The translations under genes were made by a program, and so were the position numbers. The notes under the pieces were generated by a model that worked only from the letters and a program-made list of their open reading frames with translations, did no database searches and was not told the origin of the DNA. Of a stretch of 64,000 bases of DNA, positions 1-64,000 are shown piece after piece. The first letter of the stretch is position 1. Each line of letters begins with the position of its first letter. Origin of the DNA: Undibacter mobilis (GTDB lineage Bacteria > Pseudomonadota > Alphaproteobacteria > Rhizobiales > Xanthobacteraceae); NCBI RefSeq assembly GCF_003367195.1, contig NZ_QRGO01000001.1:248001-312000 (forward strand). Reading direction: 5' to 3'.

Positions 1-1
1 G

Positions 2-766
2 TCATTCGGCGACGCGCTTGAGGCCATCGGCTATCGCGGCGCACAGCGCTGCGGCGATCATCCGCTGTCGGCGTTTTTCGAAGTCCATATCGAGCAAGGC
101 CCCTATCTCGAAATGGAGAACAAGAATATCGGCGTCGTCACCGGCGTGCAGGCGATCCGCTGGTACGACGTCACCTTCACCGGGCAGGACAGCCACGCCG
201 GCACGACGCCGATGCACAGGCGGCACGACGCCCTGCTCGGCGCAGCGCGGCTGGTCGAGACCGTGAATGCCATCGCGCTCCGGCACAAGGGCTCGGTCGG
301 CACCGTCGGCGTTCTCGAGGTCAAGCCGGCCTCGACCAACGTCATCCCCGGCGAGACCTATCTCACCATCGACTGCCGCGATCCTGACGAAGCGGTCCTC
401 GATCGCATGGAACAGGACCTCAACGCGGCCGCCGAGGCGATCGCCCATGCGCTTGGCCTCGAGGTCGTGCTCAAGAATATCGTCAGGCAGCCTGCGGTGC
501 ATTTCGATCCGCAGTGCATCGAAGCGGTGCGGCGCGGAGCCGCGTCCGCAGGCCTGTCAACGCGCGACATGATGTCGGGCGCCGGACACGACGCTGCGTA
601 CGTCGCGCGTGTTGCGCCGGCATCCATGATCTTCGTGCCGTGCAAGGACGGCATCAGCCACAACGAGGCGGAATATTCGAGCAAGGAGCAGTGCGCCAAT
701 GGCGCACAGGTGCTGCTGCAGGCCGTGCTCGACTATGACCGGACGCTGGCGGAGAAGATGCGTTAG
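2..766 (+). CDS. M20-family N-carbamoyl-amino-acid hydrolase / allantoate amidohydrolase, 5' truncated
   Basis: The frame is open from base 2 with no start, so only the last 254 residues are present; complete family members are about 410 residues. These cytoplasmic metal-dependent amidases hydrolyse N-carbamoyl or ureido bonds in hydantoin, pyrimidine or purine degradation. Visible signatures are HIEQGP (fragment residues 29-34), the GQDSHAGTTPM block of the dimerisation domain, and SGAGHDA near the C-terminus, which carries a metal-ligand histidine. The substrate cannot be told from the fragment. Its stop codon directly abuts the stop codon of the convergent HdeD-like gene, with no base between them. 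Confidence 0.9.
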   Translation, partial: SFGDALEAIGYRGAQRCGDHPLSAFFEVHIEQGPYLEMENKNIGVVTGVQAIRWYDVTFTGQDSHAGTTPMHRRHDALLGAARLVETVNAIALRHKGSVGTVGVLEVKPASTNVIPGETYLTIDCRDPDEAVLDRMEQDLNAAAEAIAHALGLEVVLKNIVRQPAVHFDPQCIEAVRRGAASAGLSTRDMMSGAGHDAAYVARVAPASMIFVPCKDGISHNEAEYSSKEQCANGAQVLLQAVLDYDRTLAEKMR

Positions 767-1369
767 CTACGCAGCCTCGTTGCGCGCGTGCAGCGCCATC
801 GCGATCAGCGCGACGCCGCCGAACACCATGTTGATGCCGACCAGAAGGCCGAGCGCCCAGACCGCCGTCGACGGCAGCCCCATGAGCAGCATCATCGCCA
901 GCACCAGGTCGATCGCGCCGCTCGCCAGCATCCAGACCCACTGGCCGGACAATTCGCGGCGATGATCGAGCGCGAAGAAGATCGAGGCGATGCCTTCGAT
1001 GATGAAGAAGGCGATCAGAATGAGGGTCAGCGACAGCGCGCCTCCGACGGGCTGCGCCAGCAGCCAGCCGCCGGCGAGAATGGCGAGCGCGGCCGAGATC
1101 AGCGCCCACCAGAAGCCCGGCGCGTTGCGCATCCAGAAGGTGGTGACGAGACCGATGACGCCGCTGATCAGGAACAGCCAGCCGAACAGGATAGTGACGG
1201 CAAGCGTCGCCAGCGGCGGAATGAGAATGGCGATGACGCCGAGGGCGACCAGCAGAATACCTTCGGCGAGATAGAGCTTCCAGTGCTCGTGGAGAGCCTT
1301 CACCACCGCCTTCTGCATGGTGGCGAGTTCGGTGTTGTCGCCCTGGGGCGTCGGCAGATCGGTCGGCAT
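767..1369 (-). CDS. HdeD family membrane protein (DUF308)
   Basis: A 200-residue integral membrane protein with about six hydrophobic segments in pairs (starting around LYLAEGILLVALGVIAIL), the pattern of HdeD proteins, which in E. coli are linked to acid resistance; the molecular role is unknown. I prefer the ATG at 1367-1369, which has GGAG six bases upstream. An in-frame ATG seven codons earlier (1388-1390) lies inside a remnant of the CATTCCGGG repeat and has no ribosome site of its own. It converges on the M20 amidase gene with stop codons touching. Family assignment is firm; physiological role is not. Confidence 0.85.
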   Translation of the reverse strand: MPTDLPTPQGDNTELATMQKAVVKALHEHWKLYLAEGILLVALGVIAILIPPLATLAVTILFGWLFLISGVIGLVTTFWMRNAPGFWWALISAALAILAGGWLLAQPVGGALSLTLILIAFFIIEGIASIFFALDHRRELSGQWVWMLASGAIDLVLAMMLLMGLPSTAVWALGLLVGINMVFGGVALIAMALHARNEAA

Positions 1370-1385
1370 GTCAGTCTCCGTCGGC

Positions 1386-1415
1386 GTCATTCCGGGCCGG
1401 GAACTTAGCCCGGAA
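1386..1415. repeat. Remnant of the CATTCCGGG dispersed palindrome
   Basis: Starts with GTCATTCCGGG, the same end as the full repeats listed elsewhere, followed by a short inverted copy (CCGGGAACTTAGCCCGG). It lies between creA and the HdeD-like gene and supplies a spurious upstream ATG to the latter. Confidence 0.5.
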
Positions 1416-1435
1416 CCTTGTCGTACGCCATTACC

Positions 1436-1972
1436 TTAGTTTTGCACCCAGTCAGCGCATTTGGGCACGTCGGTCTGCGAGCCCCATGGCATGATCGGCA
1501 CGGACGAGGTCGAATTCTTCGGCGAGCCTTCGATGATTCGGTCGCTGTAGACCATATAGACCAACACGTTGCGCTTGAGATCACAGCCGCGCACAATCTG
1601 CATCTTCTTGAAGAACAGAGATCTGCGCTGACGGAACACGTCCTCGCCCTGCTCAAACTTCTCCTTGATTCGGATCGGCCCGACCTGCCGACACGCTAGC
1701 GAAATGTCGGACACTTCTTCCGCAACCCCAATCCAGCCCTTGAAACCGCCCCGCTCCGGCACGGTGAAATGGCAGGCGACGCCCTCCACATCCGGATCGT
1801 CGAGACCGTAGGTGGCAAGTTTGTCGTTCGGCGTCAGCCACTTGAAGACAGTCGACTTCTTGAAGATGAGGTCCGGCTGCTCAGCGGCGAAACTCGCATT
1901 CGCGCCGAGCCCCAGTGCCAATACCGCAACCAATACCACTCTCGTCCACCGCAACACGAAACCCTCCGCCAT
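1436..1972 (-). CDS. creA: CreA family exported protein
   Basis: A 178-residue protein with an N-terminal signal peptide (hydrophobic stretch VVLVAVLALGLGANASFA, residues ~12-29, likely cut after AxA). The mature part carries the CreA hallmarks: VEGVACHFTVPERGGFKGW, ISLACRQVGPI, RRSLFFKKMQIVRGCD, and YSDRIIEGSPKNSTSSVPI. CreA is a conserved periplasmic protein of unknown function, named from the E. coli cre locus; no creBCD genes are nearby. The start at 1972 is chosen because the signal peptide begins there; the frame is open about 120 codons further upstream but that part does not look like protein. Transcribed divergently from the chemoreceptor gene. Confidence 0.9.
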   Translation of the reverse strand: MAEGFVLRWTRVVLVAVLALGLGANASFAAEQPDLIFKKSTVFKWLTPNDKLATYGLDDPDVEGVACHFTVPERGGFKGWIGVAEEVSDISLACRQVGPIRIKEKFEQGEDVFRQRRSLFFKKMQIVRGCDLKRNVLVYMVYSDRIIEGSPKNSTSSVPIMPWGSQTDVPKCADWVQN

Positions 1973-2087
1973 TAGTCGTAACCCAATGCAGATAGGAACT
2001 CTCACCGGCAGAGAAAAGATGTCGGCGGTACGATCGTGTCCGATCCAGATTATCAAGATGCGATGGAAAGCGCGCCTGCCAACCGAG

Positions 2088-2102
2088 TTAACGCGTCCAT
2101 AA
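2088..2102. promoter_or_regulatory. Imperfect CtrA box (TTAA-N7-ATAA)
   Basis: TTAACGCGTCCATAA matches the CtrA consensus TTAA-N7-TTAA with one mismatch. It lies 60 bp before the chemoreceptor ATG in the divergent creA/chemoreceptor spacer, and two GANTC (CcrM) sites follow at about 2116 and 2140. CtrA commonly controls motility genes in alphaproteobacteria, so the site is plausible, but one mismatch makes it weak. Confidence 0.35.
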
Positions 2103-2161
2103 ACTTGTCGGTCTAGATTCGCTGGGCAATTCCCGAAGAATCTGAGAGCGGAAGGCCAGCC

Positions 2162-3790
2162 ATGCGCCTCAACAGCCCTGTCGTCGATGTCGAGCACGTA
2201 ATCGAAGACGGCAAGACCATCGTCTCGACCACGGACCTCCACGGCAACATCACCTACGCCAATACCTACTTCATCGATGTCAGTGGTTACACCGAAGAAG
2301 AGCTCATCGGCGAGCCGCAAAATATTCTGCGGCATCCCGATATGCCGCCGACGGCTTTCAAGAATCTGTGGGACACCATCAAAGCCGGCCTGCCCTGGCG
2401 CGGTCTGGTCAAGAACCGCCGCAAGAATGGCGAATATTATTGGGTGATGGCCAATGTCACCCCGGTGATCGAGAACGGCAAAGCGGTCGGCTACATGTCG
2501 GTGCGCACCAAGCCGACGCGCCAGCAGGTCGATCTAGCGACCAAGCTCTACGCGCAAGAGCGCGCCAAGCCCGGCAGCGTCAAGCTGTCCCAGGGCCAGG
2601 TCGTCACCTCGTCGTGGGCGAGCTTCGCCTTCATTCAGCGCTATTCGATGGCGACCCGCACCCGCATCATCATGGCGATACTGCTGGCCTCGATCGGCAC
2701 CGTCGGCGGCACCGCTATCGCGCAGGGCCTGCCGTGGTGGATCGGCGCCGTCTCCGGCATCAGCTTCGTCACCGCCGCTTCGGTCTGGTTCTATCTCGAG
2801 CAGAACATCCTCGGCCCGATCAAGGAGGCGCTGCGCGTCGCGCAATGCATGGCGGGCGGCGACCTCACCAGCCATGTCCAAACCACGCGCACCGACGAGA
2901 TCGGTCAGTTGCTGCGCGCCATGGCGCAGCTCAACACCAACCTGCACTCGATCGTCGGCGACATCCGCAATAACTTCAACGATATCCTGTCGGCGACGGG
3001 CCAGCTTTCCAGCAGCAACCGCGATCTGTCGGCACGCACGGACTCGCAGGCCGCGGCATTGGAAGAAACCGCCGCCAGCATGGAAGAACTCACCTCGGCG
3101 GTGAAGCAGAATGCCGACAACTCCCGCGACGGCGACAAATACGCCGCAAACGCCCTGCAGACCGCCGAGAAGGGCGGCGCCATTGTCGGCAATGTTGTCG
3201 CGACGATTGCCGAGATCAGCGAGTCGTCGAGCAAGATCTCCGACATTGTCGGCATCATCAACGGCATCGCCTATCAGACCAATCTGCTGGCACTCAACGC
3301 CGCGGTCGAGGCGGCGCGCGCCGGCGAGGCCGGTCGCGGTTTCGCCGTGGTCGCCACGGAAGTGCGCAGTCTGGCGCAGCGGTCTGCAGCGGCGGCGACC
3401 GACATTCGCCAGTTGATCGAGGCCTCGGTCGCCAAGGTCAATCACGGCACCGTTCTCGCGAACGACGCCGGCACGGCGATGAACGACATTCTCGCCGCGG
3501 TTGCCAAGATGACCGGCCTCATGGCCGACATCGCCAATGCGTCCAACGAGCAATCGACCGGCATCAGCCAGGTCAATGATGCAGTCACGCAGATGGATCA
3601 GGTGACGCAGCAGAACGCCGCGCAGGTCGAGGAGACGTCGCACGCGACCGACGGCCTCCAGCAGCGCAGCACGAAGCTGAAGCAGGCGCTCGATGTCTTC
3701 AAGCTCGGGCGTACGGGCGGCGGCGCTGCCGCCACCCAGTCGGCTCAGAAAAACGACAAGCCGCGCCGGGCGATGCGCCGGGCGGCCTGA
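2162..3790 (+). CDS. PAS domain methyl-accepting chemotaxis protein (Aer-like)
   Basis: A 542-residue chemoreceptor. Residues ~15-115 form a PAS domain of the Aer type ([43 protein letters not shown]), which in Aer binds FAD and senses redox or energy state. Two hydrophobic segments (~168-215) anchor it without a periplasmic sensing domain, then come HAMP (~215-270) and the MCP signalling domain with the conserved hairpin tip [21 protein letters not shown] at ~390-410, which docks CheA/CheW. No C-terminal NWETF-type CheR tether is present. It sits alone, with no che genes around it, behind a possible CtrA box. Confidence 0.92.
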
Positions 3791-3852
3791 GCCGGTCCAT
3801 CAAAGCGGGATCAATGCAGCGCGCGCCGCATTAAGCGGCGCGCGTATTGCTT

Positions 3853-4836
3853 TTACGCCCAGAGCCGCTCGCCGCTCATGCCCTTGTAGAGATCGGCGAC
3901 GAACTCGCCATAGCCGTTGTACAGCAGCGTCGGCCGCCGCTCGCCGGTGCCGATGACCTCTTCGGTCGCCTGGCTCCAGCGCGGATGCGGCACCTCCGGA
4001 TTGACGTTGGCCCAGAAGCCGTATTCGGAAGCCTGCAACGCCTCCCACATGCCCTTCGGCCGTTGCTCGACGAAGGAGAAGCGCACGATCGACTTGATCG
4101 ACTTGAAGCCGTACTTCCACGGCACCGCGAGGCGCAGCGGCGCGCCGTGCTGCTTGGCCATCGGATGGCCATAGGCGCCGGTGGCGATGAAAGCGAGGTC
4201 GTTGGTGGCCTCGGCCATCGACAGACCCTCGACGTAGGGCCACGGATACCAGGATTGACGCTGGCCCGGCGCGACCTTCGGATTCAGGAAGGTTTCCATC
4301 TTGACGTATTTGGCCGAGCCTTGCGGATTGGCGAATTCCACCAGCTTCTTCAGCGGGAAGCCGCTCCAGGCGATCGCCATGCCCCAGGCTTCGACGCAGC
4401 GGTGGCGATAAGCACGCTCCTCGACACCCATCTTCTTGATGAGATCGTCGGCGTCGATCTCGATGGGCTTGTCGACCAGGCCGTCGATCTTCACCGCCCA
4501 TGGCCGGACCGGCAGCTTCTGCGCCTGCTCGGCGACGTTCTTGCTTGAGTTGAACTCATAGAAATTGTTGTAGCTGGCGTTCACCTTCTCGTCGGTGATC
4601 GGCCGGTCGAGCACATACTTGTCGTTGCGCTTGGCCGGATAGAGCCCGGCATTCGGGTCCGGCAGGTTCGCGGCGTCGGACACCCGCTGCGCCTGCGCCA
4701 GGGTCGGGGCCAATGCCGGCGCCATCGCCAGCGCACTCGCTCCGGCAATCAAAACCTTGCGCCGGCTGAACACGAGGTGCTCGGGCGTGATCTGGCTTTC
4801 CGGGATTTCCCAGCCGCGGCGGCGAATGATGTTCAT
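3853..4836 (-). CDS. msrP: Protein-methionine-sulfoxide reductase catalytic subunit MsrP
   Basis: A 327-residue periplasmic molybdoenzyme (formerly YedY) that reduces methionine sulfoxide in envelope proteins. A twin-arginine export signal is visible (SRRKVLIAGASALA, residues 24-37), and the molybdenum-ligand cysteine lies in YRHRCVEAWGM (Cys ~147). The start at 4836 gives the usual MsrP beginning with ITPE at residues 16-19; an ATG nine codons upstream adds nothing recognisable. The membrane haem partner MsrQ, usually encoded next door, is absent from both sides and from the whole window, so the electron donor must be elsewhere or different. Confidence 0.95.
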   Translation of the reverse strand: MNIIRRRGWEIPESQITPEHLVFSRRKVLIAGASALAMAPALAPTLAQAQRVSDAANLPDPNAGLYPAKRNDKYVLDRPITDEKVNASYNNFYEFNSSKNVAEQAQKLPVRPWAVKIDGLVDKPIEIDADDLIKKMGVEERAYRHRCVEAWGMAIAWSGFPLKKLVEFANPQGSAKYVKMETFLNPKVAPGQRQSWYPWPYVEGLSMAEATNDLAFIATGAYGHPMAKQHGAPLRLAVPWKYGFKSIKSIVRFSFVEQRPKGMWEALQASEYGFWANVNPEVPHPRWSQATEEVIGTGERRPTLLYNGYGEFVADLYKGMSGERLWA

Positions 4837-4925
4837 TGCGAAATGATCCCTCTGTCGTCCCATGTCGACATATACGGCCTAATGCCGCAAGGGGATCACA
4901 GGCAAATCACGGAATGGGGAGAACG

Positions 4926-5026
4926 GTCATTCCGGGCCGCGAGCAAAGCTCGCGGACCCGAAATCAACAGTTTGTGCGGCGGTCGCGCCCGGATTCCGGT
5001 TCGCGCTGGGCGCGCCCCGGAATGAC
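4926..5026. repeat. Dispersed palindromic repeat, family A (copy 1)
   Basis: A 101-bp unit bounded by perfect 11-bp inverted ends, GTCATTCCGGG at 4926-4936 and CCCGGAATGAC at 5016-5026, with further internal inverted arms (CCGCGAGC/GCTCGCGG). It fills the gap between msrP and the EF-G-like gene. Family A copies also occur at 10712, 21222, 29332, 31768 and 46015. Confidence 0.85.
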
Positions 5027-5032
5027 GTGGTG

Positions 5033-7114
5033 CTACTCCGCCGCGCGCCGCGCGGCCACGACCTGCTCGGCCTGCCGGCCGGTCAGTTCCGCCATGTGGT
5101 CGAACTTGAAGCTGAACGAGCCGACGCCCGCCGTCGCCGAGCGCACCTCGACGATGAGATCGCCGATTTCGGCCTCCGCCATTTGCGCCCGCACGGTGTC
5201 CCAACCGTCCCAATTCTCGCGCGTATCGAAACCGAGGATGTGACCACGCCGGCCCGACAGGATGGCGTTGATGCGGGCGGTGGCGTCGTTCGGGCAGACA
5301 ATCTCAACCATGTAGACCGGCTCGAGCAACACCGGCTGGCACTGCGGCAGACCGTCGGCGATGGCGATGCGGCCGGCAGTGCGGAACGCCATGTCCGAGG
5401 AATCGACAGTGTGATACGAGCCGTCGGTCAGCGACACCTCGACATCAACCACCGGGAAGCCGAGCGGACCGTGCTTGAGCCCGTCCTTGACGCCCTCCTC
5501 GACCGCCGGGATGTAATTGCGCGGCACCACGCCGCCGGTGACCATGTCGTTGAACTTGAAGCCGCCCTCGCGCGGCAGCGGCTTGATGTCGATCAGCACA
5601 TCGCCGAACTGGCCGTGGCCGCCGGACTGCTTCTTGTGCCGGCCGCGGATGGTGATGGCCTTGCGGATCGTCTCGTGATAGCCGACCGCCGGCCGATGCG
5701 TCAGCACCGGCACGCCGTAACGGTCGGCAAGCCGCTCGGTGGCGACGCGGAGGTGCATCTCGCCCTGCCCCCACATCACCACCTCGTGACTCTCGGTGTT
5801 GTGGATCACGGTGAGCGAGGGGTCTTCCTCGGTCAGTTTGGTGAAGGCGACGCCGAGCTTGACGTCATCCTTGCGCTCTTTGGCCTCCACGGCCATGGCC
5901 AGCACGGGCGGCGACGGCGTGATCGTCACCAGCGGTTCTGTCGCGTGCTTGCCGGCCGATAATGTATCGCCGGTCTTCGCCCCATCGAGCTTGCCGAACG
6001 CCACGGTTTCACCCGCCGTGGCAGGGCCGCGCCTCGAAAACGCCTGGCCCATCAGACCGAAGACGCCGGACACCCGGCCGGCATCGCGGCGCGGCGCGAG
6101 GAATGTCGCGCCTTCGGCGACCTCGCCATTGAGCACGCGCGCGACCGACATCTTGCCACCATGCGCGGTGTGGAAGGTCTTGAGGACAATGGCCGTCGCG
6201 TCACCGGCTTTGGCGCCGAGCCGCTTCGCCGTGTCGGCAATGCCCGGCGCTTCGTGCCGCAACGCCTTCAACAGACGCAGCACGCCGTTCGAGCGCGAAG
6301 CGACGCCGAGCAGCACCGGACACACCGCGCCATCGCGCAGTTCTTTGGCCAGATCGTCGAACACCTTGTCGCGCGGCGGCTCCATGTCGCCGAGCAGTTG
6401 TTCGAGCAGCTCGTCGTCGTGATCGGCGAGCTTCTCCAGCATGGTGAAGCGCGCTTCCTTCTCGCGGTCCCTGTTCTCGCCGGCGAGTTCGATCACCTCG
6501 GACGCGGCATATTCGCGATAGACATGGGCGCGTTCCAGCGCCAGATCGACGAAGCCGGAGACAATGTCGCCGTTCCAGATCGGAATCTGGCGGAGCAGCA
6601 GCGGCACGCGCGACGCCGGCTGCAACAGCCTGACGGTCTCACGCACGCGCTTGTCGGCCTTGTCGATCTTGTTGAGAAACAGGAAGCGCGGAATCTGGCG
6701 ATCTTCCAGTTCGCGCAAGATGAGCTGCAGCTGCGGCACCTTCTTTTCGTCGGCTTCACAGACGACGACGGCCGCATCGACGGCCGGCAGCACGCAGCGC
6801 ATGTCGTGAATGAATTCGATGGAGCCCGGGCAGTCGACGAACGTATAGGTGTCGCCCATGAACTCGGTGGTGGCGAAGGTCGTCTCGACGCTCATCTTGT
6901 GATGACGCGCCTCCTTCGAGGCATCGCCGACCGTATTGCCGGCTTCGACGGAACCCTGCCGTGCGATGGCGCCGGTGCGCGCCAGGATCGCCTCAAGCAG
7001 CGTGGTCTTGCCGCTCTGGAATGGGCCCACCAGCGCGATGGTGCGGGGGCCCTTGGAACTTATCCCCTGGGAACGCGTGCCTTTCTGTTGCGCATTGTCT
7101 TGCTTCGAAAGCAT
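5033..7114 (-). CDS. Elongation factor G-like translational GTPase, atypical G domain
   Basis: A 693-residue protein with the full EF-G domain order: G domain, domain II, then EF-G-type domains III-V (for example GQGEMHLRVATERL, GRHKKQSGGHGQFGDV, VEVSLTDGSYHTVDSSDMAF). The P-loop is GPFQSGKT (residues 30-37) and the G4 motif NKID (148-151). The G3 motif reads DCPGS (94-98) where classical EF-G has DTPGH, so the histidine that activates water for GTP hydrolysis is replaced by serine; the switch I RGIT is also absent. The start at 7114 has GGGAGG upstream; the longer frame starting ten codons earlier lacks one. It is a paralogue of fusA of unknown role, not the housekeeping EF-G, and there are no rps/tuf neighbours. 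Confidence 0.85.
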   Translation of the reverse strand: MLSKQDNAQQKGTRSQGISSKGPRTIALVGPFQSGKTTLLEAILARTGAIARQGSVEAGNTVGDASKEARHHKMSVETTFATTEFMGDTYTFVDCPGSIEFIHDMRCVLPAVDAAVVVCEADEKKVPQLQLILRELEDRQIPRFLFLNKIDKADKRVRETVRLLQPASRVPLLLRQIPIWNGDIVSGFVDLALERAHVYREYAASEVIELAGENRDREKEARFTMLEKLADHDDELLEQLLGDMEPPRDKVFDDLAKELRDGAVCPVLLGVASRSNGVLRLLKALRHEAPGIADTAKRLGAKAGDATAIVLKTFHTAHGGKMSVARVLNGEVAEGATFLAPRRDAGRVSGVFGLMGQAFSRRGPATAGETVAFGKLDGAKTGDTLSAGKHATEPLVTITPSPPVLAMAVEAKERKDDVKLGVAFTKLTEEDPSLTVIHNTESHEVVMWGQGEMHLRVATERLADRYGVPVLTHRPAVGYHETIRKAITIRGRHKKQSGGHGQFGDVLIDIKPLPREGGFKFNDMVTGGVVPRNYIPAVEEGVKDGLKHGPLGFPVVDVEVSLTDGSYHTVDSSDMAFRTAGRIAIADGLPQCQPVLLEPVYMVEIVCPNDATARINAILSGRRGHILGFDTRENWDGWDTVRAQMAEAEIGDLIVEVRSATAGVGSFSFKFDHMAELTGRQAEQVVAARRAAE

Positions 7115-7223
7115 GGCAACCTCCCTGGCCGGGAGCTGGACCAATATTACCCGGCCCGTGGCGCAATCGTTTCAGGCCTTATCGGCACTGGCAAGTCACG
7201 TTTGCGACGTTGCGCTGCAATAA

Positions 7224-8225
7224 TCACTTGAAGTTCAAATCGACGAGATTTTGTGCATTGACCGTTTTGTCGAGCAGACCCTGCGCCTGATACCACGCGA
7301 CGCGGCGGCTAAGGTCAGCGGTATCGACGCGCGCCTGCGCATCCATGTAATGCACTTCGCCTTCGGCCGCGGCCAACCCCTCGTCGCGGCGGGCGCGCGG
7401 ATAGACATAATAAGCGAGAATCTTCGCCGCCTCTTGCGAGACCGCGTTCGACACGCGCTTGCTGTATCTGTCGAGGCGCAGAAATGCGGCGTGATAGTCG
7501 GCGGCGCCGCGCCGGTAGGCGCGAAGGAATTTCTCGCTGACGGCACGGCGGCCCGACAGCATCGCCTGTGAGGCGAACAGCGCCCCAAGTTCCGAGGTCG
7601 AGAACTGTGAGCACCAGGCCACCAGCTTGGCCTGATTGGTCGCGAGCAGATTGCGCGCTTCCACCATCGGCAGCATGGCAATGTCGGCGCGGCCTTCGGT
7701 GATGGCGGCGGCGGCCGCCTTCGGCGAGCCGGCGAAGCGCAAGGTGAAGCCCACCATACTGGCGCCCTTGGCCGTTCTGGCCTGCTCCAGTTGATAGTGC
7801 AGCGTGGAGCCGACGGCATCGACGACGACCACGCCGCTGAGCAACTGATCGAGCTTGCGGACGCCGCGGTCATAGGCGGCCGCCGACACAACCATCTCGT
7901 TGCCTTCGTAACCGTCCTTTTCACGCGCCTGGGCGGCCACGGCCTTGAAGACGCCCTGGCTCGCCAGCTTGACGGTCTCGATGCTCCAGTTGGCCAGCGC
8001 GATGTCGGTAGAGCCGGCGGCCATCGCCTTCACCACGTCGGCGTCCGACGCGTAGGCGGTCATGTCGAGCTCGATGCCTTCAGCCTTGAAGTAGCCGCGC
8101 GCCGCGGCCAGGAACAGCGCGCCATTGGCAGAACTGCGCGTGACAGCGACGGTCACGCGCTCCTGCGCCACGGCAGGCGCCAAAGCAAAAACGAATAATA
8201 TCGCTGCCACGAGGCGGATAAACAT
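7224..8225 (-). CDS. ABC transporter substrate-binding protein, NMT1/SsuA-like
   Basis: A 333-residue exported protein with a cleavable signal peptide (residues ~1-20, ending AVAQ) and a type II periplasmic binding fold like NMT1/THI5/SsuA proteins: RVTVAVTRSSANGALFLAAARGYFKAEGIELDM near the N-terminus, and GSTDIALANWS. Such proteins deliver sulfonates, taurine, nitrate or thiamine precursors to an ABC permease. No permease or ATPase gene is adjacent, so it is an orphan or works with distant genes; the ligand is unknown. Confidence 0.8.
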   Translation of the reverse strand: MFIRLVAAILFVFALAPAVAQERVTVAVTRSSANGALFLAAARGYFKAEGIELDMTAYASDADVVKAMAAGSTDIALANWSIETVKLASQGVFKAVAAQAREKDGYEGNEMVVSAAAYDRGVRKLDQLLSGVVVVDAVGSTLHYQLEQARTAKGASMVGFTLRFAGSPKAAAAAITEGRADIAMLPMVEARNLLATNQAKLVAWCSQFSTSELGALFASQAMLSGRRAVSEKFLRAYRRGAADYHAAFLRLDRYSKRVSNAVSQEAAKILAYYVYPRARRDEGLAAAEGEVHYMDAQARVDTADLSRRVAWYQAQGLLDKTVNAQNLVDLNFK

Positions 8226-8273
8226 GCCGCATGATAGCGAGTCCGTCCTCGATTCGCGCCTATGCCTGACAAT

Positions 8274-8825
8274 CTACCGGCGACGGCCGATCAACATGCC
8301 GATAACCGCCGTCGCGGCCAAGGTGGCCAACAGCGTCTCCCGCGAGCCGTCGCGCACGACGCTGGCCGCTGCATCAATTGTCTGCCGGCTCAGAGCCACC
8401 GCGTCTGTCTCGGTTCGGTTGCCCGCCCCAGATGCAACGCGCTGGCTCTTGCGCAAGATGTCACGCGCCTCGGTCTTAATAGTGGCAAAATCGGGCGACG
8501 GTTGACGCGCGGCATTGGTGCGGATGGCAACGATAGTGAACGTCAGCAGCGCGATCACCAGTGACGCGCCGCCGGCAGCCGCGAGCCCGGCGAACGGGCC
8601 ATGCACCATGGCCACCGCAAGATAAAGCGCGGCCAGACCGAACAGCACCGTAACCAGGGTGAATGCCAGCCCGACCACCACCAAAGCCGCGGTAACGCCG
8701 GCGGCAGCCGCCTGCCGCTTGGCGTCAGCGATGGTGCGATCCTTATACGATTGCGCGAGCAGCATCAGGCGGGATGCCTGCCCCTGCAAGACAATATCGG
8801 CCACGGATCGCAAGGTGCTCCACAT
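8274..8825 (-). CDS. Phage-holin-like / DUF1469-type small membrane protein
   Basis: A 183-residue protein with two central hydrophobic helices (VTAALVVVGLAFTLVTVLFGLAALYL and a second ~20 residues later) and a C-terminal segment ending IGMLIGRRR, resembling proteins labelled 'phage holin family, superfamily III'. Its ATG (8823-8825) shares one base with the upstream TGA (TGATG), so translation is likely coupled to the YqjD-like gene. A similar gene pair lies at 21674-22362. Function unknown; the holin label does not imply phage origin. Confidence 0.7.
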   Translation of the reverse strand: MWSTLRSVADIVLQGQASRLMLLAQSYKDRTIADAKRQAAAAGVTAALVVVGLAFTLVTVLFGLAALYLAVAMVHGPFAGLAAAGGASLVIALLTFTIVAIRTNAARQPSPDFATIKTEARDILRKSQRVASGAGNRTETDAVALSRQTIDAAASVVRDGSRETLLATLAATAVIGMLIGRRR

Positions 8826-9226
8826 CAGTTGCGGCCCCGGGACAGCATGCCGATGACGATGCCGACGAACAACGTGCCGCACACGGTTCCGAGGGGATTG
8901 CGCCGTGCCGTGTTCTCAAGCTCCGCGGCGAAGGTTTTGACCTGCGCAGTCGCGGTGCTCGCCGCCTGGCTTGCAAGGCCGCTCACCTCTTCGGCGACGT
9001 TCGACCCGATGTTCTGCGCTGTGCGATAGGCTTCGCTGCCGGCGTTGGAGACGAGCTTGGACAAGGTCTGCTGGATCGAGGCCATGTCGTCCTTGAGTTT
9101 GGCCATGTCACGGGTCAGATCGGCACTCGCGTCATTGGCCGAATTGGCAACGCGCGAAGTGCCCTTATTGAGTTCGTCGCTCAAATTGTCCTTGACGTTT
9201 GATGCCTTGGTGGCGAGGTCTGTCAT
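8825..9226 (-). CDS. YqjD/ElaB-like inner-membrane protein (DUF883)
   Basis: A 133-residue protein, mostly a charged amphipathic helix followed by one C-terminal membrane helix (NPLGTVCGTLFVGIVIGMLSRGRN), the layout of YqjD/ElaB/YgaM proteins. In E. coli these C-tail-anchored proteins bind ribosomes and appear in stationary phase; whether this holds here is inference. The start at 9226 opens with MTDLATKASN. Its stop overlaps the start of the following membrane protein gene (TGATG). Confidence 0.75.
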   Translation of the reverse strand: MTDLATKASNVKDNLSDELNKGTSRVANSANDASADLTRDMAKLKDDMASIQQTLSKLVSNAGSEAYRTAQNIGSNVAEEVSGLASQAASTATAQVKTFAAELENTARRNPLGTVCGTLFVGIVIGMLSRGRN

Positions 9227-9304
9227 GTTTCCGTCTCCTGTGCGCGCCTGCATTCTGTGTCCCGCGCCAACGGAAGCGAACCCGCAAAGTTCCGACGGCC
9301 GTCA

Positions 9305-9341
9305 AATTAAAAAAGCCGGCACACTTTACGTGTGCCGGCCT
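9305..9341 (-). terminator. Rho-independent terminator of the aminotransferase gene
   Basis: Perfect 10-bp stem GCCGGCACAC (9315-9324) / GTGTGCCGGC (9330-9339) with a five-base loop. Read on the minus strand it is followed by TTTTTTAATT, as expected for a terminator just after the gene ending at 9386. Confidence 0.9.
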
Positions 9342-9385
9342 TTAGCTTTTGACATACCACGCCGCAATTACGCGGCGGAAAAACA

Positions 9386-10774
<1,389 letters not shown>

Positions 10775-10787
10775 CTAGACCCGGCCC

Positions 10788-12074
10788 ATGGCCAGACTGT
10801 TCGACAACCTGCGCACCGGCGCCTGGGTCTCCCGGGAACGGGCCCGGCTGGTCGGCTTGGCCGTTCTAGCGACCTCCCTGTTCGGCCTGCTCTATATTCT
10901 CGCCACCGCGACCGGTCTGAACGACTATTCCGGCCGGCCGATCGGGTCCGATTTTTCCAATATCTACGCGGCCGGCACCTATGTGCTGGAGGGCGAGCCG
11001 GCCAAACCCTTCGACCCCGCGGCCCAGCACAGCCGCGAACAGGCGATCTTCGGTGCGGTCACGCCGTTTTACGGCTGGCATTACCCGCCGTTCTTTCTCG
11101 GGCTGGCGGCGCTGCTGGCGACCATGCCCTATCTGCTGGCGCTGGCCGTCTGGCAGGGCGTGACGCTGGTTTTGTACCTGCTGGCCATACGAGCCGTACT
11201 TCCTATCCCTCCTCCACTTGCCGGAAAGAATGGCCCGCCGAGCTGGCTATCGTTCCCTTTCGGGGGCGGGATAGAGAAGCTGTGGCTTCTCCTCGCCCTC
11301 GCCTACCCGGCCGTGTTCATCAATCTCGGCCACGGCCATAACGGCTTCCTCACCGCGGCGCTGTTTGCCGCCGCGCTGTTGACGCTGGACAGCCGGCCGA
11401 TCCTGTCCGGAGTCCTCATCGGCTGTCTCGCCTACAAGCCGCAATTCGGACTGCTCATTCCGCTGGTGCTCCTCGTCACCGGCCGCTGGCGCGTTTTCAT
11501 CGCAGCCGGCGTCACCGTGGCGCTGATGGCGCTCGCTGTGACCGCGGCCTTTGGCGTCGAGGTCTGGCGCGCTTTCCTCGCCAGCGGTGAGTTCACCCGC
11601 ACGGTCGTACTCGAACAGGGCGGCACCGGATGGCACAAGATCCAGAGCGTCTTCTCATGGGCGCGAATGTGGGGCGCCGGCCTGCCGCTCGCCTACGCGG
11701 CGCAAGCGGCGACAACCGTGGCGGTCGCCACCGCGCTTGTTGTCATCTGGCGCGGCCGCTCAAGATTTGCCGAGAAAGCTGCCGCACTCCTGATCGGCTC
11801 CATTCTGGCGACGCCGTACAGCCTCGATTACGACCTGATGCTGATCGCGCCGGCCATCGCCTTTCTTGCCGCCGATGCAGCCCGGCACGGCCCGGCGCCG
11901 TGGCAGAAAACGCTGCTCGCCGCGCTCTGGCTGGTGCCCTTGATCGCGCGTTCGTTTGCGCAATTCACCCACATACCATTGGGCGTTCCTGTCTTGCTGT
12001 TGTCGTTCGTCTGGCTGCTTGACCGGGCCTTCCGTACCGACGCCCCGGACATCATCGAATCGCAAACGGCATAA
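10788..12074 (+). CDS. Glycosyltransferase family 87 (DUF2029) membrane protein
   Basis: A 428-residue polytopic membrane protein with about ten hydrophobic segments. The first periplasmic loop holds GSDFSNIYAAGTYVLEG and a WHYPPFFLG element, which together mark the GT87/DUF2029 family of polyprenyl-phosphate-sugar dependent mannosyltransferase-like proteins; the aspartate in GSDF is the expected catalytic residue. Substrate is unknown and no cell-envelope glycan genes are adjacent. A lone gene with a family A repeat in its upstream spacer. Confidence 0.85.
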   Translation: MARLFDNLRTGAWVSRERARLVGLAVLATSLFGLLYILATATGLNDYSGRPIGSDFSNIYAAGTYVLEGEPAKPFDPAAQHSREQAIFGAVTPFYGWHYPPFFLGLAALLATMPYLLALAVWQGVTLVLYLLAIRAVLPIPPPLAGKNGPPSWLSFPFGGGIEKLWLLLALAYPAVFINLGHGHNGFLTAALFAAALLTLDSRPILSGVLIGCLAYKPQFGLLIPLVLLVTGRWRVFIAAGVTVALMALAVTAAFGVEVWRAFLASGEFTRTVVLEQGGTGWHKIQSVFSWARMWGAGLPLAYAAQAATTVAVATALVVIWRGRSRFAEKAAALLIGSILATPYSLDYDLMLIAPAIAFLAADAARHGPAPWQKTLLAALWLVPLIARSFAQFTHIPLGVPVLLLSFVWLLDRAFRTDAPDIIESQTA

Positions 12075-12261
12075 ATCTTCTGCATGTACGAAGATTGCTG
12101 GAATCGTTCTGCGCTTGAGGCCGTAAAATTAGCGCAAACATCGTGCGGCCGCATGATACGGTGGCCATGCAATTGCCCGAGTCTGACGTTTCATAAGCAC
12201 CGCGTTGCGCCGGACCATGCGTGTCGGCGCCGACAATTGAGCCTGCTTCGGAGGCGCTCCA

Positions 12262-12891
12262 ATGTATACCCTTTATTCGATGCAGCGTTCGGGCAACAGC
12301 TACAAGGTCCGCCTCGCGCTGGCCAAGCTCGCGATGCCCTACAGGCTGGTCGAAGTCGACATCCTGCAGGGCGAAAGCCGCACCCCCGAATTTCTCGCCA
12401 TGAATCCCAACGGCCGCGTGCCGCTGCTCGAGGTCGCGCCGAATCGTTATCTCGCCGAGTCCAACGCCATTCTCTGGTACGTCGCGCGCGGCACCGAACT
12501 GGCGCCTGAAGACCCGATCGAGCGCGCCGAGGCGCTGCAATGGATGTTCTTCGAGCAGAGCAGCCTCGAGCCGAACATCGGCGCCGCCTATTTCTGGCTG
12601 TCGCTGGTCAAAGGCGGCCGCGAGCTGCAGGAACATTCGCTCGATGACTGGATGGAGAACGGCAACCGCGCGCTGCGCGTGATGGAGATGCATCTGGCGA
12701 AGCACGACTTCTTCGTCGCGGATCGCTTCACCATCGCCGACATTGCGCTCTATGGCTATGCGCATGTCGCGCATCTGTGCGATTTCGACCTGACGCCGTT
12801 CCCGGCGGTCAAGGCCTGGCTCGGTCGCGTCGTCGAAGAACCGGGTTATGTGGCGATGGATGAGCAGCCCACAGCGGTTGCCGCTGAATGA
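12262..12891 (+). CDS. Glutathione S-transferase family protein
   Basis: A 209-residue cytoplasmic protein with an N-terminal thioredoxin fold (residues 1-80: MQRSGNSYKVRLALAKL, where the serine is the likely glutathione-activating residue, then NPNGRVPLLE and the ESNAILWYVA element that binds the glutathione gamma-glutamyl part) and a helical C-terminal domain with the N-capping motif FTIADIALYGYAHVA. The GST subclass and physiological substrate cannot be read from sequence. Confidence 0.9.
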   Translation: MYTLYSMQRSGNSYKVRLALAKLAMPYRLVEVDILQGESRTPEFLAMNPNGRVPLLEVAPNRYLAESNAILWYVARGTELAPEDPIERAEALQWMFFEQSSLEPNIGAAYFWLSLVKGGRELQEHSLDDWMENGNRALRVMEMHLAKHDFFVADRFTIADIALYGYAHVAHLCDFDLTPFPAVKAWLGRVVEEPGYVAMDEQPTAVAAE

Positions 12892-12943
12892 AATCGCGGC
12901 CATGAGCCGCGAACCGTCTTCACATCAATCTCATCTAAAAGCA

Positions 12944-12980
12944 TCGGCCGTCCGGAGGCTTGCGCCTCCGAACGGACCGA
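12944..12980 (-). terminator. Probable terminator after the small secreted protein gene
   Basis: Inverted repeat with a core stem CGGAGGC (12953-12959) / GCCTCCG (12964-12970), extended outward with mismatches; on the minus strand it is followed by TGCTTTTAG. It serves the gene ending at 12997. Confidence 0.5.
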
Positions 12981-12996
12981 TAGCACCGCGCTTCGG

Positions 12997-13233
12997 TTAC
13001 TGAGAAAGCGCAGCCTCAGTGGCACGATCGAACGCACGCTGTTCGGCGCTGGTGTAGGACGCATTGTTGTGCGCCGGCGCGTAGGCATAAGCCTGCGTAC
13101 CGCGCAGCTGCTGCGTCTGCTGGGCGACGACCGGCTGGTTGACGTTCTGGTGCAGCACTTCAGACGCGTCGCTGGCGAAAGCCGAGGTGGCGAAGCCGAC
13201 AGCGATGAGCGAAGCGATGATGGTCTTGGTCAT
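12997..13233 (-). CDS. Small exported protein of unknown function
   Basis: A 78-residue protein with a clear signal peptide (MTKTIIASLIAVGFATSAFA, cut after residue 20), leaving a polar mature part of about 58 residues rich in Gln, Ala and Asn. The start at 13233 has AAGGAG about nine bases upstream. No domain recognised. Two basic residues are the only ones before the hydrophobic core, typical of a Sec signal. Followed by a probable terminator, so likely its own transcript. Confidence 0.75.
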   Translation of the reverse strand: MTKTIIASLIAVGFATSAFASDASEVLHQNVNQPVVAQQTQQLRGTQAYAYAPAHNNASYTSAEQRAFDRATEAALSQ

Positions 13234-13766
13234 TGTCGTGGTCTCCTTCTTGAAACGACAACGGTGATCTAGATCGCGATCGCGCCACGCCAAGTGGTTA
13301 CATGGAGGATATCATGCGTTGTGATGACTCCCGCATCGCGGATCACGCGAGCGTGAGACACACGCGATAAAAATTTCACCGTGGTGTTTCCGCGCAACGC
13401 GAATGCGAAAAGCCCCAGCACAAAGCGAATTTCGACAGTGCGTGGAGCAGCAGCATCGCTTTGCCGCCACATCATCGCTCGCACTGACAGCGCGGCACCA
13501 CTCGCACTACAAATGTCTGCCATGCGCCTGTCGGCAGGACCATGCGGGGTACCAGGTGCGGTCATGGATGTACCCGCCTTCGGCGTAACGCCCCCGGAAC
13601 CGCGCGTCCTCTCCCCCGGCATTAACGGGCGGTTAACCATCATTGCCACCAAACCGCCCCGGTTCCTGAATGCCTTCGCCACAATCGGGTCGAACCAGCG
13701 CCGGGTTCCGGCGTTAGAAAGAAGAACGATTCAACATTCGAAACGGCTGGTTTTGACGGTTTCGTC
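13234..13766. other. 533-bp gap without a convincing gene; holds a CtrA box
   Basis: Open frames here on both strands have poor codon bias and no recognisable protein. The clearest signal is a perfect CtrA box at 13622-13636. A GANTC methylation site lies at about 13728. No terminator hairpin with a T-run was seen inside. Confidence 0.5.
13622..13636. promoter_or_regulatory. Perfect CtrA box (TTAA-N7-TTAA)
   Basis: TTAACGGGCGGTTAA, continuing into CCAT so the second half reads TTAACCAT, the classical CtrA half-site. It is 131 bp before the small membrane protein gene at 13767 and 389 bp before the start of the divergent secreted protein. Confidence 0.6.
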
Positions 13767-14057
13767 ATGCGCAAGCACCGTAAAGTCGAAGGTTTCCGGG
13801 GTCCGGCGGACCCTGACGCCCCGGGCGTAGAAGCCCGGCGTGTCGTGCTGGCCGAGTTGGCCGCCATTGCCGGCCTGACCGTTGCCACCCTCATCGCCGC
13901 GACCGCGGTCTCGGTCGGCATCGCGCGGGCCAGCGCGCTGGATGGCGTCATCGACAATGACGGCGGCCTGTTCACCATCGCGCTCATCCTCGGCTTGGCC
14001 TTCCTCGCCGTTGGCGGCTTGTCGCTGCTGCCGGGCGTGCGCAAACCGCGGCACTAA
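13767..14057 (+). CDS. Small two-helix membrane protein, unknown function
   Basis: A 96-residue product with a basic, proline-rich N-terminus and two predicted membrane helices (LAELAAIAGLTVATLIAATAVSVGIA and FTIALILGLAFLAVGGLSLL) ending in a basic tail. No family is recognised. Third-position GC bias is consistent with coding. Frames on the opposite strand overlap it but read as low-complexity. A CtrA box lies 131 bp upstream. Confidence 0.55.
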   Translation: MRKHRKVEGFRGPADPDAPGVEARRVVLAELAAIAGLTVATLIAATAVSVGIARASALDGVIDNDGGLFTIALILGLAFLAVGGLSLLPGVRKPRH

Positions 14058-14130
14058 TCCGCAGCCCTTTTTCCTGGTCTGCCGCGTTAAGGTGGCAATG
14101 GGCGCGTTTGCGTCCTGATCGCTGAACGAG

Positions 14131-15267
14131 GTGACCATCATGCTGCGCCATCTTCCTCTAGCTGCCGCCCTCGCTCTCGCGCCGGTGGCCGCAGCTGCGC
14201 AGACTTACTCGTCGTCGGCTGGGCCGCTTGCGGTCGAAACCGTGGCGCGCGGGCTCAATCATCCTTGGGCCCTCGCCTTCCTGCCTGATGGCCGCATGCT
14301 GGTGACCGAACGTCCTGGCCGCCTTCGCATCGTTACGGCCAAGGGCGAAGTGTCGAAGCCCGTCGAGAATGTGCCCAAGGTGTTCGCCCGCGGCCAGGGC
14401 GGCCTGCTCGACATTATTCTCGATCGCAATTTCACGCAGAACCGCACGCTCTATTTTTCGTACGCGGAGCCTGTCAGCGGCGGTGGCCGCACCGCGCTCG
14501 CCCGCGCCGTGCTCGATGCCGGCGCAGCGCCGGCCTTGCGCGATGTGAAGGTGATCTTCCAGCAGTCCGGCCCGCCGTCGAGCAGCAATCACTTCGGCGG
14601 CCGCATCGTGCAAGGCGCGGACGGCAATCTCTTCATCACCACCGGCGACCATTTCACCGATCGCGACATGGCGCAGACGCTCGACAACGATCTCGGCAAG
14701 GTCGTGCGCATTACACCGACTGGCGAGGTGCCGAAGGACAATCCCTTCGTCAACCGCGCCGATGCCCGTGCCATCATCTGGTCCTACGGCCACCGCAACC
14801 CGCAAGGCCTCGCCATCAATCCGGCCGACGGTTCGCTGTGGGAACAGGAACACGGCGCCCGTGGCGGCGACGAGATCAACATCATCAAGCCCGGCCGGAA
14901 CTACGGCTGGCCGGTAGTATCCTTTGGCGTCAATTACGACGGCACCCCGGTCGGCACCGGCAAGCAGCAAGCCGAAGGCATGGAAGATTCGGTGTGGCAC
15001 TGGACGCCATCGATCGCTCCGTCCGGCCTCACCTTCTATACGGGCACCCTGTTCCCGCAGTGGAAGGGCAGCCTGTTCAGCGGCGCGCTGCGCAGCCAGT
15101 TCTTGTCGCGGCTGGACATCAAGGATGGCAAGCCAGTCAAGGAAGAACGCTTGCTGCAAAACCTCAACGAGCGCATCCGCGATGTCCGCCAAGGCCCCGA
15201 TGGCGCGCTTTATCTGCTCACCGACGCCGACGACGGCCGCATCCTGCGCGTCGCGCCGGCCAAGTAA
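14131..15267 (+). CDS. PQQ-dependent sugar dehydrogenase, soluble aldose type
   Basis: A 378-residue exported enzyme of the YliI/Asd (GDH-B-like) six-bladed propeller family, which oxidises aldose sugars in the periplasm with PQQ. A signal peptide ends at AAAAQ (~residue 24). Family motifs seen are NHPWALAFLPDGRMLVTERPG, the blade motif with GQGGLLDI, SNHFGGRI, YGHRNPQGLA and the segment GARGGDEIN..GRNYGWP. PQQ synthesis genes are not in the window, so the cofactor must be made elsewhere or taken up. It converges with the DUF486 gene. Confidence 0.9.
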   Translation: MTIMLRHLPLAAALALAPVAAAAQTYSSSAGPLAVETVARGLNHPWALAFLPDGRMLVTERPGRLRIVTAKGEVSKPVENVPKVFARGQGGLLDIILDRNFTQNRTLYFSYAEPVSGGGRTALARAVLDAGAAPALRDVKVIFQQSGPPSSSNHFGGRIVQGADGNLFITTGDHFTDRDMAQTLDNDLGKVVRITPTGEVPKDNPFVNRADARAIIWSYGHRNPQGLAINPADGSLWEQEHGARGGDEINIIKPGRNYGWPVVSFGVNYDGTPVGTGKQQAEGMEDSVWHWTPSIAPSGLTFYTGTLFPQWKGSLFSGALRSQFLSRLDIKDGKPVKEERLLQNLNERIRDVRQGPDGALYLLTDADDGRILRVAPAK

Positions 15268-15314
15268 TCAGCGCGCATCGGCCTCACACGGGATCCAGCG
15301 ACCGGTGCCGGCCA

Positions 15315-15671
15315 TCACAACGGGCCGCGGAAAATGAAGTACGCGCCCGACGCGATCAGGGCAAAGCCAACGAGGTGGTTCAGCGTCAGGCCCTGCTTGA
15401 GATAGAGGACGGAAAATCCGGCAAACACCACCAGCGTGATCACTTCCTGGATCGTCTTGAGCTGCGCCGCCGAATAGACGTCGCTGCCGAGGCGGTTGGC
15501 CGGGACCGCCAGGCAATACTCGACGAAAGCCAGCCCCCAACTGATGAAGATGACGCTGAGGATCGGCACCTCTTTGTATTTCAGGTGCCAGTACCAGGCG
15601 GCGGTCATGAAGATATTGGAGCCGAGCAGCAAGGCGATCGGCATCAGATAAGGTGACAGTGCGGCGGGCAT
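15315..15671 (-). CDS. DMT-superfamily small membrane protein (DUF486)
   Basis: A 118-residue protein with four hydrophobic helices, matching the DUF486 group of the drug/metabolite transporter superfamily (SNIFMTAAWYWHLKYKE and ISWGLAFVEYCLAVPANRLG are typical). Members probably act as oligomers; the transported compound is unknown. The start at 15671 removes a long upstream in-frame extension that does not resemble protein. Convergent with the PQQ dehydrogenase gene. Confidence 0.88.
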   Translation of the reverse strand: MPAALSPYLMPIALLLGSNIFMTAAWYWHLKYKEVPILSVIFISWGLAFVEYCLAVPANRLGSDVYSAAQLKTIQEVITLVVFAGFSVLYLKQGLTLNHLVGFALIASGAYFIFRGPL

Positions 15672-15911
15672 GTTGATCTCTGGACAAGAGGGAGATTGGC
15701 AGGGATTTTCATCTACCGGCATCGTCAGAACGCGGCAACAAGCGGCGGCCTGAATTCGTAGCAACTTTTCGAGAATGGCCCGCCGGCGCCGCGCGCGGCC
15801 GCATGGAACAGCGACCGGTTCGTCCGCGGCGGATAAGTTGAAAAGGGATCGCGGTTCTGCCGCATCATCTGTGGTAGATTCACACCAGTTCTTCCGGCCC
15901 GGAGCGGCGCG

Positions 15912-16673
15912 ATGCCGAACACGATCCTGACGACCGCTCTGCTCGCTGTCGCCTTGGCAGCGGCGGCTGTTCCCGTGCAGGCGCAAAGAGCCGCCGCACA
16001 GCAAGCCGCGCCGGCCGTCGCCGGCAAGCCTTACCGCGCCGTCGCCATCACGCCACCGGCCGAGATGAAGGATGGGGACTTCACTGTGTTGCGCGCCAAG
16101 GTTGCCGAAGCCGCCAGGAACCGCGATCGCGCCGCTCTGGCCAAGCTCGTTGCAAAGGGGTTCTTCTGGGACCGCGATGGTGCCGACGCCGCCAAGGGCC
16201 GGTCCGGCATGGATGTGCTCGCGGCCGCGCTCGGTCTGTCCAACAAGGATGGCGTCGGCTGGGACATGCTCGCCGGACTGGCCGACGACCCCAGCGCCTC
16301 GCCTGCGCAAAGCCGCAAGAACGCAGTCTGCGGGCCGGCCGAGCCGCGTTACGACACCAAGGCCTTCGCCGCGTTGCTCAAGGACACGCAGACCGACGCC
16401 GCCACCTGGGGCTATCCGCTCATGGCAGGCACCGATGTCAGGGCGACGCCCCAGGCCAGCGCGCCGGTGATCGACAAGCTCGGACTCGCCTTCGTGCGCG
16501 TGCTGCCGGAGGGGTCGGTCAATCCGAATTACATGCGGGTGCTGACCCCGGCCGGCAAAGTCGGTTTCATCACCATCGATGCCCTGGCGCCGGTCGGCAA
16601 CGACCAGCTCTGCTACGTCAAGGAAGGCGGCGTCTGGATGATCGGCGGCTACATCGGGGCCGGCGAGCCATGA
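15912..16673 (+). CDS. Exported protein with SH3-like domain
   Basis: A 253-residue protein with a Sec signal peptide (residues ~1-24, ending VQAQ), a central helical region, and a C-terminal bacterial SH3-like domain (~160-250) with the pattern DVRATPQASAPVIDKLG, which usually binds cell wall or other proteins. Its stop overlaps the next start by four bases (ATGA), so it is cotranscribed with the small Cys-rich gene. Exact role unknown. Confidence 0.75.
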   Translation: MPNTILTTALLAVALAAAAVPVQAQRAAAQQAAPAVAGKPYRAVAITPPAEMKDGDFTVLRAKVAEAARNRDRAALAKLVAKGFFWDRDGADAAKGRSGMDVLAAALGLSNKDGVGWDMLAGLADDPSASPAQSRKNAVCGPAEPRYDTKAFAALLKDTQTDAATWGYPLMAGTDVRATPQASAPVIDKLGLAFVRVLPEGSVNPNYMRVLTPAGKVGFITIDALAPVGNDQLCYVKEGGVWMIGGYIGAGEP

Positions 16674-16870
16674 CCGTCACGCCGCAACCGACGTCCGCGC
16701 GCACGCTCACTTGCGCCGCCTGCGGCACGACGTTCACCTGCAGCGGCGATGTTGGATGCTGGTGCGCGGCGGAGCCCTTTCGCCTGCCGATGCCGTCACT
16801 GGAGGCCGCCGCCGATTGCCTCTGCCCGTCATGCCTGCGGGCCAAGGCCGCCCGGGGCCAAAACGTATAG
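16670..16870 (+). CDS. Cysteine-rich CWC-type small protein
   Basis: A 66-residue protein with seven cysteines arranged as CAACGTTFTC, GCWC and CLCPSC, matching the 'cysteine-rich CWC' family named for its CWC motif; it probably binds zinc. Starts within the stop of the SH3-like gene (ATGA), indicating translational coupling. Function unknown. Confidence 0.8.
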   Translation: MTVTPQPTSARTLTCAACGTTFTCSGDVGCWCAAEPFRLPMPSLEAAADCLCPSCLRAKAARGQNV

Positions 16871-16913
16871 CGGCTGTCATCGCCCTGTCACATGGCGCAG
16901 CACCTTTAGCGCT

Positions 16914-17912
16914 ATGCACACCGATATCGCGACCGTCCATCCCGCAACCGGCATCGTCTGGGCCTACCGGTTTTCGGCCGACGGCACCGCGGAGCGGCTT
17001 CCGAACGACCGCGTCGATGACGCCTTGAGCGACCATCGCGACGCCTGGATCTGGGTGCACCTGGCGCTCGCCGACAATCGTTGCCGCAGTTGGATCGCGA
17101 GCTATGCGCCGCTGTCCGAGATGGCGCGCGAAGTGCTGTCCGGACCGGACAAGCACTTGCGCCTCGACATCATCGGCGACGAAATCGTCGGCGTGGTGCC
17201 CGATCTGCATCAGGGCCTGGTCGAGGAGAGCGATGACATCGTGCGCCTCCGCTTCGTCATGACCGAACGCATGATGATCACGGCGCGCCAGCAGCCGGTG
17301 CATTCCGTCGAGCACAACCGCCGCGCCATCGAGAGCGGCAAGCGCTTTCCGAGCGTCGTGTCCTTCCTCGATGCCATCATCGACCAGTTCGCCGACGCCA
17401 TTGCGCGCATGGCGGAACGCCTCGGCGACGAACTCGACGGCATTGAAGAAAACGTCATGCGCGAGGAGCCGGCCGACGAACAGCGCCGCGTCGGCAAGGT
17501 GCGGATGCAGACCGTGCGCGTTCATCGCCAGCTTGCGCAACTCAAAACCATGTTCGCGCGCCTCGAGCCGCGGCTGGCGCAGCATAACAAGGCCGCGGCC
17601 GAGGCGGTGGGAGCGTTGGCGCAGAAGCTCGACGCCATCGACCACGAAATCGGCTCGCTTTACGAGCGCGCCCGCCTGCTGCTCGACGAGGCCGCCGCCA
17701 AGGTCAGCGCCCTTACCAACAAACGGCTTTTTACGTTGTCGATCCTGACGGCATGCCTGCTGCCTCCGACTTTAGTTACAGGCTTCTTCGGCATGAACAC
17801 CAAGGACATGCCGTTGCAGAACACCGATGGCGGGAGCTGGCTCGCTTTGTGCGTCGCCTTTACGGCGGGGGCGGTCACTTACTGGGCGTTGCGGCGGCTG
17901 CGCGCCCTATAA
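16914..17912 (+). CDS. zntB: CorA-family divalent cation transporter, ZntB-like
   Basis: A 332-residue member of the CorA/ZntB group: a large cytoplasmic N-terminal funnel (residues 1-~265, long helices with many charged residues), then two C-terminal membrane helices. The first ends in the selectivity motif GMN (in FFGMNTKDMP), diagnostic of the superfamily. ZntB moves Zn2+; the zinc assignment comes from overall resemblance and is less certain than the family. The start at 16914 begins MHTDIATVHPATGIVWAYRF. Confidence 0.85.
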   Translation: MHTDIATVHPATGIVWAYRFSADGTAERLPNDRVDDALSDHRDAWIWVHLALADNRCRSWIASYAPLSEMAREVLSGPDKHLRLDIIGDEIVGVVPDLHQGLVEESDDIVRLRFVMTERMMITARQQPVHSVEHNRRAIESGKRFPSVVSFLDAIIDQFADAIARMAERLGDELDGIEENVMREEPADEQRRVGKVRMQTVRVHRQLAQLKTMFARLEPRLAQHNKAAAEAVGALAQKLDAIDHEIGSLYERARLLLDEAAAKVSALTNKRLFTLSILTACLLPPTLVTGFFGMNTKDMPLQNTDGGSWLALCVAFTAGAVTYWALRRLRAL

Positions 17913-17954
17913 AAATTTAGTCTGAGTGCGGCGCACAATCGCACTTGCGGCAAA

Positions 17955-17960
17955 TTGACA
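17955..17960 (+). promoter_or_regulatory. Possible -35 element of the TRAP operon
   Basis: TTGACA lies 65 bp before the dctP ribosome site (GGGAGG). A good -10 at the right spacing is not evident (CTACGC at 17 bp), so this is only a half-supported promoter. Confidence 0.3.
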
Positions 17961-18025
17961 AGTTCATACAACTCTATCTACGCTCCCTCCCAAGCAAAAA
18001 ATACATAATTCCCAGGGAGGTTTGC

Positions 18026-19000
18026 ATGAAGAAACTCGCCGCACTCGCGGCTGCTGCCATCGTTACGGCCACGGCCGCACACGCGCAGCAGATCGTCACC
18101 AAATATTCCGGCATTCAGCCGACCGACCATCCGGCCAGTTATTCTGAGCAATACTTCGGCCGCGAAGTCGGAATCCTGACCAAGGGCACGGTCAAGGTCG
18201 AAGTCTATCACAACACTCAGCTTGGCGACGCCGTCGCCAATGTGCAGAGCATCCGCAACGGCACCATCGGCTTCACCACCGTGTCGGCCTCGAACCTCAA
18301 CCAGGTCGTGCCGGCGATGGACATGTATTCGCTGCCGTTCCTGTTCAAGAATGCCGACCACTTCTGGTGGTTCCTGGCTCAGCCGGAAGCCGCCGCGCTG
18401 GCCAAGCCGCTGGAGGATAAAGGCATCAAGGTGCTCGGCTATATCGACTCCGGCGCCCGCAACTTCTTCACCGACAAGGCCGTGCGAACGCCCGACGATC
18501 TCAAGGGCGCCAAAATCCGCGTGATGGCCTCGCCGGTGATGGTCAATACCATGAAGGCGCTCGGCGCAACCGGCGTGCCGGTGGCGTGGTCGGAGCTGTA
18601 CACCGCGCTGCAGACCGGCGTCGTCGACGGCGCCGAGAACAATCATCCCTCCGTCGTCGCCAAGAAGTTCTACGAGGTGTCGAAGTTCTACACTCTCGAC
18701 GAACACATGCGCATTCCGGACGTGATGATCATGTCGATGAAGCTGTGGAATCAGCTTAACGACGATCAGAAGAAGGCCGTCGCCGAAGCCGGCGCGCGGG
18801 CCCAGGCCTATATGCGCGGCGCCTGGTATGTGTCGGAAGTGAAGGACCTCGCCGAACTCAAGAGCAAGTTCAAGGAAATCATCACCCCGGACAAGGCACC
18901 GTTCGTGAAGGCGGTGTCGGGCATGGTGAGCGAGGAAGCCAAGCGGCTCGGCGTCGAAAAGACCGTCGCCTTCATCCTCGACAGCCAGAAGAACTTCTGA
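18026..19000 (+). CDS. dctP: TRAP transporter solute-binding protein DctP
   Basis: A 324-residue exported binding protein with a signal peptide (MKKLAALAAAAIVTATAAHA). DctP-family features: Q-L-G-D-A around 'YHNTQLGDAVANVQSIRNGTIG', 'SLPFLF' and the GAKIRVMASPVMVNTMKALGATGVP segment, where the arginine normally binds the ligand carboxylate. So the substrate is probably an organic acid; which one is unknown. First gene of the TRAP operon, with GGGAGG just before the ATG. Confidence 0.92.
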   Translation: MKKLAALAAAAIVTATAAHAQQIVTKYSGIQPTDHPASYSEQYFGREVGILTKGTVKVEVYHNTQLGDAVANVQSIRNGTIGFTTVSASNLNQVVPAMDMYSLPFLFKNADHFWWFLAQPEAAALAKPLEDKGIKVLGYIDSGARNFFTDKAVRTPDDLKGAKIRVMASPVMVNTMKALGATGVPVAWSELYTALQTGVVDGAENNHPSVVAKKFYEVSKFYTLDEHMRIPDVMIMSMKLWNQLNDDQKKAVAEAGARAQAYMRGAWYVSEVKDLAELKSKFKEIITPDKAPFVKAVSGMVSEEAKRLGVEKTVAFILDSQKNF

Positions 19001-19024
19001 TCGTCGACCGCAGGACGCACAGCA

Positions 19025-19050
19025 AAGGGCGGCGGATAACCGCCGCCCTT
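19025..19050 (+). terminator. Intercistronic hairpin between dctP and dctQ
   Basis: Perfect 10-bp stem AAGGGCGGCG (19025-19034) / CGCCGCCCTT (19041-19050) with a GATAAC loop, followed by only a weak T-rich tail (CTTGTTC). Likely an attenuator or 3' protection signal that leaves more dctP than permease mRNA. Confidence 0.65.
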
Positions 19051-19067
19051 CTTGTTCGGGGGAAACC

Positions 19068-19610
19068 GTGGATACTGTCTTGAGCCTGTTCGACCGCCTC
19101 GTCGCACTCACCGCCGCGCTGGTGCGCATCGTCTGTATCGTGCTTGCCACCGCGCTTTTCGTCATCGTTGTCGCCGCGGTGATCGCGCGCTACGGCTTCG
19201 GCCAGGCGGTGTCGTGGACCGAAGAGGTCCCGCGCTATCTCCTGATCTGGATTTCGTTTCTGGCCGCCGCAAGCTGCGTGCTGCGCCGCGAGCACGTCGG
19301 CTTCGACGTCTTGTTCAATGCCCTGCCGAACGGCCCGCGCCGCGTATTGGGCACGGCGCTGAGTCTTCTCGTGTTCGGCTTCGGCTGGATCGTATTCCGC
19401 TACGGCATAACCTTCGTGCAGGACTTCGGCTCCGACCTGATGGAGACGATTCCCTACACCAACTACTGGTACTACCCGGCAATGCCAATCTCCGGCTTCC
19501 TGATCATGCTGTTCTCGATCAAGGTCATGATCGACGAATTGCGCAGCAAGGAAGCGGGCGCCATCGCCGGCGCCTCGGTCGAAACCGTCGGCATGGAGCA
19601 GCGCCCGTGA
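19068..19610 (+). CDS. dctQ: TRAP transporter small permease subunit DctQ
   Basis: A 180-residue membrane protein with four hydrophobic helices and the conserved element SWTEEVPRYLLIWISFLAAASCVLRREHVGFDVLF of DctQ subunits. Starts with GTG at 19068 after GGGG. Its TGA overlaps the GTG start of dctM (GTGA at 19607-19610), so Q and M are translationally coupled. Forms the membrane complex with DctM. Confidence 0.92.
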   Translation: MDTVLSLFDRLVALTAALVRIVCIVLATALFVIVVAAVIARYGFGQAVSWTEEVPRYLLIWISFLAAASCVLRREHVGFDVLFNALPNGPRRVLGTALSLLVFGFGWIVFRYGITFVQDFGSDLMETIPYTNYWYYPAMPISGFLIMLFSIKVMIDELRSKEAGAIAGASVETVGMEQRP

Positions 19611-20896
19611 CCCTCGCCATTCTCGGACTGGCCTTTATCGTCCTTGTCATCGTCGGCTTGCCCATTTCCTTTGCGGTCGGCGTCGCTTCGGTGATCGCGA
19701 CCTTCCTGCTGTCCGGGGTCGACAACGCCACCATCGTCCAGCGCATGTTGACCGCCATCAATACGTTTCCGTTGCTCGCGGTCATCTTCTTCGTCTTCGC
19801 CGGTGTGCTGATGGCGCGTGGCGGCATCGCGCGCCGCCTGGTGATGATGGCCGAGGTGCTGGTCGGCTGGCTGCCCGGCTCGCTGGCGCAGATCGTCTGC
19901 GTTGCTTCGATGTTCTTCGGCGGCGTCACTGGGTCTGCAGTCGCCGAGGTCTCGTCCATCGGCTCGATGATGATCCCTGCAATGGAGAAGGATGGCTATT
20001 CCCGCCGCTTCGCCACCGCCATCGTGCTGATGGCCGCGACCATGGGGCCGATCATCCCGCCGTCCATCGGCATGATCGTGTTCGCCCATGTTGCCGGCAA
20101 CGTGTCGATCGCCGCGCTGTTCCTCGCCGGCGTCATCCCCGGCGTCCTCATCGGCATGTCGCTGATGGCCGCCTCCTTCGTCCACGGCAAGCTCTATCAC
20201 CGCAAGGAATTGCCGGTGATTCCGATGCGCGACAAGATCATCCGCGTGATCGACGGCATGGCCGGCGTCTTCACCATGGTGATCATCCTCGGCGGCATCA
20301 TCTCCGGCATCTTCACGGCGACCGAGGCCGGCGCCGCCGCCGCGGTCTATGCGCTCATCCTCACGGTCTTCGTCTACAAGGAGATCAAGATTTCCGAGCT
20401 GCCGGAAATCATGTGGGAATGCTGCCTGACCAATGCCGTGGTGATGCTACTGATCGCCACCTGCTCGGTGTTCTCCTGGATTCTGACCTACGAGAACCTG
20501 CCGACACTGCTCGCCGAGAACTTCTTCAACCTGATCCAGTCGAAGTGGGCGTTCCTGCTGCTGCTCAACGTCTTTCTGCTGATCGTCGGCATGTTCATCG
20601 ACATGACGCCGGCGCTGATCATGCTGGTGCCGATGCTGATCCCGCTGGCGATCAAGTTCGACATCAACATGGTCCACCTCGGCCTGATCATGGTGATCAA
20701 CCTGTCGTTCGGTCTGACCACGCCGCCGGTCGGCACCGCCCTGTTTGTCGCGCTCAAGGTCGGCAAGATATCCATGGACAAGCTGTTGCCGCCGCTGCTG
20801 CCGCTGCTGGCGTGCATGTCCGTGGTGCTGCTGCTTGTCACCTACGTTCCGTCCATTTATGACTGGCTGCCGCGCATGCTCGGCCTGATGAAATAG
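19607..20896 (+). CDS. dctM: TRAP transporter large permease subunit DctM
   Basis: A 429-residue membrane protein with about 12 hydrophobic segments and the DctM signatures GGVTGSAVAEVSSIGSMMIPAM, MGPIIPPSIGMIVFAHVAG and the second-repeat counterpart NLSFGLTTPPVGTALFVA. It is the ion-coupled channel subunit that takes the solute from DctP across the inner membrane. GTG start overlapping the dctQ stop. Confidence 0.93.
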   Translation: MTLAILGLAFIVLVIVGLPISFAVGVASVIATFLLSGVDNATIVQRMLTAINTFPLLAVIFFVFAGVLMARGGIARRLVMMAEVLVGWLPGSLAQIVCVASMFFGGVTGSAVAEVSSIGSMMIPAMEKDGYSRRFATAIVLMAATMGPIIPPSIGMIVFAHVAGNVSIAALFLAGVIPGVLIGMSLMAASFVHGKLYHRKELPVIPMRDKIIRVIDGMAGVFTMVIILGGIISGIFTATEAGAAAAVYALILTVFVYKEIKISELPEIMWECCLTNAVVMLLIATCSVFSWILTYENLPTLLAENFFNLIQSKWAFLLLLNVFLLIVGMFIDMTPALIMLVPMLIPLAIKFDINMVHLGLIMVINLSFGLTTPPVGTALFVALKVGKISMDKLLPPLLPLLACMSVVLLLVTYVPSIYDWLPRMLGLMK

Positions 20897-20913
20897 CAGG
20901 AAGGAAATCGACG

Positions 20914-21213
20914 ATGGTTACGGAAATCGCCCAGATCGAGGTCAAGCCCGGCATGGAAGCCGAGTTCGAAGCCGGCGTGGCCAAGGCCGCCCCGGTGTTC
21001 AAGCGCGCCAAAGGCTGCAAGGCCATGCGCCTCGAACGCTCGATCGAGATGCCGCAGCGCTACCGCCTGTTCGTTGCGTGGGAGACGGTGGAGAACCACA
21101 CCGTCGATTTCCGCGGCTCGCCGGATTTCCAGGAATGGCGCGCCCTCGTCGGCCACTGCTTCGCCGCCCCGCCGGCGGTCGAGCATATCCAGGAAGCGGT
21201 GAAGGGGTTTTAG
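20914..21213 (+). CDS. Antibiotic biosynthesis monooxygenase (ABM) fold protein
   Basis: A 99-residue ferredoxin-like dimeric alpha+beta barrel protein (VTEIAQIEVKPGMEAEFEAGVAKAAPVFKRAKGCKAMRLERS, then YRLFVAWETVENHTVDFRGSPDFQEW). ABM proteins act on quinoid or small aromatic compounds, or as small-molecule binding proteins. It starts 17 bp after dctM, so it is the last gene of the TRAP operon and may act on the imported compound or its product. Confidence 0.82.
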   Translation: MVTEIAQIEVKPGMEAEFEAGVAKAAPVFKRAKGCKAMRLERSIEMPQRYRLFVAWETVENHTVDFRGSPDFQEWRALVGHCFAAPPAVEHIQEAVKGF

Positions 21214-21221
21214 TGATTTTC

Positions 21222-21326
21222 GTCATTCAGGGGCGCCGCGAAAGCGGCAAACCCGGAATGCAGACACATCTCCAGAACTTGCCTCTGGATTCCGGGTCTG
21301 GCGCTAACGCGCCCTCCCGGAATGAC
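21222..21326. repeat. Dispersed palindromic repeat, family A (copy 3)
   Basis: 105-bp unit starting GTCATTCAGGG (one change from the other copies) and ending CCCGGAATGAC at 21316-21326. Lies between the convergent ABM and DUF1272 genes, where it could act as a bidirectional end signal. Confidence 0.8.
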
Positions 21327-21337
21327 TGCGAAAAAAA

Positions 21338-21586
21338 CTACGCCGCCTGGCCGCAGCCCTGCGGCTTGAACACCCGCTCCGTCTGCGGCGGATATTTGCC
21401 GAGCTTGCCCGCCGGGCGAAGCGGCCGGCGTTCGAGATTGCCGCCGCAGTTCGGACAGACACCGCCGAGCCGGGTCTCGACGCAGTCGCGGCAGAACGTA
21501 CACTCGAAGGTGCAGATCATCGCGTCCGCCGCATCCGGCGGCAGATCCTTGTCACAGCATTCGCAGTTCGGGCGCAGAGCGAGCAT
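21338..21586 (-). CDS. DUF1272 zinc-ribbon-like protein
   Basis: An 82-residue cytoplasmic protein with the DUF1272 pattern: NCECCDKDLPPDAADAMICTFECTFCRDCVE and a following CPNCGGNL. Eight or more cysteines in CxxC-type pairs suggest two zinc sites, like a small RING-type knuckle. Function unknown. Start at 21586. Confidence 0.88.
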   Translation of the reverse strand: MLALRPNCECCDKDLPPDAADAMICTFECTFCRDCVETRLGGVCPNCGGNLERRPLRPAGKLGKYPPQTERVFKPQGCGQAA

Positions 21587-21673
21587 GGCGGGCTCCTGAT
21601 CGCGGATTGGCTCAACGAGTGTGACCGCTCACTTTCGTGCTTTCAAGCGCCAACGCGGGTTCTGGCCGCGGCG

Positions 21674-22105
21674 TCAGAGCCTTCGCCCCAGCACGATGCC
21701 TGTGACGATCGCGGTCGTAACCGCCTGCACCATGCGCTCATGCGAACCCTCGCGCAGCGCGTCGGCGGCTTCGTTCACCGCGCGCTCGGTGGCGGCGATG
21801 GTGGCGCGCACCTCGTCGGCTTCGGTCGCCGCCGCCTTCTGCGGTTGTGGCGCCGGGCGGCGCGTCCCGTTGAAGGCCAAAGCCAGCAGGATCGCCGCCA
21901 CCAGCACATTGCCACCGGCGATGGCCGCCAGCGTGTACATCGTGCCGAATGTTTCCTGCAGATAGACGAACAGCAGCGCCAGCCCGCTGACGAAAGCGGC
22001 CAGCAGCAGCGCGAAGGCGACCAGCGCCAGCAGCGCGCGCAACGTCAACGCGCGCAGCACGCGGCCGATTTCCGCGGCGATGGCATCGACAAGAATGCCG
22101 ATCAT
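21674..22105 (-). CDS. Phage-holin-like small membrane protein (second copy of the module)
   Basis: A 143-residue protein with two long hydrophobic helices (~25-50 and ~58-82), an acidic linker and a C-terminal segment ending GIVLGRRL. It has the same layout as the protein at 8274-8825, including a C-terminal motif TIAATERAVNEAADALREGSHERM comparable to its 'VVRDGSRETLL' stretch. The ATG at 22103-22105 overlaps the preceding TGA (TGATG); an alternative TTG one codon earlier is unlikely to be needed. Confidence 0.7.
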   Translation of the reverse strand: MIGILVDAIAAEIGRVLRALTLRALLALVAFALLLAAFVSGLALLFVYLQETFGTMYTLAAIAGGNVLVAAILLALAFNGTRRPAPQPQKAAATEADEVRATIAATERAVNEAADALREGSHERMVQAVTTAIVTGIVLGRRL

Positions 22106-22362
22106 CAATGCCTCCGCAGCAGCAGTCCGAGCAGAACGCCGACGCCGACCGCACCGGCAATCAGTGCATTCGGATTGGCGCGGGCATAGGCCTCGACGCT
22201 CGACATCGCGGACTGCGCTTCGCGCATGGCCGACTGCGCTTCGCGCTTGCCGGCCTGCTTCAGCGTGTCCTTGATGGCATCAAGATCGGCCTGCAGCCGG
22301 CGCAATTGCGCGGCAAGGTCGTCGGGCTGGGCCTGATTGGACGTATGTGCTTGATCGGACAT
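22105..22362 (-). CDS. YqjD/ElaB-like C-tail-anchored protein (DUF883-like)
   Basis: An 85-residue protein with an N-terminal Gln-rich helix and a single C-terminal membrane helix ending LLLRRH, as in YqjD/ElaB proteins. An imperfect heptad (KREAQSAMREAQSAM) repeats within the helix, from a 21-bp tandem duplication in the DNA (22209-22250). Upstream partner of the holin-like gene and translationally coupled to it. Confidence 0.72.
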   Translation of the reverse strand: MSDQAHTSNQAQPDDLAAQLRRLQADLDAIKDTLKQAGKREAQSAMREAQSAMSSVEAYARANPNALIAGAVGVGVLLGLLLRRH

Positions 22363-22481
22363 GATGACACTCCGGACGGTATCTTCTGCAAAAGCAGGAT
22401 GTCATGCCGCCCGGCCGCCGACTTTGCGGTGGATCAATCGTGCCGTACCAGGCTTTCAAAGCCCGAGGCCATCACGCCGCG

Positions 22482-23186
22482 CTAGGATACTTCGTTGAGG
22501 CGCCCGCCCGCCAACGTGCCTTCGAACCGGACCAGCACCGAGTCGTACTGCTCTGCCGGGCCGAGCGGCCCGTCCGCGGGCACGATAGTATGGCAAATCA
22601 CATCAAGCGCGATGCCGCTCGGCCGCGTGGCGAGGAGATCGCACAAGAGCGTGCGGCCGGTGAAGCCGAAGGGCCCAACCATGGTGAGGCGATAGAGATA
22701 GCCACTGGTCGGCGCCCACATACCAACGCGGATATGAACACTCGATGGCCCTATCGGCATCCGGTTGATCCAGCCACCGACCTCGCCGGGGCCAATCCAG
22801 GCTCCGCTCCTTTGCGGAGCGACCAGCGTGGTCAGCGCAGCCAGTTCGCTCTCGTTGCCGGATGGGACGGCGATCGAGGACGCCCCGACAACGACGCCGT
22901 TCATCACGACAAAGGCAGTGAGTCTGGTCTTGCCAAGCGAGATCGGAATGCCGGCCAGTTGAAAGCGCACCGGTGTGACGCCCTGCGTACACATCACGCC
23001 TTCATGACGGCCGAGATGCAGAATGACGCTTTCCGTCTCCGGCGTCACGGACAAGCCAAGCGGCACCCCGCGCTGAGCGCCGTTGCCGAAGTAGCAGCCA
23101 TTAGGAACGAACACGACCGCGTCGAGTGAGTAAGCGTTTTGCCCGCCATTGACGGTCAAGCTGAGGACCGGCTCAAGATTTCCCAC
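22482..23186 (-). CDS. Uncharacterised protein, no recognised domain
   Basis: A 234-residue acid-poor, beta-rich-looking protein (many alternating Val/Gly/Ser stretches) with no signal peptide, no membrane helix and only three cysteines. I do not recognise a family. The GTG at 23184-23186 is chosen because GGGAGG lies five bases upstream; an upstream GTG at 23222 has no ribosome site. Codon bias agrees with coding. Flanked by the YqjD-like pair and a diguanylate cyclase, with AT-richer DNA just upstream (23310-23360). Confidence 0.6.
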   Translation of the reverse strand: MGNLEPVLSLTVNGGQNAYSLDAVVFVPNGCYFGNGAQRGVPLGLSVTPETESVILHLGRHEGVMCTQGVTPVRFQLAGIPISLGKTRLTAFVVMNGVVVGASSIAVPSGNESELAALTTLVAPQRSGAWIGPGEVGGWINRMPIGPSSVHIRVGMWAPTSGYLYRLTMVGPFGFTGRTLLCDLLATRPSGIALDVICHTIVPADGPLGPAEQYDSVLVRFEGTLAGGRLNEVS

Positions 23187-23480
23187 GCGTCCCTCCCACT
23201 GTTTGAAAATACACAACGACACATCGCGCGTGCCGCACCTAACTTGCGGTAGTATCGAACAGACCGGCGCGCCAGGAATGAAGGGCGCGATTGTAACAAG
23301 GTGAAAGGAATAAACAGAGTGCTTTTTCTATCTATTCAACTATAAATAGCATTTCGGAGAAGCGCAAGCCCGCCGCAAACTGCAGCACGTCGTCGTGGCT
23401 GAACCGTCGTTGTGGCTAAGGTAGAGAGGCGGAAATCCGGGCGGATGCTCGCCGTGAAGGGGCGAGCGCCATCATGTCGA

Positions 23481-24971
23481 TTACGACGCCGCCACGCGCC
23501 GCCGGTCGAATTCAGCCTGCGCATAGTGCGCACGCTTGGCTTCCAGCATGGCGAGGTCGGCGCGCTTGACCACCTGCTCCAGCCGCTCGCCGGGCTGGCT
23601 GGTGGCGATACCCATCGACAGCGACAGCGGCAGATCGGTGTAGAACTCGTTGTTGATGCCGATCAGGTCGCCGATCACTTTCATCATCGTCTCGCCTTCG
23701 GCACGCTCGGTACCGGGCAGGATGACGGCGAATTCGTCGCCGCCGATGCGCGCGGCGCGCGCCGGCTTGTCGACGATGGAGTTGAGCACCTCACCGGCGC
23801 GGCGCAGCAGTTGATCGCCGGCGGCGTGGCCGAGTTCGTCATTGGCGGCCTTGAGGCCGTTGAGGTCGGCCATGATGACGGTCACCGGCCACGGACCCTT
23901 GCGGTCCAGGCGGTTGAGCTCGTCGGCGAAGAAGGTGCGGTTGCACAATTTGGTCAGCGCGTCGTGGCTGCCGAGATATTCAAGATAGGCTTCGGCCTTC
24001 TTGCGCGCGGTGATGTCGGTGAGCGCAACCTGAACCAGCGACCAGTCATGCTCGCGGTCGGGAAACACCGAGAACTGCAGCAGCAGGTTCAGCTTGGTGC
24101 CATCCAGCGTGTAGTTCACCACCTCGCGCTGCTGGAACAGCTTGCCGTTCCACAGATCGATGAGCTGTTCGCGGAAGCACGGCTCCATCTCGTCGCGCAT
24201 CACCACAGGCAGGCTCGACAGCAGGGTCTTCTTGTCCGGCGCGCCGAACAGCTCGAGCGTGTGCTTGTTGACGTCGACGATGCGGATCTCGCTGATGCAG
24301 CGGGCGACGAATTCCTCGTGGACGTCGGTGAAGACGCGCAGGTCGGTGATGCCTTGCATCCGCACTTCGTCGATCAGGCGCTTGACGCCGGAGAAGTCTT
24401 CCACCCACAGCGACACCGGCGAATGGGCGAACAGGCCGCGCGCATAATTCTCGCTGCCGGCGAGCCGCCGCCGCGCATCCTCGCGATCGGTGACATCCTC
24501 GGTCGAGAGCAGCACTTGCGACCAGTCGTCCTCGTGCCCGGGCAGAATGGTCGCCTTGAGCTGGATGTCGAGCCGGTCGCCGTCGAGCGTGTAGTTGACG
24601 GCGTTGCTGGTGAATGCGGTCTTGCCCTCCCAGAGCTGCACGAGCTCCTCTATGTGGGTGGTCAGCATGTCGTCGCGGAACACGTGGCCGATATTGCCGA
24701 CCAGGTGCTCAATGTCCTTGGCGGCGAACAGCTCAAGCGTCTTGCGGTTGACCTTGAGAACGCGGATGCGGGATGCGCATTCGCGCACACGATCCGGATG
24801 GCCGGCAAGATGCTCGCGCAGCGAGATGACGCCGGCGCGCCGCCAGCCTTCGAGCAGTGCTTTGACGCCGGAATAATCTTCCAGCCACAGCGCCACAGGC
24901 GCCAGGTCGAAGACACCGGCGTCGGCTTGCATGGCGGCAGGAACGGGGCTGGGCACGTCGGTCATGGGCAT
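23481..24971 (-). CDS. Diguanylate cyclase with two tandem PAS-like sensor domains
   Basis: A 496-residue soluble protein. Residues ~15-170 and ~175-325 are two homologous PAS-type modules: each begins with 'F..(L/S)PV(A/S)LW(L/V)ED(Y/F)SGVK' and contains 'VN(R/K)(K/H)TLELF(A/G)A'. The GGDEF domain (~335-490) has the intact catalytic motif ARIGGDEF, so it should make cyclic di-GMP from two GTP. No RxxD inhibitory site precedes GGDEF at the usual five-residue distance, so product inhibition is probably lost. No transmembrane segment, so the signal is cytoplasmic. Confidence 0.9.
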   Translation of the reverse strand: MPMTDVPSPVPAAMQADAGVFDLAPVALWLEDYSGVKALLEGWRRAGVISLREHLAGHPDRVRECASRIRVLKVNRKTLELFAAKDIEHLVGNIGHVFRDDMLTTHIEELVQLWEGKTAFTSNAVNYTLDGDRLDIQLKATILPGHEDDWSQVLLSTEDVTDREDARRRLAGSENYARGLFAHSPVSLWVEDFSGVKRLIDEVRMQGITDLRVFTDVHEEFVARCISEIRIVDVNKHTLELFGAPDKKTLLSSLPVVMRDEMEPCFREQLIDLWNGKLFQQREVVNYTLDGTKLNLLLQFSVFPDREHDWSLVQVALTDITARKKAEAYLEYLGSHDALTKLCNRTFFADELNRLDRKGPWPVTVIMADLNGLKAANDELGHAAGDQLLRRAGEVLNSIVDKPARAARIGGDEFAVILPGTERAEGETMMKVIGDLIGINNEFYTDLPLSLSMGIATSQPGERLEQVVKRADLAMLEAKRAHYAQAEFDRRRVAAS

Positions 24972-25189
24972 TGGCGATACGAACAGTAGGTGATTCTCGG
25001 CCGCGCGGCCTCAGGCGTCCCCTTTCCTGCCACACGGTTCGTGACGAATCCCTTACAGGCGCCGCCCGCAAAGGCGGTACGCCGCGATAATACGGCAGAG
25101 CACCGGTTTCAAATGCTACTGCCGGAAACTGTCAGCGGGTTCCGTCAAGCTGCCTTTCATCCTCCCCGGACTCGCCCCATATTCCCGCC

Positions 25190-28065
<2,876 letters not shown>

Positions 28066-28066
<1 letters not shown>

Positions 28067-28665
28067 TGCGCTTATGGGCCATCGCCTGTGCGCTTTTTTT
28101 GTGTGTTGCAGCGATCTTGCCCGCGTCGGCACAAAGCAGTTCGCGCGGCAATCGAGATCACATTGTTTTCCCGCCCGACCGGGACGAGATCGAATATCGC
28201 AAGACCGACGAAATTCCGCGCCAGTTGCGCGCCGTTATCGGTCGGGAATGCAATTACGCATTTTGGCTAAAAGATATTCCGATCAAAATCGTACGGCCAG
28301 CTCCGAAAGGAAGGGCGATCGCAATGGTTCCCTGCGGAAATATTATCCCGCGGAGCATGGCGTTCACGGACCTGACATCGCACACGCCAAGGTCCATGGC
28401 CTTCGCCGTGAAGGTCGCACCGAACGGGTTCGGTGTCAGTGACCTGCCAGGCTATCTCGAGTGGGACAGTGGCACACAAACAATGACGGCCACGGCGGGG
28501 ACAGATATGATTGGAAGTACGGAGTGGCGTTACAGTTATCGCTATAGCCATATCGAAGGGCATTCGGCGTTTGTGCTAACTCGAATTGAACATCGCAAGA
28601 CCGGGCATCCCCTATCGAATTGGCTGCCGTATTGGGAGGCTTCCGTTTGGGCCGAACCGCGCTAA
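28066..28665 (+). CDS. Exported protein of unknown function
   Basis: A 199-residue protein with a Sec signal peptide (MRLWAIACALFLCVAAILPASA) and a mature part without known domain, containing two cysteines that could pair. The start overlaps the uvrB stop (TAATG), so it is translated from the same mRNA, but its base use is visibly more AT-rich than uvrB, which hints at separate origin. Function unknown. Confidence 0.7.
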
Positions 28666-28673
28666 TCGATCGG

Positions 28674-28772
28674 CCTCATCCTGAGGAGCCCGAGCGCAGC
28701 GAGGGCGTCTCGAAGGATCGAGGCCGCCCCATCCTTCGAGACGGGCGCAAGCGCGCCCTCCTCAGGATGAGG
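28674..28772. repeat. Dispersed palindromic repeat, family B (full copy)
   Basis: 99-bp palindrome with perfect 15-bp inverted ends CCTCATCCTGAGGAG (28674-28688) and CTCCTCAGGATGAGG (28758-28772) and inner arms around TCCTTCGAGAC / GTCTCGAAGGA. Half copies of the same family occur at 39687, 43935 and 63239. It follows the uvrB operon and directly precedes the promoter of the structured RNA candidate. Confidence 0.85.
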
Positions 28773-28795
28773 ACGGAATTTATTCAAAAAGCCGC

Positions 28796-28824
28796 TTGAC
28801 TGTATTTAAGCCTAGGCCTATATT
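28796..28824 (+). promoter_or_regulatory. Near-consensus sigma-70 promoter
   Basis: TTGACT (28796-28801), 17-bp spacer, TATATT (28819-28824). This is the best promoter match I see in the window. Predicted transcription start is near 28831, at the foot of the first hairpin of the structured element. Confidence 0.7.
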
Positions 28825-28830
28825 CCCCTG

Positions 28831-29245
28831 CATCCCGCCCCATCTAGCGAGGGGTGTCTGATCAGCGTCTCCAGATGCTGGGGCGGGGAGCGGTGGCCGG
28901 GTTCGGGGCGTCGGAGATGCGGCGCAGTTTCCCCTCCCGGCGGTCCAAGCCGCGCCGGGATTCCTGCACGCCTGCCGCGTGCCGGGGCCCTGACGGCCGG
29001 TACCCGGTCCTGAGTCAGAACAGGACCGGCGAGTTGCCTGCCCCTTCGGTGGAGCGTTGTCGGGCTGCGAACAGGCCGATGACGAACGGACGACCACCGG
29101 GAACGGCGCGGAGCAAACCTAGAAACACCGCGTGCGGAACGCCGGAAGTCCGGCAATTCCGTGGTGACGACGCTCGCGTGAATCTAACTCACACATCACG
29201 CGAGGCTGCGGGGCTGTTCGGGCCCCGGCGTTCCGCGCGCCCTCG
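28831..29245 (+). ncRNA. Candidate structured RNA, about 0.4 kb
   Basis: Several strong inverted repeats follow the promoter: CCCGCCCCA (28834-28842)/TGGGGCGGG (28879-28887); CCGGTCCTG (29004-29012)/CAGGACCGG (29021-29029); and a long-range 16-bp stem 29130-29145/29225-29240 (core GCGGAACGCCGG with CCGGCGTTCCGC) that encloses CTCGCGTGA (29173-29181)/TCACGCGAG (29196-29204) and GGGGC/GCCCC (29210-29226). Short ORFs on both strands are low-complexity Arg/Pro/Gly frames. From memory it resembles an element dispersed in Bradyrhizobium-like genomes and often annotated as tiny hypothetical proteins; I cannot verify that. No clear terminator T-run is seen at the 3' end. Confidence 0.5.
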
Positions 29246-29331
29246 TTATCGAAGGGCGATGGAATGAAGGTCTTGGACTGCGGCCTGCCCGGGGCCGACC
29301 AAACAATGCGGGCGATGAGTCATGTCCGCTC

Positions 29332-29374
29332 GTCATTCCGGGCTCGCGGCCAGAAGGCCGCGCCCCGGAATGAC
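29332..29374. repeat. Dispersed palindromic repeat, family A (copy 4, short)
   Basis: 43-bp unit with ends GTCATTCCGGG / CCCGGAATGAC and inner arms GCGGCC/GGCCGC, between the structured RNA candidate and the peroxiredoxin terminator. Confidence 0.8.
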
Positions 29375-29390
29375 AGAGAAAGTACCCGCC

Positions 29391-29423
29391 GAAAAAGAAA
29401 TGGCCGGGCAAATGCCCGGCCAT
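29391..29423 (-). terminator. Rho-independent terminator of the peroxiredoxin gene
   Basis: Perfect 10-bp stem ATGGCCGGGC (29400-29409) / GCCCGGCCAT (29414-29423), loop AAAT, followed on the minus strand by TTTCTTTTTC. Confidence 0.9.
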
Positions 29424-29451
29424 CAACTCATCGCTGGAGGCGCTTATGACC

Positions 29452-29937
29452 TCAGATCTGCTTCAGCAGCGCGTCGCCGCTGGTCAGCTCGCACTTGCCC
29501 GGCGCGTCTTCCAGGTTGAGCTGCTTCACGGTGCCGTCCTCGACCAGCATCGAATAGCGCTTGGAGCGGATGCCGAGCACCGGCATGGCGCCGTCGAAAT
29601 CCATGCCGATCGCCTTGGTGAATTCGGCGCTGCCGTCGGCGAGATAATCGATCTTGCCGTCGCCGCCGCTCTTCTCGGCCCAGGCCTTCATCACGAAGGG
29701 ATCGTTCACCGAAACCACCGCCACGGTGTCGACGCCCTTGGCTTTGAAGTTGGCGAGGTTGTTGAGGAAGCTCGGCATGTGCAGGTTCGAGCAGGTCGGC
29801 GTGAAGGCGCCGGGAACGGCGAACAGCGCCACCTTCTTGCCTTTGAACACCTCGTCGGTGGTCCGGGGCTTGGGGCCCTCGCTCGTCATCACGCGAAACG
29901 TTGCAGCAGGCAGCTTGTCACCGACCTTGATGGTCAT
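29452..29937 (-). CDS. Peroxiredoxin, Prx5 type
   Basis: A 161-residue thiol peroxidase that reduces hydrogen peroxide and organic peroxides. The peroxidatic cysteine is Cys49 in PGAFTPTCS, the Prx5 signature; a second cysteine (Cys149, GKCELTSG) near the C-terminus is placed like the resolving cysteine of atypical two-Cys Prx5 enzymes. No glutaredoxin fusion is present. The start at 29937 gives MTIKVGDKLPAATF, the usual family beginning. Own terminator. Confidence 0.93.
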   Translation of the reverse strand: MTIKVGDKLPAATFRVMTSEGPKPRTTDEVFKGKKVALFAVPGAFTPTCSNLHMPSFLNNLANFKAKGVDTVAVVSVNDPFVMKAWAEKSGGDGKIDYLADGSAEFTKAIGMDFDGAMPVLGIRSKRYSMLVEDGTVKQLNLEDAPGKCELTSGDALLKQI

Positions 29938-30000
29938 GGGTTTCCTCTCGGCTTTGGTAGATTTGGTGTAGCGGATTGCGATACCGGGGCAGAACCTAGA

Positions 30001-30044
30001 GCATTTTCCCGCGCAGGGGAAACCGCTTCGCATGCGGAAAATGC
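30001..30044. repeat. Dispersed palindromic repeat, family C (AT-cored variant)
   Basis: Inverted ends GCATTTTCC (30001-30009) and GGAAAATGC (30036-30044) around a GGGGAAACC core. Same architecture as the ATGATC-ended units at 37802 and 40619. Confidence 0.65.
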
Positions 30045-30084
30045 GCCTGCTGGAAAGCCACGATTCGGACAGAGCCGAGGCCGG

Positions 30085-30921
30085 TCAGTCGAGCCGCGTC
30101 GTCACCTCATAAGCGCGGTCGCCCTCGACCACCGTGAAAGTCAGATTGTAAGCGGTCTGGGGGTTGGCGCCCGGCGGCAGGCCGTCGAGCTCGAAGCCGA
30201 AATGGCGCCGGCCGGCCGGCGCGCCCTGCGCCGGCTTGGGAATGGGCAAAGCCCAGTCCGGCGATGGCCCTTCGGCGAACACCTGCATCGGCTTGTCGCC
30301 GGCCGCCTTGAGGTCCAGCGCGACCAGCGGCTTGGCGGCGTCGTTGACGCGGCGCACCGAAAGCCCCAGTGCAGCCGCCGTGACCTGCTGGGGCACACGC
30401 GCTTCGGCTTCCTTCAGCGCCGCATCCTGCGTGCTGGGCGCGGCGCCGACCGGCAGCTCGGCCTTGCCTTCGGCCGGTACGCACAGCTTCTCGCACACCG
30501 CATATTCGATCTTGAGTCGCGCGATCACCGGCTTGGCCGGATCGTTCGGCACGATGGTGACCGGAAAGATCACGCTGTCGTTGTAGCCGATCGACTGGCC
30601 ACCGCCGTCGCTGAACAACAGCGGCGCCGGAAAACGCACCGTCGCCGATTTGACGTTGTCGGACCCGGCAAAGGAGAAGCGCGGCGGCACGCCGGAGTCG
30701 CCGGGGTAGCGCCAGTAGGTATGCCAGCCCGGCTGCATCTTGATCTCAATGCCGGCGCGCAGCGGCGCGCCTTTGGTGTTGGCGCCGGCGATCAGCCGCA
30801 CCGCGGACTTGGTATCCTGGCTCCAGGCCGACGTATCGGCGGCCAGCGCCGGAGCGGCCGCGACCAAAGCCAGGCCGGCGGCAACGCAAGGAATTATTCC
30901 GTGACGGATCTTCATGCGCAT
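30085..30921 (-). CDS. DsbD N-terminal domain-like exported protein
   Basis: A 278-residue periplasmic protein with a signal peptide (ending AAPALA, ~residue 28) and a region matching the N-terminal 'disulfide reductase DsbD' domain family (HTYWRYPGDSGVPPRF, and the redox pair in EYAVCEKLCVPAEG, C-x3-C). It lacks the membrane and C-terminal thioredoxin domains of DsbD, so it may receive electrons from a separate CcdA/ScsB-type protein. Start at the first ATG; a second in-frame ATG two codons later is equally possible. Confidence 0.85.
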   Translation of the reverse strand: MRMKIRHGIIPCVAAGLALVAAAPALAADTSAWSQDTKSAVRLIAGANTKGAPLRAGIEIKMQPGWHTYWRYPGDSGVPPRFSFAGSDNVKSATVRFPAPLLFSDGGGQSIGYNDSVIFPVTIVPNDPAKPVIARLKIEYAVCEKLCVPAEGKAELPVGAAPSTQDAALKEAEARVPQQVTAAALGLSVRRVNDAAKPLVALDLKAAGDKPMQVFAEGPSPDWALPIPKPAQGAPAGRRHFGFELDGLPPGANPQTAYNLTFTVVEGDRAYEVTTRLD

Positions 30922-31104
30922 ACGTTTAATCAGAACGGCGCCGCCGCGCCATTGAACTCATTGTGAGCAGAGGTGAGCATCTTCTGGGCAGCAACTTGGC
31001 GCATGGCGTTTTTCGCCACAATTGACGCGCAGATTTCCAATTCACGCGGCCCCATCAAACTGCGGTTTGTTGGCAAAGCACCGCCGATCGGATAACCTTT
31101 ACCC

Positions 31105-31764
31105 ATGCCCGCCTCACGTCCCATCAAGACTCTGCCGAAAGCGAAAGGCTCGCGCCGCTCCACCGCGTCGGCAACGCCGACCGCGCGCGGCTATCTCGAC
31201 GGCCAGATGCTGATCGCCATGCCAACGATGACCGATGAGCGCTTCGAACGCGCGGTCATCTATGTCTGCGCCCATTCGAGTGAAGGCGCGATGGGCATTA
31301 TCGTCAATCAGCCGGCCGCGAACATCAAGTTTCCCGATCTCCTCGTGCAGCTCGAAGTCATTCCGGCGAATGAGCGCATTCAGTTGCCGGTCGAGGCCGG
31401 CGATGTGAAGGTGCTCAAGGGCGGCCCCGTCGAAACCGGGCGCGGCTTCGTCCTGCACTCGGCCGATTTCTTCATCGAGAATTCGACGCTGCCGATCGAC
31501 GAAGGCGTCTGCCTCACCGCGACGCTCGATATCCTCAAGGCGATCGCGCATGGCCAGGGGCCGGAGAGCGCGATCCTCGCTTTGGGTTATGCAGGCTGGG
31601 CGCCGGGCCAGCTCGAGCAGGAGATCCAGCAGAACGGCTGGCTGCACTGCGCCGCCGACAGCGAACTGATCTTCGGCGTGGACACCGGCGCCAAATACAA
31701 CAAGGCGCTGCGCAAGATCGGCATCGACCTCAGCTTCCTGTCGAACGAAGCGGGCCACGCTTAA
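31105..31764 (+). CDS. YqgE/AlgH family protein (UPF0301)
   Basis: A 219-residue cytoplasmic protein. The conserved core begins at ~residue 30: [42 protein letters not shown], then [17 protein letters not shown] and [14 protein letters not shown]. These are diagnostic of AlgH/YqgE. The family is widespread, and its function is unsettled (alginate regulation in Pseudomonas). The N-terminal 30 residues are basic and not conserved, so an internal start is possible. Confidence 0.93.
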
Positions 31765-31767
31765 ATC

Positions 31768-31871
31768 GTCATTCCGGGGCGCGCGTTGGCGCGAACCCGA
31801 AATCCAGCCACCATAGACGACTGAGTTTGTTTCTGGATTCCGGATTGCCGCTGCGCGGCGTCCGGAATGAC
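31768..31871. repeat. Dispersed palindromic repeat, family A (copy 5)
   Basis: 104-bp unit beginning GTCATTCCGGGG directly after the algH stop and ending TCCGGAATGAC, ten bases before the stop of the convergent GGDEF-EAL gene. It fills almost the whole convergent spacer. Confidence 0.85.
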
Positions 31872-31880
31872 GTCAACGGG

Positions 31881-34865
31881 TCACTCGGACGCGATCTTCA
31901 GCGTGCGCGGCCGCGCCGGCTTTTCGATCAGCAGATCCAGCGCCTCGTCGGAGGTCATCGGCTCGCCGAAGGCAAAGCCTTGGGCATATTCGCAGCCCAT
32001 CTGGTAAAGCTCGACGGCATCGCTGTCGGTCTCGGCGCCCTCCGCCACCACTTCCATGCCGAGGTCGTGCGCCAGCGCGATGATCGAACGCAGGATGACC
32101 GGCCGGGTGCCGCGCGATGTCGTGCGCACGAAAGACTGGTCGATCTTGATGGTGTCGAAGGGGAAGCGCTGCAGGTAAGCCAGCGACGAATGCCCGGTGC
32201 CGAAATCGTCGAGTGACAGCCCGGCCCCCAGTTCCTTGATGCGGGTCAGCATCTGTGCAGCGTGTTCGGGGTTTTCCATCACCAGACTCTCGGTGATCTC
32301 GAGCTTGAGCGAGCCGCGCGTGATCGGCGTGCGGGAGAGAACGCCGCGCAGGTCCTGGATCAGATCGTGGCGCAGCAACTGCCGCGACGACACATTGACC
32401 GATGCAAACACCGGCTCATGCCCACGCGGCAGTTCGGCCTGCCAGCGCGCCAGTTGCTTGGCGGTGTGATCGAGTACGAACAGGCCGAGATCGACGATCA
32501 GGCCGATTTCCTCGGCGATGGAAATAAACTCGGCCGGCGACAGCCGCCCCATTTTCGGATGATCCCAGCGCGACAACGCCTCGAAGCCGGCGATGGCGCG
32601 ATCCTCCAGCCGCACGATCGGCTGGAACAGCACCTTGATTTCCTGCCGTTCGATGGCGCGGCGCAGTTCGGATTCCATGGTAAGCCGGTCGGTCTTGCGC
32701 GCACGCATGGCCGGCTTGAAGATTTCGATACGGTCGCCACCAATGCGCTTGGCGTAGTACATCGCCAGTTCGGCGTCTTTCAGCACTTCCTCGGTCCGGT
32801 GCGGCGCGCCTTCGGCCAGCGCCAGACCGATCGAAGCCGTGAGGAAGATTTCGCGATCATTGAATGCGATCGGTGCGCGCAGCGCGCGGCGCAAGGTTTC
32901 GGCAAAGGATACGATGCGTGCCGGTTCCTTCTCAGACAGGAGAATGATGGCGAACTGGTCGCCGGACAGGCGGGCCAACGTGTCCTGCGGCTTGAGCGCG
33001 CGACCGAGCCGGCGGGCAATGGTCAACAGAATGGAATCGCCGACCGCGATGCCGACCGAGTCATTGACCTGCTTGAAGCGGTCGAGGTCGATCACCATCA
33101 CCGACGGTCGGATATTGCTATCGGAGCGCGCGAAGGCAAACGCCGCTTCCATGCGGTCGATGAACAGCTCGCGGTTCGGCAGGCCCGTGAGATTGTCATG
33201 CACGGCGTCGAACAGCAGGCGCTCTTCAGCGTTCTTGAAATCGGTGACGTCGGTCAGCGTGCCGACCACGCGCACGACTTCGCCGTCGGAGCCGACCACC
33301 GGCCGGGCCTTCAGCGTGAACCACACATAATGTCCGTCGGCGGCGCGCAGGCGGAAGTCCTGCGTGAGTCGGCCGCGACGTTGTTCCAGCACGCTATCGA
33401 GCGACGCGCGGAACCGGTCGCGGTCGAGCGAGTGCAGGAATTCAAGCCAACTGGCGGCGGGGCCTTCGAGCGCGCCGCGCTTGAGGCCGAGCGTGTGTTC
33501 GGTTTCGGGGCTGGTGAACACCTTGTCGGCGGAGACGTCCCAGTCCCAGATCATGTCGCCGGCGCCGGTCAGCGCCAGCGCGCGTCGCTCGACGTCGGAA
33601 ACAATGCCGTGGGTGATGCCGCCGGCGAAAGCGTGCTGCATCACCGTGAAGCCGATCAGCATCACGATCAGCACCAGACCGCCGAGCAAGGCGGGGCCGA
33701 TAATGTCGTTCTGCACGGCGCCGGTGACGGCAAGGCCCGCGGCGAAGGTCCACACCACCAGCAGGATCCAGGTCGGGATCAGGAGCACGGCGCGGTCGAA
33801 GCCATGCGTCGACAGGTAGATCACCAGCCCCAGGCCGAACACAGCGATGAGAGCCAGCGAAATGCGCGCGATGCCCGACGCTACGGCCGGATCGAACACC
33901 GCAACCGCAACCAGCGCAGCAAGCGCCGCCAGCCAGGCGATGGTGATGTGGGCATAACGGACGTGCCAGCGCGACAGATTGAGGTAGGCGAACAAGAACA
34001 CCAGCAAGGTCGCCGACAGGATCGCCTCGCCGCAGGCGCGCCAGACGCGCTCGGCGCCGGCCGACATATCGAATACCTTGCCCCAGAAGCCGAAGTCGAT
34101 GCCGATATAGATCAGCACCGCCCAGCCCAATGCCGCCGCGGCCGGAAACATCACCGATCCCTTCACCACAAAGAGAATGGTGAGGAACAGCGCCAGCAGG
34201 CCGGCAATGCCGATAACGATGCCCTGATAGAGCGTGAAGGAGTTGACCTTGTCCTTGTAGGCGTCCGGCTCCCACAGATAGATCTGCGGCAGATTGCCGG
34301 TGCGCAGTTCGGCGACGAAGGTGATCACCGTGCCGGGGTCGAGCGTGACGCGGAAAATGTCGGCGGCGTTGCTCTCCTGCCGAACCGGACGATCGCCGGA
34401 GGACGGCGTGATGGCTACGACTCGCGACAGGCCGAGATCGGGCCAGATCAAGCCGGAGCCGACCATGCGGTAGTGCGGAACGACAATCAGCCGGTCGATC
34501 TGCTCGTCCGAATTATTGGTGAGCGCGAACACGGCCCAGTTGGTGTTGGCCTCGCGGCCGCGGACCTCGATGCGGCGCACGATGCCGTCGGGGCCAGGTG
34601 CGGTGGAAACCTGGATGCGATCGTTTTCGGTACGCTGACGCTGGGTGGCGGCAGTGAGGTCGATAGCCGGAGTGTCGAGACGAACGTTGACCGCTTCCAC
34701 GGCATGCGCGCCGACGCTCGCCACCATCGCTGCGGCGAGCACGAGCGCACTCAACAGTCCGTGCACGGCAGCTTTCAAAATCCGAACCCGCTTTTCGACC
34801 AGACGATATCCCGCTGGGCGCCCCGCTAAGATGAGTAGCGGGCGATGAGGCCACCCGGCAAGCAT
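31881..34865 (-). CDS. Membrane-bound sensor with degenerate GGDEF and intact EAL domains
   Basis: A 994-residue inner-membrane protein. After an N-terminal hydrophobic signal-anchor (~30-53) comes a periplasmic domain (~55-205), about seven membrane helices (~213-415), a PAS domain (~430-545), a GGDEF-like domain (~550-720) whose active site is SGDQF instead of GGDEF, and an EAL domain (~730-980). The EAL domain keeps EAL ([10 protein letters not shown]), the [10 protein letters not shown] metal site and EVVAEGAET. So it should be a cyclic-di-GMP phosphodiesterase whose GGDEF part is regulatory. The architecture resembles 7TMR-DISM sensors. The ATG at 34865 lacks a good ribosome site; the true start may be slightly downstream. 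Confidence 0.9.
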
Positions 34866-34977
34866 TTACCGATGCCCCCAGAATGTGGCAGCGAATAGGC
34901 TTAACGCGAAAACATACGGTATTTTCGTGGGTTAAGCCTAAGCCGACAAGGTTTTCCTAGGCTTTCGGGGCCTGCCG

Positions 34978-35973
34978 TCAAGCCGTCAGCACGATCTTGC
35001 CGATATGGGCGCTGGATTCCATCAGGGCGTGTGCCGCAGCAGCCTCTTGGAGCGGGAAGGTCTTGTAGATGACCGGCTTGATCTTGCCCGCAGCAACGAG
35101 CGGCAGGACGTGGGTCTCGATCGCATCGCGGATTGCGCCCTTGTCGGCGACCGAGCGCGAGCGCAGCGTCGAACCGGTATGGTGCAGGCGCTTGAGCATG
35201 ATGCGACGGAAATCGACCGTCGCCTTCGGCGAGCCCTGGAACGCGATCTGCACAATACGGCCTTCCACGCTCGCCGCTTCGTAGTTGCGCTCGATGTAGT
35301 CGCCGCCGACCATGTCGAGGATGACCTCAGCCCCCTTCTTCTCGGTCGCCTTCTTCACCTCGGCGACAAAGTCCTGCGTCTTGTAGTTGATCGCAACATC
35401 GGCGCCGAGCTTGAGGCAGGCGTCGCATTTGTCGTCGGAACCTGCGGTGACGATGACCTTGGCACCGAAATGCTTGGCCAGTTGGATCGCCGTGGTGCCG
35501 ATGCCGGAAGAGCCGCCATGCACCAGCAACGTCTCGCCTTCCTTCAGAGCGCCGCGCTCGAACACATTGTGCCAGACGGTGAAGAAGGTTTCCGGCACGG
35601 CGGCCGCTTCCACCATCGGCAAGCCGCTCACCGCCAGGATGTGCGAGACATGCGCCTTGCAGTATTCGGCGTAACCGCCGCCGACCACCAGCGCCATGAC
35701 GCGGTCACCCACCTTCCAGCGCTTGACGGCCGAGCCGATCGCGGCGAGTTCGCCGGCGACTTCAAGACCGGGAATGTCGGGGGCGCCCGGCGGCGGCGGA
35801 TAGAGGCCCTTCCGCTGCATGACGTCCGGCCTGTTGACGCCAGCCGCAGCGACCTTGATCAGCACCTCATCAGCCGCCAGTTCCGGCATGTCGCGCTGCT
35901 CGGGCACGAGCACTTCAGGCCCTCCAGGTTCCTTGATGCCGATGACGGTAATGCGGGCGGGAAGCGCGGACAT
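34978..35973 (-). CDS. NAD(P)H-quinone oxidoreductase (MDR family, PIG3-like)
   Basis: A 331-residue medium-chain dehydrogenase/reductase without the catalytic-zinc residues. It has a GroES-like N-terminal domain (residues 1-~120, AAAGVNRPDVMQRKGLYPPPPG, GLEVAGELAAIG) and a Rossmann NADPH-binding domain with VHGGSSGIGTTAIQLAKHFGAKVIVTAGS (~152-180). The PPPP-G segment is characteristic of the PIG3/TP53I3-like quinone reductases. Likely reduces quinones or other activated alkenes. Single gene. Confidence 0.9.
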   Translation of the reverse strand: MSALPARITVIGIKEPGGPEVLVPEQRDMPELAADEVLIKVAAAGVNRPDVMQRKGLYPPPPGAPDIPGLEVAGELAAIGSAVKRWKVGDRVMALVVGGGYAEYCKAHVSHILAVSGLPMVEAAAVPETFFTVWHNVFERGALKEGETLLVHGGSSGIGTTAIQLAKHFGAKVIVTAGSDDKCDACLKLGADVAINYKTQDFVAEVKKATEKKGAEVILDMVGGDYIERNYEAASVEGRIVQIAFQGSPKATVDFRRIMLKRLHHTGSTLRSRSVADKGAIRDAIETHVLPLVAAGKIKPVIYKTFPLQEAAAAHALMESSAHIGKIVLTA

Positions 35974-36095
35974 AAGCGGCCCTTTCCAGGCTGGAACTTG
36001 CGAGGCAGGTATTTCACCACTTCTTTAGGCAGCAGTCCGCGGTGTGACAACCCGCGCCTTGGGAGGTAGTTTCCGGCTGCGGGAGGACGACGACC

Positions 36096-36290
36096 ATGGC
36101 AGCTTTCGACGACGATGACCGGCCGAAAAAGAAAATCGCGCATGAGGTGGGGCAGGATCTCAGTCTGCTCTCGGTCGATGAGATCACGGCGCGGATCGGC
36201 CTGCTTCAGGACGAAATCAAAAGACTCGAAGCCGACAAGGCGCAGAAGCATGCCAAGCGCGCCGCCGCCGATCAGTTCTTCAAGAGTTAA
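36096..36290 (+). CDS. DUF1192 protein
   Basis: A 64-residue cytoplasmic protein: an acidic N-terminus (DDDDRPKKK), then VGQDLSLLSVDEITARIGLLQDEIKRLEADKAQK, the DUF1192 core with a short coiled-coil, and a charged tail. The family is restricted to alphaproteobacteria, function unknown. It lies just upstream of the CtrA-box/sRNA region and rcdA; the grouping with cell-cycle genes is context only. Confidence 0.85.
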   Translation: MAAFDDDDRPKKKIAHEVGQDLSLLSVDEITARIGLLQDEIKRLEADKAQKHAKRAAADQFFKS

Positions 36291-36355
36291 TATGGTTAAC
36301 GGCGGTGGTAATTTGGTGCGGCGACGCAATTGTTAAGTCGCAACCTAATTCACAG

Positions 36356-36370
36356 CTTAACGCGACATTA
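36356..36370. promoter_or_regulatory. Perfect CtrA box (TTAA-N7-TTAA)
   Basis: TTAACGCGACATTAA matches the CtrA consensus at all eight fixed bases. It lies about 38 bp before the first hairpin of the sRNA candidate, with a TATTAC -10-like hexamer at 36382-36387, and 386 bp before rcdA. Confidence 0.7.
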
Positions 36371-36390
36371 AGCTTTCCCGCCTATTACTG

Positions 36391-36492
36391 AGATCTGTCC
36401 ATCTTCATGGACTTTGAGTGGCTCCTGTCCACTCTGTTTGACGCCTCCCTGTTATCGAACTTGAGCCGCCGGCAACGGCGGCTCCTTTTTTT
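36391..36492 (+). ncRNA. Candidate trans-acting small RNA with CU-rich loops
   Basis: Three consecutive hairpins: GTCCAT (36396-36401)/ATGGAC (36406-36411) with CTTC loop; GAGTGG (36415-36420)/CCACTC (36429-36434) whose loop contains CTCCT; and a terminator stem GAGCCGCCG (36463-36471)/CGGCGGCTC (36476-36484) with a T-run. Between the second and third lies single-stranded GACGCCTCCCTG. The CTCCT and CCTCCC motifs are anti-Shine-Dalgarno-like, as in Rhizobiales riboregulators such as AbcR and EcpR1. Length (~100 nt) and three-hairpin layout also fit EcpR1 (SmelC291), but this identity is my guess. Confidence 0.6.
36463..36492 (+). terminator. Rho-independent terminator of the sRNA candidate
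   Basis: Perfect 9-bp stem with GCAA tetraloop, followed by CTTTTTTT. No annotated gene upstream on the plus strand reaches it without crossing 170 bp from the DUF1192 gene, so it most likely ends the sRNA. Confidence 0.85.
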
Positions 36493-36755
36493 GTAAGTTG
36501 TTTTATATTTGTTCGCGGCCGTTGTGCCGTTTTGACGCAAAGGTCCGATCTGGGCTGTGGTTTCCGCAGCCGTAGCAACTATGTCGCAAGCTTTGCCGGC
36601 CGAGGATATGGACAGAACGACCGGTGGCGCGCATCCTTACCCAATCGTGAACGGCGCCGGGCCGTGGCTAAATATCCGTCAATGTCCGGCAACGGCAAAG
36701 AGCGCCTAAGAACAATTACAAGCGGCGCGTTCAGTGTTTTGGTGAGGCGTAGCGT

Positions 36756-37280
36756 ATGTCCGAGCACAGTATGGTTAACCCGCATGAACCGGTGGCGTTC
36801 GGCGAGCGGTTGGCGAACTCACAGGCCTTCTCCGAGCTGTTCCGCAGCGGCATGGCGCTGGTGGAGGAAACCGCCGGCTATCTCGACGGTCCGGGCCGCA
36901 CCGAATCCAAGCAGCTCGCCCGTGCCGCGGCGCTGGCCTACGCTACCGAGAGCATGCGGCTGACGACGCGGCTGATGCAGATCGCGTCCTGGCTGCTCCT
37001 GCACCGCGCCGTGAAGGAAGGCGAGATGTCGCTCGCCCAGGCCAACAAGGAAAAGACCAAGGTCAAACTGTCGGCGCTCGACAACCACGACCCGAACAAC
37101 GTCGAGCTGTTGCCGCAGCAGCTGCGCGACCTTATCGACCGCGCTCAGAAGCTGCGCATGCAGGTGCGCCGCCTCGACCAGACCATTCATACCGTGCCGG
37201 ACGAACAGGCGCCGTCGATCAATCCGGTCGAGCACCAGCTTGGTCTGTTGAAAGCAGCGTTTGGCCGCGAAAGCGCCTAA
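36756..37280 (+). CDS. rcdA: RcdA, adaptor for CtrA degradation (DUF1465)
   Basis: A 174-residue cytoplasmic helical protein matching the DUF1465/RcdA family (SEHSMVNPHEPVAFGERLANSQAFSELFRSGMALVEETAGYLDGPGR, TRLMQIASWLLLHRAVKEGEM). In Caulobacter RcdA works with CpdR and PopA to bring CtrA to ClpXP at the G1-S transition. A half CtrA motif (GGTTAACC) overlaps codons 6-7. Upstream lie the CtrA box and sRNA candidate; downstream a bidirectional terminator shared with rpmE. Confidence 0.9.
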   Translation: MSEHSMVNPHEPVAFGERLANSQAFSELFRSGMALVEETAGYLDGPGRTESKQLARAAALAYATESMRLTTRLMQIASWLLLHRAVKEGEMSLAQANKEKTKVKLSALDNHDPNNVELLPQQLRDLIDRAQKLRMQVRRLDQTIHTVPDEQAPSINPVEHQLGLLKAAFGRESA

Positions 37281-37308
37281 GCACCGCGCACTGACATCCG
37301 ACAATGCA

Positions 37309-37338
37309 AAAGCCCCGGGGCGATGCCCCGGGGCTTTT
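37309..37338. terminator. Bidirectional terminator between rcdA and rpmE
   Basis: Perfect 12-bp stem AAAAGCCCCGGG (37309-37320) / CCCGGGGCTTTT (37327-37338). A and T runs at both edges let it work in either direction for these convergent genes. Confidence 0.92.
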
Positions 37339-37361
37339 CAATTCCGCAAAGCGGAAATCGC

Positions 37362-37595
37362 TTACTTCTTGTCTTCCTTGAGGAAGCCCGAGAACTTCTT
37401 CTGGAAGCGCGAGACGCGGCCGCCGCGATCCATGATCTGCTGCTGGCCACCGGTCCAGGCCGGGTGCGACTTGGGATCGATGTCGAGATTCATCGTGTCA
37501 CCTTCCTTGCCCCAGGTGGAGCGGGTGGTGAACTCGCTGCCATCCGTCATCACGATCTTGATGGTGTGGTAGTCGGGGTGGATTTCGGCCTTCAT
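37362..37595 (-). CDS. rpmE: 50S ribosomal protein L31
   Basis: A 77-residue L31 ([51 protein letters not shown]). The N-terminal CxxC zinc site is absent (HPDYHTI), so this is the zinc-independent C-minus form normal for alphaproteobacteria. The order rpmE next to a divergent ABC exporter is conserved in Rhizobiales in my knowledge. Confidence 0.97.
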
Positions 37596-37654
37596 CGCTA
37601 TGGTTCCATCGAGCTAGGGTCGGGCCGGTCGGGCGACCCGAAAATTCGTCAAAA

Positions 37655-37682
37655 TTGGCTTGGAATTGGCCGGGTCTATACA
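37655..37682 (+). promoter_or_regulatory. Possible promoter of the ABC exporter gene
   Basis: TTGGCT (37655-37660), 16-bp spacer, TATACA (37677-37682), pointing to the exporter 190 bp downstream. Moderate match only. Confidence 0.35.
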
Positions 37683-37801
37683 TGACGAAGCGGCCTGCGG
37701 CAAGTCACTGGCCCTGCCGGCGGAATTGACCCAGGACAACGCCCCGGGGCATGTTCCGGCCTAGTTTAGACCCTTCTGGCGCCCGGGCGAGGCGTTTCAG
37801 T

Positions 37802-37843
37802 GCATGATCCCGAAAGGGAAACCCGTTTCGGGCCAGATCATGC
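37802..37843. repeat. Dispersed palindromic repeat, family C (ATGATC type)
   Basis: 42-bp unit with ends GCATGATC (37802-37809) and GATCATGC (37836-37843) and inner arms CCCGAAA/TTTCGGG. It lies 30 bp before the exporter start. Confidence 0.8.
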
Positions 37844-37873
37844 GTCATCGGATGAGAAAAGGCAGCGCGTCGC

Positions 37874-39682
37874 ATGAGTTTTGCCAGTGAAGGCCGGGGG
37901 TTGGGAACGCCGCAGCCGGGCGCCCCCACCGACAGCCGAAGGGTCAATGTTAAACCCTTCAAACGGCTCGTCCCCTATATCGTCCGTTACCGCGGCCGCG
38001 CTTTCGCCGCCCTGATCGCCCTGATCGTTGCCGCCCTGACCACATTGGTGGTGCCGGTCGCGGTGCGACGCATGATCGACTTCGGTTTTTCGGCGCAGGC
38101 AGCCGAACTCATCAACTCCTATTTCAGCGTGCTGATCGCCGTGGTGGCCGTGCTCGCGACCTCGAGCGCTCTGCGCTACTATCTCGTCACCACGCTTGGC
38201 GAGCGCATCGTCGCCGACCTGCGCGCCGACGTATTCGCACATCTGATCCGTCTGTCGCCCGGCTTCTTCGATTCCGCCAAGACCGGCGAGATGATCTCGC
38301 GGCTCACCGCCGACACCACGCAGATCAAATCCGCGGTCGGCGCCTCGGTGTCCATCGCGTTACGTAACCTTGTGCTGTTCTTCGGTGGCGCAACCATGAT
38401 GGTCGTGACTTCACCGCGCCTGTCGCTGTTCGTGCTCGGTGTCATCCCGGTCATCGTACTGCCGCTGGTCGGCTACGGTCGCGCCGTGCGCAAGAAGAGC
38501 CGCCAGGCGCAGGATACGCTCGCCGAAGCCTCCAGCTATGCCAGCGAGTTGATCGGCGCGGTGCGCACCCTGCAGGCCTTCACCAACGAAGCGACGGCCA
38601 AGGGACGGTTCTCCGGCGCGGTCGAAGACGCCTATAACGCCGCGCGCGGCGCAACGCGGGCGCGCTCGGTGCTCACCGCCATTGCCATCTTTCTCGTCTT
38701 CGCCAGCGTTGTGCTGGTGTTGTGGGTGGGTGCGCAGGATGTGCTGGCCGGCGACATCACACCCGGCCGGCTCGGCCAGTTCGTGCTGTACGCGGTGTTC
38801 GCCGCCGGCGGCCTCGGCGAGTTGTCTCAGGTATGGGGCGAAATTTCACAGGCGTCCGGCGCAGCCGAACGGCTGTTCGAAATCCTCGACGTCGAGCCGG
38901 AGATCAAGGCGCCGGCCAATCCCGCTGCAATGCCGGTGCCGGCGCGTGGCGCCGTCACGTTCGACGACGTGCGCTTTGCCTATCCGACGCGACCAGAAAC
39001 TTTCGTGCTCGACAGCCTATCGTTCGCCGTGAACACCGGCGAACGCCTGGCGCTCGTCGGCCCTTCCGGCGCCGGCAAGAGCACGATCTTCCATCTGATC
39101 CTGCGCTTTTATGATCCGGCCAGCGGGCGCGTCCGCTTCGACGGCGTGGATCTGCCAACGGCCGCGCCTGCGGACCTGCGTCAACGCATCGCGCTGGTGC
39201 CGCAAGAAACCGTCGTGTTCGCCGCAAGCGTTGCCGACAACATTCGCTTCGGCAATCCGGACGCGAGCGACGACGATGTGAAGCGCGCCGCGGAAGCCGC
39301 GCACGCCACCGAGTTCATCACGCGGCTGCCGCAAGGCTACGACACGCAACTCGGCGAGCGCGGCATCACCTTGTCGGGGGGACAACGCCAGCGCATCGCG
39401 ATTGCCCGCGCCATCCTGCGCAACGCGCCGCTGCTCTTGCTCGACGAGGCCACTTCGTCACTCGATGCCGAAAGCGAGACCTTGGTGCAGAAGGCGCTGA
39501 CGCAACTGATGCAGCAGCGCACCTCCATCGTCATCGCGCACCGGCTTGCCACCGTGCTGTCCTGCGACCGCATCCTCGTTATCGACAAGGGCCGCATCGT
39601 CGAGGAAGGCACGCACGCCCAGCTCTCGGCGTCGGGCGGGCTCTATGCGCGGCTGGCAAAGTTGCAATTCGAAGCGGCATAG
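37874..39682 (+). CDS. ABC exporter, fused permease and ATPase (MsbA/ABCB type)
   Basis: A 602-residue half-transporter that should dimerise. Six membrane helices lie in residues ~30-315, then the nucleotide-binding domain (~350-600) with Walker A GPSGAGKST (~397-405), Q-loop VPQETVVF, signature LSGGQRQR (~502-509), Walker B LLLLDEATSSLD and the switch histidine IVIAHRLAT. Likely substrates for this subgroup are lipids, glycolipids or amphiphilic compounds; the real one is not known. No essential msbA-type neighbours (lpxK, waaA) are present, so msbA is not assigned. Confidence 0.93.
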   Translation: MSFASEGRGLGTPQPGAPTDSRRVNVKPFKRLVPYIVRYRGRAFAALIALIVAALTTLVVPVAVRRMIDFGFSAQAAELINSYFSVLIAVVAVLATSSALRYYLVTTLGERIVADLRADVFAHLIRLSPGFFDSAKTGEMISRLTADTTQIKSAVGASVSIALRNLVLFFGGATMMVVTSPRLSLFVLGVIPVIVLPLVGYGRAVRKKSRQAQDTLAEASSYASELIGAVRTLQAFTNEATAKGRFSGAVEDAYNAARGATRARSVLTAIAIFLVFASVVLVLWVGAQDVLAGDITPGRLGQFVLYAVFAAGGLGELSQVWGEISQASGAAERLFEILDVEPEIKAPANPAAMPVPARGAVTFDDVRFAYPTRPETFVLDSLSFAVNTGERLALVGPSGAGKSTIFHLILRFYDPASGRVRFDGVDLPTAAPADLRQRIALVPQETVVFAASVADNIRFGNPDASDDDVKRAAEAAHATEFITRLPQGYDTQLGERGITLSGGQRQRIAIARAILRNAPLLLLDEATSSLDAESETLVQKALTQLMQQRTSIVIAHRLATVLSCDRILVIDKGRIVEEGTHAQLSASGGLYARLAKLQFEAA

Positions 39683-39686
39683 CGGC

Positions 39687-39701
39687 CCTCATCCTGAGGA
39701 G
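39687..39701. repeat. Half copy of dispersed repeat family B
   Basis: CCTCATCCTGAGGAG, identical to the left end of the full copy at 28674; the right half is missing or eroded (a degenerate CTCCATGAGG follows at about 39716). Confidence 0.6.
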
Positions 39702-39730
39702 CGCTGCGCGCCGCCTCTCCATGAGGCGGA

Positions 39731-40003
39731 TCAACGCGCGGCGACAAACGCCCGCGCCGCATCCTGCGTATCGAAGCGCTTCACCACACGCCAGTTTGGC
39801 CCGCGCCGGGTCACCTTGGTGCATTCCATCACGACGAAGCGCGAACCGTCCCGATCGATGACGCGCGAGAAGTCATCGCTGCGATAGGGCGCGACGTCAT
39901 AGGCCCGGCAGTGCGGACAGTGAGCGCTGTCGGTTTCCGCCGCCTCGAGATGCCAGTGCCCCTCGCAGACGGTGCAGACATAGTGATTGCGGAACCAGGT
40001 CAT
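39731..40003 (-). CDS. Small zinc-ribbon protein of unknown function
   Basis: A 90-residue cytoplasmic protein. Its N-terminal half holds YVCTVCEGHWHLEA...HCPHCRAYD, two CxxC knuckles about 19 residues apart, a classical zinc ribbon. The C-terminal half (KRFDTQDAARAFVAAR) is a short alpha-beta region. No family name recognised. Transcribed toward the ABC exporter gene (convergent), probably alone. Confidence 0.7.
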   Translation of the reverse strand: MTWFRNHYVCTVCEGHWHLEAAETDSAHCPHCRAYDVAPYRSDDFSRVIDRDGSRFVVMECTKVTRRGPNWRVVKRFDTQDAARAFVAAR

Positions 40004-40132
40004 GGGAACTCTCGCGTAAAACGAATCAGTTCATAAAATGAGAGCACAGAATTCGCGACGAACTAGGGCCGATGCCCCACCGTTCGTCCCCTGCAATGCA
40101 AGGAGGGTGGCGCAAGCAGGCGGGAAAGACCG

Positions 40133-40603
40133 TTACGTCTTGCTCATTGCGCCTTTGGCGCCAGCGCGGGCAGCGACAATGCCTTCGCGCGCCAGTTCAT
40201 CGGCGCGTTCGTTCATCGGATGGCCGGCGTGGCCCTTGACCCAGTGCCAATGCACATTGTGCGGCTTGAGCGCGTCGTCGAGACGCTGCCACAGATCGAC
40301 ATTCTTCACTGGCTTCTTGTCCGCCGTGCGCCAGCCGTTTTTCTTCCAGCCGTGAATCCAGCTCATGATGCCGTTGCGCAAATACTGGCTGTCGGTGTGC
40401 AGATCGACGGTGCAAGGCCGCTTTAACGCTTCAAGCGCCGAGATCGCCGCCATCAGCTCCATGCGGTTGTTGGTGGTGTGGGCCTCGCCGCCGAATATTT
40501 CCTTGCGTGTGTCGCCCAAGGTGAGGATGGCACCCCAGCCGCCTGGCCCCGGATTCCCCGAGCAGGCGCCATCGGTGTAAATCGTGACGCGCTGGTCGCT
40601 CAT
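40133..40603 (-). CDS. rnhA: Ribonuclease HI
   Basis: A 156-residue enzyme that cuts RNA in RNA-DNA hybrids, removing primers and R-loops. The DEDD active site is intact: Asp11 ([11 protein letters not shown]), Glu49 (NNRMELM), Asp71 (HTDSQYL) and the aspartate of NERADELA near the C-terminus. The start at 40603 excludes an upstream repeat-derived extension. Last gene of the ispH-thrB-rnhA block, separated from thrB by a family C repeat. Confidence 0.97.
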
Positions 40604-40618
40604 GGCTTTGCTTTGCAC

Positions 40619-40659
40619 ATGATCTTGGTCGAAAACCGGTGACCACTTTTCGGGATCAT
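40619..40659. repeat. Dispersed palindromic repeat, family C, covering the thrB stop codon
   Basis: Ends ATGATC (40619-40624) and GATCAT (40654-40659) with inner arms CCGGTGACCACTTTTCGGG-type. The last bases overlap thrB: the stop TGA (40656-40658) and part of the final Ala codon belong to the repeat. Confidence 0.75.
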
Positions 40660-41621
40660 GCGTCCAGCCCGTAATCGGTCGCACTCGTCACCGACTGGTG
40701 GAAGCGCAGCTTGCGGAAATATTCGAGCGGATCCTTCGGCTTGACCAGCGCCCCCTCCGGCACCGCGAGCCAGTCCACAAGCCGCGTCAGCAGGAAGCGC
40801 ATCGCCGCACCGCGCGCCAGTATCGGCAGCGCGGCGCATTCGGCGGCCGAGAGCGGCCGCACCGTCTGATACGCCTTCAAGAGCGCGCGGCCCTTGGTGA
40901 CATTGAACGCATGATCGGGCTCAAAGCACCAGCAGTTGAGGCAGATCGCCACGTCATAAGCGAGCGTGTCGGTGCAGGCGAAATAGAAATCGATCAGGCC
41001 CGACAGCTTATCGCCGAGGAAGAACACATTGTCCGGAAACAGGTCCGCGTGAATGACGCCCTGCGGCAGATCGCGCGGCCAGGATTTCTCAAGCACGTCG
41101 AGTTCTTTGGCGACCTCGGCGCACAGGCCCGGCCGCACGTCATCGCCGCGCGCAGCAGCGCGATCGAGCAAAGGCCGCCAGCTTTCCACCGACAGCGCAT
41201 TGGCGCGCGTCATCGCGAAATCGCTGCCGGCAATGTGCAACTGCGCCAGCGCTTCGCCGACTGCGGCGCAATGGCCAACGCTGGGCTTTCTGATCCACAA
41301 GCCATCGAGGAAGGTGACGATCGCTGCCGGTCGCCCCGCCAGCATGCCCAGCGCACTGCCGTCGCTGGTCTTCACCGGTTGCGGACAGTTCAGCCCGCGC
41401 GCGGCCAGATGCTCCATCAAGCCGATGAAGAACGGCAGATCTTTTTCCGCCACGCGCTTTTCGTAAAGCGTGAGGATGAAATGACCTTTGCTCGTGTGAA
41501 CGAGGAAATTCGAGTTCTCGACGCCCTCAGCGATGCCTTTGTAGGAGAGCAATTCGCCAATGTCGTAACGGGAAAGAAAACGCGCGAGATCGTCGGTGGT
41601 AACATCGGTATAGACCGCCAT
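40656..41621 (-). CDS. thrB: Homoserine kinase, aminoglycoside-phosphotransferase type
   Basis: A 321-residue kinase that makes O-phosphohomoserine for threonine synthesis. This is the ThrB form with a protein-kinase-like (APH) fold found in proteobacteria, not the GHMP-type of E. coli. Key motifs: [11 protein letters not shown] with the catalytic Asp (residues ~187-197), [12 protein letters not shown] with the Mg2+ Asp, and an N-terminal GVENSNFLV nucleotide-binding region. Six bases after ispH, so cotranscribed. Its stop codon lies in a family C repeat. Confidence 0.95.
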
Positions 41622-41627
41622 GAGCGC

Positions 41628-42629
41628 CTACTCCGCCGCCTGGTTTTCGCGCAGTGCGCGCGGCAGCGGGAAGAAAACGCCCTCCTCGGCCGCAGACACC
41701 GTCTCGACGCTCACGTCATAGCGCGCGGCAAAGGCATCAATGATTTCCTCGACCAGGATTTCCGGCGCTGATGCGCCGGCCGTGATGCCGAGGCGCGCGA
41801 TGTTGCCGAAAGCGCCCCAGTCGATATCGGCGGCGCGCTGCACCAAAGCGGCATGGGCGCAGCCGGCGCGCTCGGCGACTTCGCGCAAGCGCTGCGAGTT
41901 CGACGAGTTCGGCGCGCCGACGACGATCATGGCGTCAACGATGGGCGCGACGCGCTGCACGGCCTCTTGCCGGTTGGTGGTGGCGTAGCAGATGTCTTCC
42001 TTGTGCGGGCCGACGATGGCGGGGAAACGCTGCCTCAGCCGCTCGACGATCGCCGCCGTGTCCTGCACCGACAATGTCGTCTGCGTCACATAAGCGAGCG
42101 AAGCGGCATCGCGCGGCGCAAAGCGATCGGCGTCATCGAGCGTCTCGATCAGGCTCACGGCGCCGGCCGGCAGTTGCCCCATGGTGCCGATGACCTCGGG
42201 GTGACCGGCGTGGCCAATCAGCACGATCTCGCGGCCGCGCTTGTAATGGATTTCGGCCTCGCGATGCACCTTGGTGACCAGCGGACAGGTGGCATCGAGC
42301 GCGAACAGGTTGCGGCCCGCCGCCTCGTCCGGCACCGATTTCGGCACCCCATGTGCGGAGAAAATCACCGGCGCCTTGGTGCCCTCAGGTACCTCGGCCA
42401 GCTCCTCGACGAAAATGGCGCCCTTGGCGCGCAGGCTTTCGACCACATAGCGGTTGTGGACGATCTCGTGGCGAACATAGACCGGAGGGCCGTAGATTTT
42501 CAGGGCCTGCTCGACCGAATCGATGGCCCGGACCACCCCGGCGCAGAAGCCGCGCGGCGAGCACAGGAGCACCTTCAAGGACGGCTTGGCTGAGCTCCCG
42601 GATCCCATCTTTTCGTCCTGATCGGCCAT
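41628..42629 (-). CDS. ispH: 4-hydroxy-3-methylbut-2-enyl diphosphate reductase
   Basis: A 333-residue [4Fe-4S] enzyme, the last step of the MEP isoprenoid pathway, giving IPP and DMAPP. The three cluster cysteines are in RGFCAGV (N-terminal), DATCPLV and the ICYATTNRQ segment; PNSSNSQRL is the diphosphate-binding signature. About 15 extra residues precede the conserved start ([15 protein letters not shown]). First gene of a block with thrB and rnhA, transcribed away from trcR. Confidence 0.97.
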
Positions 42630-42713
42630 CTAGACCTCGAAAAACCCGGAATTTCCCGCCGGTTCGCCCGCCCGACATGGGGTTGGGCGCCCCACCCTGT
42701 CAAGCCGGAACGG

Positions 42714-42742
42714 TTGCGCGCCGTCCCCTGTGCCCTTATATT
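42714..42742 (+). promoter_or_regulatory. Possible trcR promoter
   Basis: TTGCGC (42714-42719), 17-bp spacer, TATATT (42737-42742); predicted start near 42749, just before the palindrome at 42756. Confidence 0.4.
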
Positions 42743-42755
42743 CCGGCCACTTCCC

Positions 42756-42772
42756 GATCATCGCCGATGATC
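42756..42772. promoter_or_regulatory. 17-bp perfect palindrome in the trcR leader, operator candidate
   Basis: GATCATCG-C-CGATGATC, 8-bp arms around one base, about 55 bp before the trcR ATG and directly after the predicted transcription start. Arms this close cannot form a full hairpin, so a dimeric repressor site is more likely than an RNA fold. Confidence 0.45.
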
Positions 42773-42826
42773 TTTTGTTCCGGCCCGTAAGAATTTGCGG
42801 GCGGAGCGCTTGAGGAGATTTGCCTT

Positions 42827-43543
42827 ATGGCCAGCGCAGCCCCCCTGATGCCCAAAGCCACCGCCGTGTGGCTGCTGGACAATACCGCGCTGTCGTTCGA
42901 CCAGATCGCGGACTTCTGCAAGCTGCACCCGCTTGAGGTCAAAGCCATCGCCGACGGCGACTCGGCCCAGGGCATCAAGGGCCTCGACCCGGTCGCCACC
43001 GGCCAGCTCACCCGCGAGCAGATTGCCGCGGCCGAGGCCGACCCGTCGGCATCGCTGAAGCTGGTCGATCCCAAGGTGCCATTGACCGGCAGCGCCGGGG
43101 GCAAGAAGAGCCCGCGCTACACGCCGGTGTCGCGCCGCCAGGACCGCCCGAACGCCATCCTGTGGCTGGTCCGCAATCATCCCGAACTCAAGGACGCGCA
43201 GATCATGCGCCTGGTCGGCACCACCAAGTCGACCATCGCTGCGATCCGCGACCGCACCCACTGGAACGCCACCAACCTCGCGCCGATGGACCCGGTGACG
43301 CTCGGCCTCACCTCGCAGATCGAGCTCGACATGGAAGTGGCGCGCGCCAACAAGGAAAAGCCGCTGCCGACCGCTTCCGGCGCAACCTTGCTGCCGGCCG
43401 CCGAGACCACGCGCAAGGAAGCCGAAGTCGCGGCCGCTGCAGCCGAAGAGAAGGAAAAGTCCGGCGACGTGGATGTCAGCGCCGTGTTCGCCAAGCTCAA
43501 GCAGATCGGCGGCAAGAACGCGCGCGACGAGGACGAGGAATAA
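42827..43543 (+). CDS. trcR: DUF1013 cell-cycle transcriptional regulator TrcR
   Basis: A 238-residue cytoplasmic protein of the alphaproteobacterial DUF1013 family (LMPKATAVWLLDNTALSFDQIADFCKLHPLEVKAIADGD, then RRQDRPNAILWLVRNHPELKDAQIMRLVGTTKSTIAAIRDRTHWN, which reads as helix-turn-helix-like segments). TrcR was described as a transcriptional regulator tied to the cell cycle in Caulobacter. A lysine/glutamate-rich linker and acidic tail end the protein. Followed by a strong terminator; preceded by a palindromic operator candidate. Confidence 0.9.
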   Translation: MASAAPLMPKATAVWLLDNTALSFDQIADFCKLHPLEVKAIADGDSAQGIKGLDPVATGQLTREQIAAAEADPSASLKLVDPKVPLTGSAGGKKSPRYTPVSRRQDRPNAILWLVRNHPELKDAQIMRLVGTTKSTIAAIRDRTHWNATNLAPMDPVTLGLTSQIELDMEVARANKEKPLPTASGATLLPAAETTRKEAEVAAAAAEEKEKSGDVDVSAVFAKLKQIGGKNARDEDEE

Positions 43544-43579
43544 GCGCTCTGCGCTGCCTCACGCAACGTCATTCAGGTC

Positions 43580-43609
43580 AAACGGCCGGAGCCATGCTCC
43601 GGCCGTTTT
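43580..43609 (+). terminator. Rho-independent terminator of trcR
   Basis: Perfect 13-bp stem AAACGGCCGGAGC (43580-43592) / GCTCCGGCCGTTT (43596-43608), three-base loop, then TTTTGTTT. May also serve the convergent PhnA-like gene weakly. Confidence 0.92.
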
Positions 43610-43619
43610 GTTTCAGCCC

Positions 43620-43838
43620 TCAGGCCTTCTTCAAGAACTCGGTGCGCAGCACCAGGCCCTTTACCTTGTCGGTGCGGCCTTCGATTTCATCCTCGCTGCC
43701 GTTGAAGCGGATGTTCTTGATCACCGTGCCGCGCTTGATCACGGTGGACGAGCCCTTGACCTTCAGATCCTTGATGACGGTGACGGTATCGCCCTCACTG
43801 AGCGGCGTGCCGTTCGAATCCTTGACGACGATGTCCAT
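43620..43838 (-). CDS. PhnA-like (YjdM C-terminal domain) protein
   Basis: A 72-residue protein matching the C-terminal domain of PhnA/YjdM (DSNGTPLSEGDTVTVIKDLKVKGSSTVIKRGTVIKNIRF, ending KGLVLRTEFLKK). The N-terminal zinc ribbon of E. coli YjdM is missing, as in many alphaproteobacterial forms. Despite the historical name, a role in phosphonate use is not established. Start at 43838. Confidence 0.88.
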   Translation of the reverse strand: MDIVVKDSNGTPLSEGDTVTVIKDLKVKGSSTVIKRGTVIKNIRFNGSEDEIEGRTDKVKGLVLRTEFLKKA

Positions 43839-43934
43839 CGATGAAGCCTTTCCGGAAAGATGCGTGGCGCGAAATGTTGAGCGCATGTGCGCGAACGGAT
43901 GGTGCGGTGTCAATTGGCGGCGTGCGCTGCTGCC

Positions 43935-43967
43935 GTCCTTCGAGACGCAGCACCCTCAGGATGAGGC
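43935..43967. repeat. Half copy of dispersed repeat family B
   Basis: TCCTTCGAGACG followed by ACCCTCAGGATGAGG; keeps the right half of the full copy at 28674-28772. Confidence 0.6.
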
Positions 43968-43995
43968 GGGTCTGGCCTCGGGAGAGAAAAGGCGA

Positions 43996-45912
43996 CTAGC
44001 CGCCGCTCCCCACCCCATGCCCCTTCAGCGCATCGCCGATTTCGCCGAGCACCGCCGGGTCGTCGATGGTGGCCGGCATGCTCCATTGATCGCCGTCGGC
44101 GATCTTTTTCATGGTGCCGCGCAAAATTTTTCCTGAGCGCGTTTTGGGCAGGCGAGCCACCGTAATCACCAATTTGAACGCCGCGACGGGGCCGATCTTG
44201 TCGCGCACGAGTTGGACGATTTCCTTTTCGATGATGGCGGGGTCACGTTCCACACCGGCTTTCAGCACGATGAAGCCGCAGGGTACTTCGCCCTTGAGCT
44301 GATCGCGCACGCCGAGCACGGCGCATTCGGCGACATCCTTGTGCGAGGCCAGCACCTCTTCCATGCCGCCGGTCGAGAGGCGGTGGCCAGCCACGTTGAT
44401 GATATCGTCGGTACGGCCCATGACGAAGACATAGCCGTCGTCGTCCTTGTAACCGGCGTCCGCCGTTTTGTAGTAGCCGGGAAACTCGGCGAGATAAGCG
44501 TCCTTGAAGCGCTCGTCGTTCTGCCACAACGTCGGAAACGCGCCGGGCGGCATCGGCAGCTTGATGACAATGGAGCCTATCTTGTTGGCGGGCACGGGCT
44601 TGCAGGCTTCATCCACCACATCGATCTGATAGCCCGGCATCGGCACCGTGGCCGAGCCGTGCTTCACCGGCAGCAGGCCAAGACCCATGGGATTGCCGGC
44701 AATGCACCAGCCGGTTTCCGTCTGCCACCAGTGATCGATGACCGGAACGCCGAGCACCTCCTCCGCCCATTCGATGGTCGGCGGGTCGGCGCGCTCGCCG
44801 GCCAGAAACAGCGCACGGAATTTCTTGAGTTCGTATTGCTTAAGCAGCTTGGCGTCCGGGTCTTCCTTGCGGATGGCGCGGAAGGCGGTGGGCGCGGTGA
44901 ACAGCGCGACGGCATTGTGATCGGAAATGACGCGCCAGAACGCGCCGGCGTCCGGCGTGCCGACCGGCTTGCCCTCGTACATCACCGACGTCGCGCCATG
45001 CAGGAGCGGGCCGTAGACGATGTAGGAATGGCCGACCACCCAACCGATGTCGGAGGCACACCACCACACCTCACCGGGGTCGATATTGTAGAGGTTCTTC
45101 ATTGACCATTTCAGCGCGACCATGTGGCCGCCATTGTCGCGCACCACGCCCTTCGGAATGCCGGTCGTGCCCGAGGTGTAAAGAATATAAAGCGGGTCGG
45201 TCGCCTTCACCGGCACGCAGTCCGAGGTCTTGGCGTAATGGACCGCGTGCTCCCAGGTCTTGCGCCAGTCGTGGTCGCGGCCGTCGGTGAGCCGCGCCTC
45301 GCATTGCGGGCGCTGCAGGATCATGCAGTTATCCGGCTTGTGCGCGGCAAGACCGATCGCCTCATCCAGCAACGGCTTGTAGGCGATGACGCGCTGGCCC
45401 TCGATGCCGCAACTCGCCGACAGGATCAGCTTGGGCTTGCAGTCGTCGATGCGGGTTGCAAGCTCCTTCGGCGCGAAGCCGCCGAACACCACCGAATGCA
45501 CGGCGCCAATGCGCGCGCAGGCCAGCATGGCAAAGACCGCCTCCGGCACCATCGGCATGTAAATGATAACGGTGTCGCCCTTGCGGATGCCGAAATCGGT
45601 GAGGATGGCGCCGAGAATCTGCACCTCGGACAGCATGCGGCCATAGGTGTAGGTGATCTTCTGCCCGGTGACCGGGGAATCGTAGATCAGCGCCGCCTGC
45701 TGGCCACGGCCCGCCTCGACATGGCGGTCGAGTGCGTTGTAGCAGGTGTTGCAGACACCGTCGGGGAACCAGCGGCCATAGACGCCCTGCGCGCCGTCAA
45801 ACACGGCCTTCGGCGTCTCGATCCAGTCGATCGCCTCGGCGGCCTCGCGCCAGAAACCCTCCGGGTCCGTCCGCCACTGGGCATAGGTCTGGTGATAGCG
45901 GCTGGCATCCAT
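43996..45912 (-). CDS. prpE: Propionyl-CoA synthetase
   Basis: A 638-residue AMP-forming acyl-CoA synthetase. The N-terminal PrpE hallmark FPDGVCNTCYNALDRHVEAGRGQQAALI is present, along with the AMP-binding P-loop YTSGTTGIPKGVV, the WWQTETGW core and the C-terminal catalytic lysine in RSGKILRGTMKK, whose acetylation normally controls activity. Converts propionate (and acetate less well) to the CoA thioester. No prpBCD genes are nearby, so propionate may enter the methylmalonyl pathway elsewhere. The start at 45912 has GGGGAG upstream. Confidence 0.93.
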   Translation of the reverse strand: MDASRYHQTYAQWRTDPEGFWREAAEAIDWIETPKAVFDGAQGVYGRWFPDGVCNTCYNALDRHVEAGRGQQAALIYDSPVTGQKITYTYGRMLSEVQILGAILTDFGIRKGDTVIIYMPMVPEAVFAMLACARIGAVHSVVFGGFAPKELATRIDDCKPKLILSASCGIEGQRVIAYKPLLDEAIGLAAHKPDNCMILQRPQCEARLTDGRDHDWRKTWEHAVHYAKTSDCVPVKATDPLYILYTSGTTGIPKGVVRDNGGHMVALKWSMKNLYNIDPGEVWWCASDIGWVVGHSYIVYGPLLHGATSVMYEGKPVGTPDAGAFWRVISDHNAVALFTAPTAFRAIRKEDPDAKLLKQYELKKFRALFLAGERADPPTIEWAEEVLGVPVIDHWWQTETGWCIAGNPMGLGLLPVKHGSATVPMPGYQIDVVDEACKPVPANKIGSIVIKLPMPPGAFPTLWQNDERFKDAYLAEFPGYYKTADAGYKDDDGYVFVMGRTDDIINVAGHRLSTGGMEEVLASHKDVAECAVLGVRDQLKGEVPCGFIVLKAGVERDPAIIEKEIVQLVRDKIGPVAAFKLVITVARLPKTRSGKILRGTMKKIADGDQWSMPATIDDPAVLGEIGDALKGHGVGSGG

Positions 45913-46014
45913 GGCATCTCCCCTCATTTGCCCGGCATTGTGTCCCGCCGGCCATGCGCAAACAAGGCTGGCGAACATCCGGTTGATTGCGTAGGGAAAC
46001 GATGAGTGAGGGCC

Positions 46015-46114
46015 GTCATTCCGGGACGGCCCGACAGGGCCGGACCCGGAATCCAGATACAACCTCATGCGGGTCTGGATTCCGGGTTCGCGCTAAAGCG
46101 CGCCCCGGAATGAC
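46015..46114. repeat. Dispersed palindromic repeat, family A (copy 6)
   Basis: 100-bp unit with ends GTCATTCCGGG (46015) and CCCGGAATGAC (to 46114) and internal arms GGATTCCGGG/CCCGGAATCC. It is in the divergent prpE/tauE spacer; its right end touches the ribosome site (GGGGAG) of tauE. Confidence 0.85.
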
Positions 46115-46125
46115 CGGGGAGTATT

Positions 46126-46893
46126 TTGACCATCATCACCGATCCCCTGTTCTACGCGCTCGCGATACCGGCGGTGATCTCGCTCGGCCTGTCGAAAGGC
46201 GGCTTCGCCGGCATGGGGCAGATCGCGACGCCGATGCTGGCGCTGATCATGCCGCCGCTGGAAGCGGCCGCCATTCTGCTGCCGATCATGCTCGTCCAGG
46301 ACGCCAACGCCGTGTGGGTTTACCGCAAGGACTGGAGCGGCCGCATCGTCGCCATCTTCGTGTCCGGCTCGCTGATCGGCATCGGCGTCGCCTGGTGGCT
46401 GGCCTCCTATATCTCGGACGCGGCGGTGCGCATTTTCATCGGCGGCTTTACCATCGCCTTCGTTGCCTATTCCATCGTCGGCATGATGCGGGTGCCGCGC
46501 GAGCCGGGACAGCCGGGCATTCGCGACGGCGTGTTCTGGGGCGCGCTGTCGGGCTTCACCTCGACGATTTGCCAGGCCGGCAGCCCGCCCTACCAGATGT
46601 ACGCACTGCGGCTGCGCCTGTCGAAAATGACCTTCGTCGGCACCACGGCGATGACCTTCGCGCTGATCAACGTGATCAAGGTCGTGCCCTATTTCGCACT
46701 CGGCAATTTCACCACCAAGAGCCTCGGCACCTCCCTGGTGCTGTTGCCCCTGGCGATGGTGACCAACTGGCTCGGCTTCTGGCTGGTCAAGGTGACGCCC
46801 CAGGAGCGGTTCTACCGCATCATGCTGGTCGTCATGCTGGTGCTGTCGCTCGAGCTGACGCGCGAGGGCGTGATGGAGCTGTGGGCGCATTAA
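46126..46893 (+). CDS. TauE/SafE family sulfite/organosulfur exporter-like protein
   Basis: A 255-residue membrane protein with about eight helices and the TauE/SafE signatures (GLSKGGFAGMGQIATPMLALIMPP in the first repeat and GFTSTICQAGSPPYQMYALR in the second). Members export sulfite, sulfoacetate or similar anions. Starts with TTG at 46126 after GGGGAG; the next ATG is too far inside the first helix. Substrate not determinable; the neighbours are CoA ligases. Confidence 0.88.
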   Translation: MTIITDPLFYALAIPAVISLGLSKGGFAGMGQIATPMLALIMPPLEAAAILLPIMLVQDANAVWVYRKDWSGRIVAIFVSGSLIGIGVAWWLASYISDAAVRIFIGGFTIAFVAYSIVGMMRVPREPGQPGIRDGVFWGALSGFTSTICQAGSPPYQMYALRLRLSKMTFVGTTAMTFALINVIKVVPYFALGNFTTKSLGTSLVLLPLAMVTNWLGFWLVKVTPQERFYRIMLVVMLVLSLELTREGVMELWAH

Positions 46894-46952
46894 CGGCATT
46901 GCTTGCGCCCGGTCCGGTTCGCTAACCTCTCGAAATAGAGGGGAAACGACCA

Positions 46953-48581
46953 ATGGCGAAAGCGCCTTACGATACCGATCTCGACCGCAATCCGGCCAAC
47001 CACCAGCCACTGACGCCGCTCGGCTTTCTTGAGCGCGCCGCCAGCGTCTTCCCGGACCGCACCGCCATCGTCCACGGCGCGCTCAGGCGCACTTATGCGG
47101 ATTTCTATGCCCGCGCGCGCCGCCTTGCCTCGGCGCTGTCCAAACGCGGTATCAAACGTGGCGACACGGTAAGCGTGATGCTTGCCAATACGCCGGCCAT
47201 GCTGGAGGCCCATTACGGCGTGCCGATGTGCCAGGCCGTGCTCAATACGCTGAACACACGGCTGGACGCCGCCATCATCGCCTTCTCGCTCGATCACGCC
47301 GAAACGAAAGTGCTGATCACCGACCGCGAATATTCAAAGATCGTCAAGGAAGCGCTCAGCCTCGCCAAGGTGAAGCCGCTGATCATCGACTATGACGATC
47401 CTGAATATTCCGGAAGTGGCGAGCGGTTGGGTGGCATCGATTACGAGGACTTCATCGCCCACGGCGATGCCAACTTCGCCTGGTCGATGCCGGACGACGA
47501 ATGGGACGCCATTACGCTTAACTACACCTCAGGAACGACCGGTGACCCCAAGGGCGTGGTCTATCATCATCGCGGCGCGCATCTGCTGAGCGTCGGCAAT
47601 GTCGTCACCTGTTCGATGGGCAAGCATCCGGTCTATTTGTGGACGCTGCCGATGTTCCATTGCAATGGCTGGTGCTTCCCATGGTCGATCTCGGTCGTCG
47701 CCGGGACGCATGTGTGCCTGCGCTATGTGCGCGCAGCGGCGATGTATGACGCTATCGCGAACCACAAGGTGACGCATCTGTGCGGCGCGCCGATCGTGAT
47801 GGCGACCCTGCTCAACGCGCCGGACACCGAGAAGAAGCCGCTGCCGCACGCGGTCGAATTCTTCACCGCGGCGGCGCCACCGCCGGAGGCGGTGCTCGCG
47901 GCCATGAAGAACGCCGGTTTCAACGTCACGCATCTTTATGGCCTCACCGAATGCTATGGCCCCTCTGTGGTGAATGACTGGCACAGAGAGTGGGACGCCC
48001 TGCCCCCGGCTGAGCAGGCGGCGAAGAAGGCGCGGCAGGGCGTGCGCTATGGCGCGCTGGAAGCGCTCGACGTCTTGGACCCGGAGACCATGCAACCGGT
48101 GCCGCGCGACGGCACGACCATGGGCGAAGTGATGATGCGCGGCAACGTCGTCATGAAGGGCTATCTGAAAAACCGCAAATCGACCGACGCGGCTTTCGCC
48201 GGCGGCTGGTTTCACACCGGCGATCTCGGCGTCATGCATCCGGACGGCTACATCCAGCTCAAGGACCGCTCCAAGGACATCATCATTTCCGGCGGCGAGA
48301 ACATCTCGTCGATTGAGGTCGAGGACGCGCTGTACAAGCACCCCGCGGTGATGGCGGTCGCCGTGGTCGCCAAGCAGGACGACAAATGGGGCGAGACGCC
48401 CTGCGCCTTCGTGGAACTGAAACCAGGCGCGCAGGCCAGCATCGAAGACCTCACCGCGTGGTGCAAGAAGCACCTCGCCGGCTACAAGGTGCCGCGCCAT
48501 TTCGTGTTCGCCGAAATTCCGAAGACGAGCACGGGGAAGATCCAAAAGTTCAAACTGCGGGAGATGACGAAGGGACTGTAA
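46953..48581 (+). CDS. Medium/long-chain acyl-CoA ligase (AMP-forming)
   Basis: A 542-residue adenylate-forming enzyme: the P-loop YTSGTTGDPKGVVYHHRGAH, the A5 region YGLTECYGPSVV, the A8 hinge GWFHTGDLGVMHPDGYIQLKDRSKDIIISGGENISS and the A10 lysine in PKTSTGKIQKFKLRE. Sequence style is that of AlkK/DmdB-type ligases, which activate medium-chain or methylmercaptopropionate acids. Substrate is not certain. Separate gene from tauE, 59 bp downstream. Confidence 0.9.
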   Translation: MAKAPYDTDLDRNPANHQPLTPLGFLERAASVFPDRTAIVHGALRRTYADFYARARRLASALSKRGIKRGDTVSVMLANTPAMLEAHYGVPMCQAVLNTLNTRLDAAIIAFSLDHAETKVLITDREYSKIVKEALSLAKVKPLIIDYDDPEYSGSGERLGGIDYEDFIAHGDANFAWSMPDDEWDAITLNYTSGTTGDPKGVVYHHRGAHLLSVGNVVTCSMGKHPVYLWTLPMFHCNGWCFPWSISVVAGTHVCLRYVRAAAMYDAIANHKVTHLCGAPIVMATLLNAPDTEKKPLPHAVEFFTAAAPPPEAVLAAMKNAGFNVTHLYGLTECYGPSVVNDWHREWDALPPAEQAAKKARQGVRYGALEALDVLDPETMQPVPRDGTTMGEVMMRGNVVMKGYLKNRKSTDAAFAGGWFHTGDLGVMHPDGYIQLKDRSKDIIISGGENISSIEVEDALYKHPAVMAVAVVAKQDDKWGETPCAFVELKPGAQASIEDLTAWCKKHLAGYKVPRHFVFAEIPKTSTGKIQKFKLREMTKGL

Positions 48582-48611
48582 GCTCGGCTCTTCGAGACGG
48601 CCCGGCCGCCT

Positions 48612-48884
48612 CTATTGCCCGAAAGGTCGCCCGCCCCTGTCGTTGGTCATCCCATCGAGCATCCTTTGATAGCCGCGCGTGCCGCGAGCCTGCGCTTCGG
48701 CCAGGCGCTTGCGGCAATCCTCATAGGCCGGCGAGCCCGGCTGCAGGCCGGATGATCGGCATTTGGCATCATCGGCGGCGACCTGGTCCCGTCCGGCCGC
48801 CTCCAGGTTCGCGTTCCGCGCCTCATCGTATTGCGCACAGCCCACGAGAGACGTCAGAATCACAAGCGCCGCCACAAACCGCAT
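48612..48884 (-). CDS. Small lipoprotein of unknown function
   Basis: A 90-residue protein with a lipoprotein signal peptide; the lipobox LVGC places the lipidated cysteine at residue 16. The mature part is charged and has two further cysteines (KCRSSGLQPGSPAYEDCRKRLAEAQA) that could form a disulfide. No family recognised. Converges with the acyl-CoA ligase. Confidence 0.75.
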   Translation of the reverse strand: MRFVAALVILTSLVGCAQYDEARNANLEAAGRDQVAADDAKCRSSGLQPGSPAYEDCRKRLAEAQARGTRGYQRMLDGMTNDRGGRPFGQ

Positions 48885-48995
48885 CGCACGTCTCCTTGCA
48901 CTGCACCTTATAGGCCCGCGCGTCTCCTGCCGAACGCCAAGGTACCATCCGTGTCATCGCCAGCGCGAAACGACCGGCCTTTGCGCCGAGCCACC

Positions 48996-51974
48996 TTACC
49001 GAGACATCGGCGAGAAGTGGTAATTCACGCCCAATGTCATCAGATGCAAATGGGACTTAATGTTGTTCGGCGTGACCGCCGCCGCCACCGCCGGCACGTT
49101 AAACGCCACCGAACGCGTGCCGAAGTCGACGTACTTGTAGTCGACATTCACCGACCAGCGCGCGTTGAGCGAATGCTCAAGGCCGCCGCCCACAGTCCAA
49201 CCCCAATCGGTCACGGTGTGGCTGTCGATGGCGCCGCCGCCCGCGATCGAATTGAGCGTGTAATTCACCCGCGCCGTCGCCGCGCCGGCGCGGAGATACA
49301 TCAGGCTGCGGCCGAAGGCGTAACCGGCGCGGCCGGTGAACAGACCGATCGGCAGCGTCGTGTTCTCGCACTGGAAACCCGCGCTGGTGGACGGCGGCAA
49401 CAGGCCGAAGCAGGTGTCCGCGCCCTCAATGCGCGCGAACGCTCCCGCCGCTTCCACGCCGGCAACGAACTTGCCGAATTGGGCATTGTAGCCCACCTGA
49501 GCGCCGCCGAGCGCGCCGGCCGTCTTCACACGATCGCCGACCGGCGCCTGCGGATAAGGATCGCTCCAGTCGAAGGTGCCGACACCGGCGCCGAGCTGGC
49601 CGCCGGCATAGAAGCCGGCCCAGTTCACATGCTGCTCACGTTCTTCCGAGGCGAAGGCGTTGGTCTGCGTACCGCCGATCTTGTACGAGGCCTGCATGAA
49701 CGCGCCGTAACGGTCTGCTGTAAACTTGACCGGCGCCGCCGTCGTGGCCGGGAACGGCGCCGCGCCATCGAGCGTCGAGTAGTACCAATAGCGGCCGCCG
49801 ACGCCGACATTCATGCGTGGCGTCACGGCATAGGAGACCAGCGCCTCGATCTGCGCGCCCCAGGCGCGGCCGGTTTCCGGGCCCGCGTTGATATCGGCGC
49901 GCGCCCAGTGATTGTCGACGCCGGCGCGATCGACATAAGGCAGATACGCGGCGTCAACTTCGACCTTCCAGCGCGGCGTGATGTTCATGCGCGTATTGAA
50001 ACCGACGGCCACACCGCGCCAGGTTTCGGTTTCGGTCAGAGCCAGATTCGAGAACGGAATCTGACCGGCGCCCGCACAGATATTGCCTTGCGCGACCTGC
50101 GCACAACCGAAGCCGCGCGCCCGCTGATAGAAGTAACGATAGCCGACATAAGGCCCGAGGCTGCCGGCCGCGCCGTCGATCACGTTGTAGCCGAGATCGA
50201 GACTGCCGTAGCGCATGCTCGAACTGCCGATATTGTGGACCGTCGCCGAATACGGCGTCGTATCCGGCGGCATGTCTTCGTCGTAAAGCGAACCGCCGAC
50301 GATGGAGCCAAGGCCGAGATTGCCCTTGATGAAAACGCGGCTTTCGTGATCGAGCCGAACAAAGGCTTCCGCCGAATGCGAAAGCAGTCCGCCATAGATC
50401 AGCCGCGAATTGACCTGACCCGGCACGGTGCCGGCGTACAGATCCTGCTGCGACTTGCCGTTGCTGTAGAAGTAACGCAAGCCCGCTTCCATCGCCCAGC
50501 CTGAAGAGACCATCGGCATTTTTCCGAACAACGCTGAGTTCGCATGCGTCGCGGTCGGGTCCTCGCCCAGTTTGTAGTTGAGGCCCAGCTTGATGAGATG
50601 AATGTCCTGGCCGATGGCCACATTGGACGTGCCTGTCGCTCCCGACAGCGAGACGGTCTTCTCACCCAGATCGACGAAGTTGTATTCGATCTTGCCGGAG
50701 AAGGCCGGCGTGAACGCATATTCGATGCCCGAGCCGAGCACGTAACCGCTACGCTTGCTGGAGCCCGACAGTTCGGGGGTGACGCTGGAACGATAGGCGT
50801 CGTGCGTTTCCGCGCCCCAGGCAACGCCCGCAAGACCGTAGATCAGGAAGTTGCCATAGGCCTGACCGAGTTTGCCGGTCGCGGTGTACAGGCTGTTCAT
50901 GCGGCTGTGGCACACATAGCTGTCCACCGCCGCGCTGGTGGCGCACTTGGCGTAACCGTCCAGATTGGTCCAGCTGGCGGCAAGCTCGGCGCCGATCACC
51001 CACGATCCGAATTGCCGGTTGTAACCAACCTGCCCGCCCAGGATCGAACCGTCGGCGGTACCGGATCCCGCGAATGTCTGGGTCGAGAACGCGGCGAGCA
51101 CGCCGTCGGCCGAATTCCAGTCCGTGGTGCCGAAAGCTCCTCCGCCGTGAACGCCGACATAGAGACCTGTCCAGTCATGGGTCGGCTCTCCGGTCGAACT
51201 CCACAAGGGACGCTCGAAGGGCGAGCGTTTGCCGAACTGGTAGTTCAGGCCGAGCTTGATCAGATGGATGCGCTGCGTCAGCGCGACGCTGGGGTTATTG
51301 CCTTCATTGCCGGAGAACGAAACATCGCCGCTGAAATCGAGGAAGTCGTATTCGACCTTCGCAGCGAGCGAGGAGGTCAGCGCGTATTCAAGCCCCGCGC
51401 CCACAACAAACCCCTTGCGCCATGTCTTGCCGACATAGGTTTCGGTCTGGCCGTTGCCCGGCGTCGGCGTCATCTTGAGATGCTCGTGCATCAATGCGCC
51501 GCCGGCTTTGCCGTAAGCCAGCAAGCGACCGAATGCATAGCCGCCCCGCAGCGCAAGCGTGCCGATACCGTCGATAGACGTCTGGCAGAGATAAATGGCG
51601 TCGGCGCAGCGTGCCGAACCTTCGATGTCGGCGAGCGACGCTTCGGCTTCGACACCCCAAACCCAATTTCCGATCTGGCGGTTATAGCCGGCCTGGAAAC
51701 CGTTGCTCAGACCGCCGCCGGTGAAGGCCCCGGCGAATTCAGGACCAGCCCCTGTCCCGCTTTTCCACTGACTGTCGGCAGCGCCGTTCGCGATGTGCGT
51801 ACCGGCATAAAAACCGGTCCAGTCGTGGGTCGTCTGCGCTTTCGCAGCGTTTTGCCCTGCAATACAAATCAGAAAGCCGGCAACAAAAGTGCCGGCAGCC
51901 ATTCCCAGTTTCAACGTCGACCCCCGTAACGCAACGCGCCGCAAATTTTTCAACGCCGCCGCTCGCCTGTACAT
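48996..51974 (-). CDS. Multi-barrel outer-membrane protein (three Omp25-like barrels plus one larger barrel)
   Basis: A 992-residue exported protein. After a signal peptide (cut near AKAQ, residue 47) there are four beta-rich units: Omp25/porin-like domain 1 (~49-248), domain 2 (~265-470), a different ~280-residue barrel (~490-766), and Omp25-like domain 3 (~783-992). Each Omp25-like unit opens with H(D/N)W(T/A)G(F/L)Y and closes with HL(I/M)(K/T)LG(L/V)NY. Single-barrel Omp25 proteins are ~200-250 residues, so this is an exceptional fusion. Start is uncertain (51974, or ATG at 51902); neither has a good ribosome site. No frameshift or stop is seen between domains. Confidence 0.82.
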   Translation of the reverse strand: MYRRAAALKNLRRVALRGSTLKLGMAAGTFVAGFLICIAGQNAAKAQTTHDWTGFYAGTHIANGAADSQWKSGTGAGPEFAGAFTGGGLSNGFQAGYNRQIGNWVWGVEAEASLADIEGSARCADAIYLCQTSIDGIGTLALRGGYAFGRLLAYGKAGGALMHEHLKMTPTPGNGQTETYVGKTWRKGFVVGAGLEYALTSSLAAKVEYDFLDFSGDVSFSGNEGNNPSVALTQRIHLIKLGLNYQFGKRSPFERPLWSSTGEPTHDWTGLYVGVHGGGAFGTTDWNSADGVLAAFSTQTFAGSGTADGSILGGQVGYNRQFGSWVIGAELAASWTNLDGYAKCATSAAVDSYVCHSRMNSLYTATGKLGQAYGNFLIYGLAGVAWGAETHDAYRSSVTPELSGSSKRSGYVLGSGIEYAFTPAFSGKIEYNFVDLGEKTVSLSGATGTSNVAIGQDIHLIKLGLNYKLGEDPTATHANSALFGKMPMVSSGWAMEAGLRYFYSNGKSQQDLYAGTVPGQVNSRLIYGGLLSHSAEAFVRLDHESRVFIKGNLGLGSIVGGSLYDEDMPPDTTPYSATVHNIGSSSMRYGSLDLGYNVIDGAAGSLGPYVGYRYFYQRARGFGCAQVAQGNICAGAGQIPFSNLALTETETWRGVAVGFNTRMNITPRWKVEVDAAYLPYVDRAGVDNHWARADINAGPETGRAWGAQIEALVSYAVTPRMNVGVGGRYWYYSTLDGAAPFPATTAAPVKFTADRYGAFMQASYKIGGTQTNAFASEEREQHVNWAGFYAGGQLGAGVGTFDWSDPYPQAPVGDRVKTAGALGGAQVGYNAQFGKFVAGVEAAGAFARIEGADTCFGLLPPSTSAGFQCENTTLPIGLFTGRAGYAFGRSLMYLRAGAATARVNYTLNSIAGGGAIDSHTVTDWGWTVGGGLEHSLNARWSVNVDYKYVDFGTRSVAFNVPAVAAAVTPNNIKSHLHLMTLGVNYHFSPMSR

Positions 51975-52086
51975 TGACGGGCCCGGCGCCCGATGACAAT
52001 GGCAAGTTGGCAACAGGGCGCACCAAAAGTTCTTTCGCGCCCCGATAGTATAGTCTGCCGGGTTCAGGTGCCTGGGGGAGGACGTC

Positions 52087-52833
52087 ATGGCCGACATCGA
52101 CATTACCGACGAAGGATCCATCCGCATCATCCGCATGAACCGGCTGGACAAGAAGAATGCGTTGACGCTGCCGATGTATACCGCCATGGCGGAAGCGATC
52201 AGCGGCGCGGCGCAAGACGCCAGCATCCGCTGTCTCATGATCGCCGGCGGGCCCGACGTGTTCTGCGCCGGCAACGACATCGGCGATTTCATGAAGGCAG
52301 CGCAGGGCGGCGGGCTCGGCCAGCCGATCCTCGATTTCCTCTACGCGCTGGTTCGCTGCGAAAAGCCGGTGGTGTCGGCTGTAAATGGCAACGCCGTCGG
52401 CATCGGCACAACCATGCTCTTGCATTGTGATTACGTGGTCGCCGGCAATGGTGCTCGGTTGTCGACGCCGTTCGTCGGCCTTGGCCTGGTGCCGGAAGCG
52501 GCGTCGAGCCTGGTAGCACCGCGGCTGATGGGGCACGCGCGGGCCTTCGCGCTGCTGGTCATGGGCCTGCCGTTAAGCGCGCAGGCGGCAATGGACGCCG
52601 GCATCGTCAATGCGATGACTGAACCGGGTGAGACCGACGCGGTCGCGCTCGCCGCTGCGGCGCGGATTGCCGCACTGCCGGCCGAGGGTGTGCTGATGTC
52701 GCGGCGGCTGATGCGCGGTTCGCCGGACGAGATCGTAAAGCGCATTGATGACGAGGCCGAAGCCTTCAAGACCCGCCTCAAGTCGCCCGAGGCGCAGGCG
52801 GCATTCATGGCGTTTTTGACGCGGAAGAAGTAG
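52087..52833 (+). CDS. Enoyl-CoA hydratase/isomerase family protein
   Basis: A 248-residue crotonase-fold protein. The oxyanion-hole segments are KNALTLPMYTAMA, DVFCAGNDIGDF and GNAVGIGTTMLLHCDYVVAG; the second catalytic glutamate is in LVPEAASSL, while the position corresponding to the first (usual GGxCEx) carries Thr/Met (GIGTTMLL), so hydratase activity is not assured and an isomerase role is possible. Likely acts in fatty- or aromatic-acyl CoA breakdown. Divergent from the multi-barrel gene. Confidence 0.87.
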   Translation: MADIDITDEGSIRIIRMNRLDKKNALTLPMYTAMAEAISGAAQDASIRCLMIAGGPDVFCAGNDIGDFMKAAQGGGLGQPILDFLYALVRCEKPVVSAVNGNAVGIGTTMLLHCDYVVAGNGARLSTPFVGLGLVPEAASSLVAPRLMGHARAFALLVMGLPLSAQAAMDAGIVNAMTEPGETDAVALAAAARIAALPAEGVLMSRRLMRGSPDEIVKRIDDEAEAFKTRLKSPEAQAAFMAFLTRKK

Positions 52834-52860
52834 CGCGGAGAAACGTCGCCGCCTGAGCGG

Positions 52861-53160
52861 CTACTTGCCCATCAGGTAATTCGGCGAGAAGTACTGGCTC
52901 GGGCTGAAATTTTGGTTGGCGCTGCCGGACGGCCCGAAGAAGACGCGCGGGCCATTATTGTCCAGCGTCCGCTTGTCGCCGTCGCGCGACGGCTTCTTGT
53001 TCGGGTCGTTGTAATTGAGGTCGACCCAGCCATTGGCCGGACCGTTGTTCGCACCACCATAGTTCTCGATGGTCAGCGCAGAAGCGGGCCGGCCGGCAGC
53101 CGCCACAATGGCCGCTGCGACAGCGAACCCAGCAAGAATAGCGGTCTGGCGACGGGTCAT
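52861..53160 (-). CDS. Small exported protein of unknown function
   Basis: A 99-residue protein with a signal peptide (MTRRQTAILAGFAVAAAIVAAAGRPASA, residues 1-28). The mature part is Asn/Pro/Gly-rich and ends in aromatic tracts (FSPSQYFSPNYLMGK), suggesting a surface or cell-wall associated peptide. No known family. The stop is 27 bp from the stop of the convergent enoyl-CoA hydratase gene. Confidence 0.65.
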   Translation of the reverse strand: MTRRQTAILAGFAVAAAIVAAAGRPASALTIENYGGANNGPANGWVDLNYNDPNKKPSRDGDKRTLDNNGPRVFFGPSGSANQNFSPSQYFSPNYLMGK

Positions 53161-53255
53161 GACAGCCTCGCGAATGAATCCGTCCCGACAATACTGCAAA
53201 TATTGTCGTCGGCAAGGCGGCACCGGGCCGCACGATTAGCCGCCCCGGTAACGCA

Positions 53256-53292
53256 AAACCGCCGGCGCCTGTTCAGGCCGGGCCGGCGGTTT
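53256..53292 (-). terminator. Probable terminator between DUF465 and the secreted protein gene
   Basis: 11-bp stem AAACCGCCGGC (53256-53266) / GCCGGCGGTTT (53282-53292), loop of 15. On the minus strand the T-run is short (TTTTGCG), so efficiency is uncertain; it serves the gene ending at 53383. Confidence 0.6.
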
Positions 53293-53382
53293 GCACTGCG
53301 TCGAAGGCAACGCGCTTCTGGAATGAAAGAACGCAGCCTCCTCATTCAAAGACGGTCTGAATGATATCAGGTCGTTCGGAAA

Positions 53383-53568
53383 TTAGTGAACGCTGGGTGG
53401 CGGGCCGTGCCTCAGCCTTTCGATCTCGTCTTTGACCAGCAGCTTTTTGCGCTTGAGTTCCACCACCTGGAGATCGTCGACAGCGGGGTGGGTCTGGCAG
53501 TCGTGTATCTGTTGTTCGAGGGCCTTATGCTTCTTTTCGAGTTCCGCAAGATGCGATTGCATCGACAT
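53383..53568 (-). CDS. DUF465 (YdcH family) small coiled-coil protein
   Basis: A 61-residue helical protein with the DUF465 pattern (MQSHLAELEKKHKALEQQIHDCQTHPAVDDLQVVELKRKKLLVKDEIERLR). Predicted two-helix coiled coil. Function unknown. The start at 53568 drops an unlikely 51-codon N-terminal extension. Divergent from a paralogue at 53889, with 320 bp between them. Confidence 0.88.
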   Translation of the reverse strand: MSMQSHLAELEKKHKALEQQIHDCQTHPAVDDLQVVELKRKKLLVKDEIERLRHGPPPSVH

Positions 53569-53888
53569 GTCAGATGTCTCCTCAATCCTTGGTTCTTCGA
53601 TCAGGGTTTTTAGTGCAGCAAGGCTTTCTGTCTTTGATATGGCACTCCGGTTGAAATTAACTGCAAGCCTACGCCTGACCCGGCGCCGCCTCAAGGGCGA
53701 CCGGGGGCAGCGGTTAAACATCCATCAACGTCGCAACCCCCTTGATCGGCCGGGCTTTTTCCGCGGCGCTTGTGCACCTCTGTGGAAAACGTGATAATTT
53801 ATGTCGCACCGGACTGTATAATACCTCTCATGGTTCCCGCATGCGGGTTGTCGGTTCCCTTCCGCGGTTGCTGTGAACGACCAGACAT
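53569..53888. other. 320-bp divergent spacer between two DUF465 genes
   Basis: Holds TATAAT at 53817-53822, a perfect -10 hexamer pointing to the plus-strand DUF465 gene, but no convincing -35 at 16-18 bp. Nothing else supported. Confidence 0.5.
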
Positions 53889-54095
53889 ATGAATGACAAT
53901 GACGAGACCGCGCTGCGTGCCCTGCTCGCCCGGCTGGAACAAGAGCACCGCGATCTTGATGCGGCGATCGCCGCACTGGCGTCCTCGCCCGGCTCCGACC
54001 TCATCCAGGTCCAGCGGCTGAAGAAGCGAAAACTGGTACTGCGCGACAAGATCCGACAGATCGAAGACCAACTGACGCCGGATATCATTGCCTGA
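53889..54095 (+). CDS. DUF465 (YdcH family) small coiled-coil protein, second paralogue
   Basis: A 68-residue protein with the family signature LRALLARLEQEHRDLDAAIAALASSPGSDLIQVQRLKKRKLVLRDKIRQIEDQL, a helix-turn-helix coiled coil. Paralogue of the divergent gene at 53383-53568; they differ mainly in the turn (HPAVDD versus SPGSDL). A TATAAT lies 67 bp upstream. Followed by the convergent diguanylate cyclase. Confidence 0.88.
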   Translation: MNDNDETALRALLARLEQEHRDLDAAIAALASSPGSDLIQVQRLKKRKLVLRDKIRQIEDQLTPDIIA

Positions 54096-54107
54096 CGGCG
54101 GGACGAC

Positions 54108-54689
54108 CTAGGTCCGCTTGGACTTCTTGCGCGCATACATGGCGCGATCGGCTTCGACAATCAGATCCGCCGCCGTCACGCCGGCGCGCAACGCCACGCC
54201 GCCGGCGCTGGCGCCGACCGACAGGTTGGCGCCGTTATGATCGATGTGCGCCTGCGCGATGATGGTCTCGAGATCGAGCGCTTTCGCCGCCACCAGGTTC
54301 TGATCCGCATTCCACATCAGGATGCAGAACTCGTCGCCGCCAAGCCGCGCTACAACGTCGGATGCTCGGACCTTCGATACAAGGGTGGCGGCCACCGCCT
54401 TGAGCAGCGCATCGCCTACGGTATGACCATAGATGTCGTTGATCGGCTTGAAGCCGTCGAGATCGATGAAGATCAGCCCGGCGCGGGTTCCGTAACGCGC
54501 GAAGTAAGCTAGCGAGCGCGTCAGCTCGCGCTCGAAGCCGCGACGGTTGAGGACATCGAGCAACGGATCGACATCCGCACGGACCTCCAGCTCGGCGATC
54601 CGCTCCTGCGCCAAGGACAGCTCACGCCGGAGGCGCCTGACCTCGGCGAGAAGCTCATGCGGCGGCGCATCGGAATGGTCGTGTTTCAT
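54108..54689 (-). CDS. Short diguanylate cyclase with I-site
   Basis: A 193-residue protein: a coiled-coil N-terminus (residues ~10-40) and a GGDEF domain with intact ARLGGDEF. An inhibitory I-site RASD lies five residues before GGDEF, so cyclic di-GMP product should inhibit it. No sensor or membrane domain, so activation probably depends on dimerisation through the coiled coil. The start at 54689 is the first sensible ATG; the frame extends upstream without meaning. Confidence 0.9.
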   Translation of the reverse strand: MKHDHSDAPPHELLAEVRRLRRELSLAQERIAELEVRADVDPLLDVLNRRGFERELTRSLAYFARYGTRAGLIFIDLDGFKPINDIYGHTVGDALLKAVAATLVSKVRASDVVARLGGDEFCILMWNADQNLVAAKALDLETIIAQAHIDHNGANLSVGASAGGVALRAGVTAADLIVEADRAMYARKKSKRT

Positions 54690-54894
54690 GGTCCGCTGAG
54701 GCTTGGGTGCAGGCGCGCTTGTCGCTCGCCGGCTGCCGATGGAAACGGTCAGAATCACTTGCGGCAAGCATAACGTGAGCCGGGCCGAACACCACGGGAG
54801 ACCCGTACCTTTCGCCTTGCCAGCAAGGGTTCGGTACCTATAATCCGCCGCTTCCTTGCGCCGGGGGTGGCGCTTTTCGGGGAGCAGAAAAGCC

Positions 54895-55377
54895 GTGGCA
54901 AAGCCGGTCGCCGTGATCATGGGCAGTCAGTCCGACTGGGCCACGATGAAACATGCCGCGGATACGCTCGACGCGCTGAAGATCGGCTACGAAGCCCTGA
55001 TCGTATCGGCGCACCGCACCCCGAAGCGACTCTATGAATTTGCCCATTCCGCCCGCGACAAAGGCTTCAAAGTGGTGATCGCAGGCGCCGGTGGCGCCGC
55101 GCATTTACCCGGTATGGCGGCCTCGATGACGCCCCTGCCCGTGCTCGGCGTGCCGATGAACACGCATGCGCTGGAAGGCAAGGACTCGCTGCTGTCGATC
55201 TTGCAAATGCCGGGCGGCATTCCGGTCGGCACCTTGGCTATCGGCAAGGCCGGTGCCATCAATGCCGCACTGCTCGCCGCCGCCATTCTGGCTTTGTCGG
55301 ACAGCAAGATCGCCAAGCGGCTCGACCTGTGGCGCGCCAGGCAAACAAGCTCGGTGAAAAAGAAGCCGAAGGATTGA
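54895..55377 (+). CDS. purE: N5-carboxyaminoimidazole ribonucleotide mutase
   Basis: A 160-residue class I PurE of purine synthesis, moving the carboxyl from N5-CAIR to give CAIR. Conserved [12 protein letters not shown] (substrate phosphate site), SAHRTP with the catalytic histidine, and [11 protein letters not shown]. The GTG at 54895 is chosen with GGGGAG ten bases upstream. Forms an operon with purK 50 bp downstream. Confidence 0.96.
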
Positions 55378-55427
55378 GATGGTGAGATTGCGTCTCGCCC
55401 CGCTCATCCCTCATAAGGCCGACTGAC

Positions 55428-56507
55428 GTGCTGAAACCAGGTTCCACCATCGGCATTCTCGGCGGCGGCCAGCTCGGCCGCATGCTGGCGCTTGCGGCGG
55501 CGCGGCTCGGCCTGCATTGCCACATCTATTCGCCGGAGAAGGACTCCGGTGCCTTCGAGGTCGCCCGGGCTTTTACCCGTGCGGATTATGAGGACGAGGC
55601 GGCGCTGGCGAAATTTGCGGCCGCTGTCGATGTCATCACCTACGAGTTCGAGAACATCCCCGCCGCAACGGCCGCCTTCCTGTCGAAGCGGAAGCCGGTA
55701 CACCCGAACCCGAAAGTGCTGGAAACCACACAGGATCGGCTGGTCGAAAAGAACTTCATTTCCGCTCTAAAAATTCCAGTCGCGCCCTATGCGCCGGTTC
55801 ATTCGGCGGCGCAACTTGCCAATGGCATCGAGAAGCTCGGCCTGCCTGCGGTGCTGAAGACCACGACCATGGGCTATGACGGCAAGGGCCAGATCAAGAT
55901 CATGCCGGGCGACGATGCCAACGCGGCATGGCGCTCGCTCAAGAACAAGCCCTGCGTGCTCGAGGGTTTCGTCAATTTCCAGCGCGAAGTCTCGGTGATC
56001 GCGGCGCGTTCGGCCGACGGCAAGGTCGAATGTTTCGAGGTGACCGAGAACGATCACCAGAACCACATCCTGAAGACCTCGACCGTGCCGGCGAAGGTGA
56101 CGGACGAGACGGCGAAGGAAGCCGAAAGGATCGCCGCCAAGATCGCCAAGGCGCTCGATTATGTCGGCGTGCTCGGCGTCGAGATGTTCGTCGTGAAGGT
56201 CAAAGGCAAGCAGGCGCTGATGGTCAACGAGATCGCGCCGCGCGTACACAATTCCGGACACTGGACGCTGGACGGCGCCACGGTGTCGCAGTTCGAGCAG
56301 CACATCCGTGCCGTGGCCGGCTGGCCGTTGGCCAAACCGCTGCGCCTCGGCCGCAAGGTGCAGATGACCAATCTGATCGGCGACGAGGTACACGATCTCG
56401 CGCCCTGGCTGACACTGCCGGGTACGTCACTGCACCTCTACGGCAAACCGGACGCCCGCGCGGGGCGCAAGATGGGCCACGTCACGCGCGTGTGGCCGGC
56501 GAAATAG
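55428..56507 (+). CDS. purK: N5-carboxyaminoimidazole ribonucleotide synthase
   Basis: A 359-residue ATP-grasp enzyme that carboxylates AIR with bicarbonate and ATP, feeding PurE. Starts with the Rossmann-like GSTIGILGGGQLGRMLALAA, followed by the ATP-grasp segments KTTTMGYDGKGQ, VLEGFVNFQREVSVIAARS and VNEIAPRVHNSGHWT. GTG start. Probable terminator after the stop. Confidence 0.96.
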   Translation: MLKPGSTIGILGGGQLGRMLALAAARLGLHCHIYSPEKDSGAFEVARAFTRADYEDEAALAKFAAAVDVITYEFENIPAATAAFLSKRKPVHPNPKVLETTQDRLVEKNFISALKIPVAPYAPVHSAAQLANGIEKLGLPAVLKTTTMGYDGKGQIKIMPGDDANAAWRSLKNKPCVLEGFVNFQREVSVIAARSADGKVECFEVTENDHQNHILKTSTVPAKVTDETAKEAERIAAKIAKALDYVGVLGVEMFVVKVKGKQALMVNEIAPRVHNSGHWTLDGATVSQFEQHIRAVAGWPLAKPLRLGRKVQMTNLIGDEVHDLAPWLTLPGTSLHLYGKPDARAGRKMGHVTRVWPAK

Positions 56508-56621
56508 CGAACCCTCTGTCCGATCCTGGTGGAGCCGGCGTCTCCCTAAGGTAGTCCTATAACGGAATACAATCAAAAGGATATAGGCGCCGACTCGCCC
56601 GCGGACCTGTTCCGGGGGCCT

Positions 56622-56660
56622 AGGCGCCGGCCCGCGGGGCCCGCCTGAAGGGCGCCTTTT
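56622..56660 (+). terminator. Probable terminator of purEK
   Basis: Stem AGGCGCC (56622-56628) / GGCGCCT (56651-56657) enclosing a second GC-rich inverted repeat, followed by TTTTAG. Confidence 0.6.
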
Positions 56661-56753
56661 AGGGGCTCAGGACCCTCTGGAGACCTGGAAAAGTCCGCCC
56701 CATATGAGGAAAGCAGCCCGCGGAGCGCAAAACCGCCAAATTGGCGCGATTTG

Positions 56754-56783
56754 TTGGACTCAAGGCGACAGGCCTGCTATAGG
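56754..56783 (+). promoter_or_regulatory. rpsU: Possible rpsU promoter
   Basis: TTGGAC (56754-56759), 18-bp spacer, TATAGG (56778-56783), about 95 bp before the rpsU GTG; AAGGAG precedes the start codon. Confidence 0.4.
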
Positions 56784-56880
56784 CACCCGACTCGAAAGCC
56801 CTGCGATTACGCGGTTTTCGACCCGAAATTCGAACCATCTGCCGATATCTGCCAGATTTGGCATCAGCTAAGGAGCAAGC

Positions 56881-57183
56881 GTGCAAGTTCTCGTTCGCGA
56901 TAACAACGTCGATCAGGCCCTCAAGGCGCTCAAGAAGAAGATGCAGCGTGAGGGTATCTTCCGCGAGATGAAGCTTCGCGGCCACTACGAAAAGCCCTCC
57001 GAGAAAAAGGCTCGTGAAAAGGCGGAAGCGGTGCGCCGCGCCCGCAAGCTCGCGCGCAAGAAGATGCAGCGCGAAGGTCTGCTGCCGATGAAGCCGAAGC
57101 CAGTGATGGGCGCCGCGGGCGGCCGTGGCGGCGAAGGTCGCGGCGCTGGTGCCGGCGGCCGTGGCGGCGCGCCGCGCTTCTAA
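56881..57183 (+). CDS. rpsU: 30S ribosomal protein S21
   Basis: A 100-residue S21 ([47 protein letters not shown]), with a basic body and a C-terminal Gly/Arg-rich tail of about 25 residues ([20 protein letters not shown]) longer than E. coli S21 (71). GTG start after AAGGAG. S21 works at the small subunit near the anti-Shine-Dalgarno. Followed by a strong terminator. Confidence 0.97.
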
Positions 57184-57248
57184 GCGACGGTATTCCCGCG
57201 CCGCTGACTTTCAGCGAATCACAAGCTAATCTGTCCGACATGTATTTG

Positions 57249-57284
57249 ACGCGGGCGTTCGAAAGAACGCCCGCGTTTTATTTT
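57249..57284 (+). terminator. Rho-independent terminator of rpsU
   Basis: Perfect 12-bp stem ACGCGGGCGTTC (57249-57260) / GAACGCCCGCGT (57265-57276) with GAAA tetraloop, then TTTATTTT. Confidence 0.94.
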
Positions 57285-57311
57285 GGCAATGTCGGCACGC
57301 AGGAGAAAAAG

Positions 57312-57539
57312 ATGGCCAGCAAGCCCTGGACGCTCGGGTCCATTCGCAGCATGAACCTGCAACTGGAAGCCGCGTGCATCGAGCCGGGCTGCGGCTGGAC
57401 GGCGTCCTACGACGTCGACAAGATGATCGCCGAATTCGGCGCCGACTGCGAATTGCCGACCAGCCAGGGCGGCCTCGCCTGCGAACATTGCGGCGCACCG
57501 GTCGATTTCGGTCTCGTCGCGCTCAAGAAGACCGCCTGA
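57312..57539 (+). CDS. Small zinc-ribbon protein of unknown function
   Basis: A 75-residue cytoplasmic protein with four cysteines in two pairs (ACIEPGCGW and CEHCGAP, 40 residues apart), likely a zinc site. Start at 57312 after AGGAG. The stop overlaps the stop region of the convergent SDR gene by 17 bases. Function unknown. Confidence 0.7.
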   Translation: MASKPWTLGSIRSMNLQLEAACIEPGCGWTASYDVDKMIAEFGADCELPTSQGGLACEHCGAPVDFGLVALKKTA

Positions 57540-58401
57540 TCGCGTCGAGACCTTCGCGATAGGTCGGATAGCGCAGCGTCACGCCAAGCACGCTCTTCAG
57601 CCGCTCGTTCCGCACACGGCGGCAATCGGCGTAGAAGCTCGCCGCCATGGGCGACATGGATGGCTTTGCCGTTTCGAACGGGATCGCGGGCGGCGGCGCG
57701 ACGCCGAGGAGCGTCGCGGCGTAGACAACGGGATCGCCCGGCGGCGTCGGCTCGTCATCGCAGACATTGAAAATGCCGCCGACGCGACGATCTAAAGCCG
57801 CCTTGATCGCCTGCGCGATGTCATCGACGTGGATGCGGTTGAAGACCTGCCCCGGCTTGTCGATGATACGGGCCGTGCCAGCCCGCACATTATCGAGCGC
57901 GCTGCGGCCGGGGCCATAAATGCCGGCCAGCCGCAGGATGGTGACGACTGCGCCCGTCCGCTGGCCGAACGCGAGCCACGCCTGTTCGGCTTCGTAACGC
58001 CGCCGCGTACGGCCATCCCTGGCCCGGCATTCGCTCGTCTCGTCGACCCAGGCGCCGTCGTAATTGCCATAGACACCGAGCGTTGAGAGATAAACGACAT
58101 CGCGCAGCTGGCCCGACGCAGCGAGCGCCTCGCCGCAACAGGTGAGCAAGGAGTCACCCGCCTCGCCCGGCGGCGCGGAAACGAGCAGCGCATCGGCCCG
58201 CGCGACGGCTTCCGCGAGCGCCGACGAGACCAGGCTGCCGTCGAACGGCACAACGTTGAGAGGGCCCGGCGTCGCCGCATCCAGCATCGCGGCGCGATCC
58301 GCATCGCGCACGGTCGCGGTGACGCGCGTCCAGCGCGCGGCATCGAGGGCGAGATAATGCTCAGCGGAAAAGCCCAGGCCGAGGACGAGTAGATTGGACA
58401 T
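57523..58401 (-). CDS. NAD(P)-dependent SDR / epimerase-like protein (YeeZ type)
   Basis: A 292-residue protein of the extended SDR superfamily. The nucleotide site is atypical: it opens MSNLLVLGLGFSAEHYL, with only GLG of the usual GxxGxxG loop. The catalytic-type tyrosine follows in LSTLGVYGNYDGAWVDE. It ends with a substrate-binding region as in E. coli YeeZ and ladderlectin-like SDRs of unknown substrate. The start at 58401 drops a 17-codon unconserved extension. Overlaps the convergent zinc-ribbon gene. Confidence 0.8.
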   Translation of the reverse strand: MSNLLVLGLGFSAEHYLALDAARWTRVTATVRDADRAAMLDAATPGPLNVVPFDGSLVSSALAEAVARADALLVSAPPGEAGDSLLTCCGEALAASGQLRDVVYLSTLGVYGNYDGAWVDETSECRARDGRTRRRYEAEQAWLAFGQRTGAVVTILRLAGIYGPGRSALDNVRAGTARIIDKPGQVFNRIHVDDIAQAIKAALDRRVGGIFNVCDDEPTPPGDPVVYAATLLGVAPPPAIPFETAKPSMSPMAASFYADCRRVRNERLKSVLGVTLRYPTYREGLDAIRRSS

Positions 58402-58452
58402 AGACTGCAGGCTCGCCAGCGCGCAATTCGGGCGCGCCCTCTCCCGCGCCAA

Positions 58453-59850
58453 TTACAGCGACTTGACGATGCTCTCGGTCATCTTCTTCGCGTCGCCGAG
58501 CAGCATCATCGTGTTGTCGCGGTAGAACAGCGGATTGTCGATGCCGGCATAACCCGAGGCGAGCGAGCGCTTGATGAACATCACCGTGCCGGCCTTCCAG
58601 ACCTGCAGCACCGGCATGCCGTAGATCGGCGAGGTCTTGTCTTCTTCGGCGGCCGGGTTGGTCACGTCGTTCGCGCCGATGACGAAAGCGATGTCGGCCT
58701 GCGCGAATTCCGAGTTGATGTCCTCGAGCTCGAACACTTCGTCATAAGGCACGTTGGCTTCGGCCAGCAGCACGTTCATGTGGCCGGGCATACGGCCGGC
58801 CACCGGGTGAATGGCGTATTTCACCTCGACGCCTTCGGCCTTGAGCTTGTCGGCCATTTCCTTGAGCGCGTGCTGCGCCTGCGCCACCGCCATGCCGTAG
58901 CCCGGCACGATGATGACCTTCTGCGCGTTCTTCATGATGTAGGCAGCATCGTCCGCCGAACCGAGCTTGACCGGACGCTGCTCAGCCGCGCCGCCGCCCG
59001 AAGCCGCGGTCTCGCCGCCGAAGCCGCCGAGGATGACCGAGATGAACGAACGGTTCATCGCGTGGCACATGATGTAGGACAGGATCGCGCCCGATGAACC
59101 GACCAGCGCGCCGGTGATGATCAGCGCCGAATTGCCCAGCGTGAAGCCGATGCCGGCTGCCGCCCAACCCGAATAGGAGTTGAGCATCGAGATCACGACC
59201 GGCATGTCGGCGCCGCCGATCGGGATGATCATGAGGACGCCGAGCACCAGCGCGATGATGGTGATGAGCCAGAAATCGATCTGGCTCTGCGAATGCACCA
59301 GTCCGTAGATGAAGAACACCAGCGCCAGCGCCAGCACGATGTTGATGATGTGGCGGGCCGGCAGCATGATCGGCGCACCGCTCATGCGGCCCGACAGCTT
59401 GAGGAAGGCGATCACCGAGCCGGTGAAGGTCAAGGCGCCGATGGCGACACCGAGCGCCATTTCGACGAGGCTCGCCTTGTGGATGGCGCCGCGGGTGCCG
59501 ATGTCGAAGGCGGCGGGCGCGTAGTAGGCGCCGGCGGCGACCAGCACCGCGGCCATGCCGACCAGCGAGTGGAAGGCCGCGACCAGTTCCGGCATCGAGG
59601 TCATCGGCACCTTGCGGGCGATCACCGCGCCGATGGCGCCGCCAATCGCGATGCCGCCGATCACCAGCACCCAGGACGTGGCGCTTGCCGGCGGGTGAGC
59701 CGCCAGGGTCGTCAGTACGGCGATGGTCATGCCGACCATGCCGAACAGGTTGCCGCGGCGCGAGCTATCGGGGCTCGACAGGCCACGGAGCGCCAGAATG
59801 AACAGGACACCGGCGACGAGGTAGAGCAAGGCGGCTAGGTTGGCGCTCAT
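58453..59850 (-). CDS. pntB: NAD(P) transhydrogenase subunit beta
   Basis: A 465-residue membrane protein of the proton-pumping nicotinamide nucleotide transhydrogenase: about nine helices in residues 1-~280, then the NADP(H)-binding domain III with IIVPGYGMAVAQAQHALKEM and the VKYAIHPVAGRMPGHMNVLLAEANVPYDEVFE stretch. Uses the proton gradient to reduce NADP+ by NADH. Last gene of the three-gene pnt operon. Confidence 0.97.
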   Translation of the reverse strand: MSANLAALLYLVAGVLFILALRGLSSPDSSRRGNLFGMVGMTIAVLTTLAAHPPASATSWVLVIGGIAIGGAIGAVIARKVPMTSMPELVAAFHSLVGMAAVLVAAGAYYAPAAFDIGTRGAIHKASLVEMALGVAIGALTFTGSVIAFLKLSGRMSGAPIMLPARHIINIVLALALVFFIYGLVHSQSQIDFWLITIIALVLGVLMIIPIGGADMPVVISMLNSYSGWAAAGIGFTLGNSALIITGALVGSSGAILSYIMCHAMNRSFISVILGGFGGETAASGGGAAEQRPVKLGSADDAAYIMKNAQKVIIVPGYGMAVAQAQHALKEMADKLKAEGVEVKYAIHPVAGRMPGHMNVLLAEANVPYDEVFELEDINSEFAQADIAFVIGANDVTNPAAEEDKTSPIYGMPVLQVWKAGTVMFIKRSLASGYAGIDNPLFYRDNTMMLLGDAKKMTESIVKSL

Positions 59851-59871
59851 GGCGTCATTACTCTCCCGTCA

Positions 59872-60195
59872 TCACTTCTTTTTCTTCTGGTACATCGCGA
59901 GCATGCGCGAGGTCACCAGGAAGCCGCCGAAAATATTGATCGACGCGAAGATCAGCGCGACGAAGCCGAAAGCGCGGGCCCAGAGCGGCCCATTGTCGTC
60001 GACCACCAGCGGCACGCCGACGGCGAGCAGCGCGCCAACAACGATGACCGAGGAAATGGCGTTGGTGACCGACATCAGCGGCGTGTGCAGCGCCGGCGTC
60101 ACCGACCAGACCACGTAATAGCCGACGAACACGGCGAGAACGAAGATCGAAAGGCGGAAGACGAAGGGATCGACCGCGGTGGCAAGTTCGTGCAT
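59872..60195 (-). CDS. pntAB: NAD(P) transhydrogenase subunit alpha part 2
   Basis: A 107-residue three-helix membrane protein (PntA2) that is the C-terminal membrane part of PntA as a separate gene in alphaproteobacteria (FVLAVFVGYYVVWSVTPALHTPLMSVTNAISSVI). ATG at 60193-60195; a GTG one codon earlier is possible. Twenty-one bases before pntB. Confidence 0.95.
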   Translation of the reverse strand: MHELATAVDPFVFRLSIFVLAVFVGYYVVWSVTPALHTPLMSVTNAISSVIVVGALLAVGVPLVVDDNGPLWARAFGFVALIFASINIFGGFLVTSRMLAMYQKKKK

Positions 60196-60228
60196 CACGC
60201 GCTCCTTGGGTGCGGACCCGCCGCTCGT

Positions 60229-61362
60229 TTAAGCCGCCGTCTTTGGCATGAAATTCGGATGCACGACCGCGCCATCGCGCGTCAGCATGGTCGCCTTGAT
60301 CAGCTCGTCGTCCCAGTTGATGGCGAGCTTCTTCTCTTTCTTGTCGATCATGGTGTCGATGAAGGTGAGAAGGTTCTTGGCGTAAAGCGCCGAGGCCGAG
60401 GCCGCAAGACGGCCGGGCACGTTGAGATGGCCGACGATCTTGGCCGGACCGACCTGAACCACCTGTCCCGGAACCGCGCCTTCGACATTGCCGCCGCGCT
60501 CGACGGCGAGATCGATGATCACCGATCCGGGCTTCATCGAGGCTACCATCGCAGCCGTAATCAGCTTCGGCGCCGGACGACCCGGAATGAGCGCGGTGGT
60601 GATGACGATGTCCTGCTTCTTGATGTGCTCGGCGACCAGTGCAGCCTGCTTGGCCTGATACTCTTTCGACATTTCCTTGGCGTAGCCGCCAGCCGTCTGC
60701 GCGTTCTTGAATTCCTCATCCTCGACGGCGAGGAATTTGGCGCCGAGGCTTTCCACCTGCTCCTTGGTGGCGGGGCGCACGTCGGTCGCGGTGACGACGG
60801 CGCCGAGACGGCGCGCAGTTGCGATCGCCTGCAGGCCGGCGACACCGACACCCATGATGAAAACCCGGGCCGCCGGCACGGTGCCGGCCGCGGTCATCAT
60901 CATCGGCATGGCGCGGCCATAGGTCTCCGCGCCGTCGATCACGGCGCGGTAGCCGGCCAGGTTGGCCTGGGAGGACAGCACGTCCATCGACTGCGCGCGG
61001 GTGATGCGCGGCATCAATTCCATGGCGAAGGTGGTCAGCCCGGCATCGGCCATCGCCTTGAGCGCGGCCTCGTTGCCGTACGGGTCCATGATCGCGATGA
61101 CGATGGCGCCCTTTTTGTAGGACGCGATCTCGCCGGTCGAGGGCCGGCGAACTTTCAGGATCAGGTCGGCGTCCCCGCCGACCGCCTCGGCGATCGTCGC
61201 GCCGGCGGCCTCATACTCGGCATCGGGATAGCCGGAGGCGTTGCCGGCGCCCCGCGCCACCACCACCTCGGCGCCGAGCGCCTTGAATTTCTTGACGGTC
61301 TCGGGGCTGGCCGCGACACGCGGCTCATTGGCCTCGGTTTCCCGTGCAACCGCAATACGCAT
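60229..61362 (-). CDS. pntAA: NAD(P) transhydrogenase subunit alpha part 1
   Basis: A 377-residue soluble NAD(H)-binding domain I, related to alanine dehydrogenase (MRIAVARETEANEPRVAASPETVKKFKALGAEVVV; GVGVAGLQAIATARRLGAVVTATDVRP). Binds and oxidises NADH, passing hydride to domain III of PntB. First gene of the pnt operon, with 33 bases to pntA2. Confidence 0.97.
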   Translation of the reverse strand: MRIAVARETEANEPRVAASPETVKKFKALGAEVVVARGAGNASGYPDAEYEAAGATIAEAVGGDADLILKVRRPSTGEIASYKKGAIVIAIMDPYGNEAALKAMADAGLTTFAMELMPRITRAQSMDVLSSQANLAGYRAVIDGAETYGRAMPMMMTAAGTVPAARVFIMGVGVAGLQAIATARRLGAVVTATDVRPATKEQVESLGAKFLAVEDEEFKNAQTAGGYAKEMSKEYQAKQAALVAEHIKKQDIVITTALIPGRPAPKLITAAMVASMKPGSVIIDLAVERGGNVEGAVPGQVVQVGPAKIVGHLNVPGRLAASASALYAKNLLTFIDTMIDKKEKKLAINWDDELIKATMLTRDGAVVHPNFMPKTAA

Positions 61363-61438
61363 TCCGACAGCCTCCGCTCGCCCAGCCGAAGGCCCGGGCC
61401 GCTAACGGCCCCAGCCTACCCGGGCAGATTATGCGCCA

Positions 61439-61732
61439 CTACGACAGGGCGGTGAAGCCGAAGATCAGGAAGCTGAGGATAAATGCCACGTAGCTCGGCG
61501 TCTTCGAGCCGGAGCCAAGCGCCACCACCAGACCGAGAATCGCGATCAGGAAGACGGGGATCGCGGTCAACCAGTGGCCGAGCACGCCGCCAACGGTCAA
61601 CGCCAGCAAGAGGTTGATGACGTGGATGGTGCCGTCAAACGAGTACTTGATGAAGCTTTCGTAGGTCTGCTCGTGCGCCGGATAGTCGTTGCCGGTCGCG
61701 GTGGCGTATTCGACGGGCCCGTGGTCGGCCAT
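61439..61732 (-). CDS. aa3-type cytochrome c oxidase subunit IV
   Basis: A 97-residue protein with two or three hydrophobic helices matching the bacterial aa3-type oxidase subunit IV family (EYATATGNDYPAHEQTYESFIKYSFDGTIHVINLLLALTVGG). Accessory subunit of the main oxidase; the core subunits are not here. Upstream of pntA with a 76-bp gap; co-transcription is possible but unproven. Confidence 0.88.
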   Translation of the reverse strand: MADHGPVEYATATGNDYPAHEQTYESFIKYSFDGTIHVINLLLALTVGGVLGHWLTAIPVFLIAILGLVVALGSGSKTPSYVAFILSFLIFGFTALS

Positions 61733-61832
61733 GGCGGAAAGTCTCCGGTTCGCTTGGTTCCTCAGCGCACAGGGGTTAGCGCAATCGCGGCGGCAGGGCA
61801 ACGTCTGGGAGGCTACGGGCGGGCCTCCCCCG

Positions 61833-63194
61833 TCAGGGCACAGTGAGCCCCGCCTCGGCCAGCGCGGCGTCCTGCCGCGCCGTCACCTCCTCGACCGAGA
61901 AGCGCTCGATGGCCTCATTGAACAGCCGATAGAAATTCAATTCCGCCGCCAGATGCAGGAAGACGGCCCCGAGGCCGATGGCAGCGCGGTCCATGAAGAC
62001 GAATTCGCGCGGCACCTGTACCGGGCCGAGTTTCTTCAACGCCTGGTGGACCTGGAAAGCCTGTTTGCGACCGTAATCGGCAGGCTTCACCCCGTCGGCA
62101 ATGGTGCGGACACGGTCGTCGAGCAGCGGGCCGTAGATGAAGCGCGCCCAGATATTGAGGGTGTCGATCAATTCCCGGGTCAGGCGGCGGAAGCCCCAGA
62201 TCTCGTAGGCATGCACCACCCTCGCCTCGTCGCCCTCGAGCAGACCGCGATAAAGATCGACCACACCGGCGACGAAGCTGGGCGGGAAAATCCGGATGCA
62301 CCCGTAGTCCAGGAGATTGATGCCGGCCGGCGCACCGCCTTCGGTGAAGACCGAATAGTTGCCGAGATGCGGATCGCCGTGGATGACGCCGAAGCGGCTG
62401 AACGGAAACCACCAGGCGGTGAACATCGCGGTGGCGAGACGGTTGCGGACCTCGAGACTGTCGTCCTTGTGCGACAGCATTTTACTGCCGTCCATCCAGT
62501 CCATCGTCAGCAGCCGTCCGCTCGACAAATCCGGCCACACATTCGGCACGCGGATCAGCGGCTCGTCCTTGAGCATGTGGCGATAGAGCGACGCGTGTCT
62601 GGCCTCGCGCACGTAATCCAGTTCCTCGCGCAGCCGGGCGCCGATCTCGACCGCGATCTGGTCGGTGTCGATGGCCGGTTCGAAGCGCTTGCGCAGCGAG
62701 AACAGAAGATTGAGCTGATGCAGATCGGCTTCGACCGCCGACTGCATATCCGGATACTGGAGTTTGCAGGCGAGATGCGTGCCGTCGAGCGCCTCGGCGC
62801 GATGCACCTGGCCAAGCGAGGCGGCGGCCGCCGGCTGATGCTCGAAGGATTTGAACTTTGCCTGCCAGTCGGCGCCCAGCTCCGCAGCCATGCGGCGCTT
62901 GACGAAAGCCCAGCCCATCGGCGGCGCCTGGCTTTGCAGCTTCATCAGTTCGCTGGCGTATTCCGGCGGCACCGCGTCGGGAATGGTGGCGAGCAGTTGC
63001 GCCACCTTCATCAGCGGACCTTTCAGGCCGCCCAGCGCGGCGGCCAGCGCCTCGGCATTGCCGGCGCGGTCACCTTGCGCGCCGAGATAACGCTGGCTCG
63101 CCATGCGCGCGGCGACACCGCCGACTTTGGTGCCGACCCTGGCATAGCGGGCGGCGCGGGCGGCGAAGCGGTTTTTCTCAGGGTCGGTGGACAT
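61833..63194 (-). CDS. AarF/UbiB/ABC1 family kinase-like protein
   Basis: A 453-residue protein with the UbiB kinase-like fold: the KxGQ motif appears as KVAQ (LMKVAQLL), AAAASLGQVHRA is the Ala-rich loop replacing the P-loop, and the catalytic region reads HGDPHLGN with LLDYGCIR in place of DFG. These proteins are small-molecule or lipid kinases/ATPases; the best known act in ubiquinone synthesis. The Gly-to-Ala change in KxGQ is notable. No ubi genes adjacent. Confidence 0.87.
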   Translation of the reverse strand: MSTDPEKNRFAARAARYARVGTKVGGVAARMASQRYLGAQGDRAGNAEALAAALGGLKGPLMKVAQLLATIPDAVPPEYASELMKLQSQAPPMGWAFVKRRMAAELGADWQAKFKSFEHQPAAAASLGQVHRAEALDGTHLACKLQYPDMQSAVEADLHQLNLLFSLRKRFEPAIDTDQIAVEIGARLREELDYVREARHASLYRHMLKDEPLIRVPNVWPDLSSGRLLTMDWMDGSKMLSHKDDSLEVRNRLATAMFTAWWFPFSRFGVIHGDPHLGNYSVFTEGGAPAGINLLDYGCIRIFPPSFVAGVVDLYRGLLEGDEARVVHAYEIWGFRRLTRELIDTLNIWARFIYGPLLDDRVRTIADGVKPADYGRKQAFQVHQALKKLGPVQVPREFVFMDRAAIGLGAVFLHLAAELNFYRLFNEAIERFSVEEVTARQDAALAEAGLTVP

Positions 63195-63238
63195 ACATAT
63201 GAGGTAGTGACGAAAGCAGCCCTTCGCAAACTAAGGAC

Positions 63239-63281
63239 CATCACCCTGAGGCGCTCGGCCGCAGGCCGAGCCTCGACGGGC
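63239..63281. repeat. Degenerate copy of dispersed repeat family B
   Basis: CATCACCCTGAGGCGCTCGGC with its inverted arm GCCGAGCCTCG; in the spacer between the UbiB-like gene and the oligopeptidase. Only loosely matches the full copy at 28674. Confidence 0.45.
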
Positions 63282-63292
63282 CGGGAAATAGC

Positions 63293-64000
63293 CTACCCCA
63301 GCCCCTCCAGTTCCTCGATCAGCTTCGCGATCACCGATAGCCCGCCGTCCCAGAACTTCGGGTCACGGGCGTCGAGGCCAAACGGCGCGAGCAACTCGGA
63401 GTGATGCTTGGTGCCACCGGCCGAGAGCATGGCGAGGTAGCGCTCGGCAAAGCCGCCCTCCGACTTTTCGTAGACCGCATAAAGCGAGTTCACCAGGCAG
63501 TCGCCGAAGGCATAGGCATAGACGTAGAACGGCGAATGGATGAAGTGCGGAATGTAGACCCAGAAGGTCTCGTAGCCGGGCCTCAAATCGATCGCCGGCC
63601 CGAGGCTTTCGGACTGTACCGACATCCACAGTTCGCAGAGCTTGTCGACGGTGAGTTCGCCGTTGCGGCGCTCGAGATGGACCTTGCGCTCGAAGGTGTA
63701 GAACGCGATCTGCCGCACCACCGTGTTGATCATGTCCTCCACCTTGGCGGCGAGCATGGCCTTGCGCTGCTTCTTGTCGGTGGTGTTGGCGAGCAGCCTC
63801 TTGAACGTGAGCATTTCGCCGAACACGCTGGCTGTTTCAGCGAGCGTCAGCGGCGTCGGCGCCATCAGCGCGCCGTTGGGCGCGGCGAGCACCTGATGCA
63901 CGCCGTGGCCCAGCTCATGCGCCAGCGTCATCACGTCGCGCGGCTTGCCCTGGTAATTGATCAAGACATAAGGATGCGCCGACGGCACGGTCGGATGTGA
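63293..64000 (-). CDS. pepF: M3-family oligoendopeptidase F-type, 5' end outside the window
   Basis: The frame is open through base 64000, so only the last 235 residues (of ~600) are present. A zinc metalloprotease that trims oligopeptides in the cytoplasm: HELGHGVHQ contains the HExxH zinc site, preceded by YVLINYQGKPRDVMTLA and followed by the ligand glutamate region. Assignment to PepF over other M3 peptidases is by overall wording of the motif region. Confidence 0.87.
   Translation of the reverse strand, partial: SHPTVPSAHPYVLINYQGKPRDVMTLAHELGHGVHQVLAAPNGALMAPTPLTLAETASVFGEMLTFKRLLANTTDKKQRKAMLAAKVEDMINTVVRQIAFYTFERKVHLERRNGELTVDKLCELWMSVQSESLGPAIDLRPGYETFWVYIPHFIHSPFYVYAYAFGDCLVNSLYAVYEKSEGGFAERYLAMLSAGGTKHHSELLAPFGLDARDPKFWDGGLSVIAKLIEELEGLG

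Follow-up and report, generated by a model that had tools for sequence, protein, structure and literature searches.

The window, by which we mean the whole 64,000-nt stretch of Undibacter mobilis DNA that was analysed, contains a predicted small RNA (sRNA) gene in the interval between a DUF1192 gene and rcdA (Table 1). RcdA is an adaptor for CtrA proteolysis. The original prediction had described a CtrA-boxed, terminator-ended sRNA gene of ~100 nt with an anti-Shine-Dalgarno (anti-SD) stretch, kept beside rcdA, and this description is borne out; both flanking genes were recovered by Pfam, rcdA also by NCBIfam. The ends of the sRNA are predicted, the 5' end from the position of the -10 element and the 3' end from the T run. 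Also near the rcdA locus, at 31881-34865, lies a gene for a 7TM-PAS-GGDEF-EAL protein, a cyclic-di-GMP enzyme.

Table 1. Features of the sRNA-rcdA interval (window coordinates)
Feature	Position	Strand	Basis or remark
DUF1192 gene, upstream syntenic flank	36096..36290	+	PF06698
CtrA box, full TTAA-N7-TTAA, TTAACGCGACATTAA	36357..36371	+	motif search
-10 element TATTAC	36383..36388	+	sequence reading; promoter columns of 136 relatives
BjrC1505-family sRNA, predicted ~99 nt	36394..36492	+	Rfam RF02356
Stem-loop 1, GUCCAU-CUUC-AUGGAC	36397..36412	+	folding, covariation
Stem-loop 2 (SL2), CUCCUGU loop	36416..36434	+	folding, covariation; loop conserved in some families only
Single-stranded core UUUGACGCCUCCCUGUU	36437..36453	+	conservation; proposed seed for target pairing in the 5' part, UUUGACGCCUC
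GACGCCTCCCTG, unpaired or weakly paired	36440..36451	+	folding
Intrinsic terminator, 9-bp stem and T7	36463..36492	+	stem 36463-36484, T7 at 36486-36492; helix 3 covaries
GAGGCGT in rcdA ribosome-binding region, complement of core ACGCCUC	36744..36750	+	
rcdA (DUF1465), proposed target	36756..37280	+	PF07323 E 4.4e-56; NF051867 211 bits, cut-off 170

The CtrA box is perfect, as had been claimed, although its coordinates had been placed one base too low (they are 36357-36371), and the predicted TATTAC hexamer was found at 36383-36388. Relative to the putative start site, the TTAA-N7-TTAA box overlaps the -35 position and the -10 element follows, which is the layout of CtrA-activated promoters. 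CtrA can also repress, and activation here is our inference. Full boxes are rare, with two in the window against 0.02 expected, and the second one, at 13622-13636, lies within overlapping frames where no obvious promoter role was seen. Among 141 distinct rcdA-linked promoters, 136 match the box at 7/8 positions or better (57 at 8/8 and 79 at 7/8, the other five at 6/8), compared with ~17 (16.6) expected from dinucleotide shuffles, which yield 3.0 boxes at 8/8 and 13.6 at 7/8. When promoters are counted whether rcdA-linked or not, the figure is 156 of 170. The box starts 98 to 78 nt upstream of the core, nearly always 92 to 78, and a -10 consensus, TATTACT, is found 26-32 nt past the box start. 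A downstream control window (60-125 nt past the core) also exceeds shuffles, with 21 full and 14 seven-of-eight boxes among the 141, because in 25 loci, many of them Mesorhizobium- or Phyllobacterium-like, another full CtrA box lies past the terminator and ahead of rcdA. S. meliloti and Shinella likewise have a second full box at this place.

As had been proposed, the predicted transcript contains three hairpins, a single-stranded stretch and a T7 terminator; the hairpins are backed by folding and covariation. The folding z-score for 36385-36500 is -6.1, and 0 of 200 shuffles fold as well. In an alignment of 85 relatives, hand-picked from 113 non-redundant sequences (28 were omitted as near-duplicates, because of odd cut points or because they aligned poorly), the 16 pairs of the three helices are formed in 96.6% of cells, compared with 91.6% in shuffles and 38-60% in slid versions, an advantage over the latter to which deriving the structure from the same alignment contributes. 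Two-sided changes are seen in 12 of the 16 pairs versus 4.1 in shuffles, and the covariation score of 0.199 versus 0.115 may, like these counts, be somewhat flattered by the hand choice of rows. The outer pair of helix 1, for example, is AU in 44 and GC in 28 of the 85 rows. A helix with 4 bp or more can form in 80% of 90 linkers versus 54% of shuffled ones, which does not establish a weak third hairpin presenting the core. The CTCCT that had been noted in the second loop is indeed there in the window, but it is absent in Mesorhizobium/Phyllobacterium-type and Devosia relatives. Unlike this loop, the core UUUGACGCCUCCCUGUU is nearly invariant among relatives, and TTTGACGCCTCCCTGTT persists in several families that lack CTCCT in SL2. 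The constant element is the single-stranded core rather than the CTCCT loop.

The RNA is not new, as it would have been on the original prediction if it were not EcpR1, since Rfam already lists it as BjrC1505 (RF02356), an sRNA of Alphaproteobacteria. Positions 36351-36491 match RF02356 over model positions 1-140 of 140 with 124.5 bits (gathering score 50, E 7.9e-24, cmscan), and this is the one RF02356 match in the host genome. The window locus is a member in which core and terminator are like those of the family, with no difference seen; the Rfam model itself starts upstream of the CtrA box, before the likely transcript start. Our own covariance model R1, whose alignment includes the window sequence itself, matches 36388-36491 with 98.9 bits. 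BjrC1505 has reportedly been verified in B. japonicum. It goes back to Madhugiri et al. 2012, as cited in excerpts of PMC4842269 and PMC7143759, and the excerpts of PMC4842269 describe the predicted sRNAs of its ref. 16 as validated, without naming BjrC1505. Within the open-licence literature, we found no regulator, target or function for BjrC1505; the founding paper lies outside that literature and may mention the CtrA box. While the RNA family is already known, what we add is the promoter reading, the linkage to rcdA and the targets.

Far from being confined to close relatives, the RNA is widespread in the class. RF02356 was found in 52 of 61 host-family genomes, and the nine others (G001, G006, G013, G018, G041, G048, G051, G057 and G060) may have lost it or carry a strongly diverged copy. 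Class-wide, RF02356 was found in 40 of 385 genomes at E≤0.001, 17 of them above the gathering score, and R1 in 48 of 385. These counts are low estimates because filters were strict and few candidates were scored per genome, and because R1 gives no more than 37-39 bits to the copies in S. meliloti, Shinella and Methylobacterium bullatum. RF02356 misses the S. meliloti and Shinella copies, and gave nothing in 14 control genomes, Caulobacter included. Both diverged copies, in L498 (1665-1802, an S. meliloti record labelled pSymB, 3.7 Mb) and L499 (Shinella), lie between DUF1192 and rcdA; they have the CtrA box, and their core, CTGATTTTTCTCCCTGTT, lacks GACGCC. A scan of named genomes for TTTGAYGCCTCCCTGTT gave at least 118 loci, the matches listed including Bradyrhizobium, Rhodopseudomonas, Mesorhizobium, Phyllobacterium, Bosea, Devosia, Methylobacterium, Roseibium, Stappia, Kiloniella and Sneathiella. 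This set was selected by the core and is thus no proof of its invariance; the core is, however, nearly the same in loci L031-L058, which were found by covariance model alone. Two of these, L053 and L054 (family f105), have tandem sRNA copies ~200 nt apart, with a full CtrA box near each copy in L053. Searching a plasmid collection with the RNA and with DUF6101 gave no match.

The linkage to rcdA was assessed in 176 loci, 175 of which have a recognisable core (174 distinct stretches, as a genome may come from two sources). L057 has no recognisable core by our rule, and the orientation of L125 follows a core-like match that runs opposite to its flanks. In 146 of the 175 loci, rcdA follows in the same orientation no more than 1,700 nt downstream (in 144, no more than 700 nt), with a median of 239 nt from core to rcdA match. 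DUF1192 precedes the sRNA by at most 700 nt, also in the same orientation, in 114. By source, rcdA is downstream in 30/30 host-family loci, 16/27 distant loci and 100/118 loci of the named-genome scan (of at least 118). In the other 11 distant loci (one a contig end) rcdA was not recognised, yet every one of them retains a CtrA box at 7/8 or better and six retain DUF1192 within 700 nt; rcdA may be too diverged there, or absent. In ten distant loci, L035, L036, L037, L039, L043, L049, L051, L052, L055 and L058, rcdA was not recognised in ~1.5 kb downstream. The scan loci lacking rcdA, 18 in all, include several close to contig ends and a number with neither flank nor box; the latter, with labels such as Clostridium, Bacteroides, Lentisphaerae or Flavobacteriaceae, probably represent chance matches or contaminants.

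Could the core pair with the rcdA leader? We compared the 19-nt core with 40 cores in which the flanks were shuffled around CCTCCC, on leaders from seven gene sets. rcdA came out best, as on average 8% of the flank-shuffled cores equalled the real one, compared with 19% for DUF2794, 48% for rpmE, 58% each for gcrA and DUF1192, 70% for QOR and 71% for ctrA. The ctrA and gcrA leaders, which had been put forward as possible targets, were thus not favoured over shuffled cores and we rejected both, yet the host's own ctrA scores -4.8 kcal/mol, like its own rcdA (-4.9). DUF2794 was rejected too, since values of ≤0.05 were reached in just 4/32 host-family and 0/28 distant leaders, despite three pattern matches. 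The motif [AG][AG]GGCGT is present within 25 nt of the start in 60 of 135 distinct rcdA leaders, which, orthologous leaders being related, does not amount to 60 events, versus 9 of 279 other SD-bearing long ORFs from the same loci and window, with script-chosen start codons. It occurs in 26/30 host-family leaders and 34/105 elsewhere, and its 10-bp form, [AG][AG]GGCGT[CT][AG][AG], in 12/30 and 19/105. In aligned host-family rcdA leaders, GAGGCGT, the complement of ACGCCUC in the core, is the longest 80%-conserved block upstream of the start, and G and GT just before it also reach 80%.

Outside the host family, the match is uneven. None of 14 distant rcdA leaders (L031-L058) has [AG][AG]GGCGT, although sRNA and rcdA are both present, and as single examples Shinella rcdA has AACAGGGA, with 8 bp to UCCCUGUU, and S. 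meliloti rcdA only a 6-bp fit to its own sRNA core. Since distant families are without the motif and 11 of the 27 distant loci are without a recognisable rcdA, rcdA cannot be what keeps the core invariant across the class. Complementarity beyond the SD is conserved in the host family and some others, but is weak in the window's own rcdA, where the site has 7 bp and -4.9 kcal/mol net, 4 of 44 window leaders are about as good and 13% of shuffled cores do as well. In the window's own strain, an rcdA arm is therefore plausible but not compelling.

The extended site recurs at other genes. We searched 61 whole related genomes for GAGGCGTYAA-N0-6-ATG and inspected all 49 places found, compared with 14 for the reversed pattern. 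Twenty-two are at three families (named by PF19596, NF047395 and NF051867), namely rcdA (10 places, 8 genera), DUF6101 (8 places, 7 genera) and ldtR (4 places, 3 genera), while the other 27 are elsewhere, many ahead of very short frames. The pattern was picked after rcdA had been seen, so the recurrence at rcdA is not independent, but that at DUF6101 and ldtR is; the ldtR and DUF6101 leaders were taken mainly where the pattern matched, hence their counts are without denominators. Each of the 22 sites comes from a different genome, and the nine RF02356-negative genomes contribute none (hypergeometric 0.012, relatedness ignored); as the nine may be one lineage, this is only suggestive. As single examples, the ldtR ribosome sites in S. 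meliloti and Shinella, whose core lacks GACGCC, read GTGAGGCACG and GTGAGGCAGA, without GCGT, and that of Methylobacterium aquaticum reads GTGAGGCGTT (gene side alone). Four ldtR-like genes, from Tritonibacter, Pseudorhodobacter, Paracoccus and Niveispirillum, have no such site.

Within the host genome, other genes have stronger predicted sites than rcdA. The DUF6101 gene (G000:C1:2199978), chosen for complementarity before scoring and encoding a protein 85% identical to a Pseudolabrys one, has an 11-bp perfect site (-11.4 kcal/mol) that beats all 44 window leaders after accessibility is taken into account. An earlier accessibility score, which let duplexes enter SL2 and ranked this gene 26 of 44 and rcdA 8 of 44, was replaced. 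The best predicted target is a methionine-synthase-like gene (L218), with 13 bp and -14.3 kcal/mol net. A 27-aa hydrophobic ORF (L217 1420-1503, minus strand; G000:C1:2097808) reaches -13.5 kcal/mol, its ribosome site AACAGGGAGGC forming 11 bp with the other half of the core. We rejected an acyl-CoA dehydrogenase gene that could form 12 bp, since taking accessibility into account removed its advantage.

The sequence shows the family, the conserved CtrA box, the synteny in most loci, the covarying hairpins and the complementary sites in some relatives. The most economical circuit would be CtrA -> sRNA -| RcdA -| CtrA. A CtrA-dependent promoter, with the box overlapping its -35 position, would drive transcription of the BjrC1505-family sRNA up to the intrinsic terminator, and two hairpins would hold up the single-stranded core. 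The UUUGACGCCUC part of the core would pair in the cell with ribosome-binding regions of the form GAGGCGU(Y)AA just before the start codon, blocking translation of a small mRNA set that would comprise rcdA and a DUF6101 gene, joined in relatives by ldtR. With RcdA promoting CtrA proteolysis, the loop would be double-negative, i.e., positive, and would prolong the CtrA-high phase. We give slightly less than an even chance to BjrC1505 being a CtrA-driven trans-acting sRNA that blocks translation of rcdA and other mRNAs, so that CtrA delays its own destruction. More tentatively, the sRNA may be an RNA arm of the CtrA proteolysis circuit, silencing rcdA and, in relatives, ldtR and a DUF6101 gene. 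The closing of a CtrA loop, raised in the original prediction, is favoured indirectly, by the ability of the core to pair with rcdA ribosome sites across many relatives, and weakened by the 7-bp site at the locus itself. Going by sequence, the potential pairing suggests that CtrA may protect itself through an sRNA acting at the rcdA ribosome site.

Such a circuit would fit observations in S. meliloti. According to excerpts of PMC4433202, CtrA is bound at rcdA in ChIP-seq while CtrA depletion leaves rcdA mRNA unchanged, and RcdA dose sets the CtrA level. The CtrA-boxed sRNA in the S. meliloti interval, or the second box, could be the cause of CtrA binding there, and the presence of CtrA upstream of rcdA without a change in rcdA mRNA would be explained. 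CtrA would then set its own half-life via RNA in many Rhizobiales, among them nodule bacteria, in which the rcdA transcript rises with bacteroid formation (PMC4433202, excerpts). The CtrA-sRNA link would be ancient in Alphaproteobacteria, with a younger or lineage-specific rcdA arm. An orphan RNA family would thereby acquire a regulator and a neighbour, along with a few candidate targets that can be tested.

The alternative that survives best, although we consider it less likely, is that the CtrA-controlled sRNA acts mainly on other mRNAs, either as a general anti-SD RNA or on one universal target yet to be found, and that its complementarity to rcdA is incidental, the rcdA site being an SD extended by a conserved GCGU retained for other reasons. 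The core and the CtrA box persist even where a site is missing from rcdA or no rcdA was recognised, the best predicted targets in the host genome are the methionine-synthase-like gene, the 27-aa ORF and DUF6101, and ctrA leaders likewise keep similar ribosome-binding sites without complementarity. The rcdA-less distant loci and the score of the host's own ctrA make this alternative somewhat more likely, and silencing of rcdA slightly less so. The search for a target of the other half of the core, however, yielded no counterpart to the 10, 8 and 4 places of GAGGCGTYAA. Its complement ACAGGGAGGC precedes an ATG at 105 places in the 61 genomes (control, 10), but among 100 rows of the 105 (one place appearing twice) no gene recurs comparably: DUF2794 three times, a TctC-like group five times, and otherwise pairs within one genus or genome.

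It is considerably less probable that the RNA is a cis-acting leader, i.e., that the CtrA promoter also serves rcdA, with transcription mostly terminated and the core of the read-through mRNA pairing with the rcdA site. Core and rcdA are on the same strand at the median distance given above, and if 36393-36790 were transcribed as one RNA, the core would pair with the rcdA site at a mean probability of 0.85, with values over 0.3 in 34 of 68 motif-carrying relatives (both figures without a shuffled control). The T7 terminator argues against such a leader, as do the second full box in 25 loci and in S. meliloti and Shinella, which hints that rcdA has its own promoter there, and the sharing of the site by ldtR and DUF6101, which are not beside the sRNA.

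That the RNA is a homologue of EcpR1 (SmelC291) acting on dnaA and gcrA, as first supposed, is very improbable. The idea came from a similar layout, and none of our results supports it. According to excerpts of PMC4414408, EcpR1 is also a Rhizobiales trans-sRNA touching cell-cycle mRNAs. However, the EcpR1 gene lies at a different genomic locus, downstream of divK-pleD in S. meliloti, where it is under stress/stringent-response control and targets dnaA and gcrA (PMC4414408, excerpts), and beside rpmG in Methylosinus (PMC12403871, excerpts). Here, the flanks are DUF1192 and rcdA, S. meliloti has a separate, diverged BjrC1505-family copy beside rcdA, and gcrA leaders show no preference. The comparison with Rfam EcpR1 and AbcR families that had been called for, run by cmscan on 36200-36600, assigned RF02356 and gave no EcpR1- or AbcR-named match at E≤1, which led us to reject AbcR; for EcpR1, this negative rests on family names, and Rfam 15 may hold no such entry.

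A small protein gene in place of an RNA is equally improbable: the window does have an ATG frame of ~28 codons that starts at 36408 and spans the core as far as the T run, but in just 15 of 144 loci does a frame beginning with ATG extend into the core (counts allowing GTG/TTG starts were not informative), the hairpins covary, and no conserved peptide was seen, as one-base indels between SL2 and core in relatives with invariant flanks (spacing 21 to 25 nt) break the frame.

Two further RNAs resemble the one described here. CcnA of Caulobacter is, according to excerpts of PMC8959179, a CtrA-boxed ncRNA that acts on the CtrA circuit via ribosome sites, but it is 182 nt long, located at the replication origin and targets ctrA and gcrA; we rejected homology because the window sRNA sits between DUF1192 and rcdA rather than in the replication origin. 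The 3' half of the window sRNA is similar to suhB/MmgR (RF00519, alpha-r8), with CCUCCCU and a GCCGCC terminator, at 24.3 bits, below the gathering score of 41, and a common origin of the two RNAs is possible. The host genome has, at G000:C1:357134-357209, an RF00519 match above the cut-off, with 73.8 bits.
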